This document shows, piece by piece, positions 1-64,000 of a stretch of 64,000 bases of DNA. The notes under the pieces were generated by a model. The model was not told the DNA's origin. It worked only from the letters and a program-made list of their open reading frames with translations, and searched no databases. A program made the position numbers and the translations under genes. The stretch is from Hymenobacter sp. DG01. Lineage in GTDB: Bacteria; Bacteroidota; Bacteroidia; Cytophagales; Hymenobacteraceae. Location: contig NZ_CP040936.1 of the NCBI RefSeq assembly GCF_006352025.1, positions 2,294,001 through 2,358,000 on the forward strand. The letters run 5' to 3'. How positions within the stretch are numbered: the first letter of the stretch is position 1; every line of letters begins with the position of its first letter.

Positions 1-10
1 ATCCATAGAA

Positions 11-42
11 AAGCCCGTCTGCACCTTGCAGGCGGGCTTTTT
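11..42 (-). terminator. Intrinsic terminator hairpin
   Basis: The arms AAGCCCG and CGGGCTT, with an inner CTGC/GCAG pairing, are followed by a short T run in both directions. It lies just downstream of the minus-strand gene that ends at 64. Confidence 0.7.
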
Positions 43-63
43 CTGTGATGAAGGACCATGGAT

Positions 64-639
64 TCAGGCAGCGGCCGGTGGAACGGGCACCATCTGGATT
101 TCGAACTGCAGGTTGGCCTGAAACGCCAGCGGACGCGTGAGGCGGCGGCGGTTGGTACCCGAAATTTCGAGGGTAAACCACTCGGAGCGCAGAAACTCCA
201 GCAGATTCGGCTGGCCCTGCAGCTCCATATCAATACGCGAGGAGTGGATGTTGTGGGGGCCGAAGGTGGCAATGGGAATTTTGCGGCTGTTGGCCGTCAG
301 GAAGCAGCTGCCGCTTTCCAGCGCCCCCAGGGTGGGCGTACCCCGGCCAATGGCCTGGCCCGCCGGCTGGTCCCAGGTCAGGTAGGCCTCGCGCAGGGTA
401 ACCGCCGTAACGCTGGGGTGAGTTAGCGAGGCCAGGCATGGCAGCGTGCCGGGCAAGGTGGTTTCGCACAGAAAAATCAGGTCCATGCCGGGGTCTATCC
501 GGAGGTTGATGGCCCGGGTGCTCAGCCCAAACGCCGTGCGCAACGACCGGCGCAAACCTTCGTGGTGGGCAATGGTGAGTGTTACGCCGAGCACTACGGG
601 CTGCGCGGCGGACGGGGCGGGGGCAGGAATAGTTTTCAT
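64..639 (-). CDS. Hypothetical protein (191 aa)
   Basis: I do not recognise this family. It is a 191-residue soluble protein with an ATG start, an Ala/Pro-rich N-terminus, no convincing signal peptide and no membrane segment. The middle and C-terminal parts alternate hydrophobic and polar residues, suggesting a beta-rich fold. Codon use matches the GC-rich neighbours and a terminator follows the stop, so it is very likely a real gene. The 266-bp AT-rich spacer to the divergent LytTR regulator probably holds both promoters. No function can be inferred from context. Confidence 0.7.
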   Translation of the reverse strand: MKTIPAPAPSAAQPVVLGVTLTIAHHEGLRRSLRTAFGLSTRAINLRIDPGMDLIFLCETTLPGTLPCLASLTHPSVTAVTLREAYLTWDQPAGQAIGRGTPTLGALESGSCFLTANSRKIPIATFGPHNIHSSRIDMELQGQPNLLEFLRSEWFTLEISGTNRRRLTRPLAFQANLQFEIQMVPVPPAAA

Positions 640-905
640 AGCCGGAACGGACGAAAAGAACTACCCACTCAGCAGCGGACAGCAATAGGCTAAAAGCAGC
701 GAAAATCTGTAACGACAGTATTTCTGTTTACGGAAGAAGTTAACAATGTACTACTTATAGAACCCATCAAAGTATAGCAACTCCCGCATAAAGTAGACCA
801 GCAAACTCCTGAACCCGTCTAAAATTGTTTTCTTTCAATAAATAATAAGACGATTCGATTTTATCTTTTTATATTGAGGCTATTCTCCGGAACGATAGTG
901 CTCAT

Positions 906-1643
906 ATGAAGATCACCTGCCTGCTTCTCGATGACGATCCGCTTGTGCTGGACCTGTTACAGGCCTACGTGGTGATGACCGACATCCTGGATGTAAAAGC
1001 CGCTTTCACTGACCCGCTGGACGCGCACCGCTACCTCATGGAAAACCAGGTGCAGGTGCTGTTTTCGGATGTGACCATGCCCCACCTCAGCGGGCTGGAT
1101 TTAGTTCGCTCCCTGCAGCAACCTCCGCTGGTGGTGCTCATGACGGCCTACCCCCAATACGCCATGGAAGGCTTTAACCTCGATGTCATCGACTTTTTGC
1201 TGAAGCCTATTTCCCTGGACCGCTTTCTGCGGGCCGTAAATAAGGTAGCCGGTATTCTGCGCGTGAACACCGTGGGCTCCGACGCCCAGGCCGATGCCCT
1301 GACTGGCTGGGGTTCCTTCTTTATCCGCACCGATGCCCAGTTTGTGCGCCTGCACTACCGCGAGGTGCTCTACATTGAGGCCCTGAAGGACTTCACCAAA
1401 ATCAATACGTCGGATGGCCGTACGCACCTGACGCTGGTCAACCTGAAAAACCTGGAAGAGCAGCTGCCGCCGGGCCTCTTCATCCGGACGCACCGCTCCT
1501 ACCTGGTCAACGCAGCCCGCATTGATTCCGTCAGTAACCTGGAGGTGAAGGTAGGCGGCCACGCCCTGCCCCTGGGACAAACCTACCGGGAACGGGTAAC
1601 GGAGCGCATCGTGAACCGCTCCCTGATCCGGCGCCAGAACTAG
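906..1643 (+). CDS. LytTR-family DNA-binding response regulator
   Basis: Two-component response regulator. Residues 1-120 form a receiver domain with the acidic pair D9/D10, phosphoacceptor D55 (FSDVTMP), T80 and the K100-P101 switch pair. Residues about 140-240 form a LytTR DNA-binding domain, recognisable by YIEALKDFTKI and by FIRTHRSYLVN near the C-terminus. At 245 aa it has the normal family length. No histidine kinase lies beside it, so it is an orphan here. Its stop overlaps the stop of the convergent crtW by a few bases. A role in controlling the carotenoid genes is only suggested by position. Confidence 0.93.
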   Translation: MKITCLLLDDDPLVLDLLQAYVVMTDILDVKAAFTDPLDAHRYLMENQVQVLFSDVTMPHLSGLDLVRSLQQPPLVVLMTAYPQYAMEGFNLDVIDFLLKPISLDRFLRAVNKVAGILRVNTVGSDAQADALTGWGSFFIRTDAQFVRLHYREVLYIEALKDFTKINTSDGRTHLTLVNLKNLEEQLPPGLFIRTHRSYLVNAARIDSVSNLEVKVGGHALPLGQTYRERVTERIVNRSLIRRQN

Positions 1644-2434
1644 GCAGCGGCTTTTTCCGCGGCTTCCTTGGCCCGCCACAGCCGCCACCACGGCAGGTAG
1701 GGCTGGTCATGGTGCTCGTAGTGATACCCGAAAAAGTAGCAGCTCACGAAAGCCCATATATGCTGCCGCAACTGGCTGCGCGACTTATGCGGGTTCTCGG
1801 GGGCATGCTCGCCGCGGTGAGGCAGGTAGGTACCGAAGTAAAACAGCTGCAGCGTAGCTAGCACGGCCGGTACCATCCAGAAGGCAATAACGTTGGCCTG
1901 CGGGAAAAACAGCTTCAGCACGTTATACGTGAGGGCCATCAGCAGCACCTGCGCCACGGTTACGTAGTTCCAGGCAAAGCGCACAAACCAAAACAGAAAG
2001 CCTGGGTGGCGGCCGTCGTGAAAGTCGGGGTCCTCGGGGGTGGCAACGTGGCGGTGGTGGGCGTGGTGCTTGGGCAGCATCCGCGGAAACCAGTTGAAGG
2101 CAAACAGGCCCGCCGTCAGGGTCCCGATAAAGTTGTTCAGTCGCTTGTTTGGGCTGACCACCCCGTGCATGGCGTCGTGGGCCGTGATGAAGAGCCCCGT
2201 GTAGAGGTGCATTTGCACCAGCGCCAACAGGTAGGGCCAGGGCATGCGCCAGTTGGGCTCATAGAACGCCAGGAGGTAGGTCAGCAGCCCGGCCCAGGTA
2301 GCCACAATAAGCAGGGCCATCAGCACGCCTTTGCTCCCGAGGGAGGTAGGCTTCACCCGGCGCGACGGGGTAGCAGCAAACGCTGTTTCCAGACCAGCTT
2401 CGGGTAACGAGCTATGTACTTCCAGCTCACGCAT
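1640..2434 (-). CDS. crtW: Beta-carotene ketolase CrtW (fatty-acid desaturase superfamily)
   Basis: Integral membrane di-iron oxygenase that adds the 4-keto group to beta-ionone rings, giving canthaxanthin or astaxanthin precursors. The three His clusters of the family are present: HDAMH (86-90), HHAHHRH (123-129) and HYEHH (238-242), together with the CrtW signatures DPDFHDGRHP and FGTYLPHR. Hydrophobic stretches at about 37-57, 68-84, 103-117 and 146-200 fit the membrane helices. It follows ispH by 16 bp on the same strand, so the two are probably co-transcribed. Ketolase is preferred over a generic desaturase because of the FGTYLPHR and FHDG motifs; substrate preference cannot be read. Confidence 0.9.
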   Translation of the reverse strand: MRELEVHSSLPEAGLETAFAATPSRRVKPTSLGSKGVLMALLIVATWAGLLTYLLAFYEPNWRMPWPYLLALVQMHLYTGLFITAHDAMHGVVSPNKRLNNFIGTLTAGLFAFNWFPRMLPKHHAHHRHVATPEDPDFHDGRHPGFLFWFVRFAWNYVTVAQVLLMALTYNVLKLFFPQANVIAFWMVPAVLATLQLFYFGTYLPHRGEHAPENPHKSRSQLRQHIWAFVSCYFFGYHYEHHDQPYLPWWRLWRAKEAAEKAAA

Positions 2435-2450
2435 CAGCTTCCGAACGCAG

Positions 2451-3299
2451 TTAAAGGGCCAGTAGAGCGTCGCGGACCTGCTCCATCTGCCACATGGGCG
2501 TGCTGGTAGCGCCGCAAATACCCACCGACTGCCCCGGCTGAAACCAGGAAGGGCACAGCTCTTCTACCTTGGAAATGAAGTGAGTAGCCGGGTTGGTTTC
2601 CTTGCAGACCTGGTATAGCACTTTGCCGTTGGAGCTTTTGGTGCCCGACACAAATACCACCTGGTCGAACTGGGCCGCGAACTTCCGCAGGTCTTTGTCG
2701 CGGTTGCTTACCTGGCGACAAATCGTGTCGTTGGCGTTTACCAGGTAGCCGCGCTGCTCCAGCTCGTCCTTGATTCGGTAGAAGGAGTTGGTGCTCTTGG
2801 TGGTCTGGCTGTAGAGGGTAATGTTGGCTGGCAGCTCGTGGCGCAACAGCTCCTCCAGGTTCTCAAATACCACCGCGTTGCCGCTGGTTTGCCCCAGCAG
2901 CCCACGCACCTCGGCGTGGCCGTGCTTACCGTAGATGAAAATCTGGTCCTGGCGGTCGTAGCTGGTCTTGATGCGATTCTGCAGCTTCAGCACTACGGGA
3001 CAGGAGGCGTCCACCAGGGTCAGATTGTTTTCCAGGGCCATCTGGTAGGTGCTGGGCGGCTCGCCGTGGGCCCGAATAAGCACAGCTTCGTTGCGCAACT
3101 GGGCCAGCTCCTCGTAGTTGATGATGCGCAGGCCGCGCTGCTCCAGGCGCTCGACCTCTTCATCGTTGTGCACGATGTCGCCGAGGCAATACAAGTACCC
3201 CTGCTCGTCAAGCAGGTCCTCGGCCATCTGAATAGCATAGATTACGCCGAAGCAGAAGCCAGAATTGGGGTCGATACGGACGCTCAGGTGGTGCGGCAT
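2451..3299 (-). CDS. ispH: 4-hydroxy-3-methylbut-2-enyl diphosphate reductase IspH
   Basis: Last enzyme of the MEP pathway, reducing HMBPP to IPP and DMAPP with a [4Fe-4S] cluster. The three cluster cysteines are visible at C16 (GFCFGV), C100 (DASCPVV) and C194 (NDTICRQ). The substrate histidines H44 (HNDEEV), H78 (RAHGEP) and H128 (GKHGHAE), and T166 in SQTTKS, are intact. The length of 282 aa is typical. It lies upstream of crtW in the same direction, placing isoprenoid precursor supply next to a carotenoid tailoring enzyme. ATG start. Confidence 0.95.
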   Translation of the reverse strand: MPHHLSVRIDPNSGFCFGVIYAIQMAEDLLDEQGYLYCLGDIVHNDEEVERLEQRGLRIINYEELAQLRNEAVLIRAHGEPPSTYQMALENNLTLVDASCPVVLKLQNRIKTSYDRQDQIFIYGKHGHAEVRGLLGQTSGNAVVFENLEELLRHELPANITLYSQTTKSTNSFYRIKDELEQRGYLVNANDTICRQVSNRDKDLRKFAAQFDQVVFVSGTKSSNGKVLYQVCKETNPATHFISKVEELCPSWFQPGQSVGICGATSTPMWQMEQVRDALLAL

Positions 3300-3626
3300 A
3301 CTAACAGAGTAACTGTCGAGGTGACCAGAAGGTTACAACGGGCAGAAGATACAAGGAGTTTGTTACTCCGCTTGCCACGCGTAGCCTAACCTGCTTCCCT
3401 AACAACAGGCAACCGCATAAAGTTAACATCTTGATAATCCAACCATTGACACTACAATCTACAAATACCAACCGTAACGACCACCTTTAATCCGGCCGCC
3501 GGATAGACCCCTGGCTGATTGCAAGCCACCGTCAAAGCGTGCAGGTTGCCACTTATCTATGCGACAATATCCGATTTAGATTCCAGAAATGAGAAACTTT
3601 GCTGGTCGCTCAGCTCCTGCTTGTTG
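3300..3626. other. Intergenic stretch, no gene seen
   Basis: 327 bp between the ispH start and the end of the CarboxypepD_reg gene. It is more AT-rich than the flanking genes and should contain the ispH-crtW promoter. I see no convincing hairpin, RNA gene or coding frame. Confidence 0.4.
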
Positions 3627-4826
3627 CTAAAACGAGCCGAAAGCCTTCCGCTTTTCTAAATCCCGGATTACCTGCTCTTCTACCGGGCTGGCGCGCAGCA
3701 CTTCCCGGTCGCGCCAGAACTTGGCGTTGTAGTTCTGCTTCATGGCCTGCTTCAGGTCGTTGTAGTTCACGCCCGTTGTCTTGTAGCCCTTGGCAGCGGG
3801 TTTGGCGGTATTCTGATAGAAAAACAGGTTACCGCTGATTTCGGTGGTGTCGGGCTTGCCCTGGTAGCTGAGCACAATGCGCTGATCGGCCCGCACGGAC
3901 TGCAGGCGGCTCAGGGAATCGTTGGCGGGGCTGAAATCCGTAACCATCCGGAAGCTTTGCGAAGCCAGCGTAGTGCCTTCAGAGAACTGCAGTGTCATCA
4001 GATTCCCAATGGGCACGTTGGACTCTACGCGCCGGATAGCCGCCGTTTTGAAGTCGAGGTACAGCGTGCCGAACGTGGCCGGCTGGTTTAAGTCGAGCCG
4101 CGGAGTGAAGTCGATAACGGCCGTTTCCTGGCCTTTGTCCTGCAGTACCTCGCGCAGATGAAATTTGAATTGCTTTTCGGCCAGGGGGCTCAGCGGCACG
4201 GCCAGCGTCCGACGACTGGGCTTGGGCTCAAACACCGGAATGAGGCGCACGGCGGCCGAGAAGTTGCTCATATCTACCCCGGTTTCTTCGGCGGCGGTAG
4301 CGTAGCGGGCCTGCTCCAGCTGCCAGCCGCCTATGCCCTGGTTGGTGAAGCGAACATCATAAAAGGCATCCAGAAACTCAGAGTACTCGCTATTGTGCCG
4401 CTGCTTCTGCCGGTAGAAAGCCTTGCCGTACTGCTCCTGCTTCTGGTGACGAGCCAGCTTGGCGTAGGCACGCTTCACCAGTTCCGTGGCTACCTGCTCC
4501 GGGTTGCGCACCCGCACTTCGGGCAGAGCTACCGTGCTGGAGCTCAGCGTTATCAGAATAGGGTCTGTCGCGGATTTAACCTCAATGGTGGTAGGCGCGT
4601 GGCCCAGGCTGATGACGGTTATTTTCTGGGGCACTTTGGCTACGCGCAGGCTGAACTCGCCCGCTTCGTTGGTGGCCGTGCCCGGCTCATTGACCGCCTG
4701 GGCTACCGTAGCGAAAGGCACGGGCTGGTGCTTCTCATCCACTACCCGGCCTTTGAGCGTGATTTGCTGGGCCTGCGCCAGAGAAACAGTAGTCAGGGCA
4801 ACCGTCAGGATTAGAGCTGATTTCAT
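3627..4826 (-). CDS. CarboxypepD_reg-like domain protein, exported
   Basis: Exported protein with a cleavable signal peptide (residues 1-20, ending AQA). A carboxypeptidase-regulatory-like beta-sandwich follows at about 22-100: TLKGRVVDEKHQPVPFATV, a TNEAGEFSL turn and a closing strand near LPEVRVRNP. This module is typical of Bacteroidota cell-surface and TonB-receptor-associated proteins. The remaining 290 residues resemble the beta-rich C-terminal part of DUF5686-like proteins but lack a clear enzyme motif. The open frame extends one codon upstream to a TTG; the ATG giving MKSA is the better start. Its function is not known. Confidence 0.75.
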   Translation of the reverse strand: MKSALILTVALTTVSLAQAQQITLKGRVVDEKHQPVPFATVAQAVNEPGTATNEAGEFSLRVAKVPQKITVISLGHAPTTIEVKSATDPILITLSSSTVALPEVRVRNPEQVATELVKRAYAKLARHQKQEQYGKAFYRQKQRHNSEYSEFLDAFYDVRFTNQGIGGWQLEQARYATAAEETGVDMSNFSAAVRLIPVFEPKPSRRTLAVPLSPLAEKQFKFHLREVLQDKGQETAVIDFTPRLDLNQPATFGTLYLDFKTAAIRRVESNVPIGNLMTLQFSEGTTLASQSFRMVTDFSPANDSLSRLQSVRADQRIVLSYQGKPDTTEISGNLFFYQNTAKPAAKGYKTTGVNYNDLKQAMKQNYNAKFWRDREVLRASPVEEQVIRDLEKRKAFGSF

Positions 4827-5055
4827 CAAGTTATAAGAGAGAATTACGAAAGGCAGGAGCGCTTACAAAGCGCAGGGAGCCCTGGAAACGCAGGAGCAGC
4901 GCTTTTGATGTGCTGCCTGCTGCTTTTTTCGGGCATGTGCTACCCGCTCAAAACGTGCCAAAGATATCCGGACCATAGCTAGCGGGCAGCACGTTGGTTC
5001 GGAGCAGGCTTCCTCCTACCCCCTCGACCAAGCCGCAACCCGGCGGTGCCCCAAC

Positions 5056-5085
5056 AAAAAAGCTCCTGCGTGGCAGGAGCTTTTT
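5056..5085. terminator. Bidirectional intrinsic terminator
   Basis: The perfect stem AAAAAGCTCCTGC / GCAGGAGCTTTTT has a three-base loop and A and T runs on both sides. It lies just downstream of the minus-strand gene ending at 5110. Confidence 0.85.
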
Positions 5086-5109
5086 CAGCAAAACCAGGGG
5101 TAGGAAGCC

Positions 5110-5691
5110 TTAAAGCTGCCTCAGCTTCTGGGCCTCGGCATCGGAAACGTGCCCCCGATCTACCAGAAAGGTGCGCACCAGCCCAAACGACTCGGCATCG
5201 AGGCCGGAGTTGGGGTGCCGGAGCAGGGTAGAAACCAGAAACTGACGGTCTTCCTCTACGTGCGGGCTCAGACCCAGGAAGCCGGGCAGGTTGCTTTCCA
5301 CGCTCAGGCGCAGAAACCGGATTTCAGCGTTATCAGAGTCCAGCTTTACGGCTTGCTCAAACAGCTTGCTGGCGTTCTGCACGTAGGTGAGCTTGTTGAA
5401 CATGGAAGCGTCGCGGGCCCGGATGGCCTCGGCGGCTGCTTTGTAGGCCAGCACCACGGCGTCCTGCTTGGTGTAGGCAGCCATGAGCTGGTAGAACTTC
5501 TCGCCGGCTTCTTTATTGGCGGCGGCCTGCTGGTACTGGCGGCGCAAATGGGTTACGGCGTATGGATTGGCTTCGGTGGACACGAGGGCAGAGAGGGTCA
5601 GGAGAAAAGAGAGAAACAGAAGTCGGAGCAGCTTCACGCGGCGCAGGATTCGTAGAACAAAGGAGAAGCAAGCGGCTGCAAAGTTGTTCAT
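5110..5691 (-). CDS. Conserved hypothetical exported protein (TPR-like)
   Basis: 193 aa with a hydrophobic signal or anchor segment at about 20-40 (LLFLSFLLTLSALVS). The rest is helical, with repeated Ala-rich amphipathic segments (ASKLFEQAVKLDSDNAEIRFL) that look like one or two TPR-type repeats. It starts 26 bp after crtB on the same strand and ends at a strong terminator, so it is probably the last cistron of the crtI-crtB unit. No catalytic motif is visible. A link to pigment assembly or the envelope is inferred from position only. Confidence 0.7.
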   Translation of the reverse strand: MNNFAAACFSFVLRILRRVKLLRLLFLSFLLTLSALVSTEANPYAVTHLRRQYQQAAANKEAGEKFYQLMAAYTKQDAVVLAYKAAAEAIRARDASMFNKLTYVQNASKLFEQAVKLDSDNAEIRFLRLSVESNLPGFLGLSPHVEEDRQFLVSTLLRHPNSGLDAESFGLVRTFLVDRGHVSDAEAQKLRQL

Positions 5692-5717
5692 AAAATCCGG
5701 GCTGAAGGTCAGTTTTG

Positions 5718-6560
5718 CTATACCCGCGCCAGCCGATACCGGAAGTAAGAGCCTAACAGCAGCAATAGCTTGGTGTTGTTAGGTACGCGCACCCGCTCAC
5801 CCAGGATACGTTGAGCTGGCAGCTGCCGAATCTTATGGAAGAGCTTGAGGTAGTACACATAAGCCAGGTACACGCCCAATCGCGCGGCCCGCGGTAGCTG
5901 CACAATTCCAGCGTAGCCTGCCTCAAAATCCAGCCGTATATCGGCCTCTATGCGCTGTTTTACTTCGTCGGTGAACCGCTCGTACTGCACGCCGGGGAAG
6001 TACACGCGCCCCCGCTCCTCGAAGTCGGAGCGGATGTCGCGCAGAAAATTTATTTTCTGGAATGCCGAGCCCAGCCGCCGCGCCGGCTCGCGTAGGCGCT
6101 GGAACATGGCCTCGTCGCCCTCACAGAAAATGCGCAGGCACATTAGCCCTACCACCTCCGCCGAGCCATAGATGTACTGCTCATACAGCGACTGATTGTA
6201 GCTCCGGTCGTCGAGGTCCATTTCCATGCTGAACAGGAAAGCGTCGATAAACTCCCGATCGATACCGTACTCATGCACCACGTCCTGGAAAGCGTGCAGC
6301 ACGGGGTTCAGGCTGATGCGCAGGTCCAGGGCCTCGTAGGTCTGGCGCTTAAAGTCCTGAAACAGTGCCGCCTTATCGTGTTCGTGGAAGGTATCCACGA
6401 TTTCATCGGCCCAGCGCACGAAGCCATACACCGAGTACACCGGCAGGTGAAACCGCTTATCAAGGGTGCGGATACCCAGCGTGAAAGAGGTGCTGTAACG
6501 TTTGGTTATCAGCTTGCTACACGCCCGGCTGGTTTCGGTGAAAAGAGCAACGTGGTCCAA
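5718..6560 (-). CDS. crtB: Phytoene synthase CrtB
   Basis: Condenses two GGPP molecules to phytoene, the first committed carotenoid step. Both Asp-rich motifs of the trans-isoprenyl (squalene/phytoene synthase) family are present: D52-E-I-V-D56 in RWADEIVD and D175-I-R-S-D179 in NFLRDIRSDFEERGRVYFP. The N-terminal CSKLITKRYSTSF is typical. Length of 280 aa is normal for Bacteroidota CrtB. The only start giving a normal N-terminus is TTG at 6560; no in-frame ATG precedes it. It follows crtI after a 99-bp gap that contains a stem-loop. Confidence 0.95.
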   Translation of the reverse strand: MDHVALFTETSRACSKLITKRYSTSFTLGIRTLDKRFHLPVYSVYGFVRWADEIVDTFHEHDKAALFQDFKRQTYEALDLRISLNPVLHAFQDVVHEYGIDREFIDAFLFSMEMDLDDRSYNQSLYEQYIYGSAEVVGLMCLRIFCEGDEAMFQRLREPARRLGSAFQKINFLRDIRSDFEERGRVYFPGVQYERFTDEVKQRIEADIRLDFEAGYAGIVQLPRAARLGVYLAYVYYLKLFHKIRQLPAQRILGERVRVPNNTKLLLLLGSYFRYRLARV

Positions 6561-6613
6561 CGGATGGCTGTTTTTAGCTACTGATGTTTTTAATTGGCGG
6601 GAGCTGCTACCCC

Positions 6614-6642
6614 CTGAAGTAACGGAAAGCCAGCTACTTCAG
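6614..6642 (-). other. Intercistronic stem-loop between crtI and crtB
   Basis: The inverted repeat CTGAAGTA / TACTTCAG (8 bp, 13-nt loop) sits in the crtI-crtB gap. There is no T run, so it looks more like an mRNA processing or stabilising hairpin, or a weak attenuator, than a terminator. Confidence 0.35.
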
Positions 6643-6659
6643 GAAGGAGCGTTTCCTGC

Positions 6660-8144
6660 TTAGTTTTCTTTTTCTATCTCTCCGGCCACTACCTGCCCCG
6701 ATATCAGAGAAGGCGGTACGCCAGGACCGGGCACCGTAAGCTGACCCGTAAAATACAGATTACTAACTTTTTTGCTTTTAAGCGCTGGCTTCAGGATGGC
6801 CGTTTGGCGCAACGTATTCGCCAGGCCGTAGGCGTTGCCCTTATAGCTATTGTAATCCTGCACGAAATCCTGGTGGGCGTAGCTGCGCTTATACACCACC
6901 GCGTCGCGGATGCTGGTGCCGCAGTGGCGCTCCAGCCGGTCCATAATCAGGTGGTAGTAATGCTCCCGGGTTTCCTCCGGGTCAGTTAGGTTGGGGGCCA
7001 CCGGAATCAGCAGGAACAGGTTTTCGCAGCCTTCGGGCGCTACCGAGGGGTCGGTCTGCGATGGGGCCGACACGTAAAACAGGGGGCGGGTGGGCCACTT
7101 CGGGTCCTCGTAAATTTCCTCGGCGTGCAGGCTGAAATCCTCGTCGAAGAACAGGTTGTGGTGCCGCAGCTGGGGTAGGCGCTTGTTTACGCCCACGTAA
7201 AACAGCAACGACGATGGCGCCATCGTACGCGCATCCCAGTATTTCTCGTCGTAGTGGCGCCACTCGGGGGCCAGCAGGTGCTGCTCGGCATGGTGGTAGT
7301 CGGCGCCGGCCACTACCACATCGGCGGCCCGGAAGCCGGCAGCGGTTTGCACGCCCGTGGCGCGGCCGCGCTCCACTACAATTTCCTGCACGGGTGCGTT
7401 GTATTCAATCTGCACGCCGCGCTCCTGGGCCAGCTGCACCATGCCTTCCACAATTTTGTGCATGCCGCCCATGGGGTACCAGGTGCCCAGGGCCAGGTCG
7501 GCGTAGTTCATGAGGGAGTACAGGGCCGGGGTATTATCGGAGGTAGCCCCCAGGAACAGCACCGGAAACTCCACCAACTCCAGCAGACGCGGGTCCTTGA
7601 AAAACTTGCGCACGTGCTTGTGCATGCTCTGCAGCAGATCCAGCCGCACAGCATTTACTACCAGGCGCGGGTCCATGAACTCCAGCAGGGAACGGCCGGG
7701 CATGTGCACGAATTTGCCAATGCCTACCTCGTACTTATAGGCAGCCTGCCGCAGAAACTCATCGAGGCGGGCGGCGCTGCCGGGCTCGTAGTGTTCAAAT
7801 AGTGCCCGCAGCTCCTCCATACGGGCCGGAATATCTACCGTCTCCTGATTTTTGAACACGACCTGGTACGAGGGGTCCAGGCGCACCAGCTCGTAGTAAT
7901 CCGAAACCTTCTTGCCGAAACGAGCGAAATACTGCTCGAAAATATCAGGCATCCAGTACCAGCTCGGCCCCATATCGAAGGTAAAGCCCTCGGCCCGGAA
8001 CACGCGGGCCCGGCCGCCCGGGCCTTCGTTTTTCTCCAGAATGGTGACGCGGTAGCCGCGCTGAGCCAGGGAAGTAGCGGCGGCCAGCCCGGCAAAGCCC
8101 GCCCCGATAACCAGAACGTGTTTAGAAGTAGAGGCGGTAGTCAA
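6660..8144 (-). CDS. crtI: Phytoene desaturase CrtI
   Basis: FAD-dependent desaturase converting phytoene to lycopene or neurosporene. The N-terminal dinucleotide-binding fold reads VLVIGAGFAGLAAA followed by the acidic ribose-binding ILEKNEGPGGRA. The C-terminal carotenoid-desaturase signature, with FTGQLTVPGPGVPPSLISG, closes the FAD site. The length of 494 aa is standard. The frame opens with TTG at 8144 (MTTASTSKH); no in-frame ATG exists upstream of the GxGxxG motif. The sigma-factor gene lies upstream with a terminator between them, so crtI probably has its own promoter in the 232-bp gap. Confidence 0.95.
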   Translation of the reverse strand: MTTASTSKHVLVIGAGFAGLAAATSLAQRGYRVTILEKNEGPGGRARVFRAEGFTFDMGPSWYWMPDIFEQYFARFGKKVSDYYELVRLDPSYQVVFKNQETVDIPARMEELRALFEHYEPGSAARLDEFLRQAAYKYEVGIGKFVHMPGRSLLEFMDPRLVVNAVRLDLLQSMHKHVRKFFKDPRLLELVEFPVLFLGATSDNTPALYSLMNYADLALGTWYPMGGMHKIVEGMVQLAQERGVQIEYNAPVQEIVVERGRATGVQTAAGFRAADVVVAGADYHHAEQHLLAPEWRHYDEKYWDARTMAPSSLLFYVGVNKRLPQLRHHNLFFDEDFSLHAEEIYEDPKWPTRPLFYVSAPSQTDPSVAPEGCENLFLLIPVAPNLTDPEETREHYYHLIMDRLERHCGTSIRDAVVYKRSYAHQDFVQDYNSYKGNAYGLANTLRQTAILKPALKSKKVSNLYFTGQLTVPGPGVPPSLISGQVVAGEIEKEN

Positions 8145-8280
8145 GCGAGCAGAAATAAGGATGGGATTGGTGTGCGAAGATGAGAAGTATCCAGATAGAA
8201 GCCGGCACCTCGCCCTTCCGGATAAATACTACCAAGCTCGACAGATGTTTCGGAAACAGGCCGCGCCGGGCCCCTACCCC

Positions 8281-8337
8281 GCAAAAACAGACGGGCCGCG
8301 AACCACGCCGCCAGAAGCTAACGTTGTCCGCGGCCCG
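8281..8337 (-). terminator. Terminator downstream of the ECF sigma gene
   Basis: The stem CGGGCCGCG (8292-8300) pairs with CGCGGCCCG (8329-8337). Read on the minus strand it is followed by a TTTTT run at about 8284-8288. It separates the sigma gene from crtI. Confidence 0.6.
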
Positions 8338-8376
8338 CGATACGCCCGGGGCGGGTCTGTACTCTCTCCCTATTCC

Positions 8377-8892
8377 CTACACGCCGGGGGCGTATGTCTT
8401 CAGCGCCTGCTTAAGTTCTTTGCGGGCGATGTGAATACGGTTCTTGACGGTTCCAATCGGAATCTGCAGCTTCTCTGCAATTTCCAGGTACTTGTAGCCG
8501 ATGTAGTACATCATGAACGGAGTCCGGTAGTCGGCAGAAAGACCGGCAATGGCTTCGTTGATATCAGTTACTACGAAATCGGAGGTAGCACCGTTGTGCG
8601 TAATGTAGTTTTCGTCGGTATTAAAATATTGGAAATACTCCGTGCTATCAATATTGCTATTGCGCTTGGTAATCTTGTTGTAGTTGTTGATGAAGGTGTT
8701 GCGCATGATGGTGTACAACCATGCCTTCAGGTTGGTGCCCGCCTTGAACTTGTCCTTGTTCAGCAGCGCTTTGAGCAGGGTTTCCTGGACCAGGTCCTTA
8801 GCATCGTCGGCGTCGCGGGTCAGGTTCATCGCCACGGGCTTAAGGGAGTAGGAAATCTTCTGTACCTGGTTTGTGAATTCCAAAGAGGTCAT
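8377..8892 (-). CDS. ECF-type RNA polymerase sigma factor
   Basis: 171-aa sigma-70 factor. Region 2 spans about 10-80, with AKDLVQETLLKALLNKDKF and the -10 recognition helix LKAWLYTIMRNTFINNYNK. Region 4 spans about 112-165, ending in the helix-turn-helix YKYLEIAEKLQIPIGTVKNRIHIARKEL. It sits between the CarH-like regulator and crtI, all on the minus strand, as in other Bacteroidota carotenoid loci. No anti-sigma gene is adjacent. Codon use is clearly more AT-rich than in the neighbours (many AAT, AAA and ATA codons). A role in light or stress control of pigment genes is inferred from context. Confidence 0.93.
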   Translation of the reverse strand: MTSLEFTNQVQKISYSLKPVAMNLTRDADDAKDLVQETLLKALLNKDKFKAGTNLKAWLYTIMRNTFINNYNKITKRNSNIDSTEYFQYFNTDENYITHNGATSDFVVTDINEAIAGLSADYRTPFMMYYIGYKYLEIAEKLQIPIGTVKNRIHIARKELKQALKTYAPGV

Positions 8893-8924
8893 ACTTGTTT
8901 AGCTTTTCGTGGCAAAAGGTTAAA

Positions 8925-8932
8925 CAAATATA
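8925..8932 (-). promoter_or_regulatory. Probable -7 promoter element of the sigma gene
   Basis: On the minus strand the sequence TATATTTG matches the Bacteroidota -7 consensus TAnnTTTG and lies about 35 bp upstream of the sigma-factor ATG at 8892. The -33 region (ACTG near 8955) is only a weak match. Confidence 0.45.
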
Positions 8933-9120
8933 CGAGCGTATCTGAAAATACCAGTACCTACATCAATTTATTTTTCCCCCCGCGCCTTTCTGCTCTGAAA
9001 ATCAATCAACTACTAAGTATCTATCTGAAAATCAGAGCCCGACCACAAACATTCCGCCTTTCAACAACCAGCCTTCCAGTTCATTGTTCGTCGGCATTTC
9101 TATCCCATACCTACGCAAAC

Positions 9121-9155
9121 GCCCGGCCGAATGGATGTTACTCCTACGGCCGGGC
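9121..9155 (-). terminator. Terminator downstream of the CarH-like gene
   Basis: The stem GCCCGGCCG pairs with CGGCCGGGC across a 17-nt loop, followed on the minus strand by GTTTGCG. It lies 34 bp beyond the stop of the regulator gene. Confidence 0.55.
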
Positions 9156-9188
9156 GGCAGGTTTGTTGAACAAGAATAGGTTATGCTT

Positions 9189-10115
9189 TTATGAAGCCTC
9201 GGTGGGTAGCTCCACCTTACGGTCGCAGGCGCAGGCGCAGATGCCTTCGGCCAGGGCAATAAAATCGGTAATTAACCGCAGCCGAACCGCATTGGGCGGC
9301 ATTTTGAAATTAAGCTGAGCCAATGGGCCGTACAAAAACAGCGCGATGTCGGGGCAGGTCTGGTGCAGCTCATTCACAAAATCCTGTACCTCATCCCGTT
9401 CCGGCACGGCCGTCAGCACTGTGAGGGCGGCGTAGGGCTGGTAGGCCGTGCACACGGCCTTCAGCTCCGATATGGGCAGGTTCTGGCCCAGGTACAGCAC
9501 ATGGTGGCCCCGGGCCCGCAGGATGTAGTTCATGAACAACAGGGCCAGTTCGTGCATCTCTCCCTCGGGCAGAAAGAGCACCCAGCGCCGGGAAGTGGCC
9601 GGCTGCACGGGCGCCAGCGCATCGGTAGCGGCCAGCAGCTTCTGGCGCAGGAGGTTGGTAACCAGATGCTCCTGGGCCGGATTAACGGTGCCCGTCTGCC
9701 ACATCACCCCTATGCGCTGCAGAAAGGGATAGGCCACATGCAGAATAGCCTGCTCAAAGCCCGCCTGCTGAATAGCCCGGTTGAACAGGCTGGTCAGCTG
9801 CAACTCGTTCATTTCCAGCATGGCGGCCAGCAGCCCGTTTACCTGCTGGCAATAGTTGTGCGCGTCGTCGTCGCAGGAAACAACGGCGTTGGCCAGCTCC
9901 TGCTCCGTGAGCTTAGCCACCTGCGAGATGCGGTAGCCCCGGTTGCACAGGGTAGCCACATTCAGCAGGCGGCGCAGGTCGTCGTCGCAGTAGGTGCGGA
10001 TGTTGGTGGCGGTGCGCACGGGCCGGAGAATACCGTAGCGCTGCTCCCAGATGCGAATAGTGTGCGCCTTGATGCCGGAAAGATGCTCCAGGTCGCTGAT
10101 AGAAAATTGTCCCAC
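9189..10115 (-). CDS. CarH-like MerR-family regulator with cobalamin-binding (light-sensor) domain
   Basis: Residues 5-75 form a MerR helix-turn-helix (FSISDLEHLSGIKAHTIRIW). Residues 85-160 form the helical B12-cap domain and 175-290 a Rossmann-like cobalamin-binding domain. W139 followed nine residues later by E149-H150 is the W-x9-EH signature of the CarA/CarH adenosylcobalamin photoreceptors. The lower-ligand motif reads E-M-H188-E-L-A191, keeping the His but with Ala for the usual Gly. Length (308 aa) fits. The start is GTG at 10115, preceded by an AGGGAG ribosome site. It lies 24 bp after crtZ. In characterised CarH systems light destroys the B12 tetramer and derepresses carotenoid genes; the same is inferred here. 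Confidence 0.88.
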   Translation of the reverse strand: MGQFSISDLEHLSGIKAHTIRIWEQRYGILRPVRTATNIRTYCDDDLRRLLNVATLCNRGYRISQVAKLTEQELANAVVSCDDDAHNYCQQVNGLLAAMLEMNELQLTSLFNRAIQQAGFEQAILHVAYPFLQRIGVMWQTGTVNPAQEHLVTNLLRQKLLAATDALAPVQPATSRRWVLFLPEGEMHELALLFMNYILRARGHHVLYLGQNLPISELKAVCTAYQPYAALTVLTAVPERDEVQDFVNELHQTCPDIALFLYGPLAQLNFKMPPNAVRLRLITDFIALAEGICACACDRKVELPTEAS

Positions 10116-10139
10116 GATACTGTTCTCCCTCTCAATTAC

Positions 10140-10643
10140 TTATACCGTAGCGCCAGACTGTGGCGAACGGAGCACCCGCGTTGGGGCGGGCTTGCGCAAG
10201 GCCAGCGCGAAATATTTTGGCGATACCCACAGCAGGCCAAATTCCTCGGAGCCGTCGCGGCCAGTGGTTTTGTGGTGCATTTTGTGCGCCATGTTCAGGG
10301 CCCGCAGGTAGGTGTTGCGCGACTTCCGCCAGAATCGCAGCCGACCGTGAATGAGCACGTCATGCACGAAGAAATAAAGCGTGCCGTAGGCGGCAATGCC
10401 TACCCCCATCCAGAACCGGAAGTCCTTGGCATCGGAGCCATAGATGATGAGCAGCATCGACAGCGAGCCGTAGAACAGAAAAAAGAAGTCGTTGCGCTCG
10501 AAGCGGTGCGGGTGCCGCACATGGTGCGAGCGGTGCAAAAACCACAGCGGCCCGTGTAGCACAAATCGGTGCATAAACCAGGCCACGAACTCCATTCCGA
10601 GAAAGGTAGCCGTCGTAACGGCCACGGCTGCCAGCGTTGTCAT
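10140..10643 (-). CDS. crtZ: Beta-carotene hydroxylase CrtZ
   Basis: Membrane di-iron 3-hydroxylase acting on beta-ionone rings (to zeaxanthin or, with CrtW, astaxanthin). The His motifs HRFVLH, HRSHHVRH, HDVLIHGR and HKMHH have the expected spacing across 167 residues, and hydrophobic stretches alternate with them. The open frame extends 20 codons upstream to a TTG at 10703, but the ATG at 10643 gives the normal family N-terminus. It probably heads a two-gene unit with the CarH-like regulator, which would let the regulator control its own operon. Confidence 0.92.
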   Translation of the reverse strand: MTTLAAVAVTTATFLGMEFVAWFMHRFVLHGPLWFLHRSHHVRHPHRFERNDFFFLFYGSLSMLLIIYGSDAKDFRFWMGVGIAAYGTLYFFVHDVLIHGRLRFWRKSRNTYLRALNMAHKMHHKTTGRDGSEEFGLLWVSPKYFALALRKPAPTRVLRSPQSGATV

Positions 10644-10787
10644 GGGGCTAAAACCGCCGCACTGTTGAGAAGTTTGAAAAAGTTTAAGGGAGAAAGTTAC
10701 CAATCTTCCCGGAAACTGCCGTTCAGACGCAGCAGCTTATCAGATTTTACTACTGCACTCTGTTGCCAGATCCCTTACCGGCAAAGC

Positions 10788-10815
10788 AACAGCCGCCTTT
10801 TGTGGGGCGGCTGTT
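10788..10815. terminator. Terminator hairpin between enoyl-CoA hydratase and crtZ
   Basis: The stem AACAGCCGCC pairs with GGCGGCTGTT around an 8-nt loop. It lies 30 bp downstream of the minus-strand hydratase stop, with a TTGCTTT tail on that strand. Confidence 0.65.
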
Positions 10816-10844
10816 ATCTGATCTACCATCAGGAAAGGAGAGCA

Positions 10845-11657
10845 TTAATTCTCCCAAGTTATTTTCTCTTTGGCCAAGAAGGCGGCAATACCCCGACGGC
10901 AGTCGTCAGAGGCGCGGGCTTCGGCATTCATGCGTGCGGCGTAGCGCAGGCTGTCCTCCAGAGGCATTTCCGGCACGCGGGCCAGCATTTCCTTGGTGGT
11001 TTCCATGCTCTGGGCCGAGTTCTCCACGCACAGGCGGCGCGCAAATCGGTACACGTTGTCGGCCAGCTCGGCCCGGGGCACCAGGAAATTCACCAGCCCA
11101 AAGTCGAGGGCCTGCTGGGCCGGAATCACGTCGCCGGTGAGCAGGAGCTGCTTGGTGCGCGCCTCCCCTATTTTGCGCAGCAGAAACACGCTGACAATGG
11201 CAGGCAGAAACCCAATTTTCACCTCCGTGTAGCCAAACTTGGCTTCGGGTACGGCAAAGGCGAAGTCGCAGATGGTAGCCAGCCCACAGCCGCCGGCCAG
11301 GGCGTGGCCCTGCACCTGCCCGATTACCACTTTTTTGAGGGTATAAATCTGGTGGAAGAGCTGCATGAGGTGGGTAGAGTCGGCCAGGTTATCGGTGTAG
11401 CCGAAGCCCTGCAACTCCTGGATGTAGCCCAGGTCGGCGCCCGCGCAGAACACGTCGCCCTCGGCCCGCAGTACAATTACTTTGCACGCCTCGTCGTCCT
11501 CGGCAAACTCGAAGGCCTGCTTGAGCTCCGTGACCATATCGGCGCTGAGAGCGTTGCGCTTTTCGGGCCGGTTGAGGGTGATGTATCCGATAAGATCCTG
11601 CGCCTCATAGCGAATGAAACGGAGGTCTTCCAACTCCTGAGTGGGCATATTTTCCAT
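10845..11657 (-). CDS. Enoyl-CoA hydratase/isomerase family protein (methylglutaconyl-CoA hydratase-like)
   Basis: Crotonase-fold enzyme of 270 aa. The oxyanion-hole segments are DVFCAGADL and QGHALAGGCGL, and the catalytic Glu region is FGYTEVKIGFLPA, which resembles the methylglutaconyl-CoA hydratases of leucine breakdown more than beta-oxidation hydratases. The C-terminal helical tail completes the trimer-type fold. It stands alone between two terminators and upstream of crtZ, so it is probably its own unit and unrelated to pigment synthesis. Substrate is inferred. Confidence 0.85.
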   Translation of the reverse strand: MENMPTQELEDLRFIRYEAQDLIGYITLNRPEKRNALSADMVTELKQAFEFAEDDEACKVIVLRAEGDVFCAGADLGYIQELQGFGYTDNLADSTHLMQLFHQIYTLKKVVIGQVQGHALAGGCGLATICDFAFAVPEAKFGYTEVKIGFLPAIVSVFLLRKIGEARTKQLLLTGDVIPAQQALDFGLVNFLVPRAELADNVYRFARRLCVENSAQSMETTKEMLARVPEMPLEDSLRYAARMNAEARASDDCRRGIAAFLAKEKITWEN

Positions 11658-11833
11658 AGTCCGGCGCGTTGCAATCGGTGAGAGGAAGGCTTCCCAAGCA
11701 GAGAACTACCCCCTCGCGGAGCAGCTAGAGCCAAAGGACGCGAAAACCAAACGTAACAAAATTGATGCTACTATACATGCTATAGCGTAGGCCGGGGCCT
11801 ACAAGTTTCGCCGAAGCCCGGCGGTTACCCCTC

Positions 11834-14071
11834 CTACTGTCTTACCTGAACGGTGAATGCCCCGCGTGCGGTTACATCATAGGTCTGAAAACCAGCCACC
11901 TGCAATACCGAGTCCTGCCGAGCCACGTACCAGCTTTTGCACGAAGAATCGAAAATAACAGGGGCTTTGGTCCCGAAAATGGCGGCCAGCTCCGCGGGCT
12001 TTACGCGGGCGTTGCGCCGCAGCACAATGGCGTCGGGGCCGGGCAGCGGCTGGCGGGCCAGACTCAGGCGGCTGCTTACAAAGGCCACCCGCAGCCCGCG
12101 CCACGCGGCCAGGGTCAGGCCGGGCTCGGCAACCCGCGCGGGTACCGGGCAGCCCCGCCAGCCTACCCGGTGGTTTACCTGCCGGGCTTCGCGCTGAATG
12201 CTGCCCGGCACAATGCGGTAGGTGCGCTCCGTTTCCGTGAGGGGCAGCGAATCGACGGTGACGACCTCAGCGGCCGCGCCCTGCCAGAAACCCACCACCG
12301 AGCGGCGCGGAATGCTGTAGATAATCAGGCGGGCATCGGGGGCGAGTTGGTGGGCGGCCCACACCCGGCTGCTTTCCAGCACAGCCAGCAGCGCGCAGGC
12401 TATGCCCAGCCATGGCAGGCGGCGCAGGCGCAGGAACATCAGCGCGGTCAGGATGAAGGCGAAGAGCAGCCAGGTTTGCGGAGCCGTAAGGTGAATGCCC
12501 GAAATCAGGGCACCCGGCATCAGGCGGCCGATGGAGAAAATATACTCGTTGAACAGCCAGATCATCCACTCAAACACCCGGGCCACCAGCTGCGGCAGCC
12601 AATCCAAGGCGGCAGCGGCACCCGTCGAAAGCAGCCCTACCGTGGCTACTACCCCCTTCAAAGCCAGCAACCCCAGCCCCACGTACACTGCCAGACTTGA
12701 AATCGGGACGGCCACCAGGTTTGAGGCCAGGAAGCTGAGCGGAAACTGGTGAAAGTAGAACAGCCCCAGCGGGAACGTAGCTACCTGCGCGGCCAACGAC
12801 AGGGCCGTGGCCTGCCAGACGTACTCCAACCCAGTACCCAGCCACTGCCACCCCTTCCGCACCGCTTTCGGCTGCCAGGGGCGCTGTCGCTCCAGGAAAT
12901 ACGCCTGCGGCTGCAGCCAGCGGGCAATGCGCGGCTGCAGGTACACGATGCTAAGCACGGCCAGAAACGAGAGCTGGAATCCTACGTCGCAGAGCAAATA
13001 GGGGTCGTAGCAGAGCAGGAAGAAAGCTGCCGCGGCCAATAGGTTGTACATGGAGGTTTGCCGGCCGCTGGCCCTCCCGATAATGATGAAGGAGAACATC
13101 ACGGCCGCCCGCAGCACCGAGGCCGACAGCCCCGTCAGGAAGGCGTAGCTCCAGATAGTGGCCAGCCCCAGCAGCGCCGTCACCAACCGAAACCACGGCC
13201 CGCGCCGGCCCGGCAGCCGGCCCAGCAGCCACGTCACAGCCCCAAACAGCAGCCCCACCTGCAACCCCGACACGGCCATGATATGGGTAGTGCCGGTGTT
13301 GGCGTAGGCCTGCTTGGTTTCCTGATCTACCTCATCCTTGATGCCCAGCACCAGGGCCGAGGCCAGGGCGTATTCGCGCCGGGCGTGCACGTATTGCCGG
13401 AATACACCATCGAGCACCCGCGCCGCCCGCATGGCCGTAGCCCGCAGAATGCTGGGCGGAGCGGTGGCTATTTTCTGGTACTGATCGGGGTGGATGAACT
13501 GCTGGTGGTACACCTGATGATACTCCAGGTAGCGACGGTAGTCGAATTCGCCGGGATTCAGGGGCGGTTTACTCGGGGCCGGCGCCCCGCGCACCAGCCA
13601 CACGTCGCCGTACTGCGGAGCGCCTACCCCCTCCTCGCGCGGAATACTCACCCGAATGCCACCCCGCGCCGGCTGCCACTTCCCCGCCACCCGCACCGCC
13701 GAAACGCGCACAGTGGTGGCGTAGGTAGCTGGCCGCGTCACGGTGTAATCGTCCACCACGGCCCGGTAAAACTCCACGCGGCGGCCGAAACGGTACAGGT
13801 GGTCAGGAGCCCGACTTTCGGTGGCTTGTTGGGTTAGGGCCGCACCAGCCACATACAGCGCAGTTACGGCCAGCAGCCCGGCCGCATCGGTAGCGGCGGG
13901 TCCGGGCCGGCGGGTAGCCCATAGCTGCACCCCTATAAACAACAAGGTCAAGCCTGCTACGGCAGGTAGCAAATCAGGCAGCTTTTCGCCGGCATAAAGG
14001 TAGGTCATAATACCCGCCATAAGCGGCAGCACCAGCCGCACGAAGGCATTCGGGGCCCATTTAATTTCCAT
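11834..14071 (-). CDS. comEC: ComEC/Rec2-family competence membrane protein
   Basis: DNA-uptake channel protein of 745 aa. N-terminal membrane helices (about 10-70) are followed by a soluble beta-rich DUF4131/OB-like part (80-200). The polytopic Competence domain (about 230-540) carries the conserved THIMAVSGLQVGLLFGAV. The last 180 residues occupy the place of the metallo-beta-lactamase domain of longer ComEC proteins, but I see no HxHxDH motif, so that nuclease domain is missing or degenerate, as in some Bacteroidota. No other competence genes are beside it. Confidence 0.87.
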   Translation of the reverse strand: MEIKWAPNAFVRLVLPLMAGIMTYLYAGEKLPDLLPAVAGLTLLFIGVQLWATRRPGPAATDAAGLLAVTALYVAGAALTQQATESRAPDHLYRFGRRVEFYRAVVDDYTVTRPATYATTVRVSAVRVAGKWQPARGGIRVSIPREEGVGAPQYGDVWLVRGAPAPSKPPLNPGEFDYRRYLEYHQVYHQQFIHPDQYQKIATAPPSILRATAMRAARVLDGVFRQYVHARREYALASALVLGIKDEVDQETKQAYANTGTTHIMAVSGLQVGLLFGAVTWLLGRLPGRRGPWFRLVTALLGLATIWSYAFLTGLSASVLRAAVMFSFIIIGRASGRQTSMYNLLAAAAFFLLCYDPYLLCDVGFQLSFLAVLSIVYLQPRIARWLQPQAYFLERQRPWQPKAVRKGWQWLGTGLEYVWQATALSLAAQVATFPLGLFYFHQFPLSFLASNLVAVPISSLAVYVGLGLLALKGVVATVGLLSTGAAAALDWLPQLVARVFEWMIWLFNEYIFSIGRLMPGALISGIHLTAPQTWLLFAFILTALMFLRLRRLPWLGIACALLAVLESSRVWAAHQLAPDARLIIYSIPRRSVVGFWQGAAAEVVTVDSLPLTETERTYRIVPGSIQREARQVNHRVGWRGCPVPARVAEPGLTLAAWRGLRVAFVSSRLSLARQPLPGPDAIVLRRNARVKPAELAAIFGTKAPVIFDSSCKSWYVARQDSVLQVAGFQTYDVTARGAFTVQVRQ

Positions 14072-14159
14072 AGTAACACAAACTGCAGCACCCGTTAATC
14101 GGGGCGGTAAACGCGGATTCTTATCGGGTAGTCAAAATGAGGAAAATAAGCTAAACGGC

Positions 14160-14204
14160 AAAAGGCTACCCAGACTTCCTGACAGGAAAACCGGGTAACC
14201 TTTT
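14160..14204 (-). terminator. Terminator downstream of the GNAT gene
   Basis: AAAAGG and TACCC pair with GGGTA and CCTTTT, with a nested TTCCT/AGGAA hairpin inside. It is 23 bp past the stop of the minus-strand acetyltransferase. Confidence 0.7.
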
Positions 14205-14226
14205 CGTGTTGTGCCGTGTTGCGGGC

Positions 14227-14718
14227 TTACTTTTTCAACTGCATTTGGTAGTGCTCAATATCAGCTTCCACGAACTTCTCGCCCACCTTCTCGAAGCCGT
14301 GCCGCTCGTAGAAGCGCACGGCGGGCAGTTGAGCGTTAAGGTACACCGTGGCCTCCGGGTACTGGGCCCGCACATCCCGCACCACGGCCGCCAACAGCGC
14401 GGCCCCCACCTGCTGGTTGCGGTAGGCTTCCAGCACGGCGAAGCGCTCCAGCTTCACGCCCTTGTCTGTTACGCGCCAGCGGGCCGCGCCGCAGGGCGTG
14501 CCTTCATCAGCACGGGCCAGGTAGTGGGTGGCGTCGGTGCGGTCGTGGGCGTCGTTTTCCAGGTCTGCGGGCACGTTCTGGCCCAGCACGAAAACGGTGT
14601 GGCGAACAGCCAGAGCCTCGTCCAGGTCAGGCGACTGGGGGCCGAAAATACGGGTTACGAGCACAGGCTTAAGGTAGGTTTTAACAGTAGAAAGAAGGTA
14701 TGACGCGGTTACGGCCAC
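14227..14718 (-). CDS. GNAT-family N-acetyltransferase
   Basis: GCN5-related acetyltransferase. The segment AVRHTVFVLGQNVPADLEND is the N-terminal motif of ElaA/YjcF-like GNATs, LERFAVLEAYRNQQVGAAL holds the acetyl-CoA pyrophosphate loop, and FYERHGFEKVGEKF the C-terminal motif. No ATG is available near the N-terminus; the frame opens with GTG at 14718, but a second GTG at 14664 (VLVTRIFGP) gives the usual family start, so the true protein may be about 145 aa. Acceptor substrate unknown. Confidence 0.85.
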   Translation of the reverse strand: MAVTASYLLSTVKTYLKPVLVTRIFGPQSPDLDEALAVRHTVFVLGQNVPADLENDAHDRTDATHYLARADEGTPCGAARWRVTDKGVKLERFAVLEAYRNQQVGAALLAAVVRDVRAQYPEATVYLNAQLPAVRFYERHGFEKVGEKFVEADIEHYQMQLKK

Positions 14719-14766
14719 CGTTTTGGATTCGCAGCTAAGGTAGTAACTCCCCTTAGCCTAAAGCAA

Positions 14767-14791
14767 AACAGCCACCTGATGGGTGGCTGTT
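14767..14791 (-). terminator. Terminator downstream of the PhoH-like gene
   Basis: The stem AACAGCCACC pairs with GGTGGCTGTT over a 5-nt loop. On the minus strand a TTTGCTT tail follows. It is 25 bp from the stop at 14816. Confidence 0.7.
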
Positions 14792-14815
14792 CTGGTAAGC
14801 TACTGCGACCGGAGG

Positions 14816-15928
14816 CTACATCTGCTGCTCCTGGTTTACGGGCAGGTCGCGGGTGCCGTCGTCCTCGCGGCGGGCATCGGGGTGCTTGCCGGGGTCGTGG
14901 TGGGCCACTTCATCCTGGCGCCGACGGTAGGACTGCTGGTACTCCCGGGGCGGGCGGTTGGCCTGCTCCTTCTGCTGCTGCACATCAAACTTGTCGTAGG
15001 CCTGCACAATCTGCTTCACGAGGCGGTGACGCACCACGTCTTCCGAGGTCATTTCCACGAACCCAATGTCGCGCACGTCGCGCAGGATATCGAGGGCCTG
15101 AATCAACCCCGATTTCTGCTTGGTGGGCAAGTCAATCTGGCTTCGGTCGCCATTCACCATCACCTTGGCGTTCGGGCCCATACGGGTCAGAAACATCTTC
15201 AGCTGGCTGGGCGTGGTGTTCTGGGCCTCATCCAAGAGCACGAAGGCATTGTTCAGCGTCCGGCCGCGCATGTAGGCCAGGGGCGCAATTTCAATGGTCT
15301 TGTTCTCGAGGTAGAACTTGAACTTCTCGGGCGGCAGCATGTCTTCCAGCGCGTCGTAAATCGGGCGCAGGTAGGGGTCCACCTTTTCCTTCATATCGCC
15401 GGGCAGGAAACCCAGGCTTTCCCCGGCTTCCACTACGGGACGCGAAATGATGATCTTCTTAACCTCTTTGTTCTTCAGCGCCCGCACGGCCAGGGCCACC
15501 GAAATGTAGGTTTTGCCCGTACCCGCCGGCCCCAGCGCAAACACCAGGTCGTTCTTGAGTACGGCATCTACCAGGCGCTGCTGGTTGGCCGTTTTGGCTT
15601 TGATGACGCCGCCCTTGGCTCCGAACAGAATCACGTCGGGCGAGGCCGCCAGCATCCGGTCCTGCTGATCTTCATCAGCCGTTGAGAGGTACTGGCTCAC
15701 GGTTTTGTCGGTAATCTGCCCGTACTGGTGGTAGTGCTCCAACAGGGCCGATAAGATTTCGTTGATGCGGCTAATCACGGCCGTTTGGCCCTGGATTTTG
15801 ATTTCGTTGCCGCGAGAAATGATTTTACTGCCCGGAAAGGCAGCTGCCAACTGGCGGATATTTTGATTATCGGGCCCCAGGAACTCGACCAGGGACACGT
15901 TTTCGAGCGTGATGACTTTCTCGACCAA
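14816..15928 (-). CDS. PhoH-like ATPase
   Basis: 370-aa P-loop ATPase. The N-terminus (1-105) is a KH-like part and residues 110-315 the PhoH ATPase core. Walker A is GPAGTGKT at 133-140 and Walker B is FVLLDEAQN, followed by MFLTRMG and the NGDRSQIDLP sensor region. The last 50 residues are a charged, disordered tail rich in Q, R, D and H. The start is TTG at 15928, giving MVEKVITLENV; no in-frame ATG offers a better fit. PhoH proteins are thought to act in RNA metabolism or phosphate stress; the exact role is unknown. Confidence 0.93.
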   Translation of the reverse strand: MVEKVITLENVSLVEFLGPDNQNIRQLAAAFPGSKIISRGNEIKIQGQTAVISRINEILSALLEHYHQYGQITDKTVSQYLSTADEDQQDRMLAASPDVILFGAKGGVIKAKTANQQRLVDAVLKNDLVFALGPAGTGKTYISVALAVRALKNKEVKKIIISRPVVEAGESLGFLPGDMKEKVDPYLRPIYDALEDMLPPEKFKFYLENKTIEIAPLAYMRGRTLNNAFVLLDEAQNTTPSQLKMFLTRMGPNAKVMVNGDRSQIDLPTKQKSGLIQALDILRDVRDIGFVEMTSEDVVRHRLVKQIVQAYDKFDVQQQKEQANRPPREYQQSYRRRQDEVAHHDPGKHPDARREDDGTRDLPVNQEQQM

Positions 15929-16114
15929 ACTAGAGGGAATTTAAGTGCGAAAGGAGAAGAAAAGAGCGAGCGGGCCGAGCCCACGGAGCCTCCTGCCTGG
16001 GGTAACAGCAAAAACGAGCGAATCGTTGCTGCTCCCGTTTCGCGGCAAAACACCTACTTTTGCCGCCCCCGCAGGGGTCCTGGCAATAGTACGAATAACT
16101 CCGAATTTCCGGTC

Positions 16115-16897
16115 ATGGGCTTGATAACGTTTCTGTCTGACTTTGGGTACCGCGACCATTACGTAGCGGCCGTTAAGGCGCGGATTCTGCAGTTGGCCCC
16201 CCAGGTGCCGGTGCTGGATATTACCCACGGCATCGAGCCCTTCAACATTGCCCACGCCCAGCATGTGCTCAGCTCCGTGTACCAGGATTTTCCGGCCGGC
16301 ACGGTGCATTTGATTGGCGTCAACGACCAGGGCTCGCCCCGCGGGGCCTGGCACGCGGCCCGCTTTCAGGGTCACTACTTTGTCTCCGCCGACAATGGCC
16401 TGCTACCCCTGCTCTGCGACGGAAAGCCCGAGGAGCTGGTGCTGCTAAGCGCCGGCCCAGCCCCTACCCCCTCCCCCACCCGCGACCTGCTGGCCCCCGC
16501 CGCCGTGCGCCTGGCCCAGGGCGAGGCGCTAGCTACCCTGGGCACTCCGGCTACGGAAGTATATCAGCTGCTGAACCGGCAGCTGCGCCTGCAGGACAAC
16601 CGCATTACGGGCCACGTGGTGCACGTTGACCACTACGGCAACCTCGTGACGGACATCACGCGCACGGCGGTGGAAGTTATCGGGCGCAACCGCCCCTTCA
16701 CCATCCATTTTGCCCGCGAAACGGTGCGTGACATTGCCGTGCACTTTCAGGCTACCCCTCCCGGCGAGGCCGTCTGCGTTTTCAATAGCACTGATCAGCT
16801 GTGCATCGGCATCAACCAAGGCAATGCGTCGGAGCTGCTGGGACTGTATTTCGACTCCCAAGTAGATGTGCGCTTCCCTTCGGATGGGCTTTCTTAA
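16115..16897 (+). CDS. SAM hydroxide adenosyltransferase (DUF62 family)
   Basis: 260 aa. The family hydrolyses S-adenosylmethionine to adenosine and methionine, and is related to SAM-dependent chlorinases and fluorinases. The opening MGLITFLSDFGYRDHYVAAV carries the conserved Asp of the D-H-R hydroxide-activating triad, and HVDHYGNLVTDI marks the C-terminal domain interface. The open frame runs upstream to 15785, but the ATG at 16115 gives the canonical N-terminus. It is divergent from the PhoH-like gene. Confidence 0.9.
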   Translation: MGLITFLSDFGYRDHYVAAVKARILQLAPQVPVLDITHGIEPFNIAHAQHVLSSVYQDFPAGTVHLIGVNDQGSPRGAWHAARFQGHYFVSADNGLLPLLCDGKPEELVLLSAGPAPTPSPTRDLLAPAAVRLAQGEALATLGTPATEVYQLLNRQLRLQDNRITGHVVHVDHYGNLVTDITRTAVEVIGRNRPFTIHFARETVRDIAVHFQATPPGEAVCVFNSTDQLCIGINQGNASELLGLYFDSQVDVRFPSDGLS

Positions 16898-17053
16898 TAG
16901 AGCAAGCCTCTACGAAACAGGCCTTAATGAGCTTTAAACAATGCTTTTGGTTTTGTTTATTTATTATGTTAAGTCTGTAATGTCAGAATGACATAGGCTG
17001 ATTTCTGACTTAGCTGCTTCTCTGTTTTTTACTTTCCGTAGCCTTCCTGATTT

Positions 17054-17368
17054 ATGCTAATCCGAATTGTGCGCATGACCTTTGAGCTGGAAAAGGTGCC
17101 GGAATTTCTCCAGATTTTCCGGAATTCAGAGCATCTGATCCGCCAGATGCCGGGCTGCCGGCTTCTGGAGCTGTGGCAGGACGCTGATCAGCCCGCTATT
17201 CTCTGCACGCATAGCCACTGGGACTCCGCTGATGCGCTCAATGCCTACCGCCGCTCCGAACTGTTCGGGCAGGTATGGCCCGCTACCAAAACCTTGTTTG
17301 CTGCTCCTCCGGTGGCTTTCTCCGTTCATCAGGTAGATGCAGCCTCCCTACCTGCTGACATAGTATAA
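17054..17368 (+). CDS. Antibiotic biosynthesis monooxygenase (ABM) domain protein
   Basis: 104-aa ferredoxin-like dimeric alpha/beta-barrel protein. IRIVRMTFELEKVPEFLQIF, PGCRLLELWQDADQP and SHWDSADALNAYRRSELF match the single-domain ABM/quinol monooxygenase-like fold. No metal or haem ligand stands out. The upstream 156 bp is AT-rich and probably holds its promoter. Substrate unknown; it may be a haem-degrading or oxygenase-like protein. Confidence 0.85.
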   Translation: MLIRIVRMTFELEKVPEFLQIFRNSEHLIRQMPGCRLLELWQDADQPAILCTHSHWDSADALNAYRRSELFGQVWPATKTLFAAPPVAFSVHQVDAASLPADIV

Positions 17369-17488
17369 AGCCTAGGCGGCGCTGTCTGCTTTCATAGCAG
17401 GTGCCCCTTTCGCCAACCGGCCTATCCCTACCCCACCAGCCTGCGTAAAGGGTAAAAGCTACCTGCCTGGCCCCACCCCTACCCACTC

Positions 17489-18025
17489 ATGACGCCCGAC
17501 TACTTCGAATTCTACGAGTTGCCCGAAACCTTCCGACCCGACGAAGCCGCGCTGAAGCGCCGCTACTACGCCCTCAGCCGCGAGTATCACCCCGACTTCC
17601 ACGCTACCGAGAGCCCCGAGCGCCAGCAGGAAATACTGCAGCTAGCCACCCTGAACACCAACGCCTACCGCACCCTCTCCCACCCCGACCAGCGCATGGC
17701 CTACATTTTAGGGCGGCATGGGCTAATGGAAGAAGGAAAACAGGAGCTTCCTGCCGATTTTTTGATGGAAGTGATGGACCTCAATGAGCAGCTGATGGAG
17801 CTGGAATTCGAGCCCGACCCGGCCGCTGCGGAGCGGGTAGCCACGGAAGCCAACGCCCTGAGCGACACGCTCGATGCGGGCATTGAACCGGTGCTGGCCG
17901 GCTACGAAGGCCTGCCCCAGGACGCCCGCCCCCAGGCCCTGGAGCAGGTGCGCACCTACTACCTCAAAAAGCGCTACCTGTTGCGCATTCAAGAAAGTCT
18001 GGCTAAGTTTGCTGCCCGATCCTGA
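17489..18025 (+). CDS. hscB: Fe-S cluster assembly co-chaperone HscB (J-domain protein)
   Basis: 178 aa. The J domain occupies residues 3-75 with the invariant H34-P35-D36 (REYHPDFH), which stimulates HscA ATPase. The C-terminal three-helix HSCB domain (about 85-170; MEVMDLNEQLMELEFEPD) binds IscU. The length is normal for HscB rather than for a classical DnaJ. No isc genes are adjacent. It ends 24 bp before tRNA-Leu. Confidence 0.92.
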   Translation: MTPDYFEFYELPETFRPDEAALKRRYYALSREYHPDFHATESPERQQEILQLATLNTNAYRTLSHPDQRMAYILGRHGLMEEGKQELPADFLMEVMDLNEQLMELEFEPDPAAAERVATEANALSDTLDAGIEPVLAGYEGLPQDARPQALEQVRTYYLKKRYLLRIQESLAKFAARS

Positions 18026-18049
18026 ACAACGGTCCGCGTTGTTCGTCTT

Positions 18050-18131
18050 GCCCAGATGGCGGAATCGGTAGACGCGTTGGTCTCAAACACCAATACCGCA
18101 AGGTGTGCCGGTTCGACCCCGGCTCTGGGTA
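18050..18131 (+). tRNA. tRNA-Leu (anticodon CAA)
   Basis: The acceptor stem GCCCAGA/TCTGGGT, the anticodon stem TTGGT/ACCAA around the loop CTCAAAC (anticodon CAA), a long variable arm and the T arm GCCGG-TTCGACC-CCGGC are all present over 82 nt. The 3' CCA is not encoded. It decodes UUG. The sequence changes character directly downstream, so the gene may border an inserted segment. Confidence 0.96.
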
Positions 18132-18157
18132 CTTTTAGGCACTAAAACTGCCATATC

Positions 18158-18210
18158 AGCCGTAAAAGCGGCCTTTCTGAGCAATCAGAGGGGCCGCTTT
18201 TACGGCTTTT
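18158..18210 (+). terminator. Strong terminator after tRNA-Leu
   Basis: The 16-bp perfect stem AGCCGTAAAAGCGGCC / GGCCGCTTTTACGGCT encloses an inner CTGA/TCAG hairpin and ends in TTTT. Confidence 0.9.
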
Positions 18211-18353
18211 GGCATATCGGTGCTTAGCAAGACTTCACCGATGTGCTACTCGTCGTTATCCGACGCAGGCCCCACCCCGTCAGGCCGGACATTGCTTGGT
18301 GGCCCGAATTGTTCGGTTCCGGCGCTTCAGTTCCCGGGAGGTGAGTTGCTATT

Positions 18354-18679
18354 CTACTTCCTAGCTGAGGTAGCCACGCCGGCTTTCACCAACTTGCCCG
18401 GTTCATAGGCCAGGGTCTCGCGGTTGTAGGTACTGGGGCCGGCCTGCGCCTCAAGTATGAGTACCGTCCTGCTACTGTCACAATTTCGCCCTTACCGGTA
18501 GCACCCGTACCCATTAGGCTGTTTGCTACTCTCCCTCCAGCTTCCCTTGTTAGAAGCCAGAATATGCTTCTAACAGCGGTTCCAAGCGTCTGAGTTGGGT
18601 CACCCAACTTTACCGCAACCTTTAATGACCACGTGATGGCCCTGGCTTGCGGCATCTGGGACTGGCATCTTATGCACAA
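18354..18679 (-). pseudogene. Degraded coding fragment, family not recognised
   Basis: The minus strand shows a coding-like 97-aa frame (MCIRCQSQMPQARAI...) that loses sense near 18470. A second frame then takes over (RTVLILEAQAGPSTYN then ETLAYEPGKLVKAG) and runs to a stop at 18354. This pattern suggests a frameshifted remnant beside the toxin-immunity pair. It could be chance, as neither half is a family I know. Confidence 0.3.
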
Positions 18680-18702
18680 GACTATGTAGGAACAGGTCTA
18701 AC

Positions 18703-19176
18703 TTATTCTTCAAGCTCTACCAAGCCTTCATAGAATTCGGTGAAACTGGGAGCTAAGAAATACACTCCCTTACCGTACTGACGAGGCTGGCCCATTTCTT
18801 TCCGCTTTGGTGGCTTGTATGATTCGTGCGCGATGTAGTAAACGCTGCCATAATCTTCCGCTCCTACACTCAGCACAAACAAATCGCCTCCTCCATCCGA
18901 GGCAAAGAAGACAAAGTCGTTATGGAGTTCGCCAGCCGTTAGCCTGCGCGCATCATTCAGCGTCATATTTCCACTACCAATGGAAAAAAACTTATTGACC
19001 GTGAACTGCTCCTCGTTCTGTACGAAAGTGTCGCGTTTCGGGAATCCACCATTGAAGCGTAGCAGGTGTGCTTTGTAGTCCTCGGGAAGCGTTTTACCAA
19101 TCCTGGTTTCAAAAGCCTCTATGTCTGCCAGCAGGGCTGGTTCTGCGGTCCGGGCAAAAGCCTGTTCTGTTTCCAT
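18703..19176 (-). CDS. SMI1/KNR4 (SUKH) family immunity protein
   Basis: 157 aa. The SUKH fold is seen in IEAFETRIGKTLPEDYKAHL followed by the LLRFNGGFP turn, then DFVFFASDGGGDLFVLS and FLAPSFTEFYEGL at the end. SUKH proteins are the commonest immunity proteins for polymorphic nuclease toxins. It starts only 4 bp after the stop of the TssD-WHH nuclease gene and must be co-transcribed with it, so it is very likely the cognate antidote acting in the cytoplasm. Base composition is lower in GC than the flanking housekeeping genes. Confidence 0.92.
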   Translation of the reverse strand: METEQAFARTAEPALLADIEAFETRIGKTLPEDYKAHLLRFNGGFPKRDTFVQNEEQFTVNKFFSIGSGNMTLNDARRLTAGELHNDFVFFASDGGGDLFVLSVGAEDYGSVYYIAHESYKPPKRKEMGQPRQYGKGVYFLAPSFTEFYEGLVELEE

Positions 19177-19180
19177 CTGC

Positions 19181-20320
19181 TTATCTGTAGAGTTTTTGAC
19201 CTACGTGTTTGTTCAACTGGTCACAAGAGCCATAGTGCACGAAGGTTGCCTGGTGCGCCTTTTCCTCAACCAGCTCCATAGTGCAGGTACCGTAGGGGGG
19301 CGGGTTAGGGTTGACCCGAAAATCGTCCCGGTGGTGCCACGTATAGCCATCAGGTGGCTGGTGACTCTTCAGGCCCTGTGCCTTAACTACATCTGTCAGC
19401 CCCGCAGCTTCGTTTGCCAGACGAAAATCTGTTGCCCGATTGCCGGCCATTTCGATTACCACAACGTTCTTCTGATTGCCCGTTACGGCATACATATGGG
19501 ACGTCCCGGCGTACGTGGGTTGCCCATTTAAGGTCAATGGGATGTGGGGGTAACCGTTCTTGGTGCCTGTGATGTTGTACGACTTCTGCGCATCATATAT
19601 CGCCACCATTTTTCCTGCCTTATCAACACGGTATGTAAGTGGGTCTCCATCCACATGAAACTCCGTCTGCCTATACTGCTTAAGGAATTTCTTACTCTTT
19701 GCTTCCTCAGAATCGTCCCAGCGGCCTTTGATAAGGTCTTTCCACTCTTGCGCAGAAAGATGCACTTGCTTATGGTCCGGGGACGGCTGCGGCTGCGGGG
19801 CTGGCAGATGCGGGGGAATATCCCTGGGGTCAACGGGTACCGCTTGTGGTACCCGACTAGCTCGCACTGCTTGTGGAACTGAGGTAGCTGAAGGCTCAGG
19901 GGCAGCATATGCGCGGGGTGCTGGGGCTATCCAAGTATCTCCATTGCCGGAACCAACTCCGCAATCCTCAGGCGAGATGGTAAAGCGCACACGGAAGGAC
20001 GCCCCACCAGTGGTTCCGGTAGAATTAAAGTATTCTGTATAGCCTGTGCAATAGGCGTGCGTGAACCACAGATGTTTAAGTACCGAACCGTCCGGTTTCA
20101 AGAAGACAACCTTACCGCTAAGCGTATTCCAGTTAGAGACGGACCACGCTACCAGGTTACTTATGTCGTCCACTGCATGCAGCTCTACATGGATAGGCCC
20201 TTTCCGAACCCTGCTTCGCGGTCTGCCTCTATGGTCTGTATACTGGCGAAAGGTGTAGTAGCATAACGCTACTATAAATTTTTTACCCCCTACCTCTAGA
20301 AATGCTGAAAATGAAGCCAT
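19181..20320 (-). CDS. tssD: TssD (Hcp-like T6SS tube protein) fused to a WHH-family HNH nuclease toxin
   Basis: 379 aa in three parts. Residues 1-120 match the Bacteroidota T6SS tube protein TssD: FSAFLEVGGKKFIVALCYYT, the HRGRPRS loop, VELHAVDDISNLVAWSV, EYFNSTG and RVRFTISPEDC. Residues about 130-185 are a Pro/Ala-rich linker. Residues about 186-379 are a toxin: GNRATDFRLANEAAGL leads into Y-T-W328-H329-H330, then MELV with H356 and H362, the metal-binding pattern of the HNH/Endo VII WHH nucleases. The frame runs 38 codons further upstream, but the ATG at 20320 gives the exact TssD N-terminus (MASFSAFLE). It is read as an extended Hcp effector delivered with the tube; no other T6SS gene is in the window. 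Confidence 0.9.
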   Translation of the reverse strand: MASFSAFLEVGGKKFIVALCYYTFRQYTDHRGRPRSRVRKGPIHVELHAVDDISNLVAWSVSNWNTLSGKVVFLKPDGSVLKHLWFTHAYCTGYTEYFNSTGTTGGASFRVRFTISPEDCGVGSGNGDTWIAPAPRAYAAPEPSATSVPQAVRASRVPQAVPVDPRDIPPHLPAPQPQPSPDHKQVHLSAQEWKDLIKGRWDDSEEAKSKKFLKQYRQTEFHVDGDPLTYRVDKAGKMVAIYDAQKSYNITGTKNGYPHIPLTLNGQPTYAGTSHMYAVTGNQKNVVVIEMAGNRATDFRLANEAAGLTDVVKAQGLKSHQPPDGYTWHHRDDFRVNPNPPPYGTCTMELVEEKAHQATFVHYGSCDQLNKHVGQKLYR

Positions 20321-20439
20321 TGCATCATAATGTTTCAACCAATCAGGTATTGAGCCTGAACAAGTGGCACTAGGTATATTAATAGAATAGCCGGCAATAT
20401 AGGGGTGGCCGGGTAAAAACAGACAGTGTGCCAACGTGA

Positions 20440-20698
20440 GCTGAGTTGAAAGTCAGGCTCAGCTTGGTGCGGGGAGCGGCAGGCAAGGACAGCGTGGCGC
20501 CGGTTGAGATTGAAACAAATACCGAGGTACTAGGCGACCTCCAGCCGAACCTTCTTCGAGACTGATAAGCGTACTGGCGTGCGGCCGCAGTTCGGTTTTA
20601 AGCGTGCTCCAACCGGCCTAAACCTATATTTCGTCGGGACTGAGCAGTGGAAGGCCGGACTTATCACTGTTGGTTTGTACTCGACTACCTCATTTTGA
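20440..20698 (+). pseudogene. Degraded coding fragment, family not recognised
   Basis: Two coding-like plus-strand stretches lie in different frames. The first (VRLSLVRGAAGKDSVAPVEI) ends at a TGA at 20563-20565. The second (TFFETDKRTGVRPQFGFK, then LNLYFVGTEQWKAGLITV) ends at a TGA at 20696-20698. A single frameshift near 20545 would join them. Neither has a start codon. I read this as the 3' end of a decayed gene upstream of the effector. Confidence 0.35.
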
Positions 20699-20724
20699 CC
20701 AATGTTGCTATAAACTGCCACTTC

Positions 20725-21408
20725 CTACCCCCTCGGCGCGTCCGGAGCCGGCAGGTCCGGGAATCTGTTCCGGAGTAGCTCCTCGAAGGTTTGGGAACGG
20801 TCGTTCAGGAAGATGTCGTGGTGGAAGGTGTCGAGTTTGAGGAGCAGGTAGAGGAGCTGCTTGCGCTCGGCGGGTTCCAGCGTGCCGGCCACGATGTGCG
20901 CTACCTGCCCCATGCGGCCAAACAGCCGGAACAGCACCTGGCGGCCGGCGTCGGTGATGGTGAGCAGCTTGCTGCGGCGGTCGGTTTCGTGGGCTTGCTC
21001 TACCAGTAGTCCTTGGCGGAGCAGGCGCTTGAGAATCTCGGTGCCGGTAGGCTTTTCGTGGATGTTGCGCACGATTACCTCCGTTTTGGTTAGCGGCTGC
21101 TGCCCGTACACCGTCACCAGATAGCTGAAGTCATCATAGGAAAGCAGCGGGGAGCCTTCCAGGGCCAGGCGCATGTAGCCGCGGGCGTAGCGGTACATAA
21201 ACGTGATGAGCTTGCTGATGCGTGACTCATCAAACTCGGCCGGGTGGGCTTGCGTGCGCGTCACGGGGGTAGCATCGGGCGGGGCGGCGGTGCGCGTGTG
21301 CAGCCAGGTAGCAAACGCCGCCATATCGTCGGGGCCTTGCCCGGTAGGATGCTGCGCCTCAAAAGCCTCGGCCAGATCTACCAGCTGGCGAAAAAAGGCG
21401 TAGTTCAT
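20725..21408 (-). CDS. MarR-family transcriptional regulator
   Basis: 227 aa, longer than a minimal MarR because of an extended N-terminus. The winged helix spans about 85-180: LLSYDDFSYLVTVYGQQPLTKTEV, the recognition region EKPTGTEILKRLLRQGLL and the wing ETDRRSKLLTITDAG. C-terminal helices form the dimer interface. It is divergent from a TonB-dependent receptor gene 113 bp away, with an inverted repeat in between, so it probably regulates that gene and itself. The ligand is unknown. Confidence 0.88.
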   Translation of the reverse strand: MNYAFFRQLVDLAEAFEAQHPTGQGPDDMAAFATWLHTRTAAPPDATPVTRTQAHPAEFDESRISKLITFMYRYARGYMRLALEGSPLLSYDDFSYLVTVYGQQPLTKTEVIVRNIHEKPTGTEILKRLLRQGLLVEQAHETDRRSKLLTITDAGRQVLFRLFGRMGQVAHIVAGTLEPAERKQLLYLLLKLDTFHHDIFLNDRSQTFEELLRNRFPDLPAPDAPRG

Positions 21409-21480
21409 GCGGCAAAGATAACTGGGAGCAAATAAGGATGATAAAATCTACTTTGCCATGAAAACATACTAACTCGATAT

Positions 21481-21518
21481 AAGTTGATGCGTTTACACAC
21501 ATTTCAACCCATCAACTT
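21481..21518. promoter_or_regulatory. Inverted repeat between marR-like gene and TonB receptor (possible operator)
   Basis: AAGTTGATG (21481-21489) and CATCAACTT (21510-21518) are perfect inverted copies 20 bp apart, ending 3 bp before the receptor ATG. The spacing is about two helical turns, as expected for a dimeric regulator. It could also form an mRNA hairpin over the start region. Confidence 0.4.
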
Positions 21519-21521
21519 AGG

Positions 21522-23962
21522 ATGAGAATCTTCTACCTCCTGCTTTTTCTTGTGAGTGCTACCAGCGCCTGGGCGCAATCGACGGGCGTTCTGACGGGCA
21601 CCGTGCGCGACCGGAAAACCCAGGAGGTGGTACCGGGCGTGACGGTGGTGCTGAAAGGTACCACACTGGGCACCTCTTCGGATGAAGAAGGACGCTACCG
21701 CCTGACGGATATTCCGACGGGCAGCTACAACGTGCGAGCGTCGTTTGTGGGCTACGAGCCCCTGCTGCGGGCCAACGTGGTGATTACCTCCGGCAACGCT
21801 TCCATCATCAACCTGGAGCTGAACAGCAGCAGCCAGCAGCTCAGCGAGGTGCAGGTGGTCGGGAACCGCGCCATTCGGGTAGCCACGGCCGAAACGCCGC
21901 TGTCAGTGCAGCGCATCAATACCGAGGAAATCAAGAGCAACCCCGGCGGCAACTTCGATATATCGAAGGTGATTCAGACGTTGCCGGGGGTAGGCGGGGG
22001 CGGCACGGGCGGCACCGCCGGCTTCCGCAACGACATTATCATTCGGGGCGGAGCACCCAATGAAAACGTGTACTACCTCGATGGCATTGAGGTACCCGTG
22101 ATTAACCACTTCCAGACCCAGGGCTCCTCGGGCGGCCCCACGGGCATTCTGAATGTGTCGTTCATTGAGGATGTGACCCTGAGCTCCTCGGCGTTTGAGG
22201 CCCGCTACGACAACGTGCTGTCGTCGGTGCTGCAGTTCCGGCAGCGCGACGGCAACCCCGACCGGGTGCAGGGCAACGTGCGCCTCAGCGGCACCGAGGT
22301 AGCAGCCACGCTGGAAGGCCCCCTGGCGAAGAACACCACCTTCCTGGCCTCGGCCCGCCGCTCCTACCTCCAGTTTCTGTTCAAAGCCATCGACCTGCCC
22401 ATCCGGCCCAACTACTGGGATTTCCAGTACAAAGTCACCACCAAACTCTCGCCCAAAACCACCCTTACCTCCCTGGGCCTGGGCGCCATCGACCACTTTG
22501 AGCTGGCCGTGCCCCGCAAAACCTCGCCCGATAAGGAGTACACCCTGCGCTCTACTCCTACCATCGACCAGTGGAACTACACAGTAGGGCTGGCTTTGCG
22601 CCAGCTGCTGGAAAACGGCTACCTCAACGTGGCCCTCAGCCGCACCCAGCTCAATAACAAGCTCGACCAGTTCGAGGACCGCACCACCACCGAGGAATCC
22701 CGGCGGGTGCTGCTGACCCGCTCCGGCGAAACCGAGAATAAGTTGCGCATTGATGTGAATAAGGCTTTGGGGCGCTGGCAGTACGCCTACGGGCTGGTGG
22801 GCCAGTTTGTGCAGTACGACAGCCGCTTTTTCAACCGCATCCGCAACGAAGTGCGCGACGCCCAGGGCAACCTGGTGTCGCCGCGGGTGGACGTGAACTT
22901 CCGGACCGATATTGACTTCGCGCGCTTCGGGGCATTTGGGCAGGTGACGCGCACCCTGCTCCCCGACGACCGGCTGACCCTGTCGGCGGGTTTGCGCACC
23001 GATGGCAACTCGTTCACGGAAGACGGGGGCAACCTGCTGCGCACTCTGTCGCCGCGCGTGTCGGCCTCCTACGCCCTGGCTTCGCGCTGGAACCTGAACG
23101 GCTCCGTGGGCGCTACTACAAGATTCCGCCTTCTACCATCCTGGGCTTTCGGGATGAGAACGGCAACCCGGTCAACAAAGGCAGCCGCTACATCCGCTCC
23201 GACCACTACGTGGCCGGCCTAGAGTTCCTGCCTACGGCCGCTACCCGCTTCACCCTCGAAGGCTTCTACAAGAAGTACAGCCACTACCCCGTTTCGGTGC
23301 GCGACGGTATTTCGCTGGCCAACCTGGGCGGCGACTTCACGGCCCTGGGCAACGAGGCGGTAAGCAGCACGGGCGAGGGCCGGGCCTTCGGGGCCGAGCT
23401 GTTTTTTCAGCAAAAGCTCACCAAGAAAATCTTTGCGGTGGCTTCGCTCACGGCCTTCCGCTCGGAGTTTTCGGGTGCGAACGGGCAGTACCGCCCCTCG
23501 GCCTGGGATTCGCGCTTTCTGGCCTCGGCCCTGCTGGGGCGCAAGTTCACGAAGGGCTGGGAAATGGGCTTTAAGTACCGCTTCGCCGGCGGCTCGCCCT
23601 ACACCCCCTTCGACCTGGAAGCCTCCCAGGCCAGCTACCTGGCCGTGGGCCGGGGCGTGCTGGACTACTCGCGTCTGAATACCATCCGTTTGGGCAGCTT
23701 TCAGCAGTTCGATTTCCGCCTCGACAAGAAGTTCAACTGGCGCCGCACCAGCATCGACCTGTTCCTGGATGTGCAAAACGCCTTCCTGCTGAAAAACCCC
23801 AGCCTGCCCAGCTACACCTTCCAGCGCACCGCCGACAATGCCGGCTTCATTTCCACCGACGGCCAGCCCATCCGCCCCGATGGCTCCAACGCCGTGCCTA
23901 CCCTGCTGCAGGACGACGACCCCACGGTAACGCCCACCATCGGGTTTATTCTGGAGTTTTAG
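21522..23962 (+). pseudogene. TonB-dependent receptor (CarboxypepD_reg plus plug plus barrel), frameshifted
   Basis: A signal peptide (ends AWA) leads into a CarboxypepD_reg domain (GVLTGTVRDRKTQEVVPGVT, TSSDEEGRYRLTD), a plug domain (TLPGVGGGGTGGTAGFRNDI, IIRGGAPNENVYYLDG) and a 22-strand-type barrel. Near 23108-23112 the reading breaks: frame one continues as GATTRFRL to a stop at 23222, while the true continuation (GRYYKIPPSTILGFRDENGN) is in the next frame and runs to 23962, ending PTIGFILEF. One missing base explains it. Restored length is about 813 aa. It is a real inactivating mutation or a sequencing error. It would import a ligand across the outer membrane; the substrate is unknown. 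Confidence 0.85.
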
Positions 23963-24029
23963 GCTAGACTGCGGGGTTTCCTACCCCTTGTATGATTGCA
24001 GTGCCTTTCGTAGAAGGGTAGCCAGAAAA

Positions 24030-24183
24030 GGAAACGAGGTCACCAACTATCCCTAAATGCGGGGCTTCGGCCCTGACATTGCGCGTTAGAGACTGTGCCT
24101 CGTTTCCCGTTTTTGCCTGAAGACTGAACAGTATGGAGGGAGCCCGGCGTTGGCATCCCGCATTTGTGCAAGGAGAGTTGCGG
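24030..24183 (+). ncRNA. Structured non-coding region upstream of IS110 transposase (candidate bridge RNA)
   Basis: GGAAACGAGG (24030-24039) pairs with CCTCGTTTCC (24098-24107) around a loop that itself holds GGGC-TTCG-GCCC. A second stem, CCGCA (24158-24162) with TGCGG (24179-24183), follows. Two stem-loops with large internal loops in the 5' non-coding end of an IS110-group element is the layout of the bridge RNA that guides target and donor choice. Assignment rests on position and hand-folded structure. Confidence 0.4.
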
Positions 24184-24226
24184 TAAAAACCGGACTGGCT
24201 AGTTCTTCCCCTTTTTTCATTTCCTT

Positions 24227-25318
24227 ATGCCTACCGCCCATCCCTGCACCAGCCCACTCAAATTTGTCGTGGGCATCGACATTGCGAAAGATACTTTCGT
24301 CGCCTGTTTTGGGCAAATTGATGCCCGCCAGCACCTGCGCTTCGGCAAACAGACATCATTCGACAACACGCTGACTGGCTTTGCTGCTTTGCTTAGTTGG
24401 ACTGAAAAACAAGCGGTGCTGCCGGCTCCCATTTGGTTTGTAGTAGAGGCCACAGGCGTCTACTACGAAGAACTGGCCTATTTTCTAAGTGATAAGGCGC
24501 AAGCACTCAGCGTGCTCCTCCCCAACAAGGCGAAGCATTTTGCACAGAGCACCGAGCAAAAGAGCAAAACGGACCAACTTGATGCGCGCTTACTCTGCCG
24601 GCTCGGGTTGGAGCGTGCCTTGCCTGCCTGGCAACCGCCCTCACCAGCCTTACGGCAATTACGGGCGCTGGCCCGCGAGCGGCAAAGCTTAACCGGACAT
24701 GGGGCACGCCTCAAGGTGAAAATCCATGCCTATCAGCACAGCTATCAACCCGATGCCCGTTCCCTGTCCCGCTTGGCCACCCAACAAACACTTATTCAGC
24801 AGCAGTTGCTCGCCGTTGACCAGGACCTCGCCGCCTTGCTGGAAGCGGAACCCGAACTTGGTCGCAAGTTGAGACAGCTGACGAGTGTGCTTGGCATCGG
24901 TTTGACCACCGCTATCGTGGTCGTCGCCGAAACCAGCGGCTTCGTGCTCGTGGATAACGAGCGGCAACTGGCTTCCTACGCCGGGTTGGATGTAGTGCAA
25001 CGCCAAAGTGGGCTGTTTGCCGGAGCCACGCGCATCTCGCGCCGAGGGAACGTACGCTTGCGTACGGCCCTTTATCTACCGGCTATCAGCAGCTTGCGTT
25101 ACAACCCGCAGCAGATGGCCTTCTATACCCGACTGCGGGCGAGACACCCCAACGGCAAGCCTGGTGTGATTGCGGTCATGCGCAAACTCCTCCTGCTTTG
25201 CTACTCTCTGTGGAAAAATGACCGGATGTACGACCCGCAGTACCACCCCGCAGTTAACGAATTAGCAGCAGCGCTCGAATCCGTTCACCCCGAAACCAAC
25301 GAGAAAGCACCAGTTTAG
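24227..25318 (+). CDS. IS110-family transposase (DEDD recombinase)
   Basis: 363 aa. The N-terminal DEDD/RuvC-like domain begins FVVGIDIAKDTFVACFG, with the second acidic position in VEATGVYY and the rest in KSKTDQLDARLLCRL. The C-terminal Transposase_20 domain (about 220-310) carries LTSVLGIGLTTA, LASYAGLDVVQRQSG and the conserved ISRRGNVRLRTALY with its catalytic Ser. Full length and intact, so probably active. Its stop overlaps the stop of the convergent GDCCVxC gene. Confidence 0.95.
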   Translation: MPTAHPCTSPLKFVVGIDIAKDTFVACFGQIDARQHLRFGKQTSFDNTLTGFAALLSWTEKQAVLPAPIWFVVEATGVYYEELAYFLSDKAQALSVLLPNKAKHFAQSTEQKSKTDQLDARLLCRLGLERALPAWQPPSPALRQLRALARERQSLTGHGARLKVKIHAYQHSYQPDARSLSRLATQQTLIQQQLLAVDQDLAALLEAEPELGRKLRQLTSVLGIGLTTAIVVVAETSGFVLVDNERQLASYAGLDVVQRQSGLFAGATRISRRGNVRLRTALYLPAISSLRYNPQQMAFYTRLRARHPNGKPGVIAVMRKLLLLCYSLWKNDRMYDPQYHPAVNELAAALESVHPETNEKAPV

Positions 25319-25548
25319 CCGCAGCAACTTCCTGAACCTTGTTCCTGAATGGGCGGACAGGGCACCGAGCCATAAGAGCAGTACACGCAGCAATCACCGG
25401 CCAGCGGTTTCAAGACCGTGTGGCAACTCGTGCATTCGTAGAAATATTGACAAGCGTCGGTCGGCATTTGCTCCGCTTGCGCGTGGCCGCATACCGGGCA
25501 CGTTAGGACGGAAGTAAGCAACGGGGCCTTTGGTTCGAGCGTAAGCAT
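25315..25548 (-). CDS. GDCCVxC domain-containing small protein
   Basis: 77-aa Cys-rich protein. A zinc-ribbon-like start (LTCPVCGHAQAEQMPTDACQ) leads to CTSCHTVLKP, the signature GDCCVYCSYG, then VPCPPIQ and a C-terminal CCG. The family is found beside mercury-transport genes; some members carry selenocysteine in the CC motif, but here all positions are Cys. It is 14 bp after merTP and probably the last gene of the metal operon. A metal-carrier or thiol-redox role is inferred. Confidence 0.85.
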   Translation of the reverse strand: MLTLEPKAPLLTSVLTCPVCGHAQAEQMPTDACQYFYECTSCHTVLKPLAGDCCVYCSYGSVPCPPIQEQGSGSCCG

Positions 25549-25562
25549 GGAGCAGGGGGAGG

Positions 25563-26180
25563 TTAGTTCGTGGCCAGCACTTTGTAGCCAGTGCCGTTAA
25601 TAGCTTGGGCGACCTGCGCGGCGGGGCTTTTGGCCGCATCAAAGCGGACTTGCGCTGTGCCCTGGTCGTAGGAAACGGTCACGGCCTGCACGCCCGGCAG
25701 CTGCTGCACCGCGTGCTCGACGTGTTTCGCGCAGGCGTCGCAGGTCATGCCCCCGATGCGGTAGTTCGCCGTTTGCCAGACCGGTCCGGCTGCACTTGCG
25801 GCCACTGGAACGGGTGCGACTGGGGTGGGGTACAACTTTGCCCCGTAGTAAGGGAAGGCCAGCAGCAGCGCCGCCAGTACCGTTACCACACCTAGGAAGA
25901 CCTTGGACTGCATAAAGGTGGGTTTTGTGTCCACTGTGCAGCCGCAGGCATCGGCGGCCGGCGCTGGTTTGAGTTGCTGATACCAGGCAAAGCCCAGTGC
26001 ACCCACGGTAAGGGCTACTGAGTAGGGCCGCAGGGGTTCGAGCCAGGCAAAGGCCGAGGCCACGCCGCCCAGGCCCCCCAGGACCGCCAGCAGCGGCGTG
26101 ATGCAGCACAGCGACGCGGCCAGCGCCGCCACCAAGCCGGCCCCGAGCAGGGGTTTGTTGGAAGAAGGGGAAGTATTCAT
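25563..26180 (-). CDS. merTP: MerTP-type mercuric transport protein (MerT-HMA fusion)
   Basis: 205 aa. MerT-like membrane helices include the first-helix vicinal pair C25-C26 (ASLCCITPLL) and a CGC pair after the second helix (ADACGCTVD). A third helix (about 92-112) precedes a C-terminal heavy-metal-associated domain with MTCDACAKHVEHAV. The protein would take up Hg2+ across the inner membrane and pass it between Cys pairs. It overlaps the ArsR gene by 4 bp. No merA mercuric reductase is present in the window. Confidence 0.9.
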   Translation of the reverse strand: MNTSPSSNKPLLGAGLVAALAASLCCITPLLAVLGGLGGVASAFAWLEPLRPYSVALTVGALGFAWYQQLKPAPAADACGCTVDTKPTFMQSKVFLGVVTVLAALLLAFPYYGAKLYPTPVAPVPVAASAAGPVWQTANYRIGGMTCDACAKHVEHAVQQLPGVQAVTVSYDQGTAQVRFDAAKSPAAQVAQAINGTGYKVLATN

Positions 26181-26560
26181 AAGGCCGATTGAAGCGAAGG
26201 AGTGGCCGCTAAGCCCGCCAATAGCGGTTGCAGAATGGGTAAATGCGGTTGGCTGAGGGCATAAAACACGGTCTGGCCGACCTTATGGGCGTGCAGCACG
26301 CCCCCATCTTTGAGCTTGCGTAAGTGCTGGGACACGGCCGAGACGGTCATTTGCAGCACGTCGGCGATGTCGCACACGCACAACTGCTGTTCGTCGGCCA
26401 GTAGCAGCAGGATTTTCAGGCGCACCTCGTTGCCAGCCAGGGCCAGAACCGAGGCCAGGGACAGAAGGGCCGGCTCAACGCGGGCCAATCGCGCCTGACA
26501 CTGCTCGATACGGGCCGTATCAGCGAATACCCGGATGCAGGCAGTAGCTTTTTTAGTCAT
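26177..26560 (-). CDS. ArsR/SmtB-family metal-responsive repressor
   Basis: 127 aa. The winged helix-turn-helix is NEVRLKILLLLADEQQLCVCD followed by IADVLQMTVSAVSQHLRKLK. C61 and C63 in the alpha-3 CVCD motif, plus N-terminal C8 and C21, resemble the Cys set of CadC/ArsR sensors for thiophilic metals. As first gene of the merTP operon it probably represses its own promoter, releasing on Hg, Cd, Pb or As binding; which metal cannot be read. ATG start. Confidence 0.92.
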   Translation of the reverse strand: MTKKATACIRVFADTARIEQCQARLARVEPALLSLASVLALAGNEVRLKILLLLADEQQLCVCDIADVLQMTVSAVSQHLRKLKDGGVLHAHKVGQTVFYALSQPHLPILQPLLAGLAATPSLQSAL

Positions 26561-26567
26561 GGTTATG

Positions 26568-26600
26568 CAAAGGTACTACTTGCGAATTTAAGCAATTGCT
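26568..26600 (-). promoter_or_regulatory. Promoter and palindromic operator of the metal operon
   Basis: On the minus strand TACCTTTG (26575 to 26568) matches the -7 consensus TAnnTTTG, 8 bp before the arsR ATG. The perfect palindrome AGCAATTGCT (26591-26600) covers the -33 area. This is the expected layout for ArsR autorepression and would give a very short or absent leader. Confidence 0.5.
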
Positions 26601-26671
26601 AAAATAAAAAGTTTCTTCTTTTTAAGCTAAAGCGCAGTCTTTGCTTGCATTTCATCACAGTATCTCACGGC

Positions 26672-27121
26672 TCAGGAAAGCAAGCCAGCTTGCTTGGCAG
26701 CCCCAATGAGGTTGGGCGCGTTTTTGAGGGTAGCCAGCACGAAGCGCTTGGCCGATTCCTTGACCTCGTCCTTGCTGACTTCGCGGGTTTCGGCCAGCAC
26801 AAACTCGCTCAGGTTGTGGAAGGCTTCCGTGAGGGCCTGGCGCTTGGGCTGGTCGGAGCGCAGCAGCTCGTAGGCCAGCGCAATCTGGGCGTCAATCTTA
26901 TGGCGGCGGGTGCTGAACACGGTGCTGTGCCCTACGTGCGGCCGGATGCGGTCCAGAAGCTCTACCAACGGCACCAGCCGGGTAGCGGTAGAGTTCAGCA
27001 GCTTGTCGCGCCGGCCGATGGGGGCCGGGGTAGGCAGGGTTGGGGCGACCGGCGGGGGTAGCACTCCTGCATTGATTGCCGGATGCTCGGCGGATGTTAC
27101 CGGGTCGGGGGGCAGGTTCAT
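26672..27121 (-). CDS. Hypothetical protein (149 aa)
   Basis: I do not recognise the family. The first 45 residues are Pro-rich and look disordered; the rest is predicted helical (KIDAQIALAYELLRSDQ, KDEVKESAKRFVLATLKNAP). The open frame extends two codons to a TTG; the ATG at 27121 is preferred. No signal peptide. Codon use fits the genome. The 63-nt palindrome lies just upstream. Confidence 0.65.
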   Translation of the reverse strand: MNLPPDPVTSAEHPAINAGVLPPPVAPTLPTPAPIGRRDKLLNSTATRLVPLVELLDRIRPHVGHSTVFSTRRHKIDAQIALAYELLRSDQPKRQALTEAFHNLSEFVLAETREVSKDEVKESAKRFVLATLKNAPNLIGAAKQAGLLS

Positions 27122-27188
27122 AACCAAGAAGCTAGCGGATAGTGCATTAAATCAATACCTCAGCCAAAATAACGACATTCCGCTGGAG

Positions 27189-27251
27189 TAATACCACATA
27201 AGCGCATCAGGCCCCGGCAGTGCCGGGGCCTGATGCGCTTATGTGGTATTA
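27189..27251. repeat. 63-nt near-perfect palindrome
   Basis: Arms of 31 nt (27189-27219 and 27221-27251) are perfectly complementary around a single central G, and the core is GC-rich (GGCCCCGGCA). It lies 11 bp beyond the stop of the YopX-like gene. There is no T run on the minus strand, so it is much longer and differently built than the window's ordinary terminators. It could still terminate transcription or mark a mobile-element scar. Confidence 0.8.
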
Positions 27252-27262
27252 TGATGCTGAGC

Positions 27263-27694
27263 CTACGCCCAGTGGTCCTCAATGAAGCGGGCGTGATGCT
27301 CGAACTGCCGGCGCCAATGCGGCTCGACGTAGAAATTGGTCCAGATGCGCTTATACGGCACTGCTGCCAGGGGCACGTCCTGAGCGTTGCGCAGCACGAA
27401 TCCCCGGGCCGGGTCAAAAAAAGCGTAGGCAAAGTACGAGGGGCCCACGGCGCCCGGCTGCCGGAACACCTGCACCACGTCGGTTTCGTAGATTTCCTGT
27501 CCCTCCATATCCGGGGTGCCGCTGGCCAGCATCAGGCAGTGCTCCCGCTTGAAGTCGGTGCTTTTAAGGTCACTGAGGCCGACAGGCCGCTGGCCGTCGG
27601 CGGTATCTATGACACTCCCTACCTCTAAATTATTAAGCATCTGGCCTTTGTCGCCATGTTTACGCCATTGTCGGAAACGGGTAGGATGCTTCAT
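27263..27694 (-). CDS. YopX-like protein
   Basis: 143 aa. It opens MKHPTRFRQWRKHGDKGQM and carries GTPDMEGQEIYETDVVQVF, the core motif (G-x-x-I-Y-E-x-D-x-V) of the phage-associated YopX family, a small beta-barrel of unknown function. The open frame reaches a TTG at 27790, but the ATG at 27694 fits. YopX proteins usually come from phages; no other phage gene is nearby, so it may be a domesticated remnant. Confidence 0.75.
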   Translation of the reverse strand: MKHPTRFRQWRKHGDKGQMLNNLEVGSVIDTADGQRPVGLSDLKSTDFKREHCLMLASGTPDMEGQEIYETDVVQVFRQPGAVGPSYFAYAFFDPARGFVLRNAQDVPLAAVPYKRIWTNFYVEPHWRRQFEHHARFIEDHWA

Positions 27695-27793
27695 AAGTGG
27701 GAGAAAGGTGGGGCGCTGAACGAGTTTCGGAAAAAGATCAGATAAGACACTGGTTTTTTCTGAAAGCTGCTTTTCAGCGCCCCATCCCAAGCT

Positions 27794-29200
27794 TTATTGG
27801 ATAAAATCAGGCCGGATCAGGTTCTCAAACGTGAAAATTTCGTCCCACTTTTCCTGGCTCAGCAACTGGCGGTCGGTTACGGCAATGTCGTGCACGGTTT
27901 TGCCGGTTTTGAGGGCTTCTTTGGCAATTTCGGCCGAGGTTTCGTAGCCCAGCACCGGGTTCAGCTGGGTCACGATGCCGATGCTGTTGCGCACCATATT
28001 TTCGGCGTGCTGGGCATTGGCCGTAATGCCTACCACGCACTTTTCGCGCAGAGTATGGCAGGCGTTGGTCATGTAGGAAATAGAAGTGAACAGAGCAAAG
28101 GAAATAACCGGCTCCATTACGTTCAGCTGCAGCTGGCCCGCTTCGGCCGCCATAGTCACCGTCAAATCGGCCCCAATCACATAAAACGCCGTTTGGTTGA
28201 CTACCTCCGGCACCACGGGGTTTACCTTGCCGGGCATGATGCTGGAGCCGGGCTGCAGGGGCGGCAGGTTGATTTCGAACAGGCCTGTGCGCGGCCCCGA
28301 AGACAGCAGGCGCAGATCGTTACAGATTTTGGAGAGTTTCACGGCGGTGCGCTTCAGCACCCCTGAGAGCTGCACGTAGGCGCCCGTGTCGTAGGTAGCT
28401 TCAATCAGGTCGCCGGCTAGGCTCAGGTCGAGGCCGGTTACCTCGCGCAGGTGCTTGGTTACCAGGTCGGCGTAGCCGTGGGGGGCATTTACGCCGGTAC
28501 CAATGGCCGTGGCCCCCATGTTAATTTCGCTGATGAGGCGGCGGCTGTCTTCAATACGCAGCAGCTCCTCGCGCAGGTTGGTGGCAAAGGCCCGGAACTC
28601 GTCGCCCATGCTCATGGGCACGGCGTCCTGCAGCTGGGTACGGCCCATTTTCAGCACGTTTCGGAATTCCTCACCCTTGGCGGCAAAGGCATCGGCCAGC
28701 TCGCCCAGAGCCTGGCTATAACCGATCAGCTTGTTGCTGAGGGCTATGCGGAAGGCGGTGGGGTAGGCGTCGTTGGTAGATTGGGAGCAGTTGACGTGGT
28801 TATTAGGATGGCAGAACTCGTACTCGCCTTTGCGCTTGCCCATGAGCTCCAGGGCCACGTTGGCAATTACCTCGTTGGCATTCATGTTCACCGAAGTACC
28901 GGCTCCGCCCTGAATCATGTCGGTCAGAAACTGGTCGTTCAACTCCCCGGAGGCCACCCGGTCGCAGGCTTTGATAATGCACTCAGCAATGGCCGAATCG
29001 AGCACGCCCAGGTCGCGGTTGGCCATGGCAGCGGCTTTTTTCACGTAGGCCAGGGCCTGCACAAACAGCGGCTCCGATTTCAGCGGAATTCCCGTGATGT
29101 GGAAGTTTTCCAGGGCCCGCAGGGTCTGGATACCATAATATACTTCGTCGGGGATAGCCCGTTCGCCAAGGAAATCGTGTTCAAGCCGGGTGGTTTGCAT
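27794..29200 (-). CDS. aspA: Aspartate ammonia-lyase
   Basis: 468 aa, class II fumarase/aspartase superfamily, converting aspartate to fumarate and ammonia. The superfamily signature GSSIMPGKVNPVVPE holds the catalytic Ser loop; GAGTSVNMNANEVIAN and NCSQSTNDAYPTAF are the other two conserved regions. TGTVNA-type fumarase residues are replaced by GTGVNAPHGY, and the Lys/Asn pattern favours aspartase over fumarase. It is monocistronic, with a spacer of 376 bp to speD on the other strand. Confidence 0.92.
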   Translation of the reverse strand: MQTTRLEHDFLGERAIPDEVYYGIQTLRALENFHITGIPLKSEPLFVQALAYVKKAAAMANRDLGVLDSAIAECIIKACDRVASGELNDQFLTDMIQGGAGTSVNMNANEVIANVALELMGKRKGEYEFCHPNNHVNCSQSTNDAYPTAFRIALSNKLIGYSQALGELADAFAAKGEEFRNVLKMGRTQLQDAVPMSMGDEFRAFATNLREELLRIEDSRRLISEINMGATAIGTGVNAPHGYADLVTKHLREVTGLDLSLAGDLIEATYDTGAYVQLSGVLKRTAVKLSKICNDLRLLSSGPRTGLFEINLPPLQPGSSIMPGKVNPVVPEVVNQTAFYVIGADLTVTMAAEAGQLQLNVMEPVISFALFTSISYMTNACHTLREKCVVGITANAQHAENMVRNSIGIVTQLNPVLGYETSAEIAKEALKTGKTVHDIAVTDRQLLSQEKWDEIFTFENLIRPDFIQ

Positions 29201-29576
29201 AACAAGAAGCTAGGGTGGAGGTCAAGAAGAAAGCGCGAAAAGAAGCTGAGACGCCCGCTACAGCTGAGCATCTTCTCCCAACGCAAACACGAAGGTAGAA
29301 GGCCTGTTTTAAAGTTGAGGTCTGACAGCAGAAGGCAACCACCTTGTTGAGCTACTGTACTGCTTCTAGTGTCCGGAAGTTGAGCTTGCTCCGGACCAGG
29401 GAACATGAACTGCCTATGCTCCACCCGGCAACTCATTCCTGGTAGCGTTTTGCTGGCCTCTCTACGCGGTGCCTACCCCCTGCCCTGCCTCAGAAGCCCT
29501 CAGTTTTGATACCAGCCGGGGCCTGCGTAGTATTGCTGACGGGCTTCCGTGAAGTGGGCAGCCTGCTGGTTATCTG
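29201..29576. other. Divergent intergenic region aspA / speD
   Basis: 376 bp without a credible gene. A stem GTCCGGA (29371-29377) / TCCGGAC (29390-29396) with a 12-nt loop is present. I could not assign a promoter or a known leader RNA. Confidence 0.35.
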
Positions 29577-29930
29577 ATGCATTCTTACGCACCCGGCCTC
29601 CATATCTTGGCCACCTTTACGTCCCCGCCTGCTGCCCTGCTCAACGCGCCGGCCTGCCGCGCCTTTTTTACAGACCAGGTAGCGGCGCTGGGCCTTACCT
29701 GCGTGGGCGAGGCCTATCACGCCTTTCCAGAAGGCGGCTTTACGGCTGTGCTGGCCCTCACCGAGTCGCACCTGAGCATTCATACCTGGCCCGAGCACGG
29801 CCTGGCTACCTTCGATGTGTTCCTGTCCAACTTCCGCCGCGACAACGCCGACCGGGCCCGGGAGCTGTACGCTGCTACCTTAGCCTTCTTCGGGGGCGAG
29901 GAGCAGTCGAAAACGGAGGTTCGCCGATGA
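29577..29930 (+). CDS. speD: S-adenosylmethionine decarboxylase-like protein (SpeD)
   Basis: 117 aa, class 1b pyruvoyl-type decarboxylase. Self-cleavage is expected at E63-S64 in LTESHLSIHTWPEHG, making the pyruvoyl group from S64; H69 is conserved. The catalytic Cys of the characterised T. maritima enzyme (in DVFTCG) is replaced: here the segment reads DVFLSN, with S84. It heads the polyamine cluster and its stop overlaps the next start (ATGA). Making decarboxylated SAM for the aminopropyltransferase four genes downstream is the simplest role, but the missing Cys leaves another amino-acid decarboxylation possible. Confidence 0.88.
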   Translation: MHSYAPGLHILATFTSPPAALLNAPACRAFFTDQVAALGLTCVGEAYHAFPEGGFTAVLALTESHLSIHTWPEHGLATFDVFLSNFRRDNADRARELYAATLAFFGGEEQSKTEVRR

Positions 29931-31258
29931 GTACTACCCTACCCCCGCCCGCCGCGCCAGCCCAGGTAGAGTGCCCGAGTTGCTGGCAACAGCTTCCGTA
30001 CTACGATGCCATCAACAGCGCCTTTTTCGGTTGCCCGAAGTGCCACACGTTTTTTGAGTATCCGGAAATAGGCAAGCCCAAGCCACTCCAGAAGTTCAAG
30101 GCTCAGCCCTCCCTGCAGCGCACCCTACCCCTCGGAACGACGGGAACCCTGCAGGGCCGGCCCTACCGGGTAACGGGCTACATGTGGCGGCGCGAATCCA
30201 AATCCACGGCGCATTGGGAGGAGTATCAGCTGCGGCACGAAGAAACCGGCGCTTATCACCAATTGGCTGTGTACCAGGGCCACTGGATGCTAATTGAGCC
30301 CACCGAGGAACAGTACCGCGTGCAGCAGGGCAACAGCCGCCGGGCCTTTGTGGAAACCGCCGACGATACTTTCCTGCTTTACAACCGCTACTCGCCACGT
30401 GTGCTCCACGCCGAGGGCGAGTTCGACTGGAATGTGCTGGGCGATGAAAGCCTCAGTATTTCCGAATACATTAGCCCGCCCTTGATGCTGGTGCGCGAGC
30501 GGACCGCGACCAAACGGGTGCACTGGTTTCGGGCCCAACACCTCGACCCGCTCGAAATTCAGAACGGCTTCCGCGTCGTCAACAGCCGCATTCCGTTCCG
30601 TACAGGCGTTGGCGCCATTGAGCCTGGGCCGGCTCATGCTACCTGGCCCATTCTGCGCACTTTCTCGTTGGTGGTGGCCCTGCTGGTGGTGGCCACCCAC
30701 CTCTTCTTGATGGCCTGGGGCAACGAAACGGTACTTGACACGGACTTTGTCAGCAGCCCGCAAACCGTACCGCTGGAGCAGGCCGTGGGCAGCAGCGCCG
30801 ACCGGCCCATGCACGTTTCGCCCTCGTTTACGGTGCCCGGAACCGGAGCCCTTTCCATCAGGCTCAGCGCCAACGTGGATAATAGCTGGCTGGAACTGCC
30901 CTTCACGGTGGTAAACGAGCAAACCGGGCAGCTGTTTGAGGCGACCCGGGGCATAGAATATTACCATGGGGTAGAAGACGGGGAAAGCTGGAGCGAGGGC
31001 AGCACCGAAACCGATGCCCTGCTCAACAGCGTCCCGGCCGGCCGCTACCACCTCAATTTCTATCCGGCCGCCGACGCCAGCAACCAGAACCCCATTTCTT
31101 TTCACGCCACGGTGCAGGCCCGGGCCTCCTTCGGCTCCAATGCGTTTCTGGCGCTGGTGCTGCTGCTGCTCTACCCGGCCATTCAGTTTGTCCGGCGCCA
31201 CTACCACGAGCAGCAGCGCTGGGAAAACAGCGACTACGGGCCTGGCGCTGCTTCTTAA
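29927..31258 (+). CDS. DUF4178 membrane protein with N-terminal zinc ribbon
   Basis: 443 aa. Residues 14-40 form a zinc ribbon with CPSC and CPKC knuckles. DUF4178 segments follow (about 70-210; YRVTGYMWRRES, WEEYQLRHEETG, YLLY-type strands). Two membrane segments, TFSLVVALLVVATHLFLMAW and FLALVLLLLYPAIQFV, flank an extracytoplasmic domain of about 130 residues. The start overlaps the speD stop by 4 bp, and the long open frame upstream of it is a shadow. DUF4178 has no known activity; it recurs with aminopropyltransferase and DUF350 genes, suggesting a shared membrane complex. Confidence 0.85.
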   Translation: MSTTLPPPAAPAQVECPSCWQQLPYYDAINSAFFGCPKCHTFFEYPEIGKPKPLQKFKAQPSLQRTLPLGTTGTLQGRPYRVTGYMWRRESKSTAHWEEYQLRHEETGAYHQLAVYQGHWMLIEPTEEQYRVQQGNSRRAFVETADDTFLLYNRYSPRVLHAEGEFDWNVLGDESLSISEYISPPLMLVRERTATKRVHWFRAQHLDPLEIQNGFRVVNSRIPFRTGVGAIEPGPAHATWPILRTFSLVVALLVVATHLFLMAWGNETVLDTDFVSSPQTVPLEQAVGSSADRPMHVSPSFTVPGTGALSIRLSANVDNSWLELPFTVVNEQTGQLFEATRGIEYYHGVEDGESWSEGSTETDALLNSVPAGRYHLNFYPAADASNQNPISFHATVQARASFGSNAFLALVLLLLYPAIQFVRRHYHEQQRWENSDYGPGAAS

Positions 31259-31281
31259 CACTTGCTACCCCCTTCCCCTGC

Positions 31282-31473
31282 ATGGACTGGCTACGCTCCC
31301 TCTGGAAAATTAAGTTCTACGCCCTGTTTGCCCTACTCATTTACGGGGGCTTCCTGTGGTCGGGGCTGCATGGCAGCCGCTGGCTGGGCTCCGACGATGA
31401 AAACACCGAAAACCTGAACGGCAACAGTCACACCACCGGCACCGGCGGCCGCAACAGCTTCTATCACAAGTAG
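31282..31473 (+). CDS. Small membrane protein (63 aa), hypothetical
   Basis: One membrane helix (about 11-30, FYALFALLIYGGFLWSGL) and a hydrophilic tail rich in Asn, Gly and Thr. It starts 23 bp after the DUF4178 gene in the same direction. I do not know the family; its position inside the polyamine cluster suggests a small accessory subunit. Confidence 0.7.
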   Translation: MDWLRSLWKIKFYALFALLIYGGFLWSGLHGSRWLGSDDENTENLNGNSHTTGTGGRNSFYHK

Positions 31474-31488
31474 TGAATGAGTAAATGA

Positions 31489-31575
31489 GTGAATGAGTGA
31501 GTTTTTAATGTGCTGTCATCTTGAGGCCGGTTCTACTCTACTCAGTCACCCTACTTCCCTCAATCACTCATTCAC
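31489..31575. repeat. Inverted repeat with GAATGAGT iterations
   Basis: The spacer after the 63-aa gene carries iterated GAATGAGT-type units (31474-31501). GTGAATGAGTGA (31489-31500) is matched by the inverted TCACTCATTCAC (31564-31575), 63 nt away. This looks like a dispersed intergenic element. Confidence 0.5.
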
Positions 31576-31586
31576 CATTTCACTTT

Positions 31587-31802
31587 ATGGAATACCTCAA
31601 CTTCAAGCTTATTGCCGCCTCGGTTATTTACTCCGTCATCGGCATTGCTATTCTGGTTATCAGCTTCGTGATTTTTGAGAAGATGACCCCGCGCACGCTC
31701 TGGCGCGAGATTATGGAGGAGCACAACACGGCCCTGGCCATTGTGGCGGCGGCGTTCATGATTGCCGTGGCCCTGATCATCAGTTCTGCCATTCATGGAT
31801 AA
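31587..31802 (+). CDS. DUF350 membrane protein (71 aa)
   Basis: Two hydrophobic helices (about 8-30 and 49-68) separated by a polar loop with TLWREIMEEHNTALAIV, the hallmark of one DUF350 (YjfL-like) unit. The ATG at 31587 is used; the longer frame upstream runs through a repeat. It overlaps the aminopropyltransferase start by 8 bp, implying translational coupling. The family is unassigned and seen in membrane-stress gene clusters. Confidence 0.85.
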   Translation: MEYLNFKLIAASVIYSVIGIAILVISFVIFEKMTPRTLWREIMEEHNTALAIVAAAFMIAVALIISSAIHG

Positions 31803-33372
31803 AGTGCCCGTGCGCCGGGCGCGGCGGGCTGCTCCGGCAGCGGCCCTACCCCCCGCCCCGGCCGATTACCACCCGGCGTTGCTGCTGGGCTCCGTGTTTG
31901 TTATTGCCACCTGCGGGCTGATTTACGAGCTGATTGCGGGCACGCTGGCCTCCTACCTGCTCGGCGACTCGGTAACGCAGTTCTCTACCATCATCGGGGC
32001 CTACCTCTTCTCCATGGGCATTGGCTCCTGGCTGTCGCGCTACCTGGGTGGGTCGTTGCTGCGGTGGTTTATCCGGCTGGAAATTATGGTGGGGATAGTG
32101 GGCGGCTTTTCGGCTCCGCTGCTGTTCGTGCTGTTCGAGTACGTCACCTCCTTCCGGCTGATTCTCTACGCCCTGGTGAGCCTGACCGGGGTGCTGGTGG
32201 GACTGGAAATTCCGCTGCTGATGCGGATTCTGGAGAACCGCTTCGAGTTCAAGGATCTTGTTTCCCGGGTCTTCACCTTCGATTATATCGGGGCGCTGCT
32301 GGCCTCGCTCATTTTTCCGCTGGTGCTGGTACCACAGCTGGGCCTTATCCGGACGTCGCTGCTCTTCGGGGCCCTGAACGTGGTAGTGGCTGGCGTGGCC
32401 CTGTACCGCTTCCCCGAAACCCGCCCGTTTCGGCGCAGTCTGGCGGGTGGCTTGGTGGTTTCCCTGCTCGCCCTAGTGGTTTGCTTTGGCTACGCGGAGC
32501 GCATCCAGACCTACACCGAAGACATGGCGTTCCAGGATCAGGTTATTTACTCTAAAAGCACTACCTACCAGCGCATCGTACTTACCAAAAACCAGCGCGA
32601 GCTGCGGCTTTTCCTGAACGGCAATTTGCAGTTCAGCTCCCTGGATGAGTACCGCTACCACGAGGCCCTGGTGCACCCCGCTATGCAGGCCCTACCCCAG
32701 GCCCGGCGCGTATTGGTGCTGGGCGGCGGTGACGGCTTGGCCGTGCGTGAGCTGCTGAAATACCCCCAGCTGCAAAGCATCCGCCTCGTGGACCTTGACG
32801 CGGGCATGACCCGGCTGTTTCGGCAGAACGAAATGCTGCTGGGTTTGAACAAGCGCGCCCTGCTTCACCCCAAGGTAGAAGTCATCAATGGCGACGCTTA
32901 CCAGTGGGTACGCCAGGATACGGCCCGCTACGACTGCATTGTGGTGGATTTCCCCGATCCTGGCAACTACTCCATCGGCAAGCTGTATTCGGTGGCGTTC
33001 TACCGGGAGCTGGAAAAACGGTTGGCGCCCGGCGGCTGGATAGTGGTACAGAGCACTTCGCCGTACGTAGCCCGACAGTCGTTTTGGTGCGTGAACCACA
33101 CGCTCCAGGCCGCCGGCTTTACTACCCTGCCTTACCATTGCTACGTGCCCTCGTTCGGGGAATGGGGCTTCGTGCTGGCCGGCCGCAACGCGCACTGGCG
33201 CCCCGATGCCGGCCCCCTACCCCCCGGCCTACGCTACATCACGCCCGCTACCATCCGCGACATGCGCTTCTTCCCACCCGATATGAGTGAGGTTCCAACC
33301 GAGGTCAACCAGCTCAACAACCAGGCCCTGGTGCGCTACTTCGAGGAAGACTGGGGCCCATACGTGCACTAG
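31795..33372 (+). CDS. Membrane-anchored polyamine aminopropyltransferase (spermidine synthase-like)
   Basis: 525 aa. Residues 25-235 hold about seven membrane helices (first one LLLGSVFVIATCGLIYELIA). Residues 245-500 form a spermidine synthase domain with the nucleotide-binding loop VLVLGGGDGLAVREL, the acidic IRLVDLDAGM, NGDAYQWV, and the active-site segment VVDFPDPGNYSIGKLYSVAF. The classical DSTDP reads DFPDP. It would transfer aminopropyl groups from decarboxylated SAM to a polyamine or another amine at the inner membrane. It is coupled to DUF350 by overlap. Confidence 0.92.
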   Translation: MDKVPVRRARRAAPAAALPPAPADYHPALLLGSVFVIATCGLIYELIAGTLASYLLGDSVTQFSTIIGAYLFSMGIGSWLSRYLGGSLLRWFIRLEIMVGIVGGFSAPLLFVLFEYVTSFRLILYALVSLTGVLVGLEIPLLMRILENRFEFKDLVSRVFTFDYIGALLASLIFPLVLVPQLGLIRTSLLFGALNVVVAGVALYRFPETRPFRRSLAGGLVVSLLALVVCFGYAERIQTYTEDMAFQDQVIYSKSTTYQRIVLTKNQRELRLFLNGNLQFSSLDEYRYHEALVHPAMQALPQARRVLVLGGGDGLAVRELLKYPQLQSIRLVDLDAGMTRLFRQNEMLLGLNKRALLHPKVEVINGDAYQWVRQDTARYDCIVVDFPDPGNYSIGKLYSVAFYRELEKRLAPGGWIVVQSTSPYVARQSFWCVNHTLQAAGFTTLPYHCYVPSFGEWGFVLAGRNAHWRPDAGPLPPGLRYITPATIRDMRFFPPDMSEVPTEVNQLNNQALVRYFEEDWGPYVH

Positions 33373-33579
33373 AACTATCCAGAACGTTCGGTCCGATGTA
33401 GGAGGCGTCCGACCGGTTGGCTTCGTGCTGACTCCTGTGCGGTCGGGTTTGGATAGTCCGAGGGGGTAGGCGAACAGAGCAAAGGGCGCGGCCGGCAACC
33501 GGTCAGCAGCCTCTGGCATCGGCCCGGAACAAAAAGCATTTGCAAGGCTGAAACTCTCCATCTCACAACTTCACCACCC

Positions 33580-35220
33580 ATGCCTACCCGGCGCAACTTT
33601 CTGAAGCAGGCCGCGGCTGGCGGCGCGGGGCTGCTACTGGCTCCATTGGCCGGGCTGCACTCCTGTGCGCCTAGTACCAGCCGCAGCCACATTCGGGGCA
33701 GCCTGCACGGGGCCAACCACACTACGGGGCATTTACTGCGCGACGCTTCCCGGCTGCCGGCCCCTACCCATACCCGGCAGGTGGAAGTGCTGATTGTGGG
33801 TGGTGGGGTAGCCGGACTCACGGCACGGCGCGAATTGGAGCGTCGCGGCTTCCGGCCCGAGCAGGTGCTACTAATAGAGTTGGACGAGCAGCCCGGCGGC
33901 AACTCCCGCGCCGGTCGCAACGAGGTGGCCGCCTACCCCTGGGGTGCCCACTACCTGCCCATCCCCGACCCGCGTAACCACGAGCTACTAGGGTTTCTGC
34001 AGGAAGCCGGCGTTATTACAGGCACTGATGCGGCTTCGGGCCTACCCTTCTACAATGAATACTACCTCTGCCACGACCCCGAGGAGCGCCTTTACCTGCG
34101 CGGGCACTGGCAAAATGGGCTAGTGCCGGAATTAGGTGTGTCCCCGGAGGAGAAACAGCAGATTGCCCGGTTTTTCGAGCTGATTGACTCGCTGCGCCTC
34201 GCTACCGGCTCTGATGGTCGCGACGCCTTCCGGATTCCGGTGGCCGAATCGTCGGCCGATGAGCAGTTTCGGAAGCTGGACCAGGTTTCGTTTGCCGAGT
34301 ATCTGGATCAGGAGGGCTTTACCAGCCCCCACCTGCGCTGGTACCTCGACTATAGCTGCAAGGACGACTACGGGGCTACGGCCGCTCAGGTATCGGCGTG
34401 GGCCGGGCTGCACTACTTTGCCTCCCGCAAGGGCCGCGCCCGCAATGCAGCCGCCTCTGATGTGCTGACCTGGCCCGAAGGCAACGGTTTTATGGCCGAG
34501 CAGCTTCGCCAACAGGCCACCTCTCCCATGCTGACCAACACCGTAGCCTACGCCCTGCAGGAAACCTCTACTGGCTTGGCCGTGAACTGCTACAACGTGG
34601 CTACCCGGCAAAGTACCCGCGTAGAGGCTCAACGGGTAATACTGGCTACCCCTCTGTTCATTACAGAACGGTTGCTGAATTCCTTGCCGCCCACTGCCCA
34701 GCGCTCCTTGCCCTGCCACCGGGCCCCGTGGGCCGTTATCAACCTCACACTGGATGGCCTGCCCCAGGGCCCCGGCGCGCCACTGAGCTGGGATAATGTG
34801 CTCTATGGCACGGCTTCCGTGGGCTACGTGAATGCCAGCCACCAAAGCCTGAGTTTGAATGCGGCGGGACCCAAAGTCATTACCTGCTACCTCCCCCTGC
34901 CGGCCGATAACCCTACCCAGGCCCGCCAGCAAGCCTACCAAACCCCCTACGATGAATGGGTACGCCGGATTCTGGCCGAGCTGGAAACCGCCCACCCCGG
35001 CATCACGCCCCACGTACAGCGCGCCGATGTGTGGGTATGGGGCCACGGCATGGTAGCGCCCACCCCCGGTTTTGTGTGGGGAGAAGCCCGCCAGCAAGCC
35101 GCCCAGCCCTGGCAGGGCAAGCTATTCTTCGCCCACACCGACCTCAGCGGTATTTCCATTTTCGAGGAAGGGTTCTATCAGGGGTTGCGCGCCGCTGCGG
35201 AGGTAGCAGCACTGGCGTAA
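33580..35220 (+). CDS. Tat-exported FAD-dependent amine oxidase-like protein
   Basis: 546 aa. The N-terminus PTRRNFLKQAAAGGAGLLLA is a twin-arginine signal, followed by LAGLHSC, a possible lipobox (C28), so the protein may be a Tat lipoprotein outside the inner membrane. The FAD fold starts VEVLIVGGGVAGLTARRELE, with ELDEQPGGNSRAG as ribose site, and the C-terminal FAD motif is near HTDLSGISIFEEGF. It belongs to the amine-oxidase/protoporphyrinogen-oxidase superfamily. Being last in the aminopropyltransferase cluster, it probably oxidises a polyamine product. Confidence 0.85.
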   Translation: MPTRRNFLKQAAAGGAGLLLAPLAGLHSCAPSTSRSHIRGSLHGANHTTGHLLRDASRLPAPTHTRQVEVLIVGGGVAGLTARRELERRGFRPEQVLLIELDEQPGGNSRAGRNEVAAYPWGAHYLPIPDPRNHELLGFLQEAGVITGTDAASGLPFYNEYYLCHDPEERLYLRGHWQNGLVPELGVSPEEKQQIARFFELIDSLRLATGSDGRDAFRIPVAESSADEQFRKLDQVSFAEYLDQEGFTSPHLRWYLDYSCKDDYGATAAQVSAWAGLHYFASRKGRARNAAASDVLTWPEGNGFMAEQLRQQATSPMLTNTVAYALQETSTGLAVNCYNVATRQSTRVEAQRVILATPLFITERLLNSLPPTAQRSLPCHRAPWAVINLTLDGLPQGPGAPLSWDNVLYGTASVGYVNASHQSLSLNAAGPKVITCYLPLPADNPTQARQQAYQTPYDEWVRRILAELETAHPGITPHVQRADVWVWGHGMVAPTPGFVWGEARQQAAQPWQGKLFFAHTDLSGISIFEEGFYQGLRAAAEVAALA

Positions 35221-35247
35221 GCCGCCTTCTGAACAACAGGCGCACTT

Positions 35248-35287
35248 ATCTACGAAATAATCGTATCATTACGATTATTTCGTAGAT
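35248..35287. repeat. 40-nt AT-rich perfect palindrome
   Basis: Two perfect 18-nt arms (35248-35265 and 35270-35287) flank the loop TCAT. It lies 28 bp after the oxidase stop and has no T run, though it may still end transcription of the polyamine cluster. AT-rich arms are unlike the GC-rich terminators elsewhere here. Confidence 0.7.
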
Positions 35288-35361
35288 GTAAGATTTGCGG
35301 CTTCTGCTTTCTTGGTGTACTTGGATGGCGGCAGGTTTCGCGGCTTTGTTTTTAGCGTCTT

Positions 35362-36627
35362 ATGAGGCCACCTTTCTCATTCTTGCCCCGCCTACTCACC
35401 ATCCTGCTGGCAGCACTTGGCTGGCTGGCCGTGCCTTGCTCGGGGCAGGCTCAGGCGCGCTTGAGCGGGGTAGTACTCGATTCGCTTACGCGGCAGCCGC
35501 TGCCCTTTGGCACCGTATTTCTGGCTAATACCACCCTGGGCAACAGTACCGATAAGGATGGGCGCTTTGTGTTTGAACAGGTGCCGCCCGGTACCTACGA
35601 GGTAGTAGCTTCCTACCTAGGCTATAAGCTGCGGCGCCAGGTAGTTATCATTAGCACAACGCCGCAACAGCTCACCTTCCAGCTACCGCCCGCGGCCAAT
35701 GCTCTGGGCGAAGTAGTGGTACGGGCTACCCCCAACAACCCCGACGACTACCGCAAGTTTGCCGAGACGTTTCTGGGTAGCACCAGCTTTTCGCGCCAAT
35801 GCCGCATCCTCGACCCCGAAGCCGTGCGCGTGCACTACGATGCGAAGGATAACGAGCTGCGGGCTACCTGTGCTGAGTTTGTGACGATAGAAAACCGGGC
35901 CCTGGGCTACCGCATCAAATACTACGGCCTCGATTTTCGGCTGAATTTCCGGGGGCAATGGATGGCCTTTTATGGCTGGCCGGTGATAGAGCCCCTACAT
36001 ACCCGCTCGGTCCGGCAGCAGCGCCGCTGGGAAGCCAACCGCCGCGCTGCTTACCTGGGCTCCCTGACCCACTTTTTGCGGAGCGTGTACGAGAATCGCG
36101 TTACCGAGGAAGGCTTTCAGGTACTGCGCATGAGGCGAATAGCCAACCCTGCCCGGGCCCAGGCCGATAGTTTACTAGCCGTTATGCGGCAGCAGGCTTC
36201 GTGGCGACGCCCGCTCAACCCGGTCCGTTTTGATGATTCTCTGAGCCTGCTGACGCGGGTGCCACCCCAGCTGCAGTACCTGTACACCAAACCGTTGCCT
36301 ACTGCAACATTTCGGCAAACCCTGCCAGACTCCGGCCGCGTTGCCCTGGACTTTCCCGACTTGCTGCAGGTAACCTACGACCGGGAAAAGCCCGACCCAT
36401 TGTATGCGCAGCACTTGGCGCGCACGGCTCCGCTGGGCCGGCCCGCGCCACCTCCGGCCGCTACCCAGGTTTCGGTGCTGCATCTGCTGGCTCCGCGCGT
36501 GCTGCTGCAGGCCAATGGTCAGCCGGCGAATCCGCTGGAAGTTCTGACGGAAGAGTACTGGGCCTTTGAGAAACTTGGTGAGTTTCTTCCGCTTAATTAC
36601 CAGCCTCCGGCTCCCGCATTGAATTAG
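35362..36627 (+). CDS. CarboxypepD_reg-like domain protein, exported
   Basis: 421 aa. The signal peptide (to about residue 31, GQAQA) precedes a carboxypeptidase-regulatory-like domain (about 33-115): RLSGVVLDSLTRQPLPFGTV, STDKDGRFVFEQVPPGTYEV and LGEVVVRA. The remainder (120-421) has no recognisable enzyme motif and resembles the C-terminal region of other Bacteroidota envelope proteins. Same general type as the protein at 3627-4826 but not a close copy. Function unknown. Confidence 0.75.
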   Translation: MRPPFSFLPRLLTILLAALGWLAVPCSGQAQARLSGVVLDSLTRQPLPFGTVFLANTTLGNSTDKDGRFVFEQVPPGTYEVVASYLGYKLRRQVVIISTTPQQLTFQLPPAANALGEVVVRATPNNPDDYRKFAETFLGSTSFSRQCRILDPEAVRVHYDAKDNELRATCAEFVTIENRALGYRIKYYGLDFRLNFRGQWMAFYGWPVIEPLHTRSVRQQRRWEANRRAAYLGSLTHFLRSVYENRVTEEGFQVLRMRRIANPARAQADSLLAVMRQQASWRRPLNPVRFDDSLSLLTRVPPQLQYLYTKPLPTATFRQTLPDSGRVALDFPDLLQVTYDREKPDPLYAQHLARTAPLGRPAPPPAATQVSVLHLLAPRVLLQANGQPANPLEVLTEEYWAFEKLGEFLPLNYQPPAPALN

Positions 36628-36740
36628 CTATGGTTGCCTTACGGCATGGGTTTCGCTGCTCGTTGGGCTAGCTGAGGCGGGGGCAGCCAGCGCGGGCTAT
36701 TGCCGATGAAACCTTACTTTCGGCTACCTTTTTCCGCCTG

Positions 36741-37823
36741 ATGCCTACCACTACCGTGCAGCCCGCAACCGTCCTCTTTCGCCAGCCCTGGATTCGCTCG
36801 GCGGGGTTTGATGGCCTCTGGATTCTGGGGCCGCCGTTTCTGGCGCTGCTCATTGTGGCCGGGCTGCCGGCAACGTATCGGGCCTCGGGCCAGATGCCGG
36901 TGCTGGCCTGGGTCGGGCTGGTAGTCCTCATCGACGTAGCGCACGTGTACAGCACCCTGTTCCGCACCTACCTTGATCCGGTGCGCCGCCGTCGGTTCCG
37001 GCATCTGCTCTGGGTAGTGCCGCTGAGCTACTACGTAGCGGGCGTGGTGCTCCACCAGGCCGGCAGCCTTTGGTTCTGGCGGGTGCTGGCGTATGCAGCC
37101 GTATTTCACTTTATCCGGCAGCAATACGGCTTCCTGCGCCTGTATAGCCGACAGGAAACGGCCCGAACCGACCACCGCCTGCTAGACCAGGTAGTGATTT
37201 ACGCGGCTACGCTTTACCCTGTGCTGTGGTGGCACCTGGCCCCTACCCGCAACTTCAACTGGTTCATCTACGGCGACTTCGTGCAGCTCGACTGGCCCCT
37301 GGGCCGCCAGCTGCTGACGGTTCTTTACGTGGGCCTGCTGGGCTTGTATTTGCTGAAAGAAGTATGGCGCTGGCAGACTACGCGCCAATTAAATCTGCCG
37401 CGTAACCTGCTGGTACTGGGCACAGCGGCTTCGTGGTACGTGGGCATTGTACTTTTCAACGGCGACCTAGCCTTCACGCTGCTCAATGTAGTAGCCCACG
37501 GCATTCCCTACCTAGCCCTGATCTGGACTACCAGCCAGCCTACCCCCGCTCCATCGTCGGAGCCTTCCGGAATCAGCCGGCGCTGGTGGCAGGGACGCTA
37601 CGGGGTAGGTCTGTTTCTGGGGTTGTTGTTTGGGCTAGCGTATCTTGAGGAAGGCATCTGGGACGGGCTCGTGTGGCGGGAGCACGCCCCGGTGTTCGGC
37701 TGGTTTCAGCAGCTTCCCGCCGTCACCAATTCCATCTGGCTTAGTTTGCTAGTGCCGCTGCTAGCCCTTCCGCAGGCCACGCACTACGTGCTGGATGGCT
37801 TTATCTGGCGACGCGGCGCTTGA
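36741..37823 (+). CDS. Polytopic membrane protein with conserved His motifs, unknown function
   Basis: 360 aa with about nine hydrophobic helices. Histidines fall in regular membrane-proximal contexts: DVAHVYSTLFRTYLDP, FHFIRQQYGFLRLYSR, NVVAHGIPYLALIW and a C-terminal ATHYVLDGFIWRR. The pattern suggests a metal- or haem-binding membrane enzyme, but I cannot name a family with confidence. It stands alone and is followed by a strong terminator. Confidence 0.7.
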   Translation: MPTTTVQPATVLFRQPWIRSAGFDGLWILGPPFLALLIVAGLPATYRASGQMPVLAWVGLVVLIDVAHVYSTLFRTYLDPVRRRRFRHLLWVVPLSYYVAGVVLHQAGSLWFWRVLAYAAVFHFIRQQYGFLRLYSRQETARTDHRLLDQVVIYAATLYPVLWWHLAPTRNFNWFIYGDFVQLDWPLGRQLLTVLYVGLLGLYLLKEVWRWQTTRQLNLPRNLLVLGTAASWYVGIVLFNGDLAFTLLNVVAHGIPYLALIWTTSQPTPAPSSEPSGISRRWWQGRYGVGLFLGLLFGLAYLEEGIWDGLVWREHAPVFGWFQQLPAVTNSIWLSLLVPLLALPQATHYVLDGFIWRRGA

Positions 37824-37837
37824 TTTGGACGCTACAC

Positions 37838-37870
37838 AAAAACGCCCGGCTGAGCTGAGCCGGGCGTTTT
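37838..37870. terminator. Bidirectional terminator
   Basis: The stem AAAACGCCCGGCT / AGCCGGGCGTTTT, with A and T runs at both ends, lies between the convergent genes ending at 37823 and 37905. Confidence 0.88.
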
Positions 37871-37904
37871 GCATGTTTCAAGCGAAAGAAAGAACAGTGC
37901 GCTG

Positions 37905-38183
37905 TTAAGCGGCATTGGCCAGCGGCTGTACTACTTCAGCGTCCAAGATTTCGATTACGAAGCCGTTTTCGGGCGAGTAGGTTTTGCGGTAATGCACTAC
38001 CAGCTGGCGCCCGCGAGGCGAGGTTACCTGCGTGGTGCAGACGTCGCCGTACGCTTTTTCCTTTTCCAGAAAGGGCTGCAAGGCTTGGATAGTTTGCAGA
38101 AACTCGGCGGGTAGCAGCCCTTGCTGCTCCTGCAGTTTCACGGCACTGACGGGGTACAGAAAGCGGGTGTTGAACAGAATCAT
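37905..38183 (-). CDS. Hypothetical protein (92 aa)
   Basis: A small soluble protein starting MILFNTRFLYPVSAVKLQEQ. Alternating strands and one helix are likely; no motif is recognised. The frame extends seven codons to a TTG, but the ATG at 38183 is preferred. A bidirectional terminator follows the stop, supporting expression. Confidence 0.65.
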   Translation of the reverse strand: MILFNTRFLYPVSAVKLQEQQGLLPAEFLQTIQALQPFLEKEKAYGDVCTTQVTSPRGRQLVVHYRKTYSPENGFVIEILDAEVVQPLANAA

Positions 38184-38344
38184 AGGGTAGGAGAAACAAG
38201 CCAAATTGTTCTGGTTGGCTAACGCTTTCCTACCCCGCTTGATTCCTGAAACCCTGCTATTTATTCAGGTTTTCAGCTTGGTTTTGTGGTCTGATAGAAT
38301 AGTGCTTTGAAGTCGTGTTCGAGAAATATGAGCTACAAAAACGA

Positions 38345-38424
38345 TGTCATTCTGAGTGGAGCGAGGAATCTGCGTTGTAGTATTCAATGATGCACCCAGA
38401 TTCCTCGCTCCACTCGGAATGACA
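38345..38424. repeat. Dispersed hairpin repeat, copy 1
   Basis: It starts TGTCATTCTGAGTGGAGCGA and ends with the inverted ATTCCTCGCTCCACTCGGAA then TGACA, about 80 nt overall, folding into a long hairpin. Same family as the elements at 51369-51446 and 58702-58803. Confidence 0.85.
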
Positions 38425-38433
38425 CAGCCTTCA

Positions 38434-41421
38434 CTACCCCCCGTACTGCTGCAGTATACCTGCCAGCTGGTTGACTCGGGCGGCATCGTTGGTATCGGCG
38501 GCGGCCAGATAGAGGTGCTGGAGGGTGAAGATCTGCATCCCAATTTCCCGGTCGAAGAGGGCGGCATCGGGGCGGGCGGCGTAGTAGGCCAGGTGCTGGG
38601 TGGTGCGGATAGTAAGGGTATCCATGATTTCGCGGGCCCGGCGGGTTTCGCCCACTGCTACCAGGGAGGGCACCAGGTCGGGGGTGTAGGCGTCGTAGGG
38701 CAAGGCCGTATCGGGCAGTACCGTGAGGCACTTGTGCAGCACTTCGCGGGCGCGGGGTTGGTTGCCCGCTTCCACGTAGGCACGGGCCAGGCGGGCAAAC
38801 TGCTGGCGGTAGGCGGCCAGGGTGAAGCGCTGATTTTCATCGTAGTACACCCGCGGGTTGTTGAGGTTGCGGTAGCTGTACTTGCGCATCAGGGAATCGT
38901 AGAGCAGGTCCTTGGCTACCACGCCTTCTTCGGGCAGGTGTAGCTCTGGTCGTTCGGCCGGCTCCCGGCACGGCACCACCCGGCACGCCAGGCCCTCCAG
39001 CTGCAGATAAGGCTCCAAACCCAGGCGGTTACGCGGGCTCACGGTATTGGCGAAGTACACCGGGCGGCGCCAGTTATTGGTAGCCAGCATATCCAGCAAC
39101 GCCAGGTCTTTCTTCTCCAGCGCACTCTTCGTTACCTCCCACTCCATACGCGGCACCACTTGCCCCTGCCGCTCAACTGGCACCACCCCGCTGCGCCGGA
39201 TGGCGGCCGTATCGATGGGTAGTACAAGGCGGTTGGTGGGGTAGGAAAGCAGAGTTTTCGAGCCATCGGCGTAACTAACCTGCAGTAAGGGGCTGTTCTG
39301 CTCCACCAGTTGCACAAATTCCCGCACGTTCAGCTCCCGCACGCCCGGATTTTCCACGAAGGGCAGGTAGTCGTTGGTTCCCTGGCGGTAGCGGCCGGTG
39401 CTGATAGAAAGCGGCAGCGGCGCCGATTGGTAGCTGCGCTGGCGCATCTGCTCCACGTACCAGTCGGTATTGAGGTAGCTTGACACCATCACCCGCACAT
39501 CGGGCCGCACGCCTTCCACTTCCTGGGCGTACCACAGCGGAAAGGTATCGTTGTCGCCTTCAGTAACGAGGATAGCATTTGGGGCCAAGGTGTTAAGTAC
39601 GTTTTTGGCGTAGTCAACGGAGCTAAAGCGGCCGGTCCGGTCGTGGTCGTCCCAGCCTTCCACGGCCATCAATGCGGGCACTATCAGACCCAGCGTCGTA
39701 GCCAGCCCTACCCGAAGCCTATTGGCCGAAAGCAAACGACTAAGCGCGGCATGCAGGGCGGGTACGCCCAGCCCAATCCAGATACAGAAAGCCAGCGTAG
39801 CGCCCGCAAACGTGTAGTCCCGCTCGCGGGGCTCCTGGGGCGGCTGGTTGAGATAGAACACAATGGCCAGGCCCGTCAGCACGAACAGCAGCCCGACTAC
39901 CAGGGCCTGCTGCCGATTACGGCGCAGCTGCCAGATCAGGCCCCCTACCCCCAGCAGGAAGGGCAAGGCCAGGAAGGTATTCCGCCCCCGGTTTTCGGCT
40001 ACGCTGGCGGGCACTGGTTGACTGGCATCCCAGGGCCAGAGCACGCCGGCGTGCTGCACGTCGCTTTCCCGGCCAATAAAATTCCAGCCGAAATACCGCC
40101 AGAACATGTGGCCCATCTGGTACTTGAACAGGAAGCCCAGATTCTGGCCCATAGTCGGTTTCTGGCCTTCTTCGAGGTCGGCAACCCACTTGCGGTACTG
40201 GCGCACCAGCTCGGGGGTAGTGCCGCCAGGCCCGCTGTAAATGCGGGGGAGCAGCATCTTATCGGTGGCTTCGTAGCGCAGCTCGGGACGGTGGTCGGTG
40301 ATGACGTACCGGCCATTCTGGCGGGTGTAGCGCGGGGCACCGTCTTCCTGGGCCGTAGGCTGGGCAAATAAATGAGGGCCGTAGAGCAGGGGCCGGTCGC
40401 CGTACTGTTCACGCCGCAGGTAGCTCACAAAGGACAGTACCTCGTTGGGCGCGTTTTCGTTGATGGTAGGGTTGAAGGAGCTGCGAATGGGCACTATCAG
40501 GTAGCAGGAGTAGCCGATGAGCACAAATACCAGCGCCAGCAGGCCCGTGTGCAGTCCTACGCGCCCTGAGCGGTAGGCAAAGCGGAACCCAGCCAGCAAC
40601 AATCCACCAAACAGCAGCAGAAATAGCACCAGTCCCGAGTTGTAGGGTAGCCCAAACGTATTCACGAAGAACACTTCACTGGCCCCGGCCAGGGTAGGCA
40701 GCCCCGGAATAATGCCTTCCAGCACTACCAGCACCAGCAGACTGCCCGCCACCAACGCCAGCAGAATGCCGCGCCAGGCAGGTTGGGGCGTCCGGCGAAG
40801 ATACCACACCAGGCACAACACCGGAATAGCCAGCAGATTCAGCAAATGCACTCCTATGCCTAGGCCAATGACGTAGGCAATGAGCACTAGCCACCGGTCG
40901 GCGCCGGGGAGGTCGGCCCGCTTTTCCCATTGTAGCATCAGCCACACCACCAGAGCAGTACCCAGCGTAGAAAGCGCATACACCTCGGCCTCTACGGCAT
41001 TAAACCAGAACGAATCGGAGAAGGCAAAGGCCAGGGCACCCACTATCCCACTGCCCAGCACCAACCCTACTGAGGCTCCTGGCAACGGCTCGTCATTGAA
41101 AGCGGGTATCAGCTTTTCGGCCAAGTGCGTGATGATGCCAAACAGCAGAGCTACCGTGGTAGCGCTGGCCACCGCCGATACCATATTCACCAGCACCGCT
41201 ACTCGCGTTACGTCGCCGAAGGACAGCAGGGACGCCAAGCGGGCGATGAGCAGGTAAAGCGGGGCGCCCGGCGGATGGGGCACCAGCAGCCTGTAGGCGC
41301 TGGCCGTGAACTCGCCCGCATCCCAGAAGGAAGCAGTAGGCTCCAGGGTAGCCCAGTACACGCCCAGGGCCAGCAGGAACAGGGCCCCGCTACAAAATTG
41401 TTTCAGTCGGGAATACGGCAT
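38434..41421 (-). CDS. DUF2723 membrane protein (GT-C-like), with C-terminal soluble part
   Basis: 995 aa. The N-terminal DUF2723 domain shows YWATLEPTASFWDAGEFTAS with the Asp-Glu pair typical of GT-C glycosyltransferases, then PHPPGAPLYLLIARL and about a dozen helices to residue 560. The C-terminal 400 residues are soluble, containing VTEGDNDTFPLWYAQEVEGV and a helical TPR-like end (YVEAGNQPRAREVLHKCL). An upstream ATG at 41454 falls inside a terminator stem, so the ATG at 41421 is the better start. These proteins are thought to transfer sugars from lipid carriers to proteins. Confidence 0.88.
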   Translation of the reverse strand: MPYSRLKQFCSGALFLLALGVYWATLEPTASFWDAGEFTASAYRLLVPHPPGAPLYLLIARLASLLSFGDVTRVAVLVNMVSAVASATTVALLFGIITHLAEKLIPAFNDEPLPGASVGLVLGSGIVGALAFAFSDSFWFNAVEAEVYALSTLGTALVVWLMLQWEKRADLPGADRWLVLIAYVIGLGIGVHLLNLLAIPVLCLVWYLRRTPQPAWRGILLALVAGSLLVLVVLEGIIPGLPTLAGASEVFFVNTFGLPYNSGLVLFLLLFGGLLLAGFRFAYRSGRVGLHTGLLALVFVLIGYSCYLIVPIRSSFNPTINENAPNEVLSFVSYLRREQYGDRPLLYGPHLFAQPTAQEDGAPRYTRQNGRYVITDHRPELRYEATDKMLLPRIYSGPGGTTPELVRQYRKWVADLEEGQKPTMGQNLGFLFKYQMGHMFWRYFGWNFIGRESDVQHAGVLWPWDASQPVPASVAENRGRNTFLALPFLLGVGGLIWQLRRNRQQALVVGLLFVLTGLAIVFYLNQPPQEPRERDYTFAGATLAFCIWIGLGVPALHAALSRLLSANRLRVGLATTLGLIVPALMAVEGWDDHDRTGRFSSVDYAKNVLNTLAPNAILVTEGDNDTFPLWYAQEVEGVRPDVRVMVSSYLNTDWYVEQMRQRSYQSAPLPLSISTGRYRQGTNDYLPFVENPGVRELNVREFVQLVEQNSPLLQVSYADGSKTLLSYPTNRLVLPIDTAAIRRSGVVPVERQGQVVPRMEWEVTKSALEKKDLALLDMLATNNWRRPVYFANTVSPRNRLGLEPYLQLEGLACRVVPCREPAERPELHLPEEGVVAKDLLYDSLMRKYSYRNLNNPRVYYDENQRFTLAAYRQQFARLARAYVEAGNQPRAREVLHKCLTVLPDTALPYDAYTPDLVPSLVAVGETRRAREIMDTLTIRTTQHLAYYAARPDAALFDREIGMQIFTLQHLYLAAADTNDAARVNQLAGILQQYGG

Positions 41422-41444
41422 ACAGCACTGGTTCAGGGTGAATA

Positions 41445-41496
41445 AAAAACGCATCCGGCCGCCCGGAATGACTTCCAGACTGCCGGATGCGTTTTC
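41445..41496 (-). terminator. Terminator downstream of the 304-aa gene
   Basis: AAAACGCATCCGGC pairs with GCCGGATGCGTTTT across a 22-nt loop; on the minus strand the stem ends in a T run (TTTTTTATT). The stem covers the upstream ATG of the DUF2723 frame, which decides that gene's start. Confidence 0.85.
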
Positions 41497-41551
41497 ACTT
41501 GCACCGGTTGCCTACCCCCTAAAAACTGTACAACAAGCAGTTACTCTGTGC

Positions 41552-42466
41552 CTACAGGCTCAGCGCCACCGTCACGGCCGTAGAGCCGCCGGCATCATCG
41601 TCGGTTACCAGCAGCAGCTCGTAGCTTCTCGGGCCCGATTTGCGGCGCACGGCCACGCTTTCCACTTTGCCCCGGTAGGGTTTGCCGCCGGGCAGTTCTA
41701 GCTGGGCCAGCCGCACCGGCAATACTTTCTCAGAAGGCTTCGCCAGTTCCAGCACTCCCACAAACGAGCCCAGCACCACGCCATCCAGCACGGCATCCTG
41801 GGTGTCTTCTACCGAAGCAGTAACAAACAGACGGCTATCAAACCAGGTAGCCCCCGAAAAGCCAGCCGGCTTTCCATCAATTACGGGCAGCTCAAACAGC
41901 TGCTTTTGCACGGCCGGTACTTGCTGGGCGCGGTGGTGCAGATAGTTGAGGGTAGCGGCCAGGGGCAGACGAAACAGCAGGTTGCCAGTAGCCAAGCCTA
42001 CCGTGCGCTGAAACAGCAGCAGCTCCGTAGCGGTAGCGGCGGTGGCTTCCAGGTTCAGCACGATGCCAGGGGGTAGCAAAGTCCGGAGAGTGGAGTACAG
42101 TCCGCCCAACGACACCGGGTACACGTTCCCTACCCCACCGGTTTTCAGCAAGGGCACCCAGAAGCCCTGCTCCCGCGCCGCCGTGGCCCCCGAGCCCAGC
42201 GCCAATAGTCCGGTTTCGCCGGTGGGGGTAGTCAGGGCGGTCATGCACTCCAGGTCCAACTTCAGCTCTTTCGGAATGCGGCCGGTGCTGAAGTGGGCCG
42301 TTTCAAAGAGGCGTGTGGGCTCACCGGCGGCCAGGGTGGCGGCGTTGAGCTGGTAGAGAAACGGGGCATCGTCGCCGATGACGTAGGCCACGTTGCCGAC
42401 TACCTCTACCCCGGAGGCAGAAGGCAGGTTGGGCAGTACTGCTTCGTGCTGAATAAGAGCCTGCAT
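41552..42466 (-). CDS. Conserved hypothetical protein, probable beta-propeller
   Basis: 304 aa without signal peptide. Repeated beta segments (GVEVVGNVAYVIGDDAPFLY, GFSGATWFDSRLFVTASV, SYELLLVTDDDAGGSTAV) suggest a propeller like those of phytase/esterase-like or DUF6929-type Bacteroidota proteins. No catalytic residues could be assigned. The frame extends to a TTG at 42490, but the ATG at 42466 (MQALIQHEAVLP) is preferred. It ends at a strong terminator. Confidence 0.7.
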   Translation of the reverse strand: MQALIQHEAVLPNLPSASGVEVVGNVAYVIGDDAPFLYQLNAATLAAGEPTRLFETAHFSTGRIPKELKLDLECMTALTTPTGETGLLALGSGATAAREQGFWVPLLKTGGVGNVYPVSLGGLYSTLRTLLPPGIVLNLEATAATATELLLFQRTVGLATGNLLFRLPLAATLNYLHHRAQQVPAVQKQLFELPVIDGKPAGFSGATWFDSRLFVTASVEDTQDAVLDGVVLGSFVGVLELAKPSEKVLPVRLAQLELPGGKPYRGKVESVAVRRKSGPRSYELLLVTDDDAGGSTAVTVALSL

Positions 42467-42511
42467 AATGACCTTATTACGGTGAAACAAGCTGTGCAGA
42501 TAAGTTTAGCC

Positions 42512-42550
42512 CGCAGAGGGCGCAGAGGTTGTCGCAGAGGAACGCAGAGC
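42512..42550. repeat. Short CGCAGAGG direct repeats
   Basis: CGCAGAGG occurs at 42512, 42521 and 42533, with CGCAGAGC at 42543, then an inverted CCTCTGC at 42552. It lies in the 135-bp spacer and resembles a dispersed intergenic repeat. Confidence 0.55.
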
Positions 42551-42601
42551 CCCTCTGCAGTTGCAAGGGTAAGCCAACCGACCAACCCCGAGCCCCCTAC
42601 C

Positions 42602-44653
42602 CTACTTCACAATGGTAAACTCTACGCGCCGGTTTAGCTTGCGGGTTTCCTCTTTGTCGTTGGAAGCACGGGGTTTGCTACCGCCGTAGCCTACGGTGCT
42701 GATGCGGTTTTCTGCCACGCCGCGCTTTACCAGGTAGCGCTTCACCTCCGCCACACGCTCCTCCGAAAGCTTCACGTTCAGGTCGGCGCGCCCCTGGTTG
42801 TCGGTGTGGCCTTCCAGCCGGATGTTCACGGTGGGGTTGTCCTGCAGGGTGCGGGCCAAGCGGTTCAGCTCGGTGTAGGAAGCCGGCAGCAAGGTGTATT
42901 TGCCCTGCGCGAAGATGAGAGTGGGCAGTTCCAGGCTGGAGCCCACGGCGGCCGGTACCAGCAGCAGCTCCCGGGTTTGCGAGCCGCTCATGGTAACGGT
43001 ATCGGTGGCCGTGAGATAGCCCACACGGGAAGCCAGCAGACGGTAGCGGCCCGGCGGCAGCGTCAGCTGAAAGGCGCCGCCGGCCACATCAGTGCGGGCG
43101 GTGGCGTTGAAGGCCAGATCATTGCCTAGCCGAATGGCCTTTACCTCGGTAGCCAGGGGTAGGCGGGTTTTGGCATCGAGGGTGCGCCCCGTGAGCAGGG
43201 TGCGGGCCGCCACGGTTGGCGAAACGGCAGGCGGCGTGGGCCGCAGGGAATCGGGTGTGGCGGGCCTGGGGGCTACCCCCGTCACGGTCCGGAACAGGTC
43301 GGCGGGGCCGTTGGCGGTTTGCGAGGCCACGTAATAGGCCTGCTTGCCATCGGCCGTCAGGCTGAGGTAGGCATCGAAGCCGGGCCCGTTCAGGGGGGCG
43401 CCCAGGTTGCGAGGCTCACTCCACCGGGTCCAGGTTTCATCGAGGCGCTGGCTCACGAACATATCCGAGCTGCCGTAGCCCGCGTGGCCGTAGGAGCTGA
43501 AATACAGGGTTTTGCCATCAGGCGCCAGCCAGGGCGCGAAATCGAAGCCTGGCGAGTTGATAACCGGCCCCAGGCTCACGGGCTCGTTCCAGATACCATC
43601 GACGCCCTGCCGACTGATATACAGGTCGTTGCCGCCCTGGGAGTCGCCGCGCTCCAGGGAAAGCAGCAGAATCTGCTCGTCGGGGGTCATGAAAAACGAG
43701 GTGGCCGGCCCGGCGGAGTAGTAGTTGGCAATGGTGAGAGGCACGGGCAGGGCCTGCTTGCCGGTGGCCCCGCGGGGCACCTGGCTCAGGCCTTCGTCGC
43801 GGAAAGAGCCGTCCCGCTCATAGTGGCCGCGCACCAGCAGGGTTTTCCCGTCGTTGGTTACCGACATGACGCCATTGTGCTGGGTGGTGTTCAAGGCATC
43901 GAGGCGGGTAGCGGCGCCCCAGGTGCGGCCCCCATCGGTGGAGGTGCTGGTCCAGATGTCGCCGGATTCGGTTACGCCCTCGGTGTTGCCGGCGTAGCGG
44001 GTCCGCACAAAGTACAGGGTGCGCCCATCAGGCGACAACACCGGTTGCAGCTCATTGCCGGTGGGCGTATTCAGACCCGAAAGCGGCGCGGGCAGCCCAA
44101 AGCCCAGCTGGGTGCTGTCCACGTTCAGGCGGAGCTTGAATAGCTTCCACTGCTGGGTGGCCCGGTTCAGGATGCGCTGCCCTACCACGGGCGTGCCGTT
44201 AAACTTGTCGGCGGCGGCCAGGGCGGCGCACTTGTCGTTGCCGCGGCTCACCAGCATAAAGCTGCCAATGGGCCCGGCCGGAATCAGCTTCCACTGCTGG
44301 TAAAAGCTGCCCGTCCAGGGGCGCTGCACAATGGCGGCTCCTTCGTCGGGCTTTTCCAGGGTCAGGCATTTGCCGCTGTGGCGGGCCTCAATGCGGTAGA
44401 AGTCACTGCCTTTGGCGGCCGGCACAAAGCGCCACTGCTGGCTGTTGGCGTGCGTGAACTCCCACTGCACGCCGGCAGCACCGGCCTCAGCCGAGGCATT
44501 GGTAATATCCAGGGAGCGGCCGCTGCTGCGGGCAATAACCCCGTACCAGGCATTTTCATCGGGCACGAATGCCACCTGAGCCCGCAGCCCCGGGGTGATT
44601 AAGAAAAGCAGCGCCAGCAACGGCAACACAAAGCGAAACAGCGGATTTATCAT
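42602..44653 (-). CDS. Outer-membrane protein: RICIN lectin, PD40 propeller, OmpA domain
   Basis: 683 aa with a signal peptide (to about residue 25, LRAQ). Residues 35-175 form a ricin-type beta-trefoil with Q-x-W repeats (NSQQWRF, FYQQWKL, ATQQWKL). Residues 200-460 carry WD40-like PD40 blades (QPVLSPDGRTLYFVR, APWLAPDGKTLYFSS). A short CarboxypepD_reg-like segment (about 490-560) precedes the C-terminal OmpA peptidoglycan-binding domain (LEGHTDNQGRADLNVKLSEE). It would sit in the outer membrane facing the peptidoglycan. The lectin addition to the common PD40-OmpA layout is unusual. Confidence 0.9.
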   Translation of the reverse strand: MINPLFRFVLPLLALLFLITPGLRAQVAFVPDENAWYGVIARSSGRSLDITNASAEAGAAGVQWEFTHANSQQWRFVPAAKGSDFYRIEARHSGKCLTLEKPDEGAAIVQRPWTGSFYQQWKLIPAGPIGSFMLVSRGNDKCAALAAADKFNGTPVVGQRILNRATQQWKLFKLRLNVDSTQLGFGLPAPLSGLNTPTGNELQPVLSPDGRTLYFVRTRYAGNTEGVTESGDIWTSTSTDGGRTWGAATRLDALNTTQHNGVMSVTNDGKTLLVRGHYERDGSFRDEGLSQVPRGATGKQALPVPLTIANYYSAGPATSFFMTPDEQILLLSLERGDSQGGNDLYISRQGVDGIWNEPVSLGPVINSPGFDFAPWLAPDGKTLYFSSYGHAGYGSSDMFVSQRLDETWTRWSEPRNLGAPLNGPGFDAYLSLTADGKQAYYVASQTANGPADLFRTVTGVAPRPATPDSLRPTPPAVSPTVAARTLLTGRTLDAKTRLPLATEVKAIRLGNDLAFNATARTDVAGGAFQLTLPPGRYRLLASRVGYLTATDTVTMSGSQTRELLLVPAAVGSSLELPTLIFAQGKYTLLPASYTELNRLARTLQDNPTVNIRLEGHTDNQGRADLNVKLSEERVAEVKRYLVKRGVAENRISTVGYGGSKPRASNDKEETRKLNRRVEFTIVK

Positions 44654-44713
44654 GCACGCGAAACGGATGAACCTGGGCGCAAGTTAGCCGAATTCCAACC
44701 CGGCGCGGCCCGA

Positions 44714-44771
44714 ACGCGAAAAGGCGCCGCCTCCCCCAAGGAAGAGCAGCGCCTTTTCGCGTGGTTTTTTT
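44714..44771. terminator. Terminator-like hairpin with T7 tail on plus strand
   Basis: ACGCGAAAAGGCGC pairs with GCGCCTTTTCGCGT across a 21-nt loop, then GGTTTTTTT on the plus strand. No plus-strand gene ends here; it separates the minus-strand genes at 44849 and 44653 and may act in either direction. Confidence 0.65.
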
Positions 44772-44848
44772 GCTAGGTTGGCCCGGCAGGCCCAGCGGCC
44801 GTCAGGATCAGAGAACAGGGCGAAGGCAACCTCTTGTACAGCGGCTGC

Positions 44849-45058
44849 TTAGTTGTTGCTGATGTATTTGAAACGAACAAACCGGTCGTTTTCATAGATG
44901 GCCGTAAAGTGTCCGCCGCTTGCTTTGGACTCAGTTTTAGAGTCCGTTTTGCGCTCCGAGGCTTTGGGGCTGGCAGCAGAACTTGTTGGGACGGCCGGAT
45001 ATGCGCCGGGAGCCATACCGGGTACGTGGCAGATAAAGGAGAGAATCTTTGAAGGCAT
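44849..45058 (-). CDS. Small hypothetical protein (69 aa)
   Basis: It starts MPSKILSFICHVPGMAPGAY and continues with a charged low-complexity stretch (SERKTDSKTESKAS) and a structured end, HFTAIYENDRFVRFKYISNN. The longer frame upstream has no good start; the ATG at 45058 is used. A -7 promoter element lies about 100 bp upstream. I do not recognise the family. Confidence 0.6.
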   Translation of the reverse strand: MPSKILSFICHVPGMAPGAYPAVPTSSAASPKASERKTDSKTESKASGGHFTAIYENDRFVRFKYISNN

Positions 45059-45160
45059 GGTTTGTTTCCCGTTAGTGGTTAGATGTTTGGACACTGGCAA
45101 AACGGTAGTTAGATGAGAAAAATCTGCATTTAAGCGGTCTGCAACCACTTTTGTTCAGAT

Positions 45161-45168
45161 CAAATATA
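45161..45168 (-). promoter_or_regulatory. Probable -7 promoter element of the 69-aa gene
   Basis: TATATTTG on the minus strand matches TAnnTTTG in an AT-rich tract. It would give a leader of about 95 nt. The -33 element is poor (GTTC). Confidence 0.4.
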
Positions 45169-45550
45169 AAGATATTATCATTTGATTGAACGATGCTAAG
45201 GTATATTTTTTCTTTGATAAATGTAAATAGGTAGCACCCCTTATTTTACTTCCGTACTAGCACGGATATTTACCTTGCCCATCTAGCCCGCTGCCATACT
45301 CCGCGTTTTTCCAGCCCTATTTCCCACAAACCGGGCACAGACCGCCCTTATAGAGCCGTAAAGCCCGATTTTAGCTTAATTTATCTTCTCTGAAGGCTAC
45401 TGCTCTGCTTCTTCTCACCCGCCCACAGCTCATCCGTCAGCCCTACCGACGGTGACCGGTAGCTGCTACTCATTTTCGGGGTTACCAGAGGGCGGAGGGT
45501 GCCTATTTACATCTGGTAAGAACCTTGCACATTAGCTATACAGCTCTGGG
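45169..45550. other. Intergenic stretch, no gene seen
   Basis: 382 bp, AT-rich at its left end and mixed elsewhere. I see no coding frame, RNA gene or clear hairpin. Confidence 0.4.
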
Positions 45551-46222
45551 TCAGGAAATCAGCTTGTGCCGCAAGGCATACTGAATAAGGCCCACTACCG
45601 ATTTGGAATTGGTTTTGGTGAACAGGTTACGCCGATGCGTTTCCACGGTCCGCTCACTGATGAAGAGCATTTCAGCAATGGCTTGGTTGGAATACTCCTG
45701 CGCAATGAGTCCCAGAATTTCCCGCTCCCGGTTGGTGAGGTCGGCGGGGCGGTTGGCCTCCAGCGCGGCCGGAATGTGCAGGTTTTGCAGCAGGGTAGCC
45801 GCCACGTCCTGGCTGAAGTAGTTGCGGCCGGCCGCTACCTGCAGAATGGCTTCCGTCAGCTCGGCCCGGGTAGCGGTTTTAAGCACGTAGCCCGAGCCCC
45901 CTGCCTCTAGCATCTCGGCCACCGTGGCGTGGTCATGAAACATGCTCAGAATCAGGACCCGGATGGATGGCCACTGCGTCCGGATGGTGCGCGCCAACTC
46001 AATACCCGACATTTCGGGCATGTTCAAATCTAGCACGGCCACCTGAATATTGGGCCAGTGGGTGGCCAGCAGGTGTAAGGCTTCGGCGCCGCTGTACGCC
46101 TGAGCCGCCACGCGCAGGCGGGCTTCGGGGCGCAGCATGCTCTTGAGCCCTTCCACTACCACCGGATGGTCGTCCACCAGCAAAAGGGAAATGACTTCGT
46201 CTTCTGACAATGGTTCTGACAT
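45551..46222 (-). CDS. NarL/LuxR-type response regulator
   Basis: 223 aa. The receiver domain (about 12-128) has D17/D18, phosphoacceptor D65 (VAVLDLNMPEMSG) and K115 (GYVLKTATRAEL). The C-terminal LuxR helix-turn-helix reads LTNREREILGLIAQEYSNQA followed by FISERTVETHRRNLF. The frame extends 19 codons to a TTG, but the ATG at 46222 (MSEPLSEDE) is preferred. No histidine kinase is adjacent. Its target genes are unknown. Confidence 0.93.
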   Translation of the reverse strand: MSEPLSEDEVISLLLVDDHPVVVEGLKSMLRPEARLRVAAQAYSGAEALHLLATHWPNIQVAVLDLNMPEMSGIELARTIRTQWPSIRVLILSMFHDHATVAEMLEAGGSGYVLKTATRAELTEAILQVAAGRNYFSQDVAATLLQNLHIPAALEANRPADLTNREREILGLIAQEYSNQAIAEMLFISERTVETHRRNLFTKTNSKSVVGLIQYALRHKLIS

Positions 46223-46384
46223 AGGCACAGGGCGTAAAGCCGTTGGTTGTCCGGCCAGAGGTAGGGCGCGGGTCCACAAAGAAAGATACTATAATCTACT
46301 CTTTTCTTCAATATCAACCATAGTATATATTATGGTTTTTACATATCATCCGGCGGGTACCTTGGGCCTTTACAAACAGTGCAA

Positions 46385-46446
46385 AGCCCGGCGCCGCAGG
46401 CTTGGCCCTACCCCCCTGGGCAAGGCCAAACCTGCGACGCCGGGCT
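46385..46446 (-). terminator. Long terminator hairpin after the 444-aa amidohydrolase
   Basis: AGCCCGGCG-CGCAGG pairs with CCTGCG-CGCCGGGCT with one internal mismatch, and an inner TTGGCC/GGCCAA extends the stem. On the minus strand TTTGC follows. Confidence 0.75.
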
Positions 46447-46469
46447 CCCGGCTCCTTACTTGCCAGCGC

Positions 46470-47804
46470 CTACTTCAGGCCGTACTTACCCCGGAATTTG
46501 TCGCGCAGGTAGGTTTGCTTGGTATCGAGGCGGAAGGCGCGGCCGTCGATCCAGGCGCGGGTTACGTCGTTGGTACGCATGTCCAGCAGGTCGCCGCGGC
46601 TCACCACCAGGGTAGCGCTTTTGCCGGCTTCCACCGAGCCGAAATCCTTGTCGATGCCCAGAATGCGGGCCGGGCTCAGGGTTATGGCTTCCAGGGCCTG
46701 CTCTTTACTGAGGCCGTAGCCGGCAGCGGTACCGGCAATAAAGGCCAGGTTACGGGCTCCGGAGGTTTCCTGGTCGCCCTCATAATCAAGGCAGAAGCGC
46801 ACCCCGGCCTGTTGGAGCAGGCTGGGTAGGCGGAAGGGTTGGTCGTAGGCGTCGCCCTCGCGGCGGGGTAGGGCGTGAATGCGCGAGAGCACCACGGCCA
46901 CATCGTTCTGCTTTAGAAAGTCAAGCATCATCCAGGCGTCGCGGGCGCCTACTACAGCTATTTTCTGCACGCCCAGGCGCTTGGCAAAGCGCACGGCCTC
47001 CAGCAGCTCCTTGCCGTAGTCGGCGTGGATAAACAGGGTTTTCGAGCCATCGAAGAGGCCGGCCAGGGAAGTGAGGCGCAGGTTTTCGCGGCGGCCGGCG
47101 GGCTGCTGGCGGTAGGCGCTGGCTTCCTGGAGCAGGCTTTCGAGCTGGCGCAGCTGCTCCTGCCGGGCCTTTTCGCGGCGCTCCAGCATCGGGGCGTCGT
47201 CGGTGGGGCTGGTTTTGATAATCATAGCCGGCCAGTTCAGGTGCAGGCCATCATCGGCGCGTACCTGGGCATCCTGCCAGTTCCAGGCATCGAGCTGCAC
47301 CACGCTGCTCTGGCCTGAGAGAATGCCGCCCCGGGGCGTTACCTGCGTGAGCAGCACCCCATTGGTGCGCACCGTCGGGATGATGTCGGAATCGGTGTTG
47401 TAGGCAATGAGGCTGCGCACGTTGGGGTTGAACTCGCCTACCTCACGGGCATCCACAGTGGCCCGAATGGCTTCTACCTCCGTCAGGCCCAGGGTGGAGT
47501 TGGGCAGAATCAGACCGGGGTAAATCTGCTGCCCTTTCACGTCAATAACCTCAAAGGCGGCGCGGTCCTGCGCAAAGCCGCTCTGGGTGCCGGCGTAGGT
47601 AATGCGACCCTTATCGAAGGCCACGGCGGCATCGGGCACTACCGTGCCGTTGCCCACGTGCAGGGTGCCGCCCAGCAGCAACACCGGCTTGCTTTGGGCC
47701 GGGGCCGGGGCGGGCACCTGGGCCAGCGCGGGGGTAGCTATTAGTAGGCTGATAGCTATTAGCTGTTGGCTTTTAGCTTTTATGATCGAGAGAAGAAAGG
47801 ACAT
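46470..47804 (-). CDS. Amidohydrolase-family exported protein, metal motif degenerate
   Basis: 444 aa. A signal peptide (about 1-28, ending TPALAQ) precedes an amidohydrolase composite fold: the N-terminal beta-sandwich (LLLGGTLHVGNGTVVPDAAV), QIYPGLILPNSTLGLTEVE and the C-terminal GYGLSKEQALEAITLSPARI with a closing SVEAGKSATLVVSRGD. The usual HxH metal pair after PG is missing (LILPNST), so hydrolase activity is doubtful. It follows the larger amidohydrolase by 104 bp in the same direction. The ATG at 47804 is used; the repeat in the gap extends into the signal-peptide codons. Confidence 0.82.
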   Translation of the reverse strand: MSFLLSIIKAKSQQLIAISLLIATPALAQVPAPAPAQSKPVLLLGGTLHVGNGTVVPDAAVAFDKGRITYAGTQSGFAQDRAAFEVIDVKGQQIYPGLILPNSTLGLTEVEAIRATVDAREVGEFNPNVRSLIAYNTDSDIIPTVRTNGVLLTQVTPRGGILSGQSSVVQLDAWNWQDAQVRADDGLHLNWPAMIIKTSPTDDAPMLERREKARQEQLRQLESLLQEASAYRQQPAGRRENLRLTSLAGLFDGSKTLFIHADYGKELLEAVRFAKRLGVQKIAVVGARDAWMMLDFLKQNDVAVVLSRIHALPRREGDAYDQPFRLPSLLQQAGVRFCLDYEGDQETSGARNLAFIAGTAAGYGLSKEQALEAITLSPARILGIDKDFGSVEAGKSATLVVSRGDLLDMRTNDVTRAWIDGRAFRLDTKQTYLRDKFRGKYGLK

Positions 47805-47894
47805 ACTGTTCAGTAAGATTGGGAAGGCAAGTAGAAACGACCAGTTCAGCAACCACAGTCTGTGGTAAAGAGCTAACAGCCAATAGCTATCAGC
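47748..47894. repeat. AGCTA-rich inverted repeat spanning the amidohydrolase gap
   Basis: One arm (47748-47782) holds GCTGATAGCTATTAGCTGTT; the other (47866-47894) holds the inverted GCTAACAGCCAATAGCTATC. The first arm lies within the signal-peptide codons of the 444-aa protein. Confidence 0.5.
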
Positions 47895-47908
47895 TACAAG
47901 CTGACAAG

Positions 47909-50900
47909 CTACTTATCCAGCTCTTTTTCCTGGCCTTCCGTGTCGCAGTGGTAGTGCTGGTTGGGCTTGGCGGTGGGAAGCTGGGTAGCGGCGCCGCCTT
48001 TCTTGGCTTCCAGCATTTTCTGCACGATGCGCAGGCGCTCCTGCTCCATCTGCCGGCGCAGCTGCTGGTCGCTTTCCAAGCTGAACAGCTCGCGGCCATC
48101 CACGAAGGTGCGTTCGGCGCGGGCGTACACGCTCAGGGGGTTATCGGTCCAGAGCACCACATCGGCGTCCTTGCCCTCCCGGATGCTACCCATGTGCTGA
48201 TCGAGGTGCAGCATTTTGGCCGGGTTGATGGTCACCATCTTCAGGGCTTCTTCCTCCGAGAGGTTGCTGTACTTCACCATTTTGGCTGCTTCCTGGTTGA
48301 GGCGGCGGCTCATTTCGGCGTCGTCGGAGTTGAGGGCCACGTTCAGGCCCACATCGTGCATGATGCCGGCGTTGTAGGGAATGGCGTCGCGCACTTCGTT
48401 CTTATAAGCCCACCAGTCGGAGAAGGTGCTGGCGTTGATGCCGCGCTGCTTCATCTTGTCGGCCACTTTATAGCCCTCCAGAATGTGGGTGAAGGTGTTC
48501 ACCGGGAAGCCCATGCGGTCCGATACGTTCATGAGCATGTTGATTTCGCTCTGCACGTAGCTGTGGCAGGTGATAAAGCGCTGCTTGTTCAGGATTTCCA
48601 CCAGGGCCTCCAGCTCCAGGTCGCGGCGCGGGGCCTCGCCCTTTTTCTGCTTGGCCTTACTGAGCTTGTTCCAGGCTTTCCACTCCTGCTCATACTCTTT
48701 GGCGCGCGTAAAGGCATCCACGAACACCTGCTCGGTGCCCATGCGCGTTTGCGGGAAGCGCACGGTATTCAGCTCGCCCCAGTTGCTTTGCTTCACGTTT
48801 TCGCCGAGGGCAAACTTGATAAAGCCCGGCGCGCCGACAATCTTCATCTGCTCCGGCGTCATGCCCCAGCGCAGCTTCACCAGCGCCGACTGCCCCCCAA
48901 TGGGGTTGGCCGAGCCGTGCAGGAGCTGGGCGGCCACTACTCCGCCGGCCAGGTCGCGGTACACGTCCACGTCCTCGGGGTCCACCACGTCGCCAATGCT
49001 CACTTCCGAAGTCACGGACTGGGTGCCTTCGTTTACGCCCCCGGCAATGGCAATGTGAGAGTGCTCATCAATGATACCGGGCGTGAGGTGTTTGCCGGTG
49101 CCATCAATGCTGCGCCCGCCGCCGGGCACGGACAGGTTGCGGCCAATCTTCACGATTTTGCCGTTCTGCAGCAGCACATCGGTGTTTTCGAGCTTGCCGG
49201 CGGCCTCACTGGTCCACACGGTTGCGTTTTTGATCAGCACAGTTTGCTGGGCCGGCACCTCGGCTCGGCCATAGGCCACAAAGGGGTACTGCACCGCACC
49301 CAGTTGGGGCGGCACGGGCGCTTTCGCGGAGTCGCGGCGGGCGGCGCGGGTAGCTTCTTCGAGGCGGCGGGCCGTCCATTTTACCGCCGTAGCATCGGGC
49401 AACTGTCCGTCGCCCTGGAAGGTGCGGCCCTCGGCGGTGTAGTAGCCACTGAGGCGAATGGCCCCGCTGCCCTTGGTTTTGGGAGTAGGATTGAAGACGA
49501 GGGTTGCCAGCTCCCCGTTCACACTGAGGTTGCCTTTCACGGTGTCGCCGGGCGCTTTGGCAATTTTCACCTCGGGGCTCTCGGGCTTGCCGGCCAGGAG
49601 CAGCTTCATTTCCGGCTGCGTGCCCACTTGCAGGGAGTACACCCCCCGATAATCGGCCGGGAGGGTGCTGAGCTGGTACCGCTCACCCTGTACCCAGTTG
49701 TCGAGCAGCACGTTATCCTCGGCGAGCAGGCGGCCAGAGCACACCAGGAAGTTGGCTTCCATGCCCGGCCGCAGGGCCCCTACCCTGTCCTGCACGTTCA
49801 CCAGCGCGGCGGGGGTAGCCGTGAGGGCCTGCAGGGCCTGCTCCTCCGAGAGGCCGTACTGCACGGCTTTGCGCAGGTTAGGCAGAAACTTCTTTTTGTC
49901 TTTGAGGTCGGCAGCCGAGAGGGCGAAGGGCACGCCGGCTTTGGCCAGCATGGCCGCGTTGGCCGGGGCCATTTCCCAGTGCTTGAGCTCCTGCAGACTT
50001 ACGCGCGCCGCGTCGTACACGTCATCTACCTGGTAGGCATCGGGGAAGTTGAGGGTCAGGATGAGGGGGGCCTTCGTGGCTTTGAGGTCGGCCAGGCGCT
50101 GGTACTCGTCGCCGCGGCCTTTGATGATGTACTGCACCCCAAACTCGTCGCCCAGCTTATCAGCCCGCAGGGCATTGAGCTTGTCGCGCACCTCAAAAAT
50201 GGCGGGCAGCTGGCGCTGCTGCGTAAGGGCCCGCAGCGAGAGGTTCTGCTCCCGGGTGGGGTTGCGCTGGTTCCAGTCGGCATCGAGGTAGCTCTGGCGC
50301 AGCAGGGCAATGCTCCCCATTAGCGACGAGGGATAATCCTGGGTGCTGCTACCCTTCTCGAAGCTGAAAGCCGCCGCCGCCCGGTCCTGGAGCAGCACCT
50401 CACTTTCGCGTCGGCTGGAGTTCAGGCTCACCAGGGCCGCCGTGCCGCGGGCAATGCCGTCGGGCTGGTGGGTGAGCACCGCCCCGAAGCCCTGACGGCG
50501 GTAAGCCTCGGCCTGCTCAGCATTCACGCGGAACAGCTCGGCGGCGTTTACCTCCGGATGAATGGCCTGGTTCCAGTCGTAGGCGCCAGCCTTGGTACTT
50601 TCCATCTGGGGGCCGCTGCGGCGGCCCTGGCGCTCGGGGGCTTTCACCTCGGGCACCCCGTAGGAGGCGTACAAATCCACGAAGCCGGGGTAGATGAAGC
50701 GCCCCTTTAGGTCCTGCACTACGGCCCCGGCCGGAATCTTTACTTTGGAGCCCACGGCCTCTACTTTGCCGTCCCGAATCAGGAGGGTGGCATCGTCGAG
50801 GCGGGTTTTGTAATCCAGAAAAATGGTGGCGTGGGTGAAGGCGTACAGGCCCGGCCGCTGGTCATAAACGCCGTTGCGGGGAAAGGTGGCCGGCTGCTGG

Positions 50901-50971
50901 GCATGGACGGCCGTGAGGCTGCCGGCCAGCAGCCCACCGGCCAGTCCGAGCCGGCGAAGGTCAATGTGCAT
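47909..50971 (-). CDS. Large two-module amidohydrolase, exported
   Basis: 1020 aa with a signal peptide (about 1-24, ending AVHAQ). Two amidohydrolase modules follow. The first (about 35-430) has GRFIYPGFVDLYASYGVPE, without the HxH pair, so it looks inactive. The second (about 560-1000) has HLTPGIIDEHSHIAIAGG with an intact H-S-H pair, FITCHSYVQSEINML and VALNSDDAEMSRR supplying further ligands, and ends KMLHLDQHMGSIREGKDADV. The upstream frame to 51121 is not needed; the ATG at 50971 gives the signal peptide. Substrate unknown; peptidase- or dipeptidase-like action is possible. Confidence 0.87.
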   Translation of the reverse strand: MHIDLRRLGLAGGLLAGSLTAVHAQQPATFPRNGVYDQRPGLYAFTHATIFLDYKTRLDDATLLIRDGKVEAVGSKVKIPAGAVVQDLKGRFIYPGFVDLYASYGVPEVKAPERQGRRSGPQMESTKAGAYDWNQAIHPEVNAAELFRVNAEQAEAYRRQGFGAVLTHQPDGIARGTAALVSLNSSRRESEVLLQDRAAAAFSFEKGSSTQDYPSSLMGSIALLRQSYLDADWNQRNPTREQNLSLRALTQQRQLPAIFEVRDKLNALRADKLGDEFGVQYIIKGRGDEYQRLADLKATKAPLILTLNFPDAYQVDDVYDAARVSLQELKHWEMAPANAAMLAKAGVPFALSAADLKDKKKFLPNLRKAVQYGLSEEQALQALTATPAALVNVQDRVGALRPGMEANFLVCSGRLLAEDNVLLDNWVQGERYQLSTLPADYRGVYSLQVGTQPEMKLLLAGKPESPEVKIAKAPGDTVKGNLSVNGELATLVFNPTPKTKGSGAIRLSGYYTAEGRTFQGDGQLPDATAVKWTARRLEEATRAARRDSAKAPVPPQLGAVQYPFVAYGRAEVPAQQTVLIKNATVWTSEAAGKLENTDVLLQNGKIVKIGRNLSVPGGGRSIDGTGKHLTPGIIDEHSHIAIAGGVNEGTQSVTSEVSIGDVVDPEDVDVYRDLAGGVVAAQLLHGSANPIGGQSALVKLRWGMTPEQMKIVGAPGFIKFALGENVKQSNWGELNTVRFPQTRMGTEQVFVDAFTRAKEYEQEWKAWNKLSKAKQKKGEAPRRDLELEALVEILNKQRFITCHSYVQSEINMLMNVSDRMGFPVNTFTHILEGYKVADKMKQRGINASTFSDWWAYKNEVRDAIPYNAGIMHDVGLNVALNSDDAEMSRRLNQEAAKMVKYSNLSEEEALKMVTINPAKMLHLDQHMGSIREGKDADVVLWTDNPLSVYARAERTFVDGRELFSLESDQQLRRQMEQERLRIVQKMLEAKKGGAATQLPTAKPNQHYHCDTEGQEKELDK

Positions 50972-51154
50972 AGGAGTAGTAGAAGTTGAGCAGTAGAAAG
51001 AAAGGCAAGGGTAAACAACTGGCCGGCGGCGGGGCACCCCGGCGCCCAACTCGGGCGAAGGGAAGGTAGCATTCTGGCAACCGGAGTTGCACCGGCACAG
51101 TATGCGCAGAAGGAAGCTCAACTTACCTTCTCCACCTTTTACCTGCTACCCGTT

Positions 51155-51364
51155 ATGCGCAAAGGCACCCAAGTAACCTGGAAATACGGCACCGGCACGG
51201 CCACCGGCAAAATAGAGGAAACCCACAAGGAATCCGTTACGCGCAAGCTGCAAGGCGCTGAAATCACCCGCCACGGCACCCCCGACAACCCCGCCTACCT
51301 CATTGTGCAGGAAAACGGCGACAAGGTGCTCAAGCTGCAAAGCGAGGTGAAAGCGGCCAAGTAA
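51155..51364 (+). CDS. DUF2945 (Tudor-like) small protein
   Basis: 69 aa matching the DUF2945/hypervirulence-associated Tudor fold: KGTQVTWKYGTGTATGKIEE, the VTRKLQGAEITRHGTPDNPA loop and AYLIVQENGDKVLKLQSEV. These are single-domain basic proteins of unknown function. It is divergent from the large amidohydrolase and followed by a hairpin repeat. Confidence 0.85.
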   Translation: MRKGTQVTWKYGTGTATGKIEETHKESVTRKLQGAEITRHGTPDNPAYLIVQENGDKVLKLQSEVKAAK

Positions 51365-51368
51365 AACT

Positions 51369-51446
51369 TGTCATTCCGAGCAGCGCGAGGACTCTGGAGT
51401 AGCCTCTAATAGACAACCCACATTCCTCGCGCTGCCCGGAATGACA
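51369..51446. repeat. Dispersed hairpin repeat, copy 2
   Basis: It starts TGTCATTCCGAGCAGCGCGA and ends ATTCCTCGCGCTGCCCGGAA then TGACA. Same family as 38345-38424 and 58702-58803; it begins 4 bp after the stop of the DUF2945 gene. Confidence 0.85.
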
Positions 51447-51554
51447 GGTGGGTTTGCTCCAATTCCGGACCGAGCCAAATTCCCTACCCCCCGCCGCCGG
51501 TCAAACTGTTAGGTGATACCAGCGCGGGGCGCGCCCGTGTCGTTTCGACAACAA

Positions 51555-51586
51555 AAAAGCCCCGCCGAGTTATCGGCGGGGCTTTT
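51555..51586. terminator. Bidirectional terminator
   Basis: AAAAGCCCCGCCGA pairs with TCGGCGGGGCTTTT around a 4-nt loop, flanked by A and T runs. It is 18 bp past the permease stop. Confidence 0.88.
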
Positions 51587-51604
51587 GGGCAAGTGCAAAA
51601 GGCA

Positions 51605-53191
51605 CTAGGCGTTTTTGGGGTCGGGCTCGATGAAGGCCTGTTCCTCCATTTCGGTGGGCACCACCACGATGCCCTGCTGGAGCTTGGAGTTTTTCTTGCC
51701 GTAGATGAAGTACACGATGAAGCCCAGCAGCATCCAGCCCAGGGCCACTTTCAGCGTAAACTCATCAAGGGCGGCAATCATGCCCAAGCACACCACCATG
51801 CCCATAATGGGCACGAAGGGGAAGGACGGCGAGGAGAGCGGCGCCCGGAACGGACGAGGCTGCGCGGGGTCTGATTTGCGCATGATCCATACGCCGGCCG
51901 ACACCAGCACGAAGGCCAGCAGGGTTCCGAACGAGGTCAGATCGCCGGCCAGGGAGCCGGGCACGAAGGCAGCAAATGCCCCCACGAACACCAGCAGCAC
52001 CAGGTTCGACTTGTAGGGAGTGTGGAATTTGGGGTGCAGCTCGGAGAAAGCCTTGGGCATCAGGCCGTCTTTGGCCATGGAGAAGAACACGCGGCTCTGG
52101 CCCATGAGCATCACCAGAATAACGGAGGAGAAACCCAGCAGAATAGCCATGGTTACGGCCGTACCCAGCCACTCGTAGCCGGGCATGTGGGCCTTAATGG
52201 CGTACGTCACCGAGGCCTCGCCGCCCTTAGCTGGGTCGGCAAACTCGCGCCAGTTGGCTACACCCGTCAGAACGTGGCCGAACAGGATGTAGAGCACGGT
52301 GCACACGGCCAGCGAGCCGAGGATACCGATGGGCATGTCGCGCTTAGGGTTTTTGGCTTCCTGCGCGGCCGTGCTCACGGCATCAAACCCGATGAAGGCA
52401 AAGAACACAATGGCGGCCCCGCCCAGGATGCCGCCCATGCCGTGCTTGTTCCAGGCCGTGTACTCGCGCACTACGGCACCGGCGGCGTTTTTCACCGGCT
52501 CAGCATTTTCCGGAATCAGGTAGGGCTCGTGGTTTACCGGGTTGATAAACTGCCAGCCTACGGCAATGAACACCAGCACGATAGCCACTTTCAAGAACAC
52601 CACAATGGCGTTGAACATAGCCGACTCCTGGGTGCCTTTGATTAGCAGCAGCGACAGGGCCACGATGATGAGCAGGGCCGGCAGGTTGATGATGCCGCTG
52701 TGCATCACACCGTCAATGGCGGCGCTTTCAAAGGGAGAGTGACTGAGCTCGTAACTTATCGGCGCTATATGGAATGCCTCCAAGAGCTTGTTGAGGTACT
52801 CGCTCCAGGCTATACTTACGGTAGCGGCCCCAAGGGCATATTCCATAATCAGGGCCCAACCGATAACCCAGGCCACAAACTCGCCCATGGTGGTGTAGGC
52901 GTAGGTGTAGGCCGAGCCGGCAATCGGAATCATGGCGGCAAACTCGGCGTAGCAGAGGCCAGCAAAGGCACAGCCAATAGCGGCCACAATGAAGGCCAGC
53001 GTAACGCCTGGGCCCGAGGCCTGCGCGGCTGCGGCCGCCGTGCGCACAAACAGACCAGCCCCAATAATGGCCCCTACGCCCAGGGCCACAAGGTTACCCG
53101 CGCCCAGGGTGCGCTTCAGCGAGCCTTCTCCCGAGGAGTTAGCTTCGCCGAGCAGCGTGGCCAGCGGTTTTTTGGCGAAAATTGTTGCCAT
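51605..53191 (-). CDS. APC-family amino acid permease
   Basis: 528 aa with about 13-14 membrane helices. LVALGVGAIIGAGLFVRTAA holds the glycine-rich unwound helix 1 of the APC superfamily, and GFDAVSTAAQEAKNPKRDMP is the conserved helix 6 to loop motif. It resembles cationic amino acid transporter/YfnA-like permeases. It stands alone, with a 594-bp spacer upstream. The transported amino acid cannot be determined from sequence. Confidence 0.9.
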   Translation of the reverse strand: MATIFAKKPLATLLGEANSSGEGSLKRTLGAGNLVALGVGAIIGAGLFVRTAAAAAQASGPGVTLAFIVAAIGCAFAGLCYAEFAAMIPIAGSAYTYAYTTMGEFVAWVIGWALIMEYALGAATVSIAWSEYLNKLLEAFHIAPISYELSHSPFESAAIDGVMHSGIINLPALLIIVALSLLLIKGTQESAMFNAIVVFLKVAIVLVFIAVGWQFINPVNHEPYLIPENAEPVKNAAGAVVREYTAWNKHGMGGILGGAAIVFFAFIGFDAVSTAAQEAKNPKRDMPIGILGSLAVCTVLYILFGHVLTGVANWREFADPAKGGEASVTYAIKAHMPGYEWLGTAVTMAILLGFSSVILVMLMGQSRVFFSMAKDGLMPKAFSELHPKFHTPYKSNLVLLVFVGAFAAFVPGSLAGDLTSFGTLLAFVLVSAGVWIMRKSDPAQPRPFRAPLSSPSFPFVPIMGMVVCLGMIAALDEFTLKVALGWMLLGFIVYFIYGKKNSKLQQGIVVVPTEMEEQAFIEPDPKNA

Positions 53192-53716
53192 ACAGGTTGA
53201 TGAGAGAAAAGAAAGGGTGAGACGGGGATTATGAAATTTGCAAAAAAAGCCGCCTGCAAGCAGCTACGAGGGCCGAATATAGCCCTTTATCTGGACAGCT
53301 GATGGCAGCCCGGATGCGGACGGAAATATTTTGCGCTCCGGCCGCGGCCGGGGTTCGGGCACTGACTTTCAGCAGCCCTGACTGCCCCCACTGACGCCCC
53401 GCCGCTGAAAAAGCTGCTTGCCTTGCTTACTGCTCCGGCCCTGGTAGTCGGTGCCGCTGTCCTGCTCCCCGGGCTACCTCCTACCCCGCCCGGCCCTTCG
53501 CCTCTCTTTCCTGCCTCCGCCCCTGCCGGCTTGCTACGGCTTTTTCGGCGGGCCACAAGCAACCGAAATGGCTTCGGCTGCTCCGCCAAACTCCTCAGCA
53601 CCACCCGCAAACCGGACTGCGGCGCCTGGCTTACCCGGCCCCGGAAAGGCAGCTCAGCCGTTTGGCTGCTACCCCTAATATTTTCCGGAACCCGTAGGCA
53701 GGCTTTGCTTCTTGCT
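53192..53716. other. Long intergenic stretch with ambiguous coding-like sequence
   Basis: 525 bp. From about 53406 a plus-strand frame resembles a secretion signal (LKKLLALLTAPALVVGAAVL) followed by Pro-rich sequence, but there is no ATG and the sense is lost soon after. It may be a pseudogene remnant or chance in GC-rich DNA. Nothing else is supported. Confidence 0.3.
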
Positions 53717-53762
53717 TATATTTGAAAATATGCGCCCGGGCAACGGCTTTAGTCCGCCCGGG
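53717..53762 (+). promoter_or_regulatory. Probable promoter and leader hairpin of the persulfide dioxygenase gene
   Basis: TATATTTG (53717-53724) matches the -7 consensus TAnnTTTG about 60 bp upstream of the ATG. The leader then forms a hairpin, CCCGGGC (53735-53741) / GCCCGGG (53756-53762). The -33 element is not clear. Confidence 0.45.
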
Positions 53763-53785
53763 GGCACCACCACATCCAACACCCC

Positions 53786-55168
53786 ATGAGTCCTCTGCCT
53801 AGTAGTACCGGTTCGGTACAGATTCAGCAGTTCTACGACAAAGGCCTGGCCCACGCGAGCTACGCCATCCGCAGCGGCCGCCAGGTGGCCATCATCGACC
53901 CGGCCCGCGACCCTCAACCCTACTACGATTTCGCCGACGAGCACGACGCCAAGATCATTGCCGTCATCGAGACGCACCCCCACGCCGACTTCGTCAGCAG
54001 CCACCTGGAAATTGCCCGCGAAACCGGCGCTACCATTTACGCCAGCAAGCTGGTGAAGGCCAGCTACCCCCACCAGCCGTTCGATGACGGCCAGCGCATT
54101 ACGCTGGGCACCGTGGAGCTGCACGCCCTCAACACCCCCGGCCACTCACCCGACTCTATCAGCGTTCTTCTGATGGACGAGCTGGGCCAGACCCGCGCCG
54201 TATTCACCGGCGACACCCTGTTTGTGGGCGACGTAGGCCGCCCCGACCTGCGCGAATCCGACATTGTGGGCGGGCACAGCCGCGAGGAGCTGGCCGCCCA
54301 GCTCTATCAGAGCACCCGCCAGAAACTGATGACCCTGCCGGGCACTACCCGCGTGTACCCGGCCCACGGCCCCGGCTCGCTCTGCGGCAAAACCACCAGC
54401 CCCGACCTCGACAGTACCATTGGCAAAGAGCTGAAAACCAACTACGCCCTGCAGCCCATGTCGGAGGAGGAGTTCATTAAGGTGTTGCTGGAAGATCAGC
54501 CCTTCATGCCTAAGTACTTCGGGCACGATGTATTGTTGAACAAGCAGGGGGCGCCTTCCTTCGAGGACAGCGTACGCGCCGTGCCGCGCCTGCACTCGGG
54601 CGTTGCCCTGGAGCCGGGGGTAGTACTTATTGACACCCGCCCGGCCGAGCAGTTCCGGGCCGGCCACCTGCCCGGCGCCATCAACCTGATGGATGGGGGC
54701 AAGTTTGAAACCTGGCTGGGCTCCATTGTGGGTCCCCAGGAGCCGTTTTACCTGATTGCCGACTCGCAGATTGCCCTAGACACGGTGATTCGCAAAACGG
54801 CGAAGATTGGGTACGAAGGCAACATCAAAGGCGCCCTGCTGGCCCCGCGGGAGCTACCCGCCACCAGCCCCGCTACCGACGTGGAACACGTCCGCCAGCA
54901 GCCCCAGGACTACACCATCGTGGACATCCGCAACCGCACCGAGGCCCGGCAGCCCATCTTCGAGAATGCCTTGGTGATTCCGCTGCCTGAACTGCGGGAG
55001 CGCGCCCAGGAAGTACCGACCAACAAGCCCGTGCTGGTGCACTGCGCCGGCGGCTACCGCTCGGCCGCCGGGGCCAGCATCCTGCAGGCCGCCCTGCCGC
55101 CAAGCGTACCCGTGTACGACCTGGGCGAGGCCATCAGCACCTTCCAGCCCCAATCGGCGCCAGTGTAG
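53786..55168 (+). CDS. Persulfide dioxygenase-rhodanese fusion (CstB-like)
   Basis: 460 aa. Residues 10-240 form a metallo-beta-lactamase domain of the ETHE1 type with THPHADFVSSH (H64, H66, D68, H72), TPGHSPDSIS, FTGDTLFVGDVGR and YPAHGPGS. A first rhodanese domain (about 270-355) lacks the catalytic Cys (FYLIADSQ). The second (about 370-460) has active C420 in VHCAGGYRSAAG. This MBL, pseudo-rhodanese, rhodanese order is that of CstB, which oxidises low-molecular-weight persulfides and makes thiosulfate. It probably detoxifies sulfide; no CstR-type regulator is adjacent. Confidence 0.9.
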   Translation: MSPLPSSTGSVQIQQFYDKGLAHASYAIRSGRQVAIIDPARDPQPYYDFADEHDAKIIAVIETHPHADFVSSHLEIARETGATIYASKLVKASYPHQPFDDGQRITLGTVELHALNTPGHSPDSISVLLMDELGQTRAVFTGDTLFVGDVGRPDLRESDIVGGHSREELAAQLYQSTRQKLMTLPGTTRVYPAHGPGSLCGKTTSPDLDSTIGKELKTNYALQPMSEEEFIKVLLEDQPFMPKYFGHDVLLNKQGAPSFEDSVRAVPRLHSGVALEPGVVLIDTRPAEQFRAGHLPGAINLMDGGKFETWLGSIVGPQEPFYLIADSQIALDTVIRKTAKIGYEGNIKGALLAPRELPATSPATDVEHVRQQPQDYTIVDIRNRTEARQPIFENALVIPLPELRERAQEVPTNKPVLVHCAGGYRSAAGASILQAALPPSVPVYDLGEAISTFQPQSAPV

Positions 55169-55208
55169 GTGGTAGTGCAACCTTTTTAGCTTAGCCCATA
55201 CTCTCTTG

Positions 55209-55240
55209 GAAAGACCGGACCCGCCAGGTTCGGTCTTTCT
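55209..55240 (+). terminator. Terminator after the persulfide dioxygenase gene
   Basis: GAAAGACCG pairs with CGGTCTTTC, with TCTGTTT following. A close copy lies at 55684-55717, as part of the local duplication. Confidence 0.8.
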
Positions 55241-55262
55241 GTTTATCAAGCAATAAGCTCCG

Positions 55263-55610
55263 ATGCAAAAAACGTTATACCTGATATTAGTGGCTACTCT
55301 CACACTGGCCGCCTGTGACGAAGCCGATATTGAGAAGGGCACCCCAAGCTGCGTGCGGCAGAAAACCATCAACCTGGCCAGAGCTTCTACCTGCCAAGAA
55401 GGTGGAGCCAGTGTGGTGGAGTACACGTTTCAGGGCCAAACGGTGTACTCCTTCAACCCCGGCCAATGCTCCGTAGTAGGCGCGGAAATAACCGACGGGA
55501 ACTGCAATACGCTGGGCTACATAGGCGGCCGAGGATTTGTGGTTAACCTCAAAATCAATGGGGAGCTGTTCAGCAATGCAGTGTATAAGCGCACTATCTG
55601 GGAGCAGTAA
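55263..55610 (+). CDS. Lipoprotein, paralogue A (115 aa)
   Basis: A lipoprotein signal with lipobox LTLAAC (lipidated C18) is followed by DEADIEKGTPSCVRQKTINL, a YTFQGQTVYSF segment and the conserved end YKRTIWEQ. Four more cysteines probably form two disulfides. It matches the next gene closely along its whole length, so the pair arose by tandem duplication. It belongs to a small Bacteroidota lipoprotein family (DUF6970-like). Function unknown. Confidence 0.85.
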   Translation: MQKTLYLILVATLTLAACDEADIEKGTPSCVRQKTINLARASTCQEGGASVVEYTFQGQTVYSFNPGQCSVVGAEITDGNCNTLGYIGGRGFVVNLKINGELFSNAVYKRTIWEQ

Positions 55611-55683
55611 GCCTTTGTCGGGGTGGGGCATAGTGTGCATCAGGCAGATATCAATGCAACCTTCCGGCGCGGCCAATACTCCC

Positions 55684-55717
55684 AGAAAGACCAGACCCGC
55701 CGGGTTTAGTCTTTCTG
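55684..55717 (+). terminator. Terminator between the duplicated lipoproteins
   Basis: AGAAAGAC..GACCC pairs with GGGTT..GTCTTTCT, followed by GTCTTATTT. It resembles the terminator at 55209-55240, indicating that the duplicated unit includes it. Confidence 0.75.
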
Positions 55718-55739
55718 TCTTATTTAATCCATAACCTCC

Positions 55740-56081
55740 ATGAAAAAAGCGCTATACCCGATGCTGGCCGCAGCCTTGTTTTTATCTGCCTGTGATGAAG
55801 CGGATATAGAAAAAGGCACGCCCAGCTGCATCCGGCAGAAAACCATCAACCTGGAGCGTGACACGCCTTGCGACGAAGGTGCCTACGTGAAAGAGTATTT
55901 TTTCCAGGGCAAGACGGTGTACATGTTCGACTCAGGCAACTGCATTGCCGATGGCAGCGCCGAAGTAACGGATGCCGACTGCAACACGCTGGGATATCTG
56001 GGTGGGTTTGGAGGAAATGGAAAAATCAACGGTGAAGATTTTCGCTCTGCCGAGTACAAGCGCACTATCTGGGAGCAGTAG
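55740..56081 (+). CDS. Lipoprotein, paralogue B (113 aa)
   Basis: The signal ends at lipobox LFLSAC (C18), followed by DEADIEKGTPSCIRQKTINL, FFQGKTVYMFDSGNC and a YKRTIWEQ end identical to paralogue A. The mid-region differs (DADCNTLGYLGGFGGNGK), so the copies are diverging but both intact. Separated from A by a terminator, each is probably transcribed separately. Function unknown. Confidence 0.85.
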   Translation: MKKALYPMLAAALFLSACDEADIEKGTPSCIRQKTINLERDTPCDEGAYVKEYFFQGKTVYMFDSGNCIADGSAEVTDADCNTLGYLGGFGGNGKINGEDFRSAEYKRTIWEQ

Positions 56082-56104
56082 CGGCCCGGCATTTCCCTAC
56101 CCCT

Positions 56105-56134
56105 CGCCCGGCCTGAACTTGCCGGGCGCTTTTC
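56105..56134 (+). terminator. Terminator after lipoprotein B
   Basis: CGCCCGGC pairs with GCCGGGCG around an 8-nt loop, then CTTTTC. It lies between lipoprotein B and sbcD. Confidence 0.75.
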
Positions 56135-56167
56135 TTCCCCCCTTGAAGATGTAGTATCTTCGTAGTC

Positions 56168-57400
56168 ATGCGCGTACTACACACCGCCGACTGGCACCTG
56201 GGCCAGCGGTTTATTCAGGGCCACGAGCGAACCGAGGAGCACCGTCATTTTCTGGAGTGGCTGGTGCAAACCGTGCGCGAGCAGCAGGTAGAAGTGCTGG
56301 TAGTGGCCGGCGACATCTTTGATACCGGCTCGCCCTCCAACCAGGCCCTGGAGCTGTACTATTCTTTTCTGCTGAGCATGCGCGGCACTACCTGCCGCGA
56401 CATTGTGGTGGTAGGCGGTAACCATGACTCACCGGCCACTCTGAACGCCCCGGCCCGCCTGCTGCGCCACCTGCGCGTGCACGTAGTGGGCTGCGTGCCC
56501 GACTGCTTCGAGGACCAGGTGCTTGTGCTGGACGATGCCCAGGGCAAACCCGGACTGGTGGTGTGCGCTGTGCCCTTCCTGCGCGACCGGGACATTCGGC
56601 TCTCGGTGCCCGGCGAAACGGCCGAGGAACGAGAAGCCCGCATCAAGCAGGGCATAGCTGACCACTACAGCCGCTGCGCCGAGGTAGAGCAGGTGTGGCA
56701 GCTCAAGGACTTGGGGCTGCCCGTGCTAGCTACCGGCCACCTCTACGCCGCCGGCGCCGCTCCTTCTGATTCGGAGCGCACCATTCACGTGGGCAACCTG
56801 GGCCAGATTACCGCCGACCACTTCCCCTCCGTGTTCGACTACGTGGCGCTGGGACACTTGCACCGCCCGCAGCGGGTAGGCGGCCGGGAGCATATCCGGT
56901 ACTCGGGCTCCCCTATTCCGTTGTCGTTTTCAGAAATCGACCATCCCAAGGAAGTGCTGCTGCTCGACTTCCGGGAGGGTAAGCTGGCGGAGCTGCAGAG
57001 CCTGCCGGTGCCGGGGGCGCGGCGGCTGGTGCGCTTCCATGGCACCCTCGACGAGGTAACCCAGGGCCTGACTACCTACGATAACACCGGCTACCCCCTC
57101 CCCGCCTGGGCCGACGTGCAGGTGCATTCCGAGCTAACCCAGCTGGAAGTGGCCGAAGCCCTGCTCAACGTGATTCAGGAGCTGGACCGCCGTCACCTGG
57201 AGGTGCTGGCCCGCCGCCACTTCCGCCTCGTGAAGCTACGCGCCCTCGGCGAGGCCGAGGAAACCGAGGAAGCCCCCCTCACCCGCAGCCTCCACGACTA
57301 CACGGCGCGCGAGGTATTTGAGCAGCGCCTGGAAGCCGAGCCCGAAGACAGCCGTGCCGAGTTGCTCCGCACCTTCGATGAGCTGCTGGAGCGGATGTAG
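56168..57400 (+). CDS. sbcD: Nuclease SbcCD subunit D
   Basis: 410-aa calcineurin-fold exonuclease. Motifs are MRVLHTADWHLGQRF (H5, D8, H10), VVAGDIFDTGSPSNQAL, VVGGNHDSPATLN and the later ATGHLYAAG and YVALGHLHRPQ. A C-terminal cap and helix for SbcC binding ends LLRTFDELLERM. With SbcC it cleaves hairpins and DNA ends. SbcC, normally directly downstream, is absent; an inverted repeat and two convergent GNAT genes follow instead. Confidence 0.94.
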   Translation: MRVLHTADWHLGQRFIQGHERTEEHRHFLEWLVQTVREQQVEVLVVAGDIFDTGSPSNQALELYYSFLLSMRGTTCRDIVVVGGNHDSPATLNAPARLLRHLRVHVVGCVPDCFEDQVLVLDDAQGKPGLVVCAVPFLRDRDIRLSVPGETAEEREARIKQGIADHYSRCAEVEQVWQLKDLGLPVLATGHLYAAGAAPSDSERTIHVGNLGQITADHFPSVFDYVALGHLHRPQRVGGREHIRYSGSPIPLSFSEIDHPKEVLLLDFREGKLAELQSLPVPGARRLVRFHGTLDEVTQGLTTYDNTGYPLPAWADVQVHSELTQLEVAEALLNVIQELDRRHLEVLARRHFRLVKLRALGEAEETEEAPLTRSLHDYTAREVFEQRLEAEPEDSRAELLRTFDELLERM

Positions 57401-57436
57401 ATTGACTTCCTAAATACTATTCTTGATTTGCCTAAA

Positions 57437-57584
57437 CCTAGCTAATAATTCCCCTCCTTAGATAAGGAGGGGTTAGGGGTGGTTGAAAGACTAGAGTTAG
57501 AAATTAGAGCTAAACAGTCGTGCAGACGGCGGGTCAACCACCCCTAGCCCCTCCTCATCTGAGGAGGGGAACTAGTAGCTAGCT
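57437..57584. repeat. Long inverted repeat with CCCCTCCTTA-type hairpin arms
   Basis: The left arm (about 57437-57486) contains CCCCTCCTTAGATAAGGAGG then GGTTAGGGGTGGTTGA; the right arm (about 57534-57584) is its inverted, slightly diverged copy (TCAACCACCCCTAGCCCCTC, CATCTGAGGAGGGG). Each arm is itself a small hairpin. It lies just after sbcD. Confidence 0.8.
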
Positions 57585-57608
57585 CTCGTCTAGCGTCAAA
57601 CCTGTCCC

Positions 57609-58142
57609 CTATGTAGGAGCATAGTTCTCTAGCCCATACCAGCCCCACAAGCTTCCATCGGGCTCTGTGAATTCTTCCTGCAGCTGCAGACCCAGCTTTT
57701 CCAGCACCCGGCGGGAGGCTGCGTTGTCGAGCATTACGGTGGCGTTGATTTCCGGGAGTTGGAGCACGTTCAGGCCGTAGTGCAGGGTAGCGCGGGCGGC
57801 TTCGGAGGCGAAGCCCTGGCCCCAGTGCGGGGGTAGCAAACGGTAGCCAATGTCATAGTAGTTGGTGCGGCCGTTCACTTCGCTGTCGTTTACCAGTTTG
57901 AGGCCGCACCAACCGATAAACTCCTGCGTGTCCTGGCGCACCACGGCCCAGCGCCCGATGCCGTTGCGCTCGTACTGCTGCCGGATGTACCGGATGATAA
58001 TCTCCGCCTCCGCAAGGGTGCTGATGGGCCTGTTGGGCACGTAGCGCAGCACGTCGGGGTTGGAATCGAGGGCCAGGATGCCGGGCGCGTCGGTGAGAGT
58101 GATGTCGCGCAGCAGCAGGCGGGGCGTTTCCAGGCGGATCAT
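57609..58142 (-). CDS. GNAT-family N-acetyltransferase (RimJ/RimL type)
   Basis: 177 aa. It starts MIRLETPRLLLRDITLTDAP, typical of RimL-like acetyltransferases. The core contains WCGLKLVNDSEVN, YDIGYRLLPPHWGQGFASEA (acetyl-CoA loop) and VMLDNAASRRVLEKLGLQLQ. The longer frame upstream is the previous gene's shadow; the ATG at 58142 overlaps the stop of the upstream GNAT by 4 bp (ATGA), so they are translationally coupled. Acceptor unknown. Confidence 0.88.
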   Translation of the reverse strand: MIRLETPRLLLRDITLTDAPGILALDSNPDVLRYVPNRPISTLAEAEIIIRYIRQQYERNGIGRWAVVRQDTQEFIGWCGLKLVNDSEVNGRTNYYDIGYRLLPPHWGQGFASEAARATLHYGLNVLQLPEINATVMLDNAASRRVLEKLGLQLQEEFTEPDGSLWGWYGLENYAPT

Positions 58143-58639
58143 GGGCGCCGCACGGCGTAAATCAGCTCGTCGATGTATTCGCCGTGCTTGAAGAACGTTT
58201 TCTCGAAGCGCGCTTCCAACACGAAGCCGGCCTTTTCCAGCACCCGCTGGGAGCGGGGGTTGGTGCCGAAGGGCCGGGCGAAGATGCGGGTGATATCGAA
58301 GGTGCGGAAGCCGTAGTCCACCATCTGCCGCACGGCTTCCGTGATGATGCCCTGCCCCCAAAATGGCTCGCCCAGCCAGTAACCCAGCTCGGCGTTCTTG
58401 CGCTCAATGTTGGCGCGCACATGCAGCCCAATACCGCCCACCGCTTCGCCGCCTACCTCAATTGCCATAATGTTCACTGGGCTTTCCTCGGTAGCCAGGG
58501 CAATAAAGTCGCGGCCGTCTTCCTCCGTGTAGGGGTGCGGAAACTGGTCGTTCATGAACTGGGCAATGGCCGGGTTGTTAGCATAGCGGACGAGGCTAGG
58601 CAAATCGGCAGGCGCCCAGGGGCGAAGGGTGAAAGGCAT
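58139..58639 (-). CDS. GNAT-family N-acetyltransferase (RimJ/RimL type)
   Basis: 166 aa. MPFTLRPWAPADLPSLVRYA leads into AEVGGIGL-type strands (GEAVGGIGLHVRANIERKNA), the acetyl-CoA loop ELGYWLGEPFWGQGIITEAV and NPRSQRVLEKAGFVLEARF. It is first of two coupled GNAT genes, which share the same fold but are not recent copies. Substrate unknown. Confidence 0.88.
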   Translation of the reverse strand: MPFTLRPWAPADLPSLVRYANNPAIAQFMNDQFPHPYTEEDGRDFIALATEESPVNIMAIEVGGEAVGGIGLHVRANIERKNAELGYWLGEPFWGQGIITEAVRQMVDYGFRTFDITRIFARPFGTNPRSQRVLEKAGFVLEARFEKTFFKHGEYIDELIYAVRRP

Positions 58640-58701
58640 ATGGTGGAAGATGCTAGGGTAGCAACAAAAAGAAACGAAAAGGCCACCGAACAGAAAAAAA
58701 C

Positions 58702-58803
58702 AACGTCATTCCGAGCGCAGCCTAGGAATCTCGCTTGGCTGACGTCAGGTTACCATTGCAATATCATAACGCGAGATTCCTCGGCTGCGCTCGGAATGAC
58801 GTT
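58702..58803. repeat. Dispersed hairpin repeat, copy 3
   Basis: It starts AACGTCATTCCGAGCGCAGC and ends GATTCCTCGGCTGCGCTCGG then AATGACGTT, with CTCGC/GCGAG pairing inside. About 102 nt; same family as 38345-38424 and 51369-51446. Confidence 0.85.
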
Positions 58804-58831
58804 CGAGTGATTCCAGGCTGGTTTCCATCTT

Positions 58832-60106
58832 CTACTTCCCCTTCACATAAAACGGAATATTGGCCGTGGCCACGTTGTCCTTGCCATCGTAGGCGTACAC
58901 GAACAGCCGGTAGGCCCCCTCTTTGTTGGGCGCTTTGAGGGTCGTCTGGGCTTTGGCGCCGGCCGGAATGAGGCCGGGTATGGCGGCCGGTCGGCTTTCC
59001 CGGTCGCCGCCCGATTTGAGGTCGGTGCTTTCCGGAAGCAGCTCGTAGCGGTAAGTGAGCGGGTCTTTGTCGGGGTCGGTTACGGCGGCGGCCACGGGGT
59101 AGCTCTGGCCGGGCTGCAGCTGCACGTTGTCGGTAGCCTGCTTGCCATCCAGCTTAAAGCCAGCAAGGTGCGGGGCGCGGTTCTTCGGCCACTGCCCGCT
59201 CCAGAGGTACTGCATTACATCCACCACTTCCGACTCTTTGCCGTCCTCCGTGAAGATGCCGTACCAGGTGGGCGTGCGCTCCTGCTTCTGGCCCCAGAGG
59301 AACACGTAGGTGCCCAGGCACTGGGTTTTGTCTTTGGCCACGGAGGCCTCGTAGCGGCTCTGGTACACGGCAGCTTTCTGGCTGCTGGTTTCCTCTACGG
59401 AAGCCTTCCAAGGCGTAACGGGGCTTTCCCAGTGGCCGGTGGGTCCCCACTCCGCTACCACGTAGGGGCCGGTCCAGCCGGTGGTGCGTACCTGCTGCGG
59501 TATCTCAGCCAGGCCAGCGTAGGTGTTGATGCTCAGGATATCCACGGCCGGGCACTTGGCCTTGATGTAGTCCACCTCTTTCTGGTTGAGGCCGGCCAGC
59601 ACAGTGCTGGTGGGGTGGTTGGGGTCCACCTCATGAATCATCTGGGCAATCTGCTGCACGGCGTCCCACACTTTGGGGTTGGTGTACTCCAGGTTCAGCT
59701 CGTTGCCGATGCCCCAGAACAGCAGAGCCGGGCTGTCTTTGTATTTCAGTACCTCGGCGCGGAGCTTCTGCAGCTGCTCAGCCACGGCCTGGGGGTTGTT
59801 GTAGTCGAAGCCGTGCCGCTCTCGGGCTACATCGAGGCCCATCATCACGGTGAGGCCGTTTTTCTGAGCTTCGGCCAGCACTTTGTCGGCGTTGTGAGTG
59901 CTCCAGGTCCGGATGGAGTTGCCGCCGTAGGCCTGCACCCGCTCCGGAAACTGGCCGCCGCCGGCCCCCTTAATGAAGTAGGGCTGGCCGCCGCGCAGCA
60001 GCTCGTAGCGGCCGTTGGCTTGTTTTACTTCCACCTTCACCGGGGCGTTTTGGGCGAAGGCGGGGGTAGCGAAAGAAAGCAGGGAGAGTAGCAGGCAGGG
60101 TTTCAT
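58832..60106 (-). CDS. Exported glycoside hydrolase, TIM-barrel (GH2/GH5-like)
   Basis: 424 aa with a signal peptide (about 1-19, ending AFAQ). A TIM barrel (about 25-330) shows the clan GH-A pair: acid/base E136 in WGIGNELNLEY and nucleophile E219 in VVAEWGPTG. GGNSIRTWSTHNADKVLAEA is typical of GH2-like catalytic domains. The C-terminal 90 residues form an Ig-like domain (TDPDKDPLTYRYEL, FVYAYDGKDNVATANIPF). Periplasmic or surface beta-glycan cleavage is likely; no SusC/SusD pair is adjacent. The ATG at 60106 is used. Confidence 0.85.
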   Translation of the reverse strand: MKPCLLLSLLSFATPAFAQNAPVKVEVKQANGRYELLRGGQPYFIKGAGGGQFPERVQAYGGNSIRTWSTHNADKVLAEAQKNGLTVMMGLDVARERHGFDYNNPQAVAEQLQKLRAEVLKYKDSPALLFWGIGNELNLEYTNPKVWDAVQQIAQMIHEVDPNHPTSTVLAGLNQKEVDYIKAKCPAVDILSINTYAGLAEIPQQVRTTGWTGPYVVAEWGPTGHWESPVTPWKASVEETSSQKAAVYQSRYEASVAKDKTQCLGTYVFLWGQKQERTPTWYGIFTEDGKESEVVDVMQYLWSGQWPKNRAPHLAGFKLDGKQATDNVQLQPGQSYPVAAAVTDPDKDPLTYRYELLPESTDLKSGGDRESRPAAIPGLIPAGAKAQTTLKAPNKEGAYRLFVYAYDGKDNVATANIPFYVKGK

Positions 60107-60200
60107 AGATACACAGGGGGTAGCAGACAGGTCCGGCCCGGGGCCGTGAGCGTTAAAGTAACGGGTATTTTTCACTGATGCCCCTACCCCTGGTTTCCCG

Positions 60201-60710
60201 TCAGACCTTGTGCTCCGCCACCCGAACCGCCGCCGACACCTCCCTACCCTGCCAGCGCGGCCAAACCCGCACCAGCCACGCCGCGCCCGGCAGCGCCACC
60301 GTCATTGTGGACAGGGCCGCCACTTCCCAGAACGAAAATCCCGGCACCCGTACCAGCACCTCCGCCACCAGCGCCACGTAGAGCTCCAGCACCGACCCGT
60401 ACATAAACCCAGCGTGCAGCTGCTGCCACGCGCGAGCAGGCTTACGCCGCAGTACCGGCGCCATACCGGCTACCAGGGTAAGCGCGCTGAGCACGGCTGC
60501 TACGTGGAAGATGCCGAAGCCATGGAACTGCCGGTAAATCCCGAAACAGGTAACCAGCATGACCGCCAACGCTCCTACATAGCCGTAGCCCAGCCGCTTG
60601 TGCAGCAGGCCAGACTTGGGGCGCACGAGCACGGTGGTGCCCAAAACCAAGGAAGCCAGAGCTGCCAGCAGGTGCACCAGGCCCCAGGAGCTATAAACAA
60701 TACTGTGCAT
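60201..60710 (-). CDS. DUF2306-family membrane protein
   Basis: 169 aa with about five membrane helices (YSSWGLVHLLAALASLVLGT, ALAVMLVTCFGIY). GLLHKRLGYGYVGA, FGIFHVAAVLSALTL and WQQLHAGFMYGSVLELYVAL give the regularly placed His residues of the DUF2306 family. The frame extends upstream to 60782, but the ATG at 60708-60710 (MHSIVYSSWG) gives the natural N-terminus. Function unknown; a redox or haem-related membrane role has been guessed for the family. Confidence 0.8.
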   Translation of the reverse strand: MHSIVYSSWGLVHLLAALASLVLGTTVLVRPKSGLLHKRLGYGYVGALAVMLVTCFGIYRQFHGFGIFHVAAVLSALTLVAGMAPVLRRKPARAWQQLHAGFMYGSVLELYVALVAEVLVRVPGFSFWEVAALSTMTVALPGAAWLVRVWPRWQGREVSAAVRVAEHKV

Positions 60711-61048
60711 GTTGTGCGTACTTATTAGGCTGCCGATGGTTCGGCAATGGCAGCGGTGCCTGCCTGAACAGTACATACTCATCCGTATATCGTTTTTCGC
60801 GGGGGCGGGGGCCGGCCGTGCCTGTTCGCCGCCCGCCGGAGGCGGCCGCGGAAAAAAGTTGCTGCCCCGCTGTAACCATCCGAAACATGCCCGGTTTCCA
60901 CGCCCGAATCCGGATACTCACCTGCCTTTTTCTGCTTCTGGCGCTCTCAGCTACCTGGTCAGGACCTGACTAGCGGCTGAACCCCAGCAACCTGCCCGCC
61001 TGCTGCCCTCCGACGCCATCTTTTGCGCGTCGCGGATTGCTGTTGCCT
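60711..61048. other. Intergenic region before the outer-membrane receptor
   Basis: 338 bp. A small hairpin GCTGCC (60729-60734) / GGCAGC (60749-60754) and the odd palindrome GTCAGG-A-CCTGAC (60958-60970), a possible operator, are present. CCCCAGCAACC at about 60980-60990 resembles part of a SAM-I riboswitch, but the rest is lacking. Confidence 0.35.
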
Positions 61049-63586
61049 ATGCGGAGCGGGGTCAGCCTTCTGCCGTGCCGTACTTCTCCCTACCCCCTTC
61101 ACCTGCCTCTACCCTTGAACTCAACCTTCTACCCTCTTTCCCGGGCAAAAGCCAGCCGACTACTCCTGGGCTTGCTGCTCCTGCTGACGGCCCCGGTGGC
61201 CCTGGCCCAGCAGACGGGCCCGCTCACGGGCCTGGTACGCACCGCCGCCGGCTTACCCCTCGACTACGCCACCGTGACTCTGCACCGCGCGGCCGACTCC
61301 GTGGTGGTGAAAACCGAATTCAGCGACGCGGCCGGGGCCTACCGGTTTGAGCAGCTAGTCCCGGGCCGCTACCGCGTGTCGGCGGCGCAGGTGGGTTACG
61401 CGCGCGGCTGGAGCGCAGTCTTTGAATGGCCAACCAGCGCCCGGGCCCTACCCCCTATCAGCTTGCCAAACAGCGCGTCAACCCAACTCCGGGAAGTGCA
61501 GGTAGTGGGCCAGAAGCCGCTGTATGAGCGCCTGGCCGACCGGACGGTGGTAAACGTGGAAGGCTCGGCGCTGGCTACCGGCAACACCACCCTGGACGTG
61601 CTCAGCCGGGCACCCGGCGTCACGGTGGACGGCAACGACAACCTGGCTTTGCGTGGGCGGCAGGGCCTGCTGGTGCTTATTGATGGTAAGCGGCAGCCCA
61701 TGACGGGCTCCGAGCTGGCCGACTACCTGCGTAGCCTACCGGCCGACCAGCTGAAAAGCATCGAGCTGATTACCAACCCGCCGGCCAAGTATGATGCCCA
61801 GGGCAGTGCAGGTATTATCGACATCAAGCTGAAGAAAGATCAGCGCCAGGGTACCAATGGCAGCGGCACCATCAGCTACGGGCGCGGGGAGTTCGGCAAG
61901 TTTACCACCAGCGCCTCCGGCAACCACCGCCGCAAAAACCTGAACGTGTTTGCGTCCACCACCTACACCCGGCGCAACAACTTCAGCGTCCGGAACACCT
62001 ACCGCTCCTACTACGAAACCCTTGATGGGCAGCCGGTACTCGTAGGCTCGGCCGATCAGCGCAACTACCAAACCGGCTCCGACCACTTTCTGATCTGGCG
62101 GCTGGGGGCCGATGTGAGCCTGGCGAAGAATACCACCCTGGGCGGGGTAGTAACCAGCTTTGCCGTGCCCAGCCCGCGCCCAAATGGCATTGGCACCAAC
62201 ACTAGCACATTTTACGATGCCAACGGGCAGGTGCGCGACTTTTACACGGCCCGCAGCACCAGCCAGGGCTACAACCCCAACCTCACGGCCAACCTCAACT
62301 TCCGGCACACTTTCGGGGAAGCTGCGGCCACCAAGCGCGAGCTGACGGCCGACCTGGACTACGCCCGCTACTACCAGCACCGCCTCCAAAGCCAGACCAC
62401 GTTCTTTGAGCTGTCGGGGCGGCCGCAGACCCTGCTGACCGGCGACCAGACCGGCGAGCTGCTTATTCAGGCCGCCAAGGCCGACTACACCCAGGCCCTG
62501 AGCGCCACGGCCAACCTGGAGGCCGGCGCCAAGGTGAGCCGGGTGTTTTCTGATAATGATGTGCTGTTTGAAAACACGGCGGAGGGCGTAACCACCGTGG
62601 ACCGGGGCCGCACCAACCGCTTCCGCTACAACGAGGTTATTTCGGCGGCCTACCTGAACCTGAGCCGCAGCTTCGGGAAGCTGAACGCACAGGCCGGCTT
62701 GCGCGGCGAGCAAACTCACGCCACCGGCCAGCAGATGGTAGCCGCCGACAACTTCCGGCGCGACTACTACCAGCTCTTCCCGAGCGCGGCGCTGAAATAC
62801 GTTGCCAACGACCGGCACGAGTGGGCGGCTTCGCTGAGCCGGCGCATCAACCGCCCCTCCTACCGCCAGCTTAACCCCTTCCGCTTCGTCATCGACCCGA
62901 CCACTTCCGGCAAGGGCAACCCCGAGCTGCGCCCCGAAACCAGCTACAACCTGGAGTTAACCCACACGTTCCGGCAGAAATTCACTACCGGACTCAGCTA
63001 CAGCCTCACCCGCGCCCCCATTACGGATGTGGCCCAGCCCGAGTCCGACACGTCCACCGTTTCGATGTACGTGAACCTGGACCGCCAGCACTACACGGCC
63101 CTCACGTTTACGGCTCCGCTCACGCCCGCCAAATGGTGGCAGGTGTACAACAATGCCGTGTTATATTACATCCACTACCAGGGCACGTTGGCCGGCACGG
63201 CTCTTAACCGCGGCCAGGGTGCCTTCACGCTCAGCAGCAACAGCACCTTCACGCTGGGCAAGGGCTGGGGCGCCGAGCTAAACGGCAATTACTACTCGCG
63301 GCAGCGCGTTGGTTTCTTTGTTTTCGAAGATTTCGGCCAGGTAGGGCTGGCCGTGCAAAAGGCTTTCTGGGAAAAGCAGGCCACCCTGAAGCTGGCTGCC
63401 ACCGATATTCTTTACACCTCGCCCCTGCGCGCTACCTCCCGCTACACCAACTATCAGGAAAATCTGTTTCTGCGCCGCGACTCCCGCGTGGTAACCCTTT
63501 CTCTGGGCTGGAAGCTCGGCAACGACAAGCTAACTGCCACCAACCGCCGCAGCGGCGCCGAGGAAGAAAAGCGCCGGGCCCAGTAA
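61049..63586 (+). CDS. TonB-dependent outer-membrane beta-barrel protein with CarboxypepD_reg domain
   Basis: 845 aa from the ATG. A signal peptide (LLLGLLLLLTAPVALAQQ) precedes a CarboxypepD_reg-like domain (PLTGLVRTAAGLPLDYATVT), a plug (DVLSRAPGVTVDGNDNLALR, GRQGLLVLIDGKRQPMTG, NPPAKYDAQGSAGIIDIKL) and an OMP_b-brl_3 barrel with YVNLDRQHYTAL near its end. No TonB box could be assigned. The signal core begins well after the ATG; a TTG at 61115 (LNSTFYPLS) would give a more normal signal peptide and may be the true start. Ligand unknown. Confidence 0.9.
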   Translation: MRSGVSLLPCRTSPYPLHLPLPLNSTFYPLSRAKASRLLLGLLLLLTAPVALAQQTGPLTGLVRTAAGLPLDYATVTLHRAADSVVVKTEFSDAAGAYRFEQLVPGRYRVSAAQVGYARGWSAVFEWPTSARALPPISLPNSASTQLREVQVVGQKPLYERLADRTVVNVEGSALATGNTTLDVLSRAPGVTVDGNDNLALRGRQGLLVLIDGKRQPMTGSELADYLRSLPADQLKSIELITNPPAKYDAQGSAGIIDIKLKKDQRQGTNGSGTISYGRGEFGKFTTSASGNHRRKNLNVFASTTYTRRNNFSVRNTYRSYYETLDGQPVLVGSADQRNYQTGSDHFLIWRLGADVSLAKNTTLGGVVTSFAVPSPRPNGIGTNTSTFYDANGQVRDFYTARSTSQGYNPNLTANLNFRHTFGEAAATKRELTADLDYARYYQHRLQSQTTFFELSGRPQTLLTGDQTGELLIQAAKADYTQALSATANLEAGAKVSRVFSDNDVLFENTAEGVTTVDRGRTNRFRYNEVISAAYLNLSRSFGKLNAQAGLRGEQTHATGQQMVAADNFRRDYYQLFPSAALKYVANDRHEWAASLSRRINRPSYRQLNPFRFVIDPTTSGKGNPELRPETSYNLELTHTFRQKFTTGLSYSLTRAPITDVAQPESDTSTVSMYVNLDRQHYTALTFTAPLTPAKWWQVYNNAVLYYIHYQGTLAGTALNRGQGAFTLSSNSTFTLGKGWGAELNGNYYSRQRVGFFVFEDFGQVGLAVQKAFWEKQATLKLAATDILYTSPLRATSRYTNYQENLFLRRDSRVVTLSLGWKLGNDKLTATNRRSGAEEEKRRAQ

Positions 63587-63782
63587 GCAGCAGGTAAAAC
63601 AGAGGCTGGAAGCACTGACGTTGAGGTAGCGCGGCATGCCCCAGACTGGGAAAGTCTTACTTTGTTGGGACGAGCTTGCCCCGGGTGTGTAATATTCGGA
63701 GCTTATAGCACATTGCCTGAAAACAGGCCACAAAATTGCAAGGAGGAGCAGCTGCCTCCCTTTTTCTGCCCGTGCTATTGCT

Positions 63783-64000
63783 ATGGATATTCTTCGCCGT
63801 CATCATGTTTCTTCCTATGGTACCGGGAGCCAACCCCTGGTTTTCTCTCACGGATTCGGTACCGACCAGCAGGCCTGGCAATACGTGGCTCCGGCCTTCG
63901 CCGCCCGGCATCGAGTAGTGCTTTTTGATTTGGTGGGGGCCGGCTCCTCCGACAAATCTGCCTACGATTTCGCGCGTTACGGCACGCTGGCGGGCTACGC
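63783..64000 (+). CDS. RsbQ-like alpha/beta hydrolase (truncated by window end)
   Basis: The first 72 residues are visible: MDILRRHHVSSYGTGSQPLV, then FSHGFGTDQQAWQYVAPAFA (oxyanion-hole HGFG) and VLFDLVGAGSSDKSAYDF. This order is typical of RsbQ/KAI2-like hydrolases. The nucleophile Ser, Asp and His lie beyond the window. It starts 196 bp after the barrel gene on the same strand. A GGAGGAG ribosome-binding-like sequence lies about 40 bp upstream, too far to decide the start. Confidence 0.85.
   Translation, partial: MDILRRHHVSSYGTGSQPLVFSHGFGTDQQAWQYVAPAFAARHRVVLFDLVGAGSSDKSAYDFARYGTLAGY

What the first reader, a model, noticed from the sequence alone, without database searches (positions are those of the whole stretch)
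18703..20320. T6SS tube protein TssD fused to a WHH nuclease, with SUKH immunity gene
The sequence shows a complete Bacteroidota TssD domain (1-120), a Pro-rich linker and a C-terminal toxin with the WHH-x(n)-H-x(5)-H pattern of HNH/Endo VII WHH nucleases. A SUKH immunity gene starts 4 bp later. Extended Hcp effectors are known in Proteobacteria; a TssD-toxin fusion in the subtype iii system of Bacteroidota is much less described. Delivery inside or as part of the tube is inference.
Basis: partly seen in the sequence, partly recalled or inferred. Interest (0 to 1): 0.88.

Follow-up and report, generated by a model that had tools for sequence, protein, structure and literature searches.

The report
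Secretion-tube protein carrying a DNA-cutting toxin
A bacterium of the genus Hymenobacter carries a gene that joins a building block of its toxin-injection tube to a likely nuclease toxin, with the probable antidote gene beside it; this type of fusion is already known, but Hymenobacter species turn out to hold varied and scattered sets of them.

Summary
Window 19181-20320 (minus strand) encodes 379 aa: a Bacteroidota TssD domain (Pfam, residues 3-124, 86.3 bits, cut-off 25.8), a proline-rich linker and a WHH nuclease domain (322-371, 42.6 bits, cut-off 25.1). A SUKH gene (73.4 bits) starts 4 bp downstream. The Hymenobacter genome holds a T6SS(iii) cluster 1.2 Mb away with its own short TssD.

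Best reading: a specialised ("evolved") TssD effector that enters the tube beside ordinary TssD; SUKH protects the producer. Delivery and toxicity were not tested.

The kind is known: evolved Hcp in Bacteroidales (PMC4714493), T6SS-dependent killing by an Hcp-Ntox15 fusion (PMC10470768), a T6SS WHH toxin bound by SUKH immunity (PMC12247911).

What I did not find described is the scale in Hymenobacter: 59 extended TssDs in 18 genomes of the family, in 24 tail clusters; 16 of 27 close TssD pairs carry different toxins; H. terrenus has 41 TssD matches. In sampled genomes outside the family, 1 of 76 matches was extended. SUKH relatives follow 9 of 9 WHH fusions and 0 of 49 others. No structure prediction ran.

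The parts
19181..20320 (-). tssD-WHH gene, 379 aa plus stop
   Evidence: ORF; Pfam TssD and WHH; full-length relative L056 61% identical in an alignment
19949..20314 (-). TssD (Hcp) domain, residues 3-124
   Evidence: PF17642 88.9 bits in the genome search, 86.3 bits in hmmscan; matches solved TssDs 6bdc, 7yw0, 9qwl at E 1e-11 to 6e-11
19913..19936 (-). Junction motif TWIAPAPR, residues 129-136, at the place where the short TssD of the same genome ends (NKWV)
   Evidence: Alignment; a pattern I wrote after seeing the tails fits 20 of 59 extended TssDs
19769..19930 (-). Proline-rich linker, 15 prolines in residues 131-184
19184..19765 (-). C-terminal toxin region, residues 186-379 (limit set by eye); Pfam WHH part at 19208-19357
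   Evidence: PF14414 42.6 bits; relatives on other carriers
18703..19176 (-). SUKH (SMI1_KNR4) probable immunity gene, 157 aa, 4 bp downstream
   Evidence: PF09346 73.4 bits; relatives follow 9 of 9 WHH fusions and 0 of 49 other extended TssDs
20402..20693 (.). Decayed insertion-sequence remnant just upstream (two end pieces, 20402-20619 and 20627-20693)
   Evidence: 75% and 82% identity to the two ends of an element in L133, also in L134 and L136; that element's two genes match HTH_Tnp_1 and rve (L133 and L134); the name IS3 family is recalled

Best explanation
This is a specialised ("evolved") TssD effector with its immunity gene. The TssD domain would take one place in a tube ring, beside ordinary TssD subunits made by the T6SS(iii) cluster elsewhere in the genome, and the toxin would ride in the tube lumen. 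When the sheath contracts the fusion would enter a rival bacterium, where the WHH domain would cut DNA or RNA. The SUKH protein would bind the toxin and protect the producer and its kin. Shown here: the domains, their order, the downstream gene, the apparatus genes, the pairing of toxin and immunity types across related loci. Inferred: ring entry, delivery, nuclease activity, neutralisation.
For: TssD and WHH are both over Pfam cut-offs. The TssD domain is 38.7% identical over 119 aa to the genome's short TssD. Same genome: TssN, TssE (gp25), TssF, an AAA ATPase, TssC, TssD, VgrG. TssC is in 23 of 24 TssD-positive genomes tested and 0 of 6 TssD-negative ones. All 59 extended proteins match TssD at E up to 0.001, and part of them match known toxin families, WHH 9, Colicin-DNase 7. 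Downstream proteins: SUKH 9, PoNi 4, Tdi1 2 of 53 scanned. Ntox15 and Tdi1 lie together in L074 and L079. SUKH relatives follow 9 of 9 WHH fusions, 0 of 49 others. Among 27 TssD pairs at 75% identity or more, 16 carry different tail clusters. Precedents: PMC10470768 (passages), PMC12247911 (passages), PMC4714493 (passages). PMC13323088 argues that a ring can hold only one extended Hcp, with five ordinary ones (passage). PDB entries 9vnd/9vne hold two different B. fragilis Hcps.
Against: No structure, secretion or toxicity result. The gene is 1.2 Mb from the cluster. TssB is below its Pfam cut-off (22.1 against 24). TssR was found in 0 of 6 Hymenobacter genomes, against 5 of 10 other Bacteroidota, and PMC10781749 says the genus lacks any complete T6SS(iii) (passage). 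G094 keeps an open tssD-WHH frame with a SUKH gene although no TssC was found in its 40-contig assembly. Several of the 59 extended genes are truncated, e.g. L061 (202 aa), L079, L080, L082. Carrier domains are mostly distant from the tube TssD.
Confidence: 0.82

Rival explanations
1. The TssD domain is a loading tag rather than a ring subunit: it binds inside or at the end of a ring of ordinary TssD, or at the base of VgrG, and the toxin is delivered as cargo.
For: Most carrier TssDs are far from the tube TssD in a weakly resolved tree, and only 3 columns are nearly invariant among the 59. A toxin region of about 195 residues is large for a lumen (inference); a large chimera bound to Hcp blocked firing in P. 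aeruginosa (PMC8262886, passages).
Against: The whole TssD domain is kept, with the conserved Q, GRP and V positions and the C-terminal W, and it matches solved tube proteins, best along residues 3-131.
Confidence: 0.12
2. The pair is an undelivered leftover, or acts as a toxin-antitoxin or abortive-infection pair inside the cell.
For: Orphan position; open pair in G094, where no TssC was found. PADLOC gives a weak match of the SUKH protein to PDC-M40A, 25.8 bits.
Against: The frame is intact here. The sister genome G555 has other extended TssDs while keeping the T6SS structural genes at 92% identity. TssD-positive genomes almost always have TssC (23 of 24).
Confidence: 0.06

Closest known systems
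Hcp-Ntox15 (Tde1/Tdi1) of Bacteroidales GA2 T6SS(iii), PMC10470768 (passages)
   Same: TssD/Hcp fused to a C-terminal nuclease with an adjacent immunity gene in a T6SS(iii) organism; killing depends on the fusion and on TssB/TssC
   Different: Toxin is Ntox15, not WHH; encoded inside the T6SS locus, while this gene is 1.2 Mb from the cluster. Two H. terrenus fusions (L074, and the truncated L079) do carry Ntox15 with Tdi1 downstream
Evolved Hcp proteins of gut Bacteroidales, PMC4714493 (passages)
   Same: Hcp domain first, variable C-terminal toxin
   Different: Typically one per GA2 locus there; here up to 21 open frames of 290 aa or more in one genome, and 46 of 59 on another contig or over 30 kb from TssC
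E2-I2, WHH toxin and SUKH immunity of GA1 T6SS, PMC12247911 (passages)
   Same: WHH toxin domain toxic in E. coli, rescued and bound by SUKH immunity; T6SS-linked, Bacteroidota
   Different: That text has no mention of Hcp or TssD (0 hits); dual SUKH domain there, one here
Hcp-ET proteins of Enterobacteriaceae (Ma et al. 2017: paper not held; seen only as a reference and in PMC8262886 passages)
   Same: Hcp with an extended toxin domain
   Different: Enterobacterial Hcp; that these use T6SS(i) is recalled
Polymorphic toxin systems, PMC3482391 (passages)
   Same: Tox-WHH listed with Imm-SUKH; short T6SS toxins fused to N-terminal HCP1 domains mentioned
   Different: The word Hymenobacter does not occur in the part held (0 hits); no TssD carrier family in the passages I saw

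Membership tests
Specialised (evolved) Hcp/TssD effector | N-terminal Hcp/TssD domain | tested here: met
   PF17642, 86.3 bits, residues 3-124
Specialised (evolved) Hcp/TssD effector | C-terminal toxin extension (over 60 aa in PMC8262886) | tested here: met
   255 residues after the TssD match, WHH 42.6 bits
Specialised (evolved) Hcp/TssD effector | A T6SS in the same genome | tested here: met
   TssC 753.9 bits, TssN, TssE, TssF, VgrG, short TssD
Specialised (evolved) Hcp/TssD effector | Enters tube rings and is delivered by the T6SS | not testable with these tools
Tox-WHH nuclease | WHH motif and two further histidines | tested here: met
   W328 H329 H330 H356 H362 invariant in 25 sequences; Pfam WHH over cut-off
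Tox-WHH nuclease | HNH/EndoVII fold | not tested
   Structure prediction did not run
Tox-WHH nuclease | Nuclease activity | not testable with these tools
   Experiment needed
SUKH immunity protein | SUKH/SMI1_KNR4 domain next to the toxin | tested here: met
   73.4 bits, 4 bp gap, relatives follow 9 of 9 WHH fusions
SUKH immunity protein | Neutralises the cognate toxin | not testable with these tools
   Shown for E2-I2 in PMC12247911, not here
Polymorphic toxin system | Shared N-terminal carrier with exchangeable C-terminal toxins | tested here: met
   16 of 27 close TssD pairs have different tail clusters; WHH needs 8 changes on the carrier tree of 59
T6SS(iii) apparatus | Bacteroidota TssC, TssD, TssN with TssE, TssF, VgrG, ClpV-like ATPase | tested here: met
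   TssB is under its Pfam cut-off, TssK and TssG are assigned by position and recall only, the ATPase is named TssH by position
T6SS(iii) apparatus | TssR of the membrane complex | tested here: not met
   0 of 6 Hymenobacter, 5 of 10 other Bacteroidota; 0 of 24, which had no positive control
T6SS(iii) apparatus | TssO of the membrane complex | tested here: inconclusive
   Pfam TssO 0 of 6 Hymenobacter, 9 of 10 others; but a 300-aa protein of the cluster weakly matches G429 (E 4.8e-4) at the place of its TssO
T6SS(iii) apparatus | TssP and TssQ | not tested
   No family accession was searched

The most novel reading that the evidence does not exclude
In Hymenobacter the T6SS tube itself has become an open-ended toxin platform. 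A lineage of TssD carrier proteins, mostly separate from the tube-building TssD, serves as an interchangeable adaptor for a genome-scattered cassette arsenal (21 open frames of 290 aa or more in H. terrenus). Each carrier would join a mixed ring with ordinary TssD, in a T6SS(iii) whose membrane complex is reduced or strongly diverged. The turnover of these cassettes between sister species would set who kills whom.
Probability: 0.45. Interest if true: 0.7.

Novelty: new member of a known kind. Interest (0 to 1): 0.5.

Why it matters
A TssD-toxin fusion is a simple way to load a T6SS tube, and whether such fusions sit in mixed rings is an open point (PMC13323088 infers it). This genome shows one short TssD and one fusion, so the ring question can be asked with two genes. 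The genus was described as lacking a complete T6SS(iii) (PMC10781749). A diversifying arsenal of TssD fusions with matched immunity genes argues that the machine works, and makes its missing or diverged membrane parts worth finding.

Tried and rejected
A new TssD-toxin architecture: rejected after passages of PMC4714493 and PMC10470768. PMC11699363 looked relevant by word counts, but its passages use P. aeruginosa Hcp2 as an ADP-ribosylation substrate. Hymenobacter T6SS as lacking TssO: weakened. Empty-site test: in the sister genome G555 the right flank (window 20724-23620, 94.5%) and the left flank (to 18133, 88.8%) lie about 50 kb apart and the fusion is not there, so the site is rearranged and gives no clean empty site. 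In one search the tree group that I named WHH is really tail cluster 0 (10 other proteins); the corrected count is. The tree has few columns and many weak forks.

Rows dropped: (121 matches by my sum of its table; only 26 of 49 candidates scored in G139) I fetched 60 regions, 58 for long open frames and 2 for short ones. A few frames of 188 to 233 aa that looked like short TssDs were not fetched. Of 61 proteins of 190 aa or more I dropped a duplicate (L027 equals L058) and a 16.7-bit match in L056, leaving 59. Some of the 59 are truncated, and some starts are set too early (L074) or too late. Of 58 downstream ORFs, 53 went to Pfam; L036, L060, one of two of L061, L062 and L082 were left out for long gaps or size. 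Tail clusters of one include truncated tails.

Full report
OBSERVATION. The minus strand of the window at 19181-20320 encodes a 379-residue protein, and 4 bp downstream a 157-residue protein at 18703-19176. Pfam finds TssD at residues 3-124 (86.3 bits, cut-off 25.8) and WHH at 322-371 (42.6 bits, cut-off 25.1) in the first, and SMI1_KNR4 (73.4 bits, cut-off 25.4) in the second. The linker holds 15 prolines in 54 residues; W328 H329 H330 H356 H362 form the motif. Sequence search of the PDB matches Bacteroidota tube proteins 6bdc, 7yw0 and 9qwl (E 1e-11 to 6e-11) and B. fragilis Hcp3 and Hcp2 in 9vnd (E 2.6e-4 and 3.9e-4), all to the TssD part; the toxin part has no significant match there.

GENOME AND APPARATUS. 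The genome (5.04 Mb, 2 contigs) has two TssD matches: this one and a short one of 149.3 bits at C1:1088845-1089237. Around the short one lie TssN, a gp25-like TssE, TssF, a double-AAA ATPase, a weak TssB (22.1 bits, cut-off 24), TssC (753.9 bits), a Tle1-like lipase, a DUF4280 protein and VgrG. TssK and TssG are my assignments by position and recall; Pfam gave no such match. The window gene is 1.23 Mb from TssC. The genus is Hymenobacter: contigs named H. artigasi and H. terrenus have the same lengths as contigs of G094 and G139, which are listed as same genus.

THE FUSION IS ONE OF MANY. In 150 genomes of the family, 24 have TssD, with 121 matches by my sum; in G139 only 26 of 49 candidates were scored. 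From 60 fetched regions I took 59 TssD proteins of 190 residues or more, in 18 genomes, 18 of them from G139. All 59 match Pfam TssD at E up to 0.001, at least one under the cut-off. The commonest toxin matches are WHH 9, Colicin-DNase 7, Peptidase_M91 3, TNT 3, Ntox15 2, Tox-MPTase4 2, Mbeg1-like 2; many tails match nothing. Tail clustering gives 24 clusters, 14 of them single, some of these truncated. In a class-wide sample of 396 genomes, 29 have TssD with 78 matches; leaving out this genome's two, 1 of 76 matches lies in an open frame of 200 residues or more (G447, same order). That one is a TssD fused to Tox-MPTase4. H. terrenus (G139) has 41 matches at E up to 0.001, 39 of them over the cut-off, when all 49 candidates are scored; by my count 21 lie in open frames of 290 residues or more without a stop in the match. 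Genus-wide, 37 of 120 genomes have TssD. Extended TssDs are thus rare elsewhere in this sample and common here, though GA2 Bacteroidales are known to have them (PMC4714493).

MODULARITY. Among 27 pairs of carrier TssD domains with at least 75% identity, 16 carry different tail clusters; L085 and L087 (94%) and L034 and L035 (96%) differ in tail. Conversely WHH tails sit on carriers as little as 17% alike, and WHH needs 8 changes on the tree of 59 carriers. The window's nearest carriers are L057 (50%, another tail) and L056 (46%, WHH). WHH relatives also sit on proteins without TssD in Bacillales and others. Several carriers share a junction motif of the form F/W-V-x-P-A-x-R right after the TssD end: 20 of 59 fit a pattern I wrote after seeing them, another pattern fits 7, and 32 fit neither. 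In this protein the motif starts where the short TssD ends in W-V.

IMMUNITY. Of 59 fusions, 58 have a downstream same-strand ORF by my rule, 51 of them with a gap of 50 bp or less. Relatives of the window SUKH protein (phmmer, all at E below 1e-9) occur behind 9 of 9 WHH fusions and 0 of 49 others. The chance of such a split is about 1e-10 for independent proteins, which related loci are not. Among 53 downstream proteins scanned, ankyrin repeats 6, PoNi 4, Tdi1 2 and Imm30 1 appear besides SUKH 9. Direct check of four loci: Ntox15 with Tdi1 in L074 and L079 (L079 holds only part of Ntox15), and PoNi behind L070 and L072, whose tails have no Pfam match of their own.

POSITION AND TURNOVER. Of 59 fusions, 12 lie within 30 kb of TssC, 14 lie further on the same contig, 32 on another contig (draft assemblies, so distance unknown), 1 in a genome without TssC. 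The sister genome G555 keeps the T6SS structural stretch in order at 92% identity but differs between TssD and VgrG. It lacks the WHH fusion at this site. It has three TssD matches: the short one and two fusions with PoNi genes downstream. A decayed insertion sequence lies directly upstream of the window gene.

MECHANISM. The best reading is a specialised tube effector: one fusion subunit per ring with ordinary TssD subunits, the toxin carried inside. Steps shown: domains, apparatus genes, immunity pairing, modular exchange. Steps inferred: ring entry, delivery, nuclease activity, neutralisation. Support from print: Hcp-Ntox15 kills in a T6SS-dependent way (PMC10470768), WHH toxin E2 is toxic in E. 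coli and bound by SUKH I2 with nanomolar affinity (PMC12247911), and a ring is argued to fit only one extended Hcp (PMC13323088). Of all papers cited I saw search listings and passages, no whole text.

AGAINST. TssR was found in 0 of 6 Hymenobacter genomes and in 5 of 10 other Bacteroidota. Pfam TssO gave 0 of 6 against 9 of 10. But a 300-residue cluster protein matches in 19 of 19 same-genus genomes that have the T6SS (TssC in 18, by DNA synteny in G555) and in 0 of 4 without TssC. It also matches in 2 of 5 TssC-positive genomes of other genera of the family, and in 3 of 10 more distant ones. One of these, G429 at E 4.8e-4, lies on its TssO. TssO may therefore only be diverged. G094 has an open pair without a detected TssC. 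No structure prediction could be run.

NOVELTY. The locus is a new member of a known kind. Searches for prior reports. Among the listed rows the only paper that I saw to treat Hymenobacter and T6SS(iii) together is PMC10781749, in one sentence. I did not find the Hymenobacter arsenal described, in a library that lacks most subscription papers.

Noticed in passing
L004:7922-8740 and 6650-7938 (minus strand), near VgrG of the genome's T6SS cluster: A 272-aa protein with an SHGCVH motif, as in L,D-transpeptidases (recalled), next to two similar lipoprotein-like genes of about 200 aa: perhaps a cell-wall effector with two immunity proteins. Pfam gave no match to any of the three.
   Followed up: partly
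L004:430-4525 (minus strand): Tle1-like lipase, DUF2931, DUF4280 (PAAR-like by recall) and a 306-aa unknown in a row next to VgrG: another effector module. Sister genome G555 shows no DNA match over most of this stretch.
   Followed up: partly
L003:11612-12511: A 300-aa protein with a membrane segment and coiled coil (by eye), between the TssK-like and TssE genes, tracks the T6SS in Hymenobacter and may be a diverged TssO.
   Followed up: partly
L137 (G447:C3:161500-166500): The one extended TssD found outside the family: a 383-aa TssD fused to Tox-MPTase4 (84.7 bits), with partial copies beside it. The same genome has no Pfam TssO or TssR match.
   Followed up: partly
window 21522-23962: A TonB-receptor-like gene (Plug domain) is split over two reading frames here, while G555 has one frame of at least 700 aa, running off the fetched stretch, at the matching place.
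   Followed up: partly
window 24227-26180: An IS110-type transposase gene beside a MerT plus heavy-metal-associated domain protein.
   Followed up: partly
L135 (G139:C97:26000-31500): H. terrenus holds two stretches like the WHH toxin and three like the SUKH gene within 5.5 kb, as if immunity genes were stockpiled.
   Followed up: no
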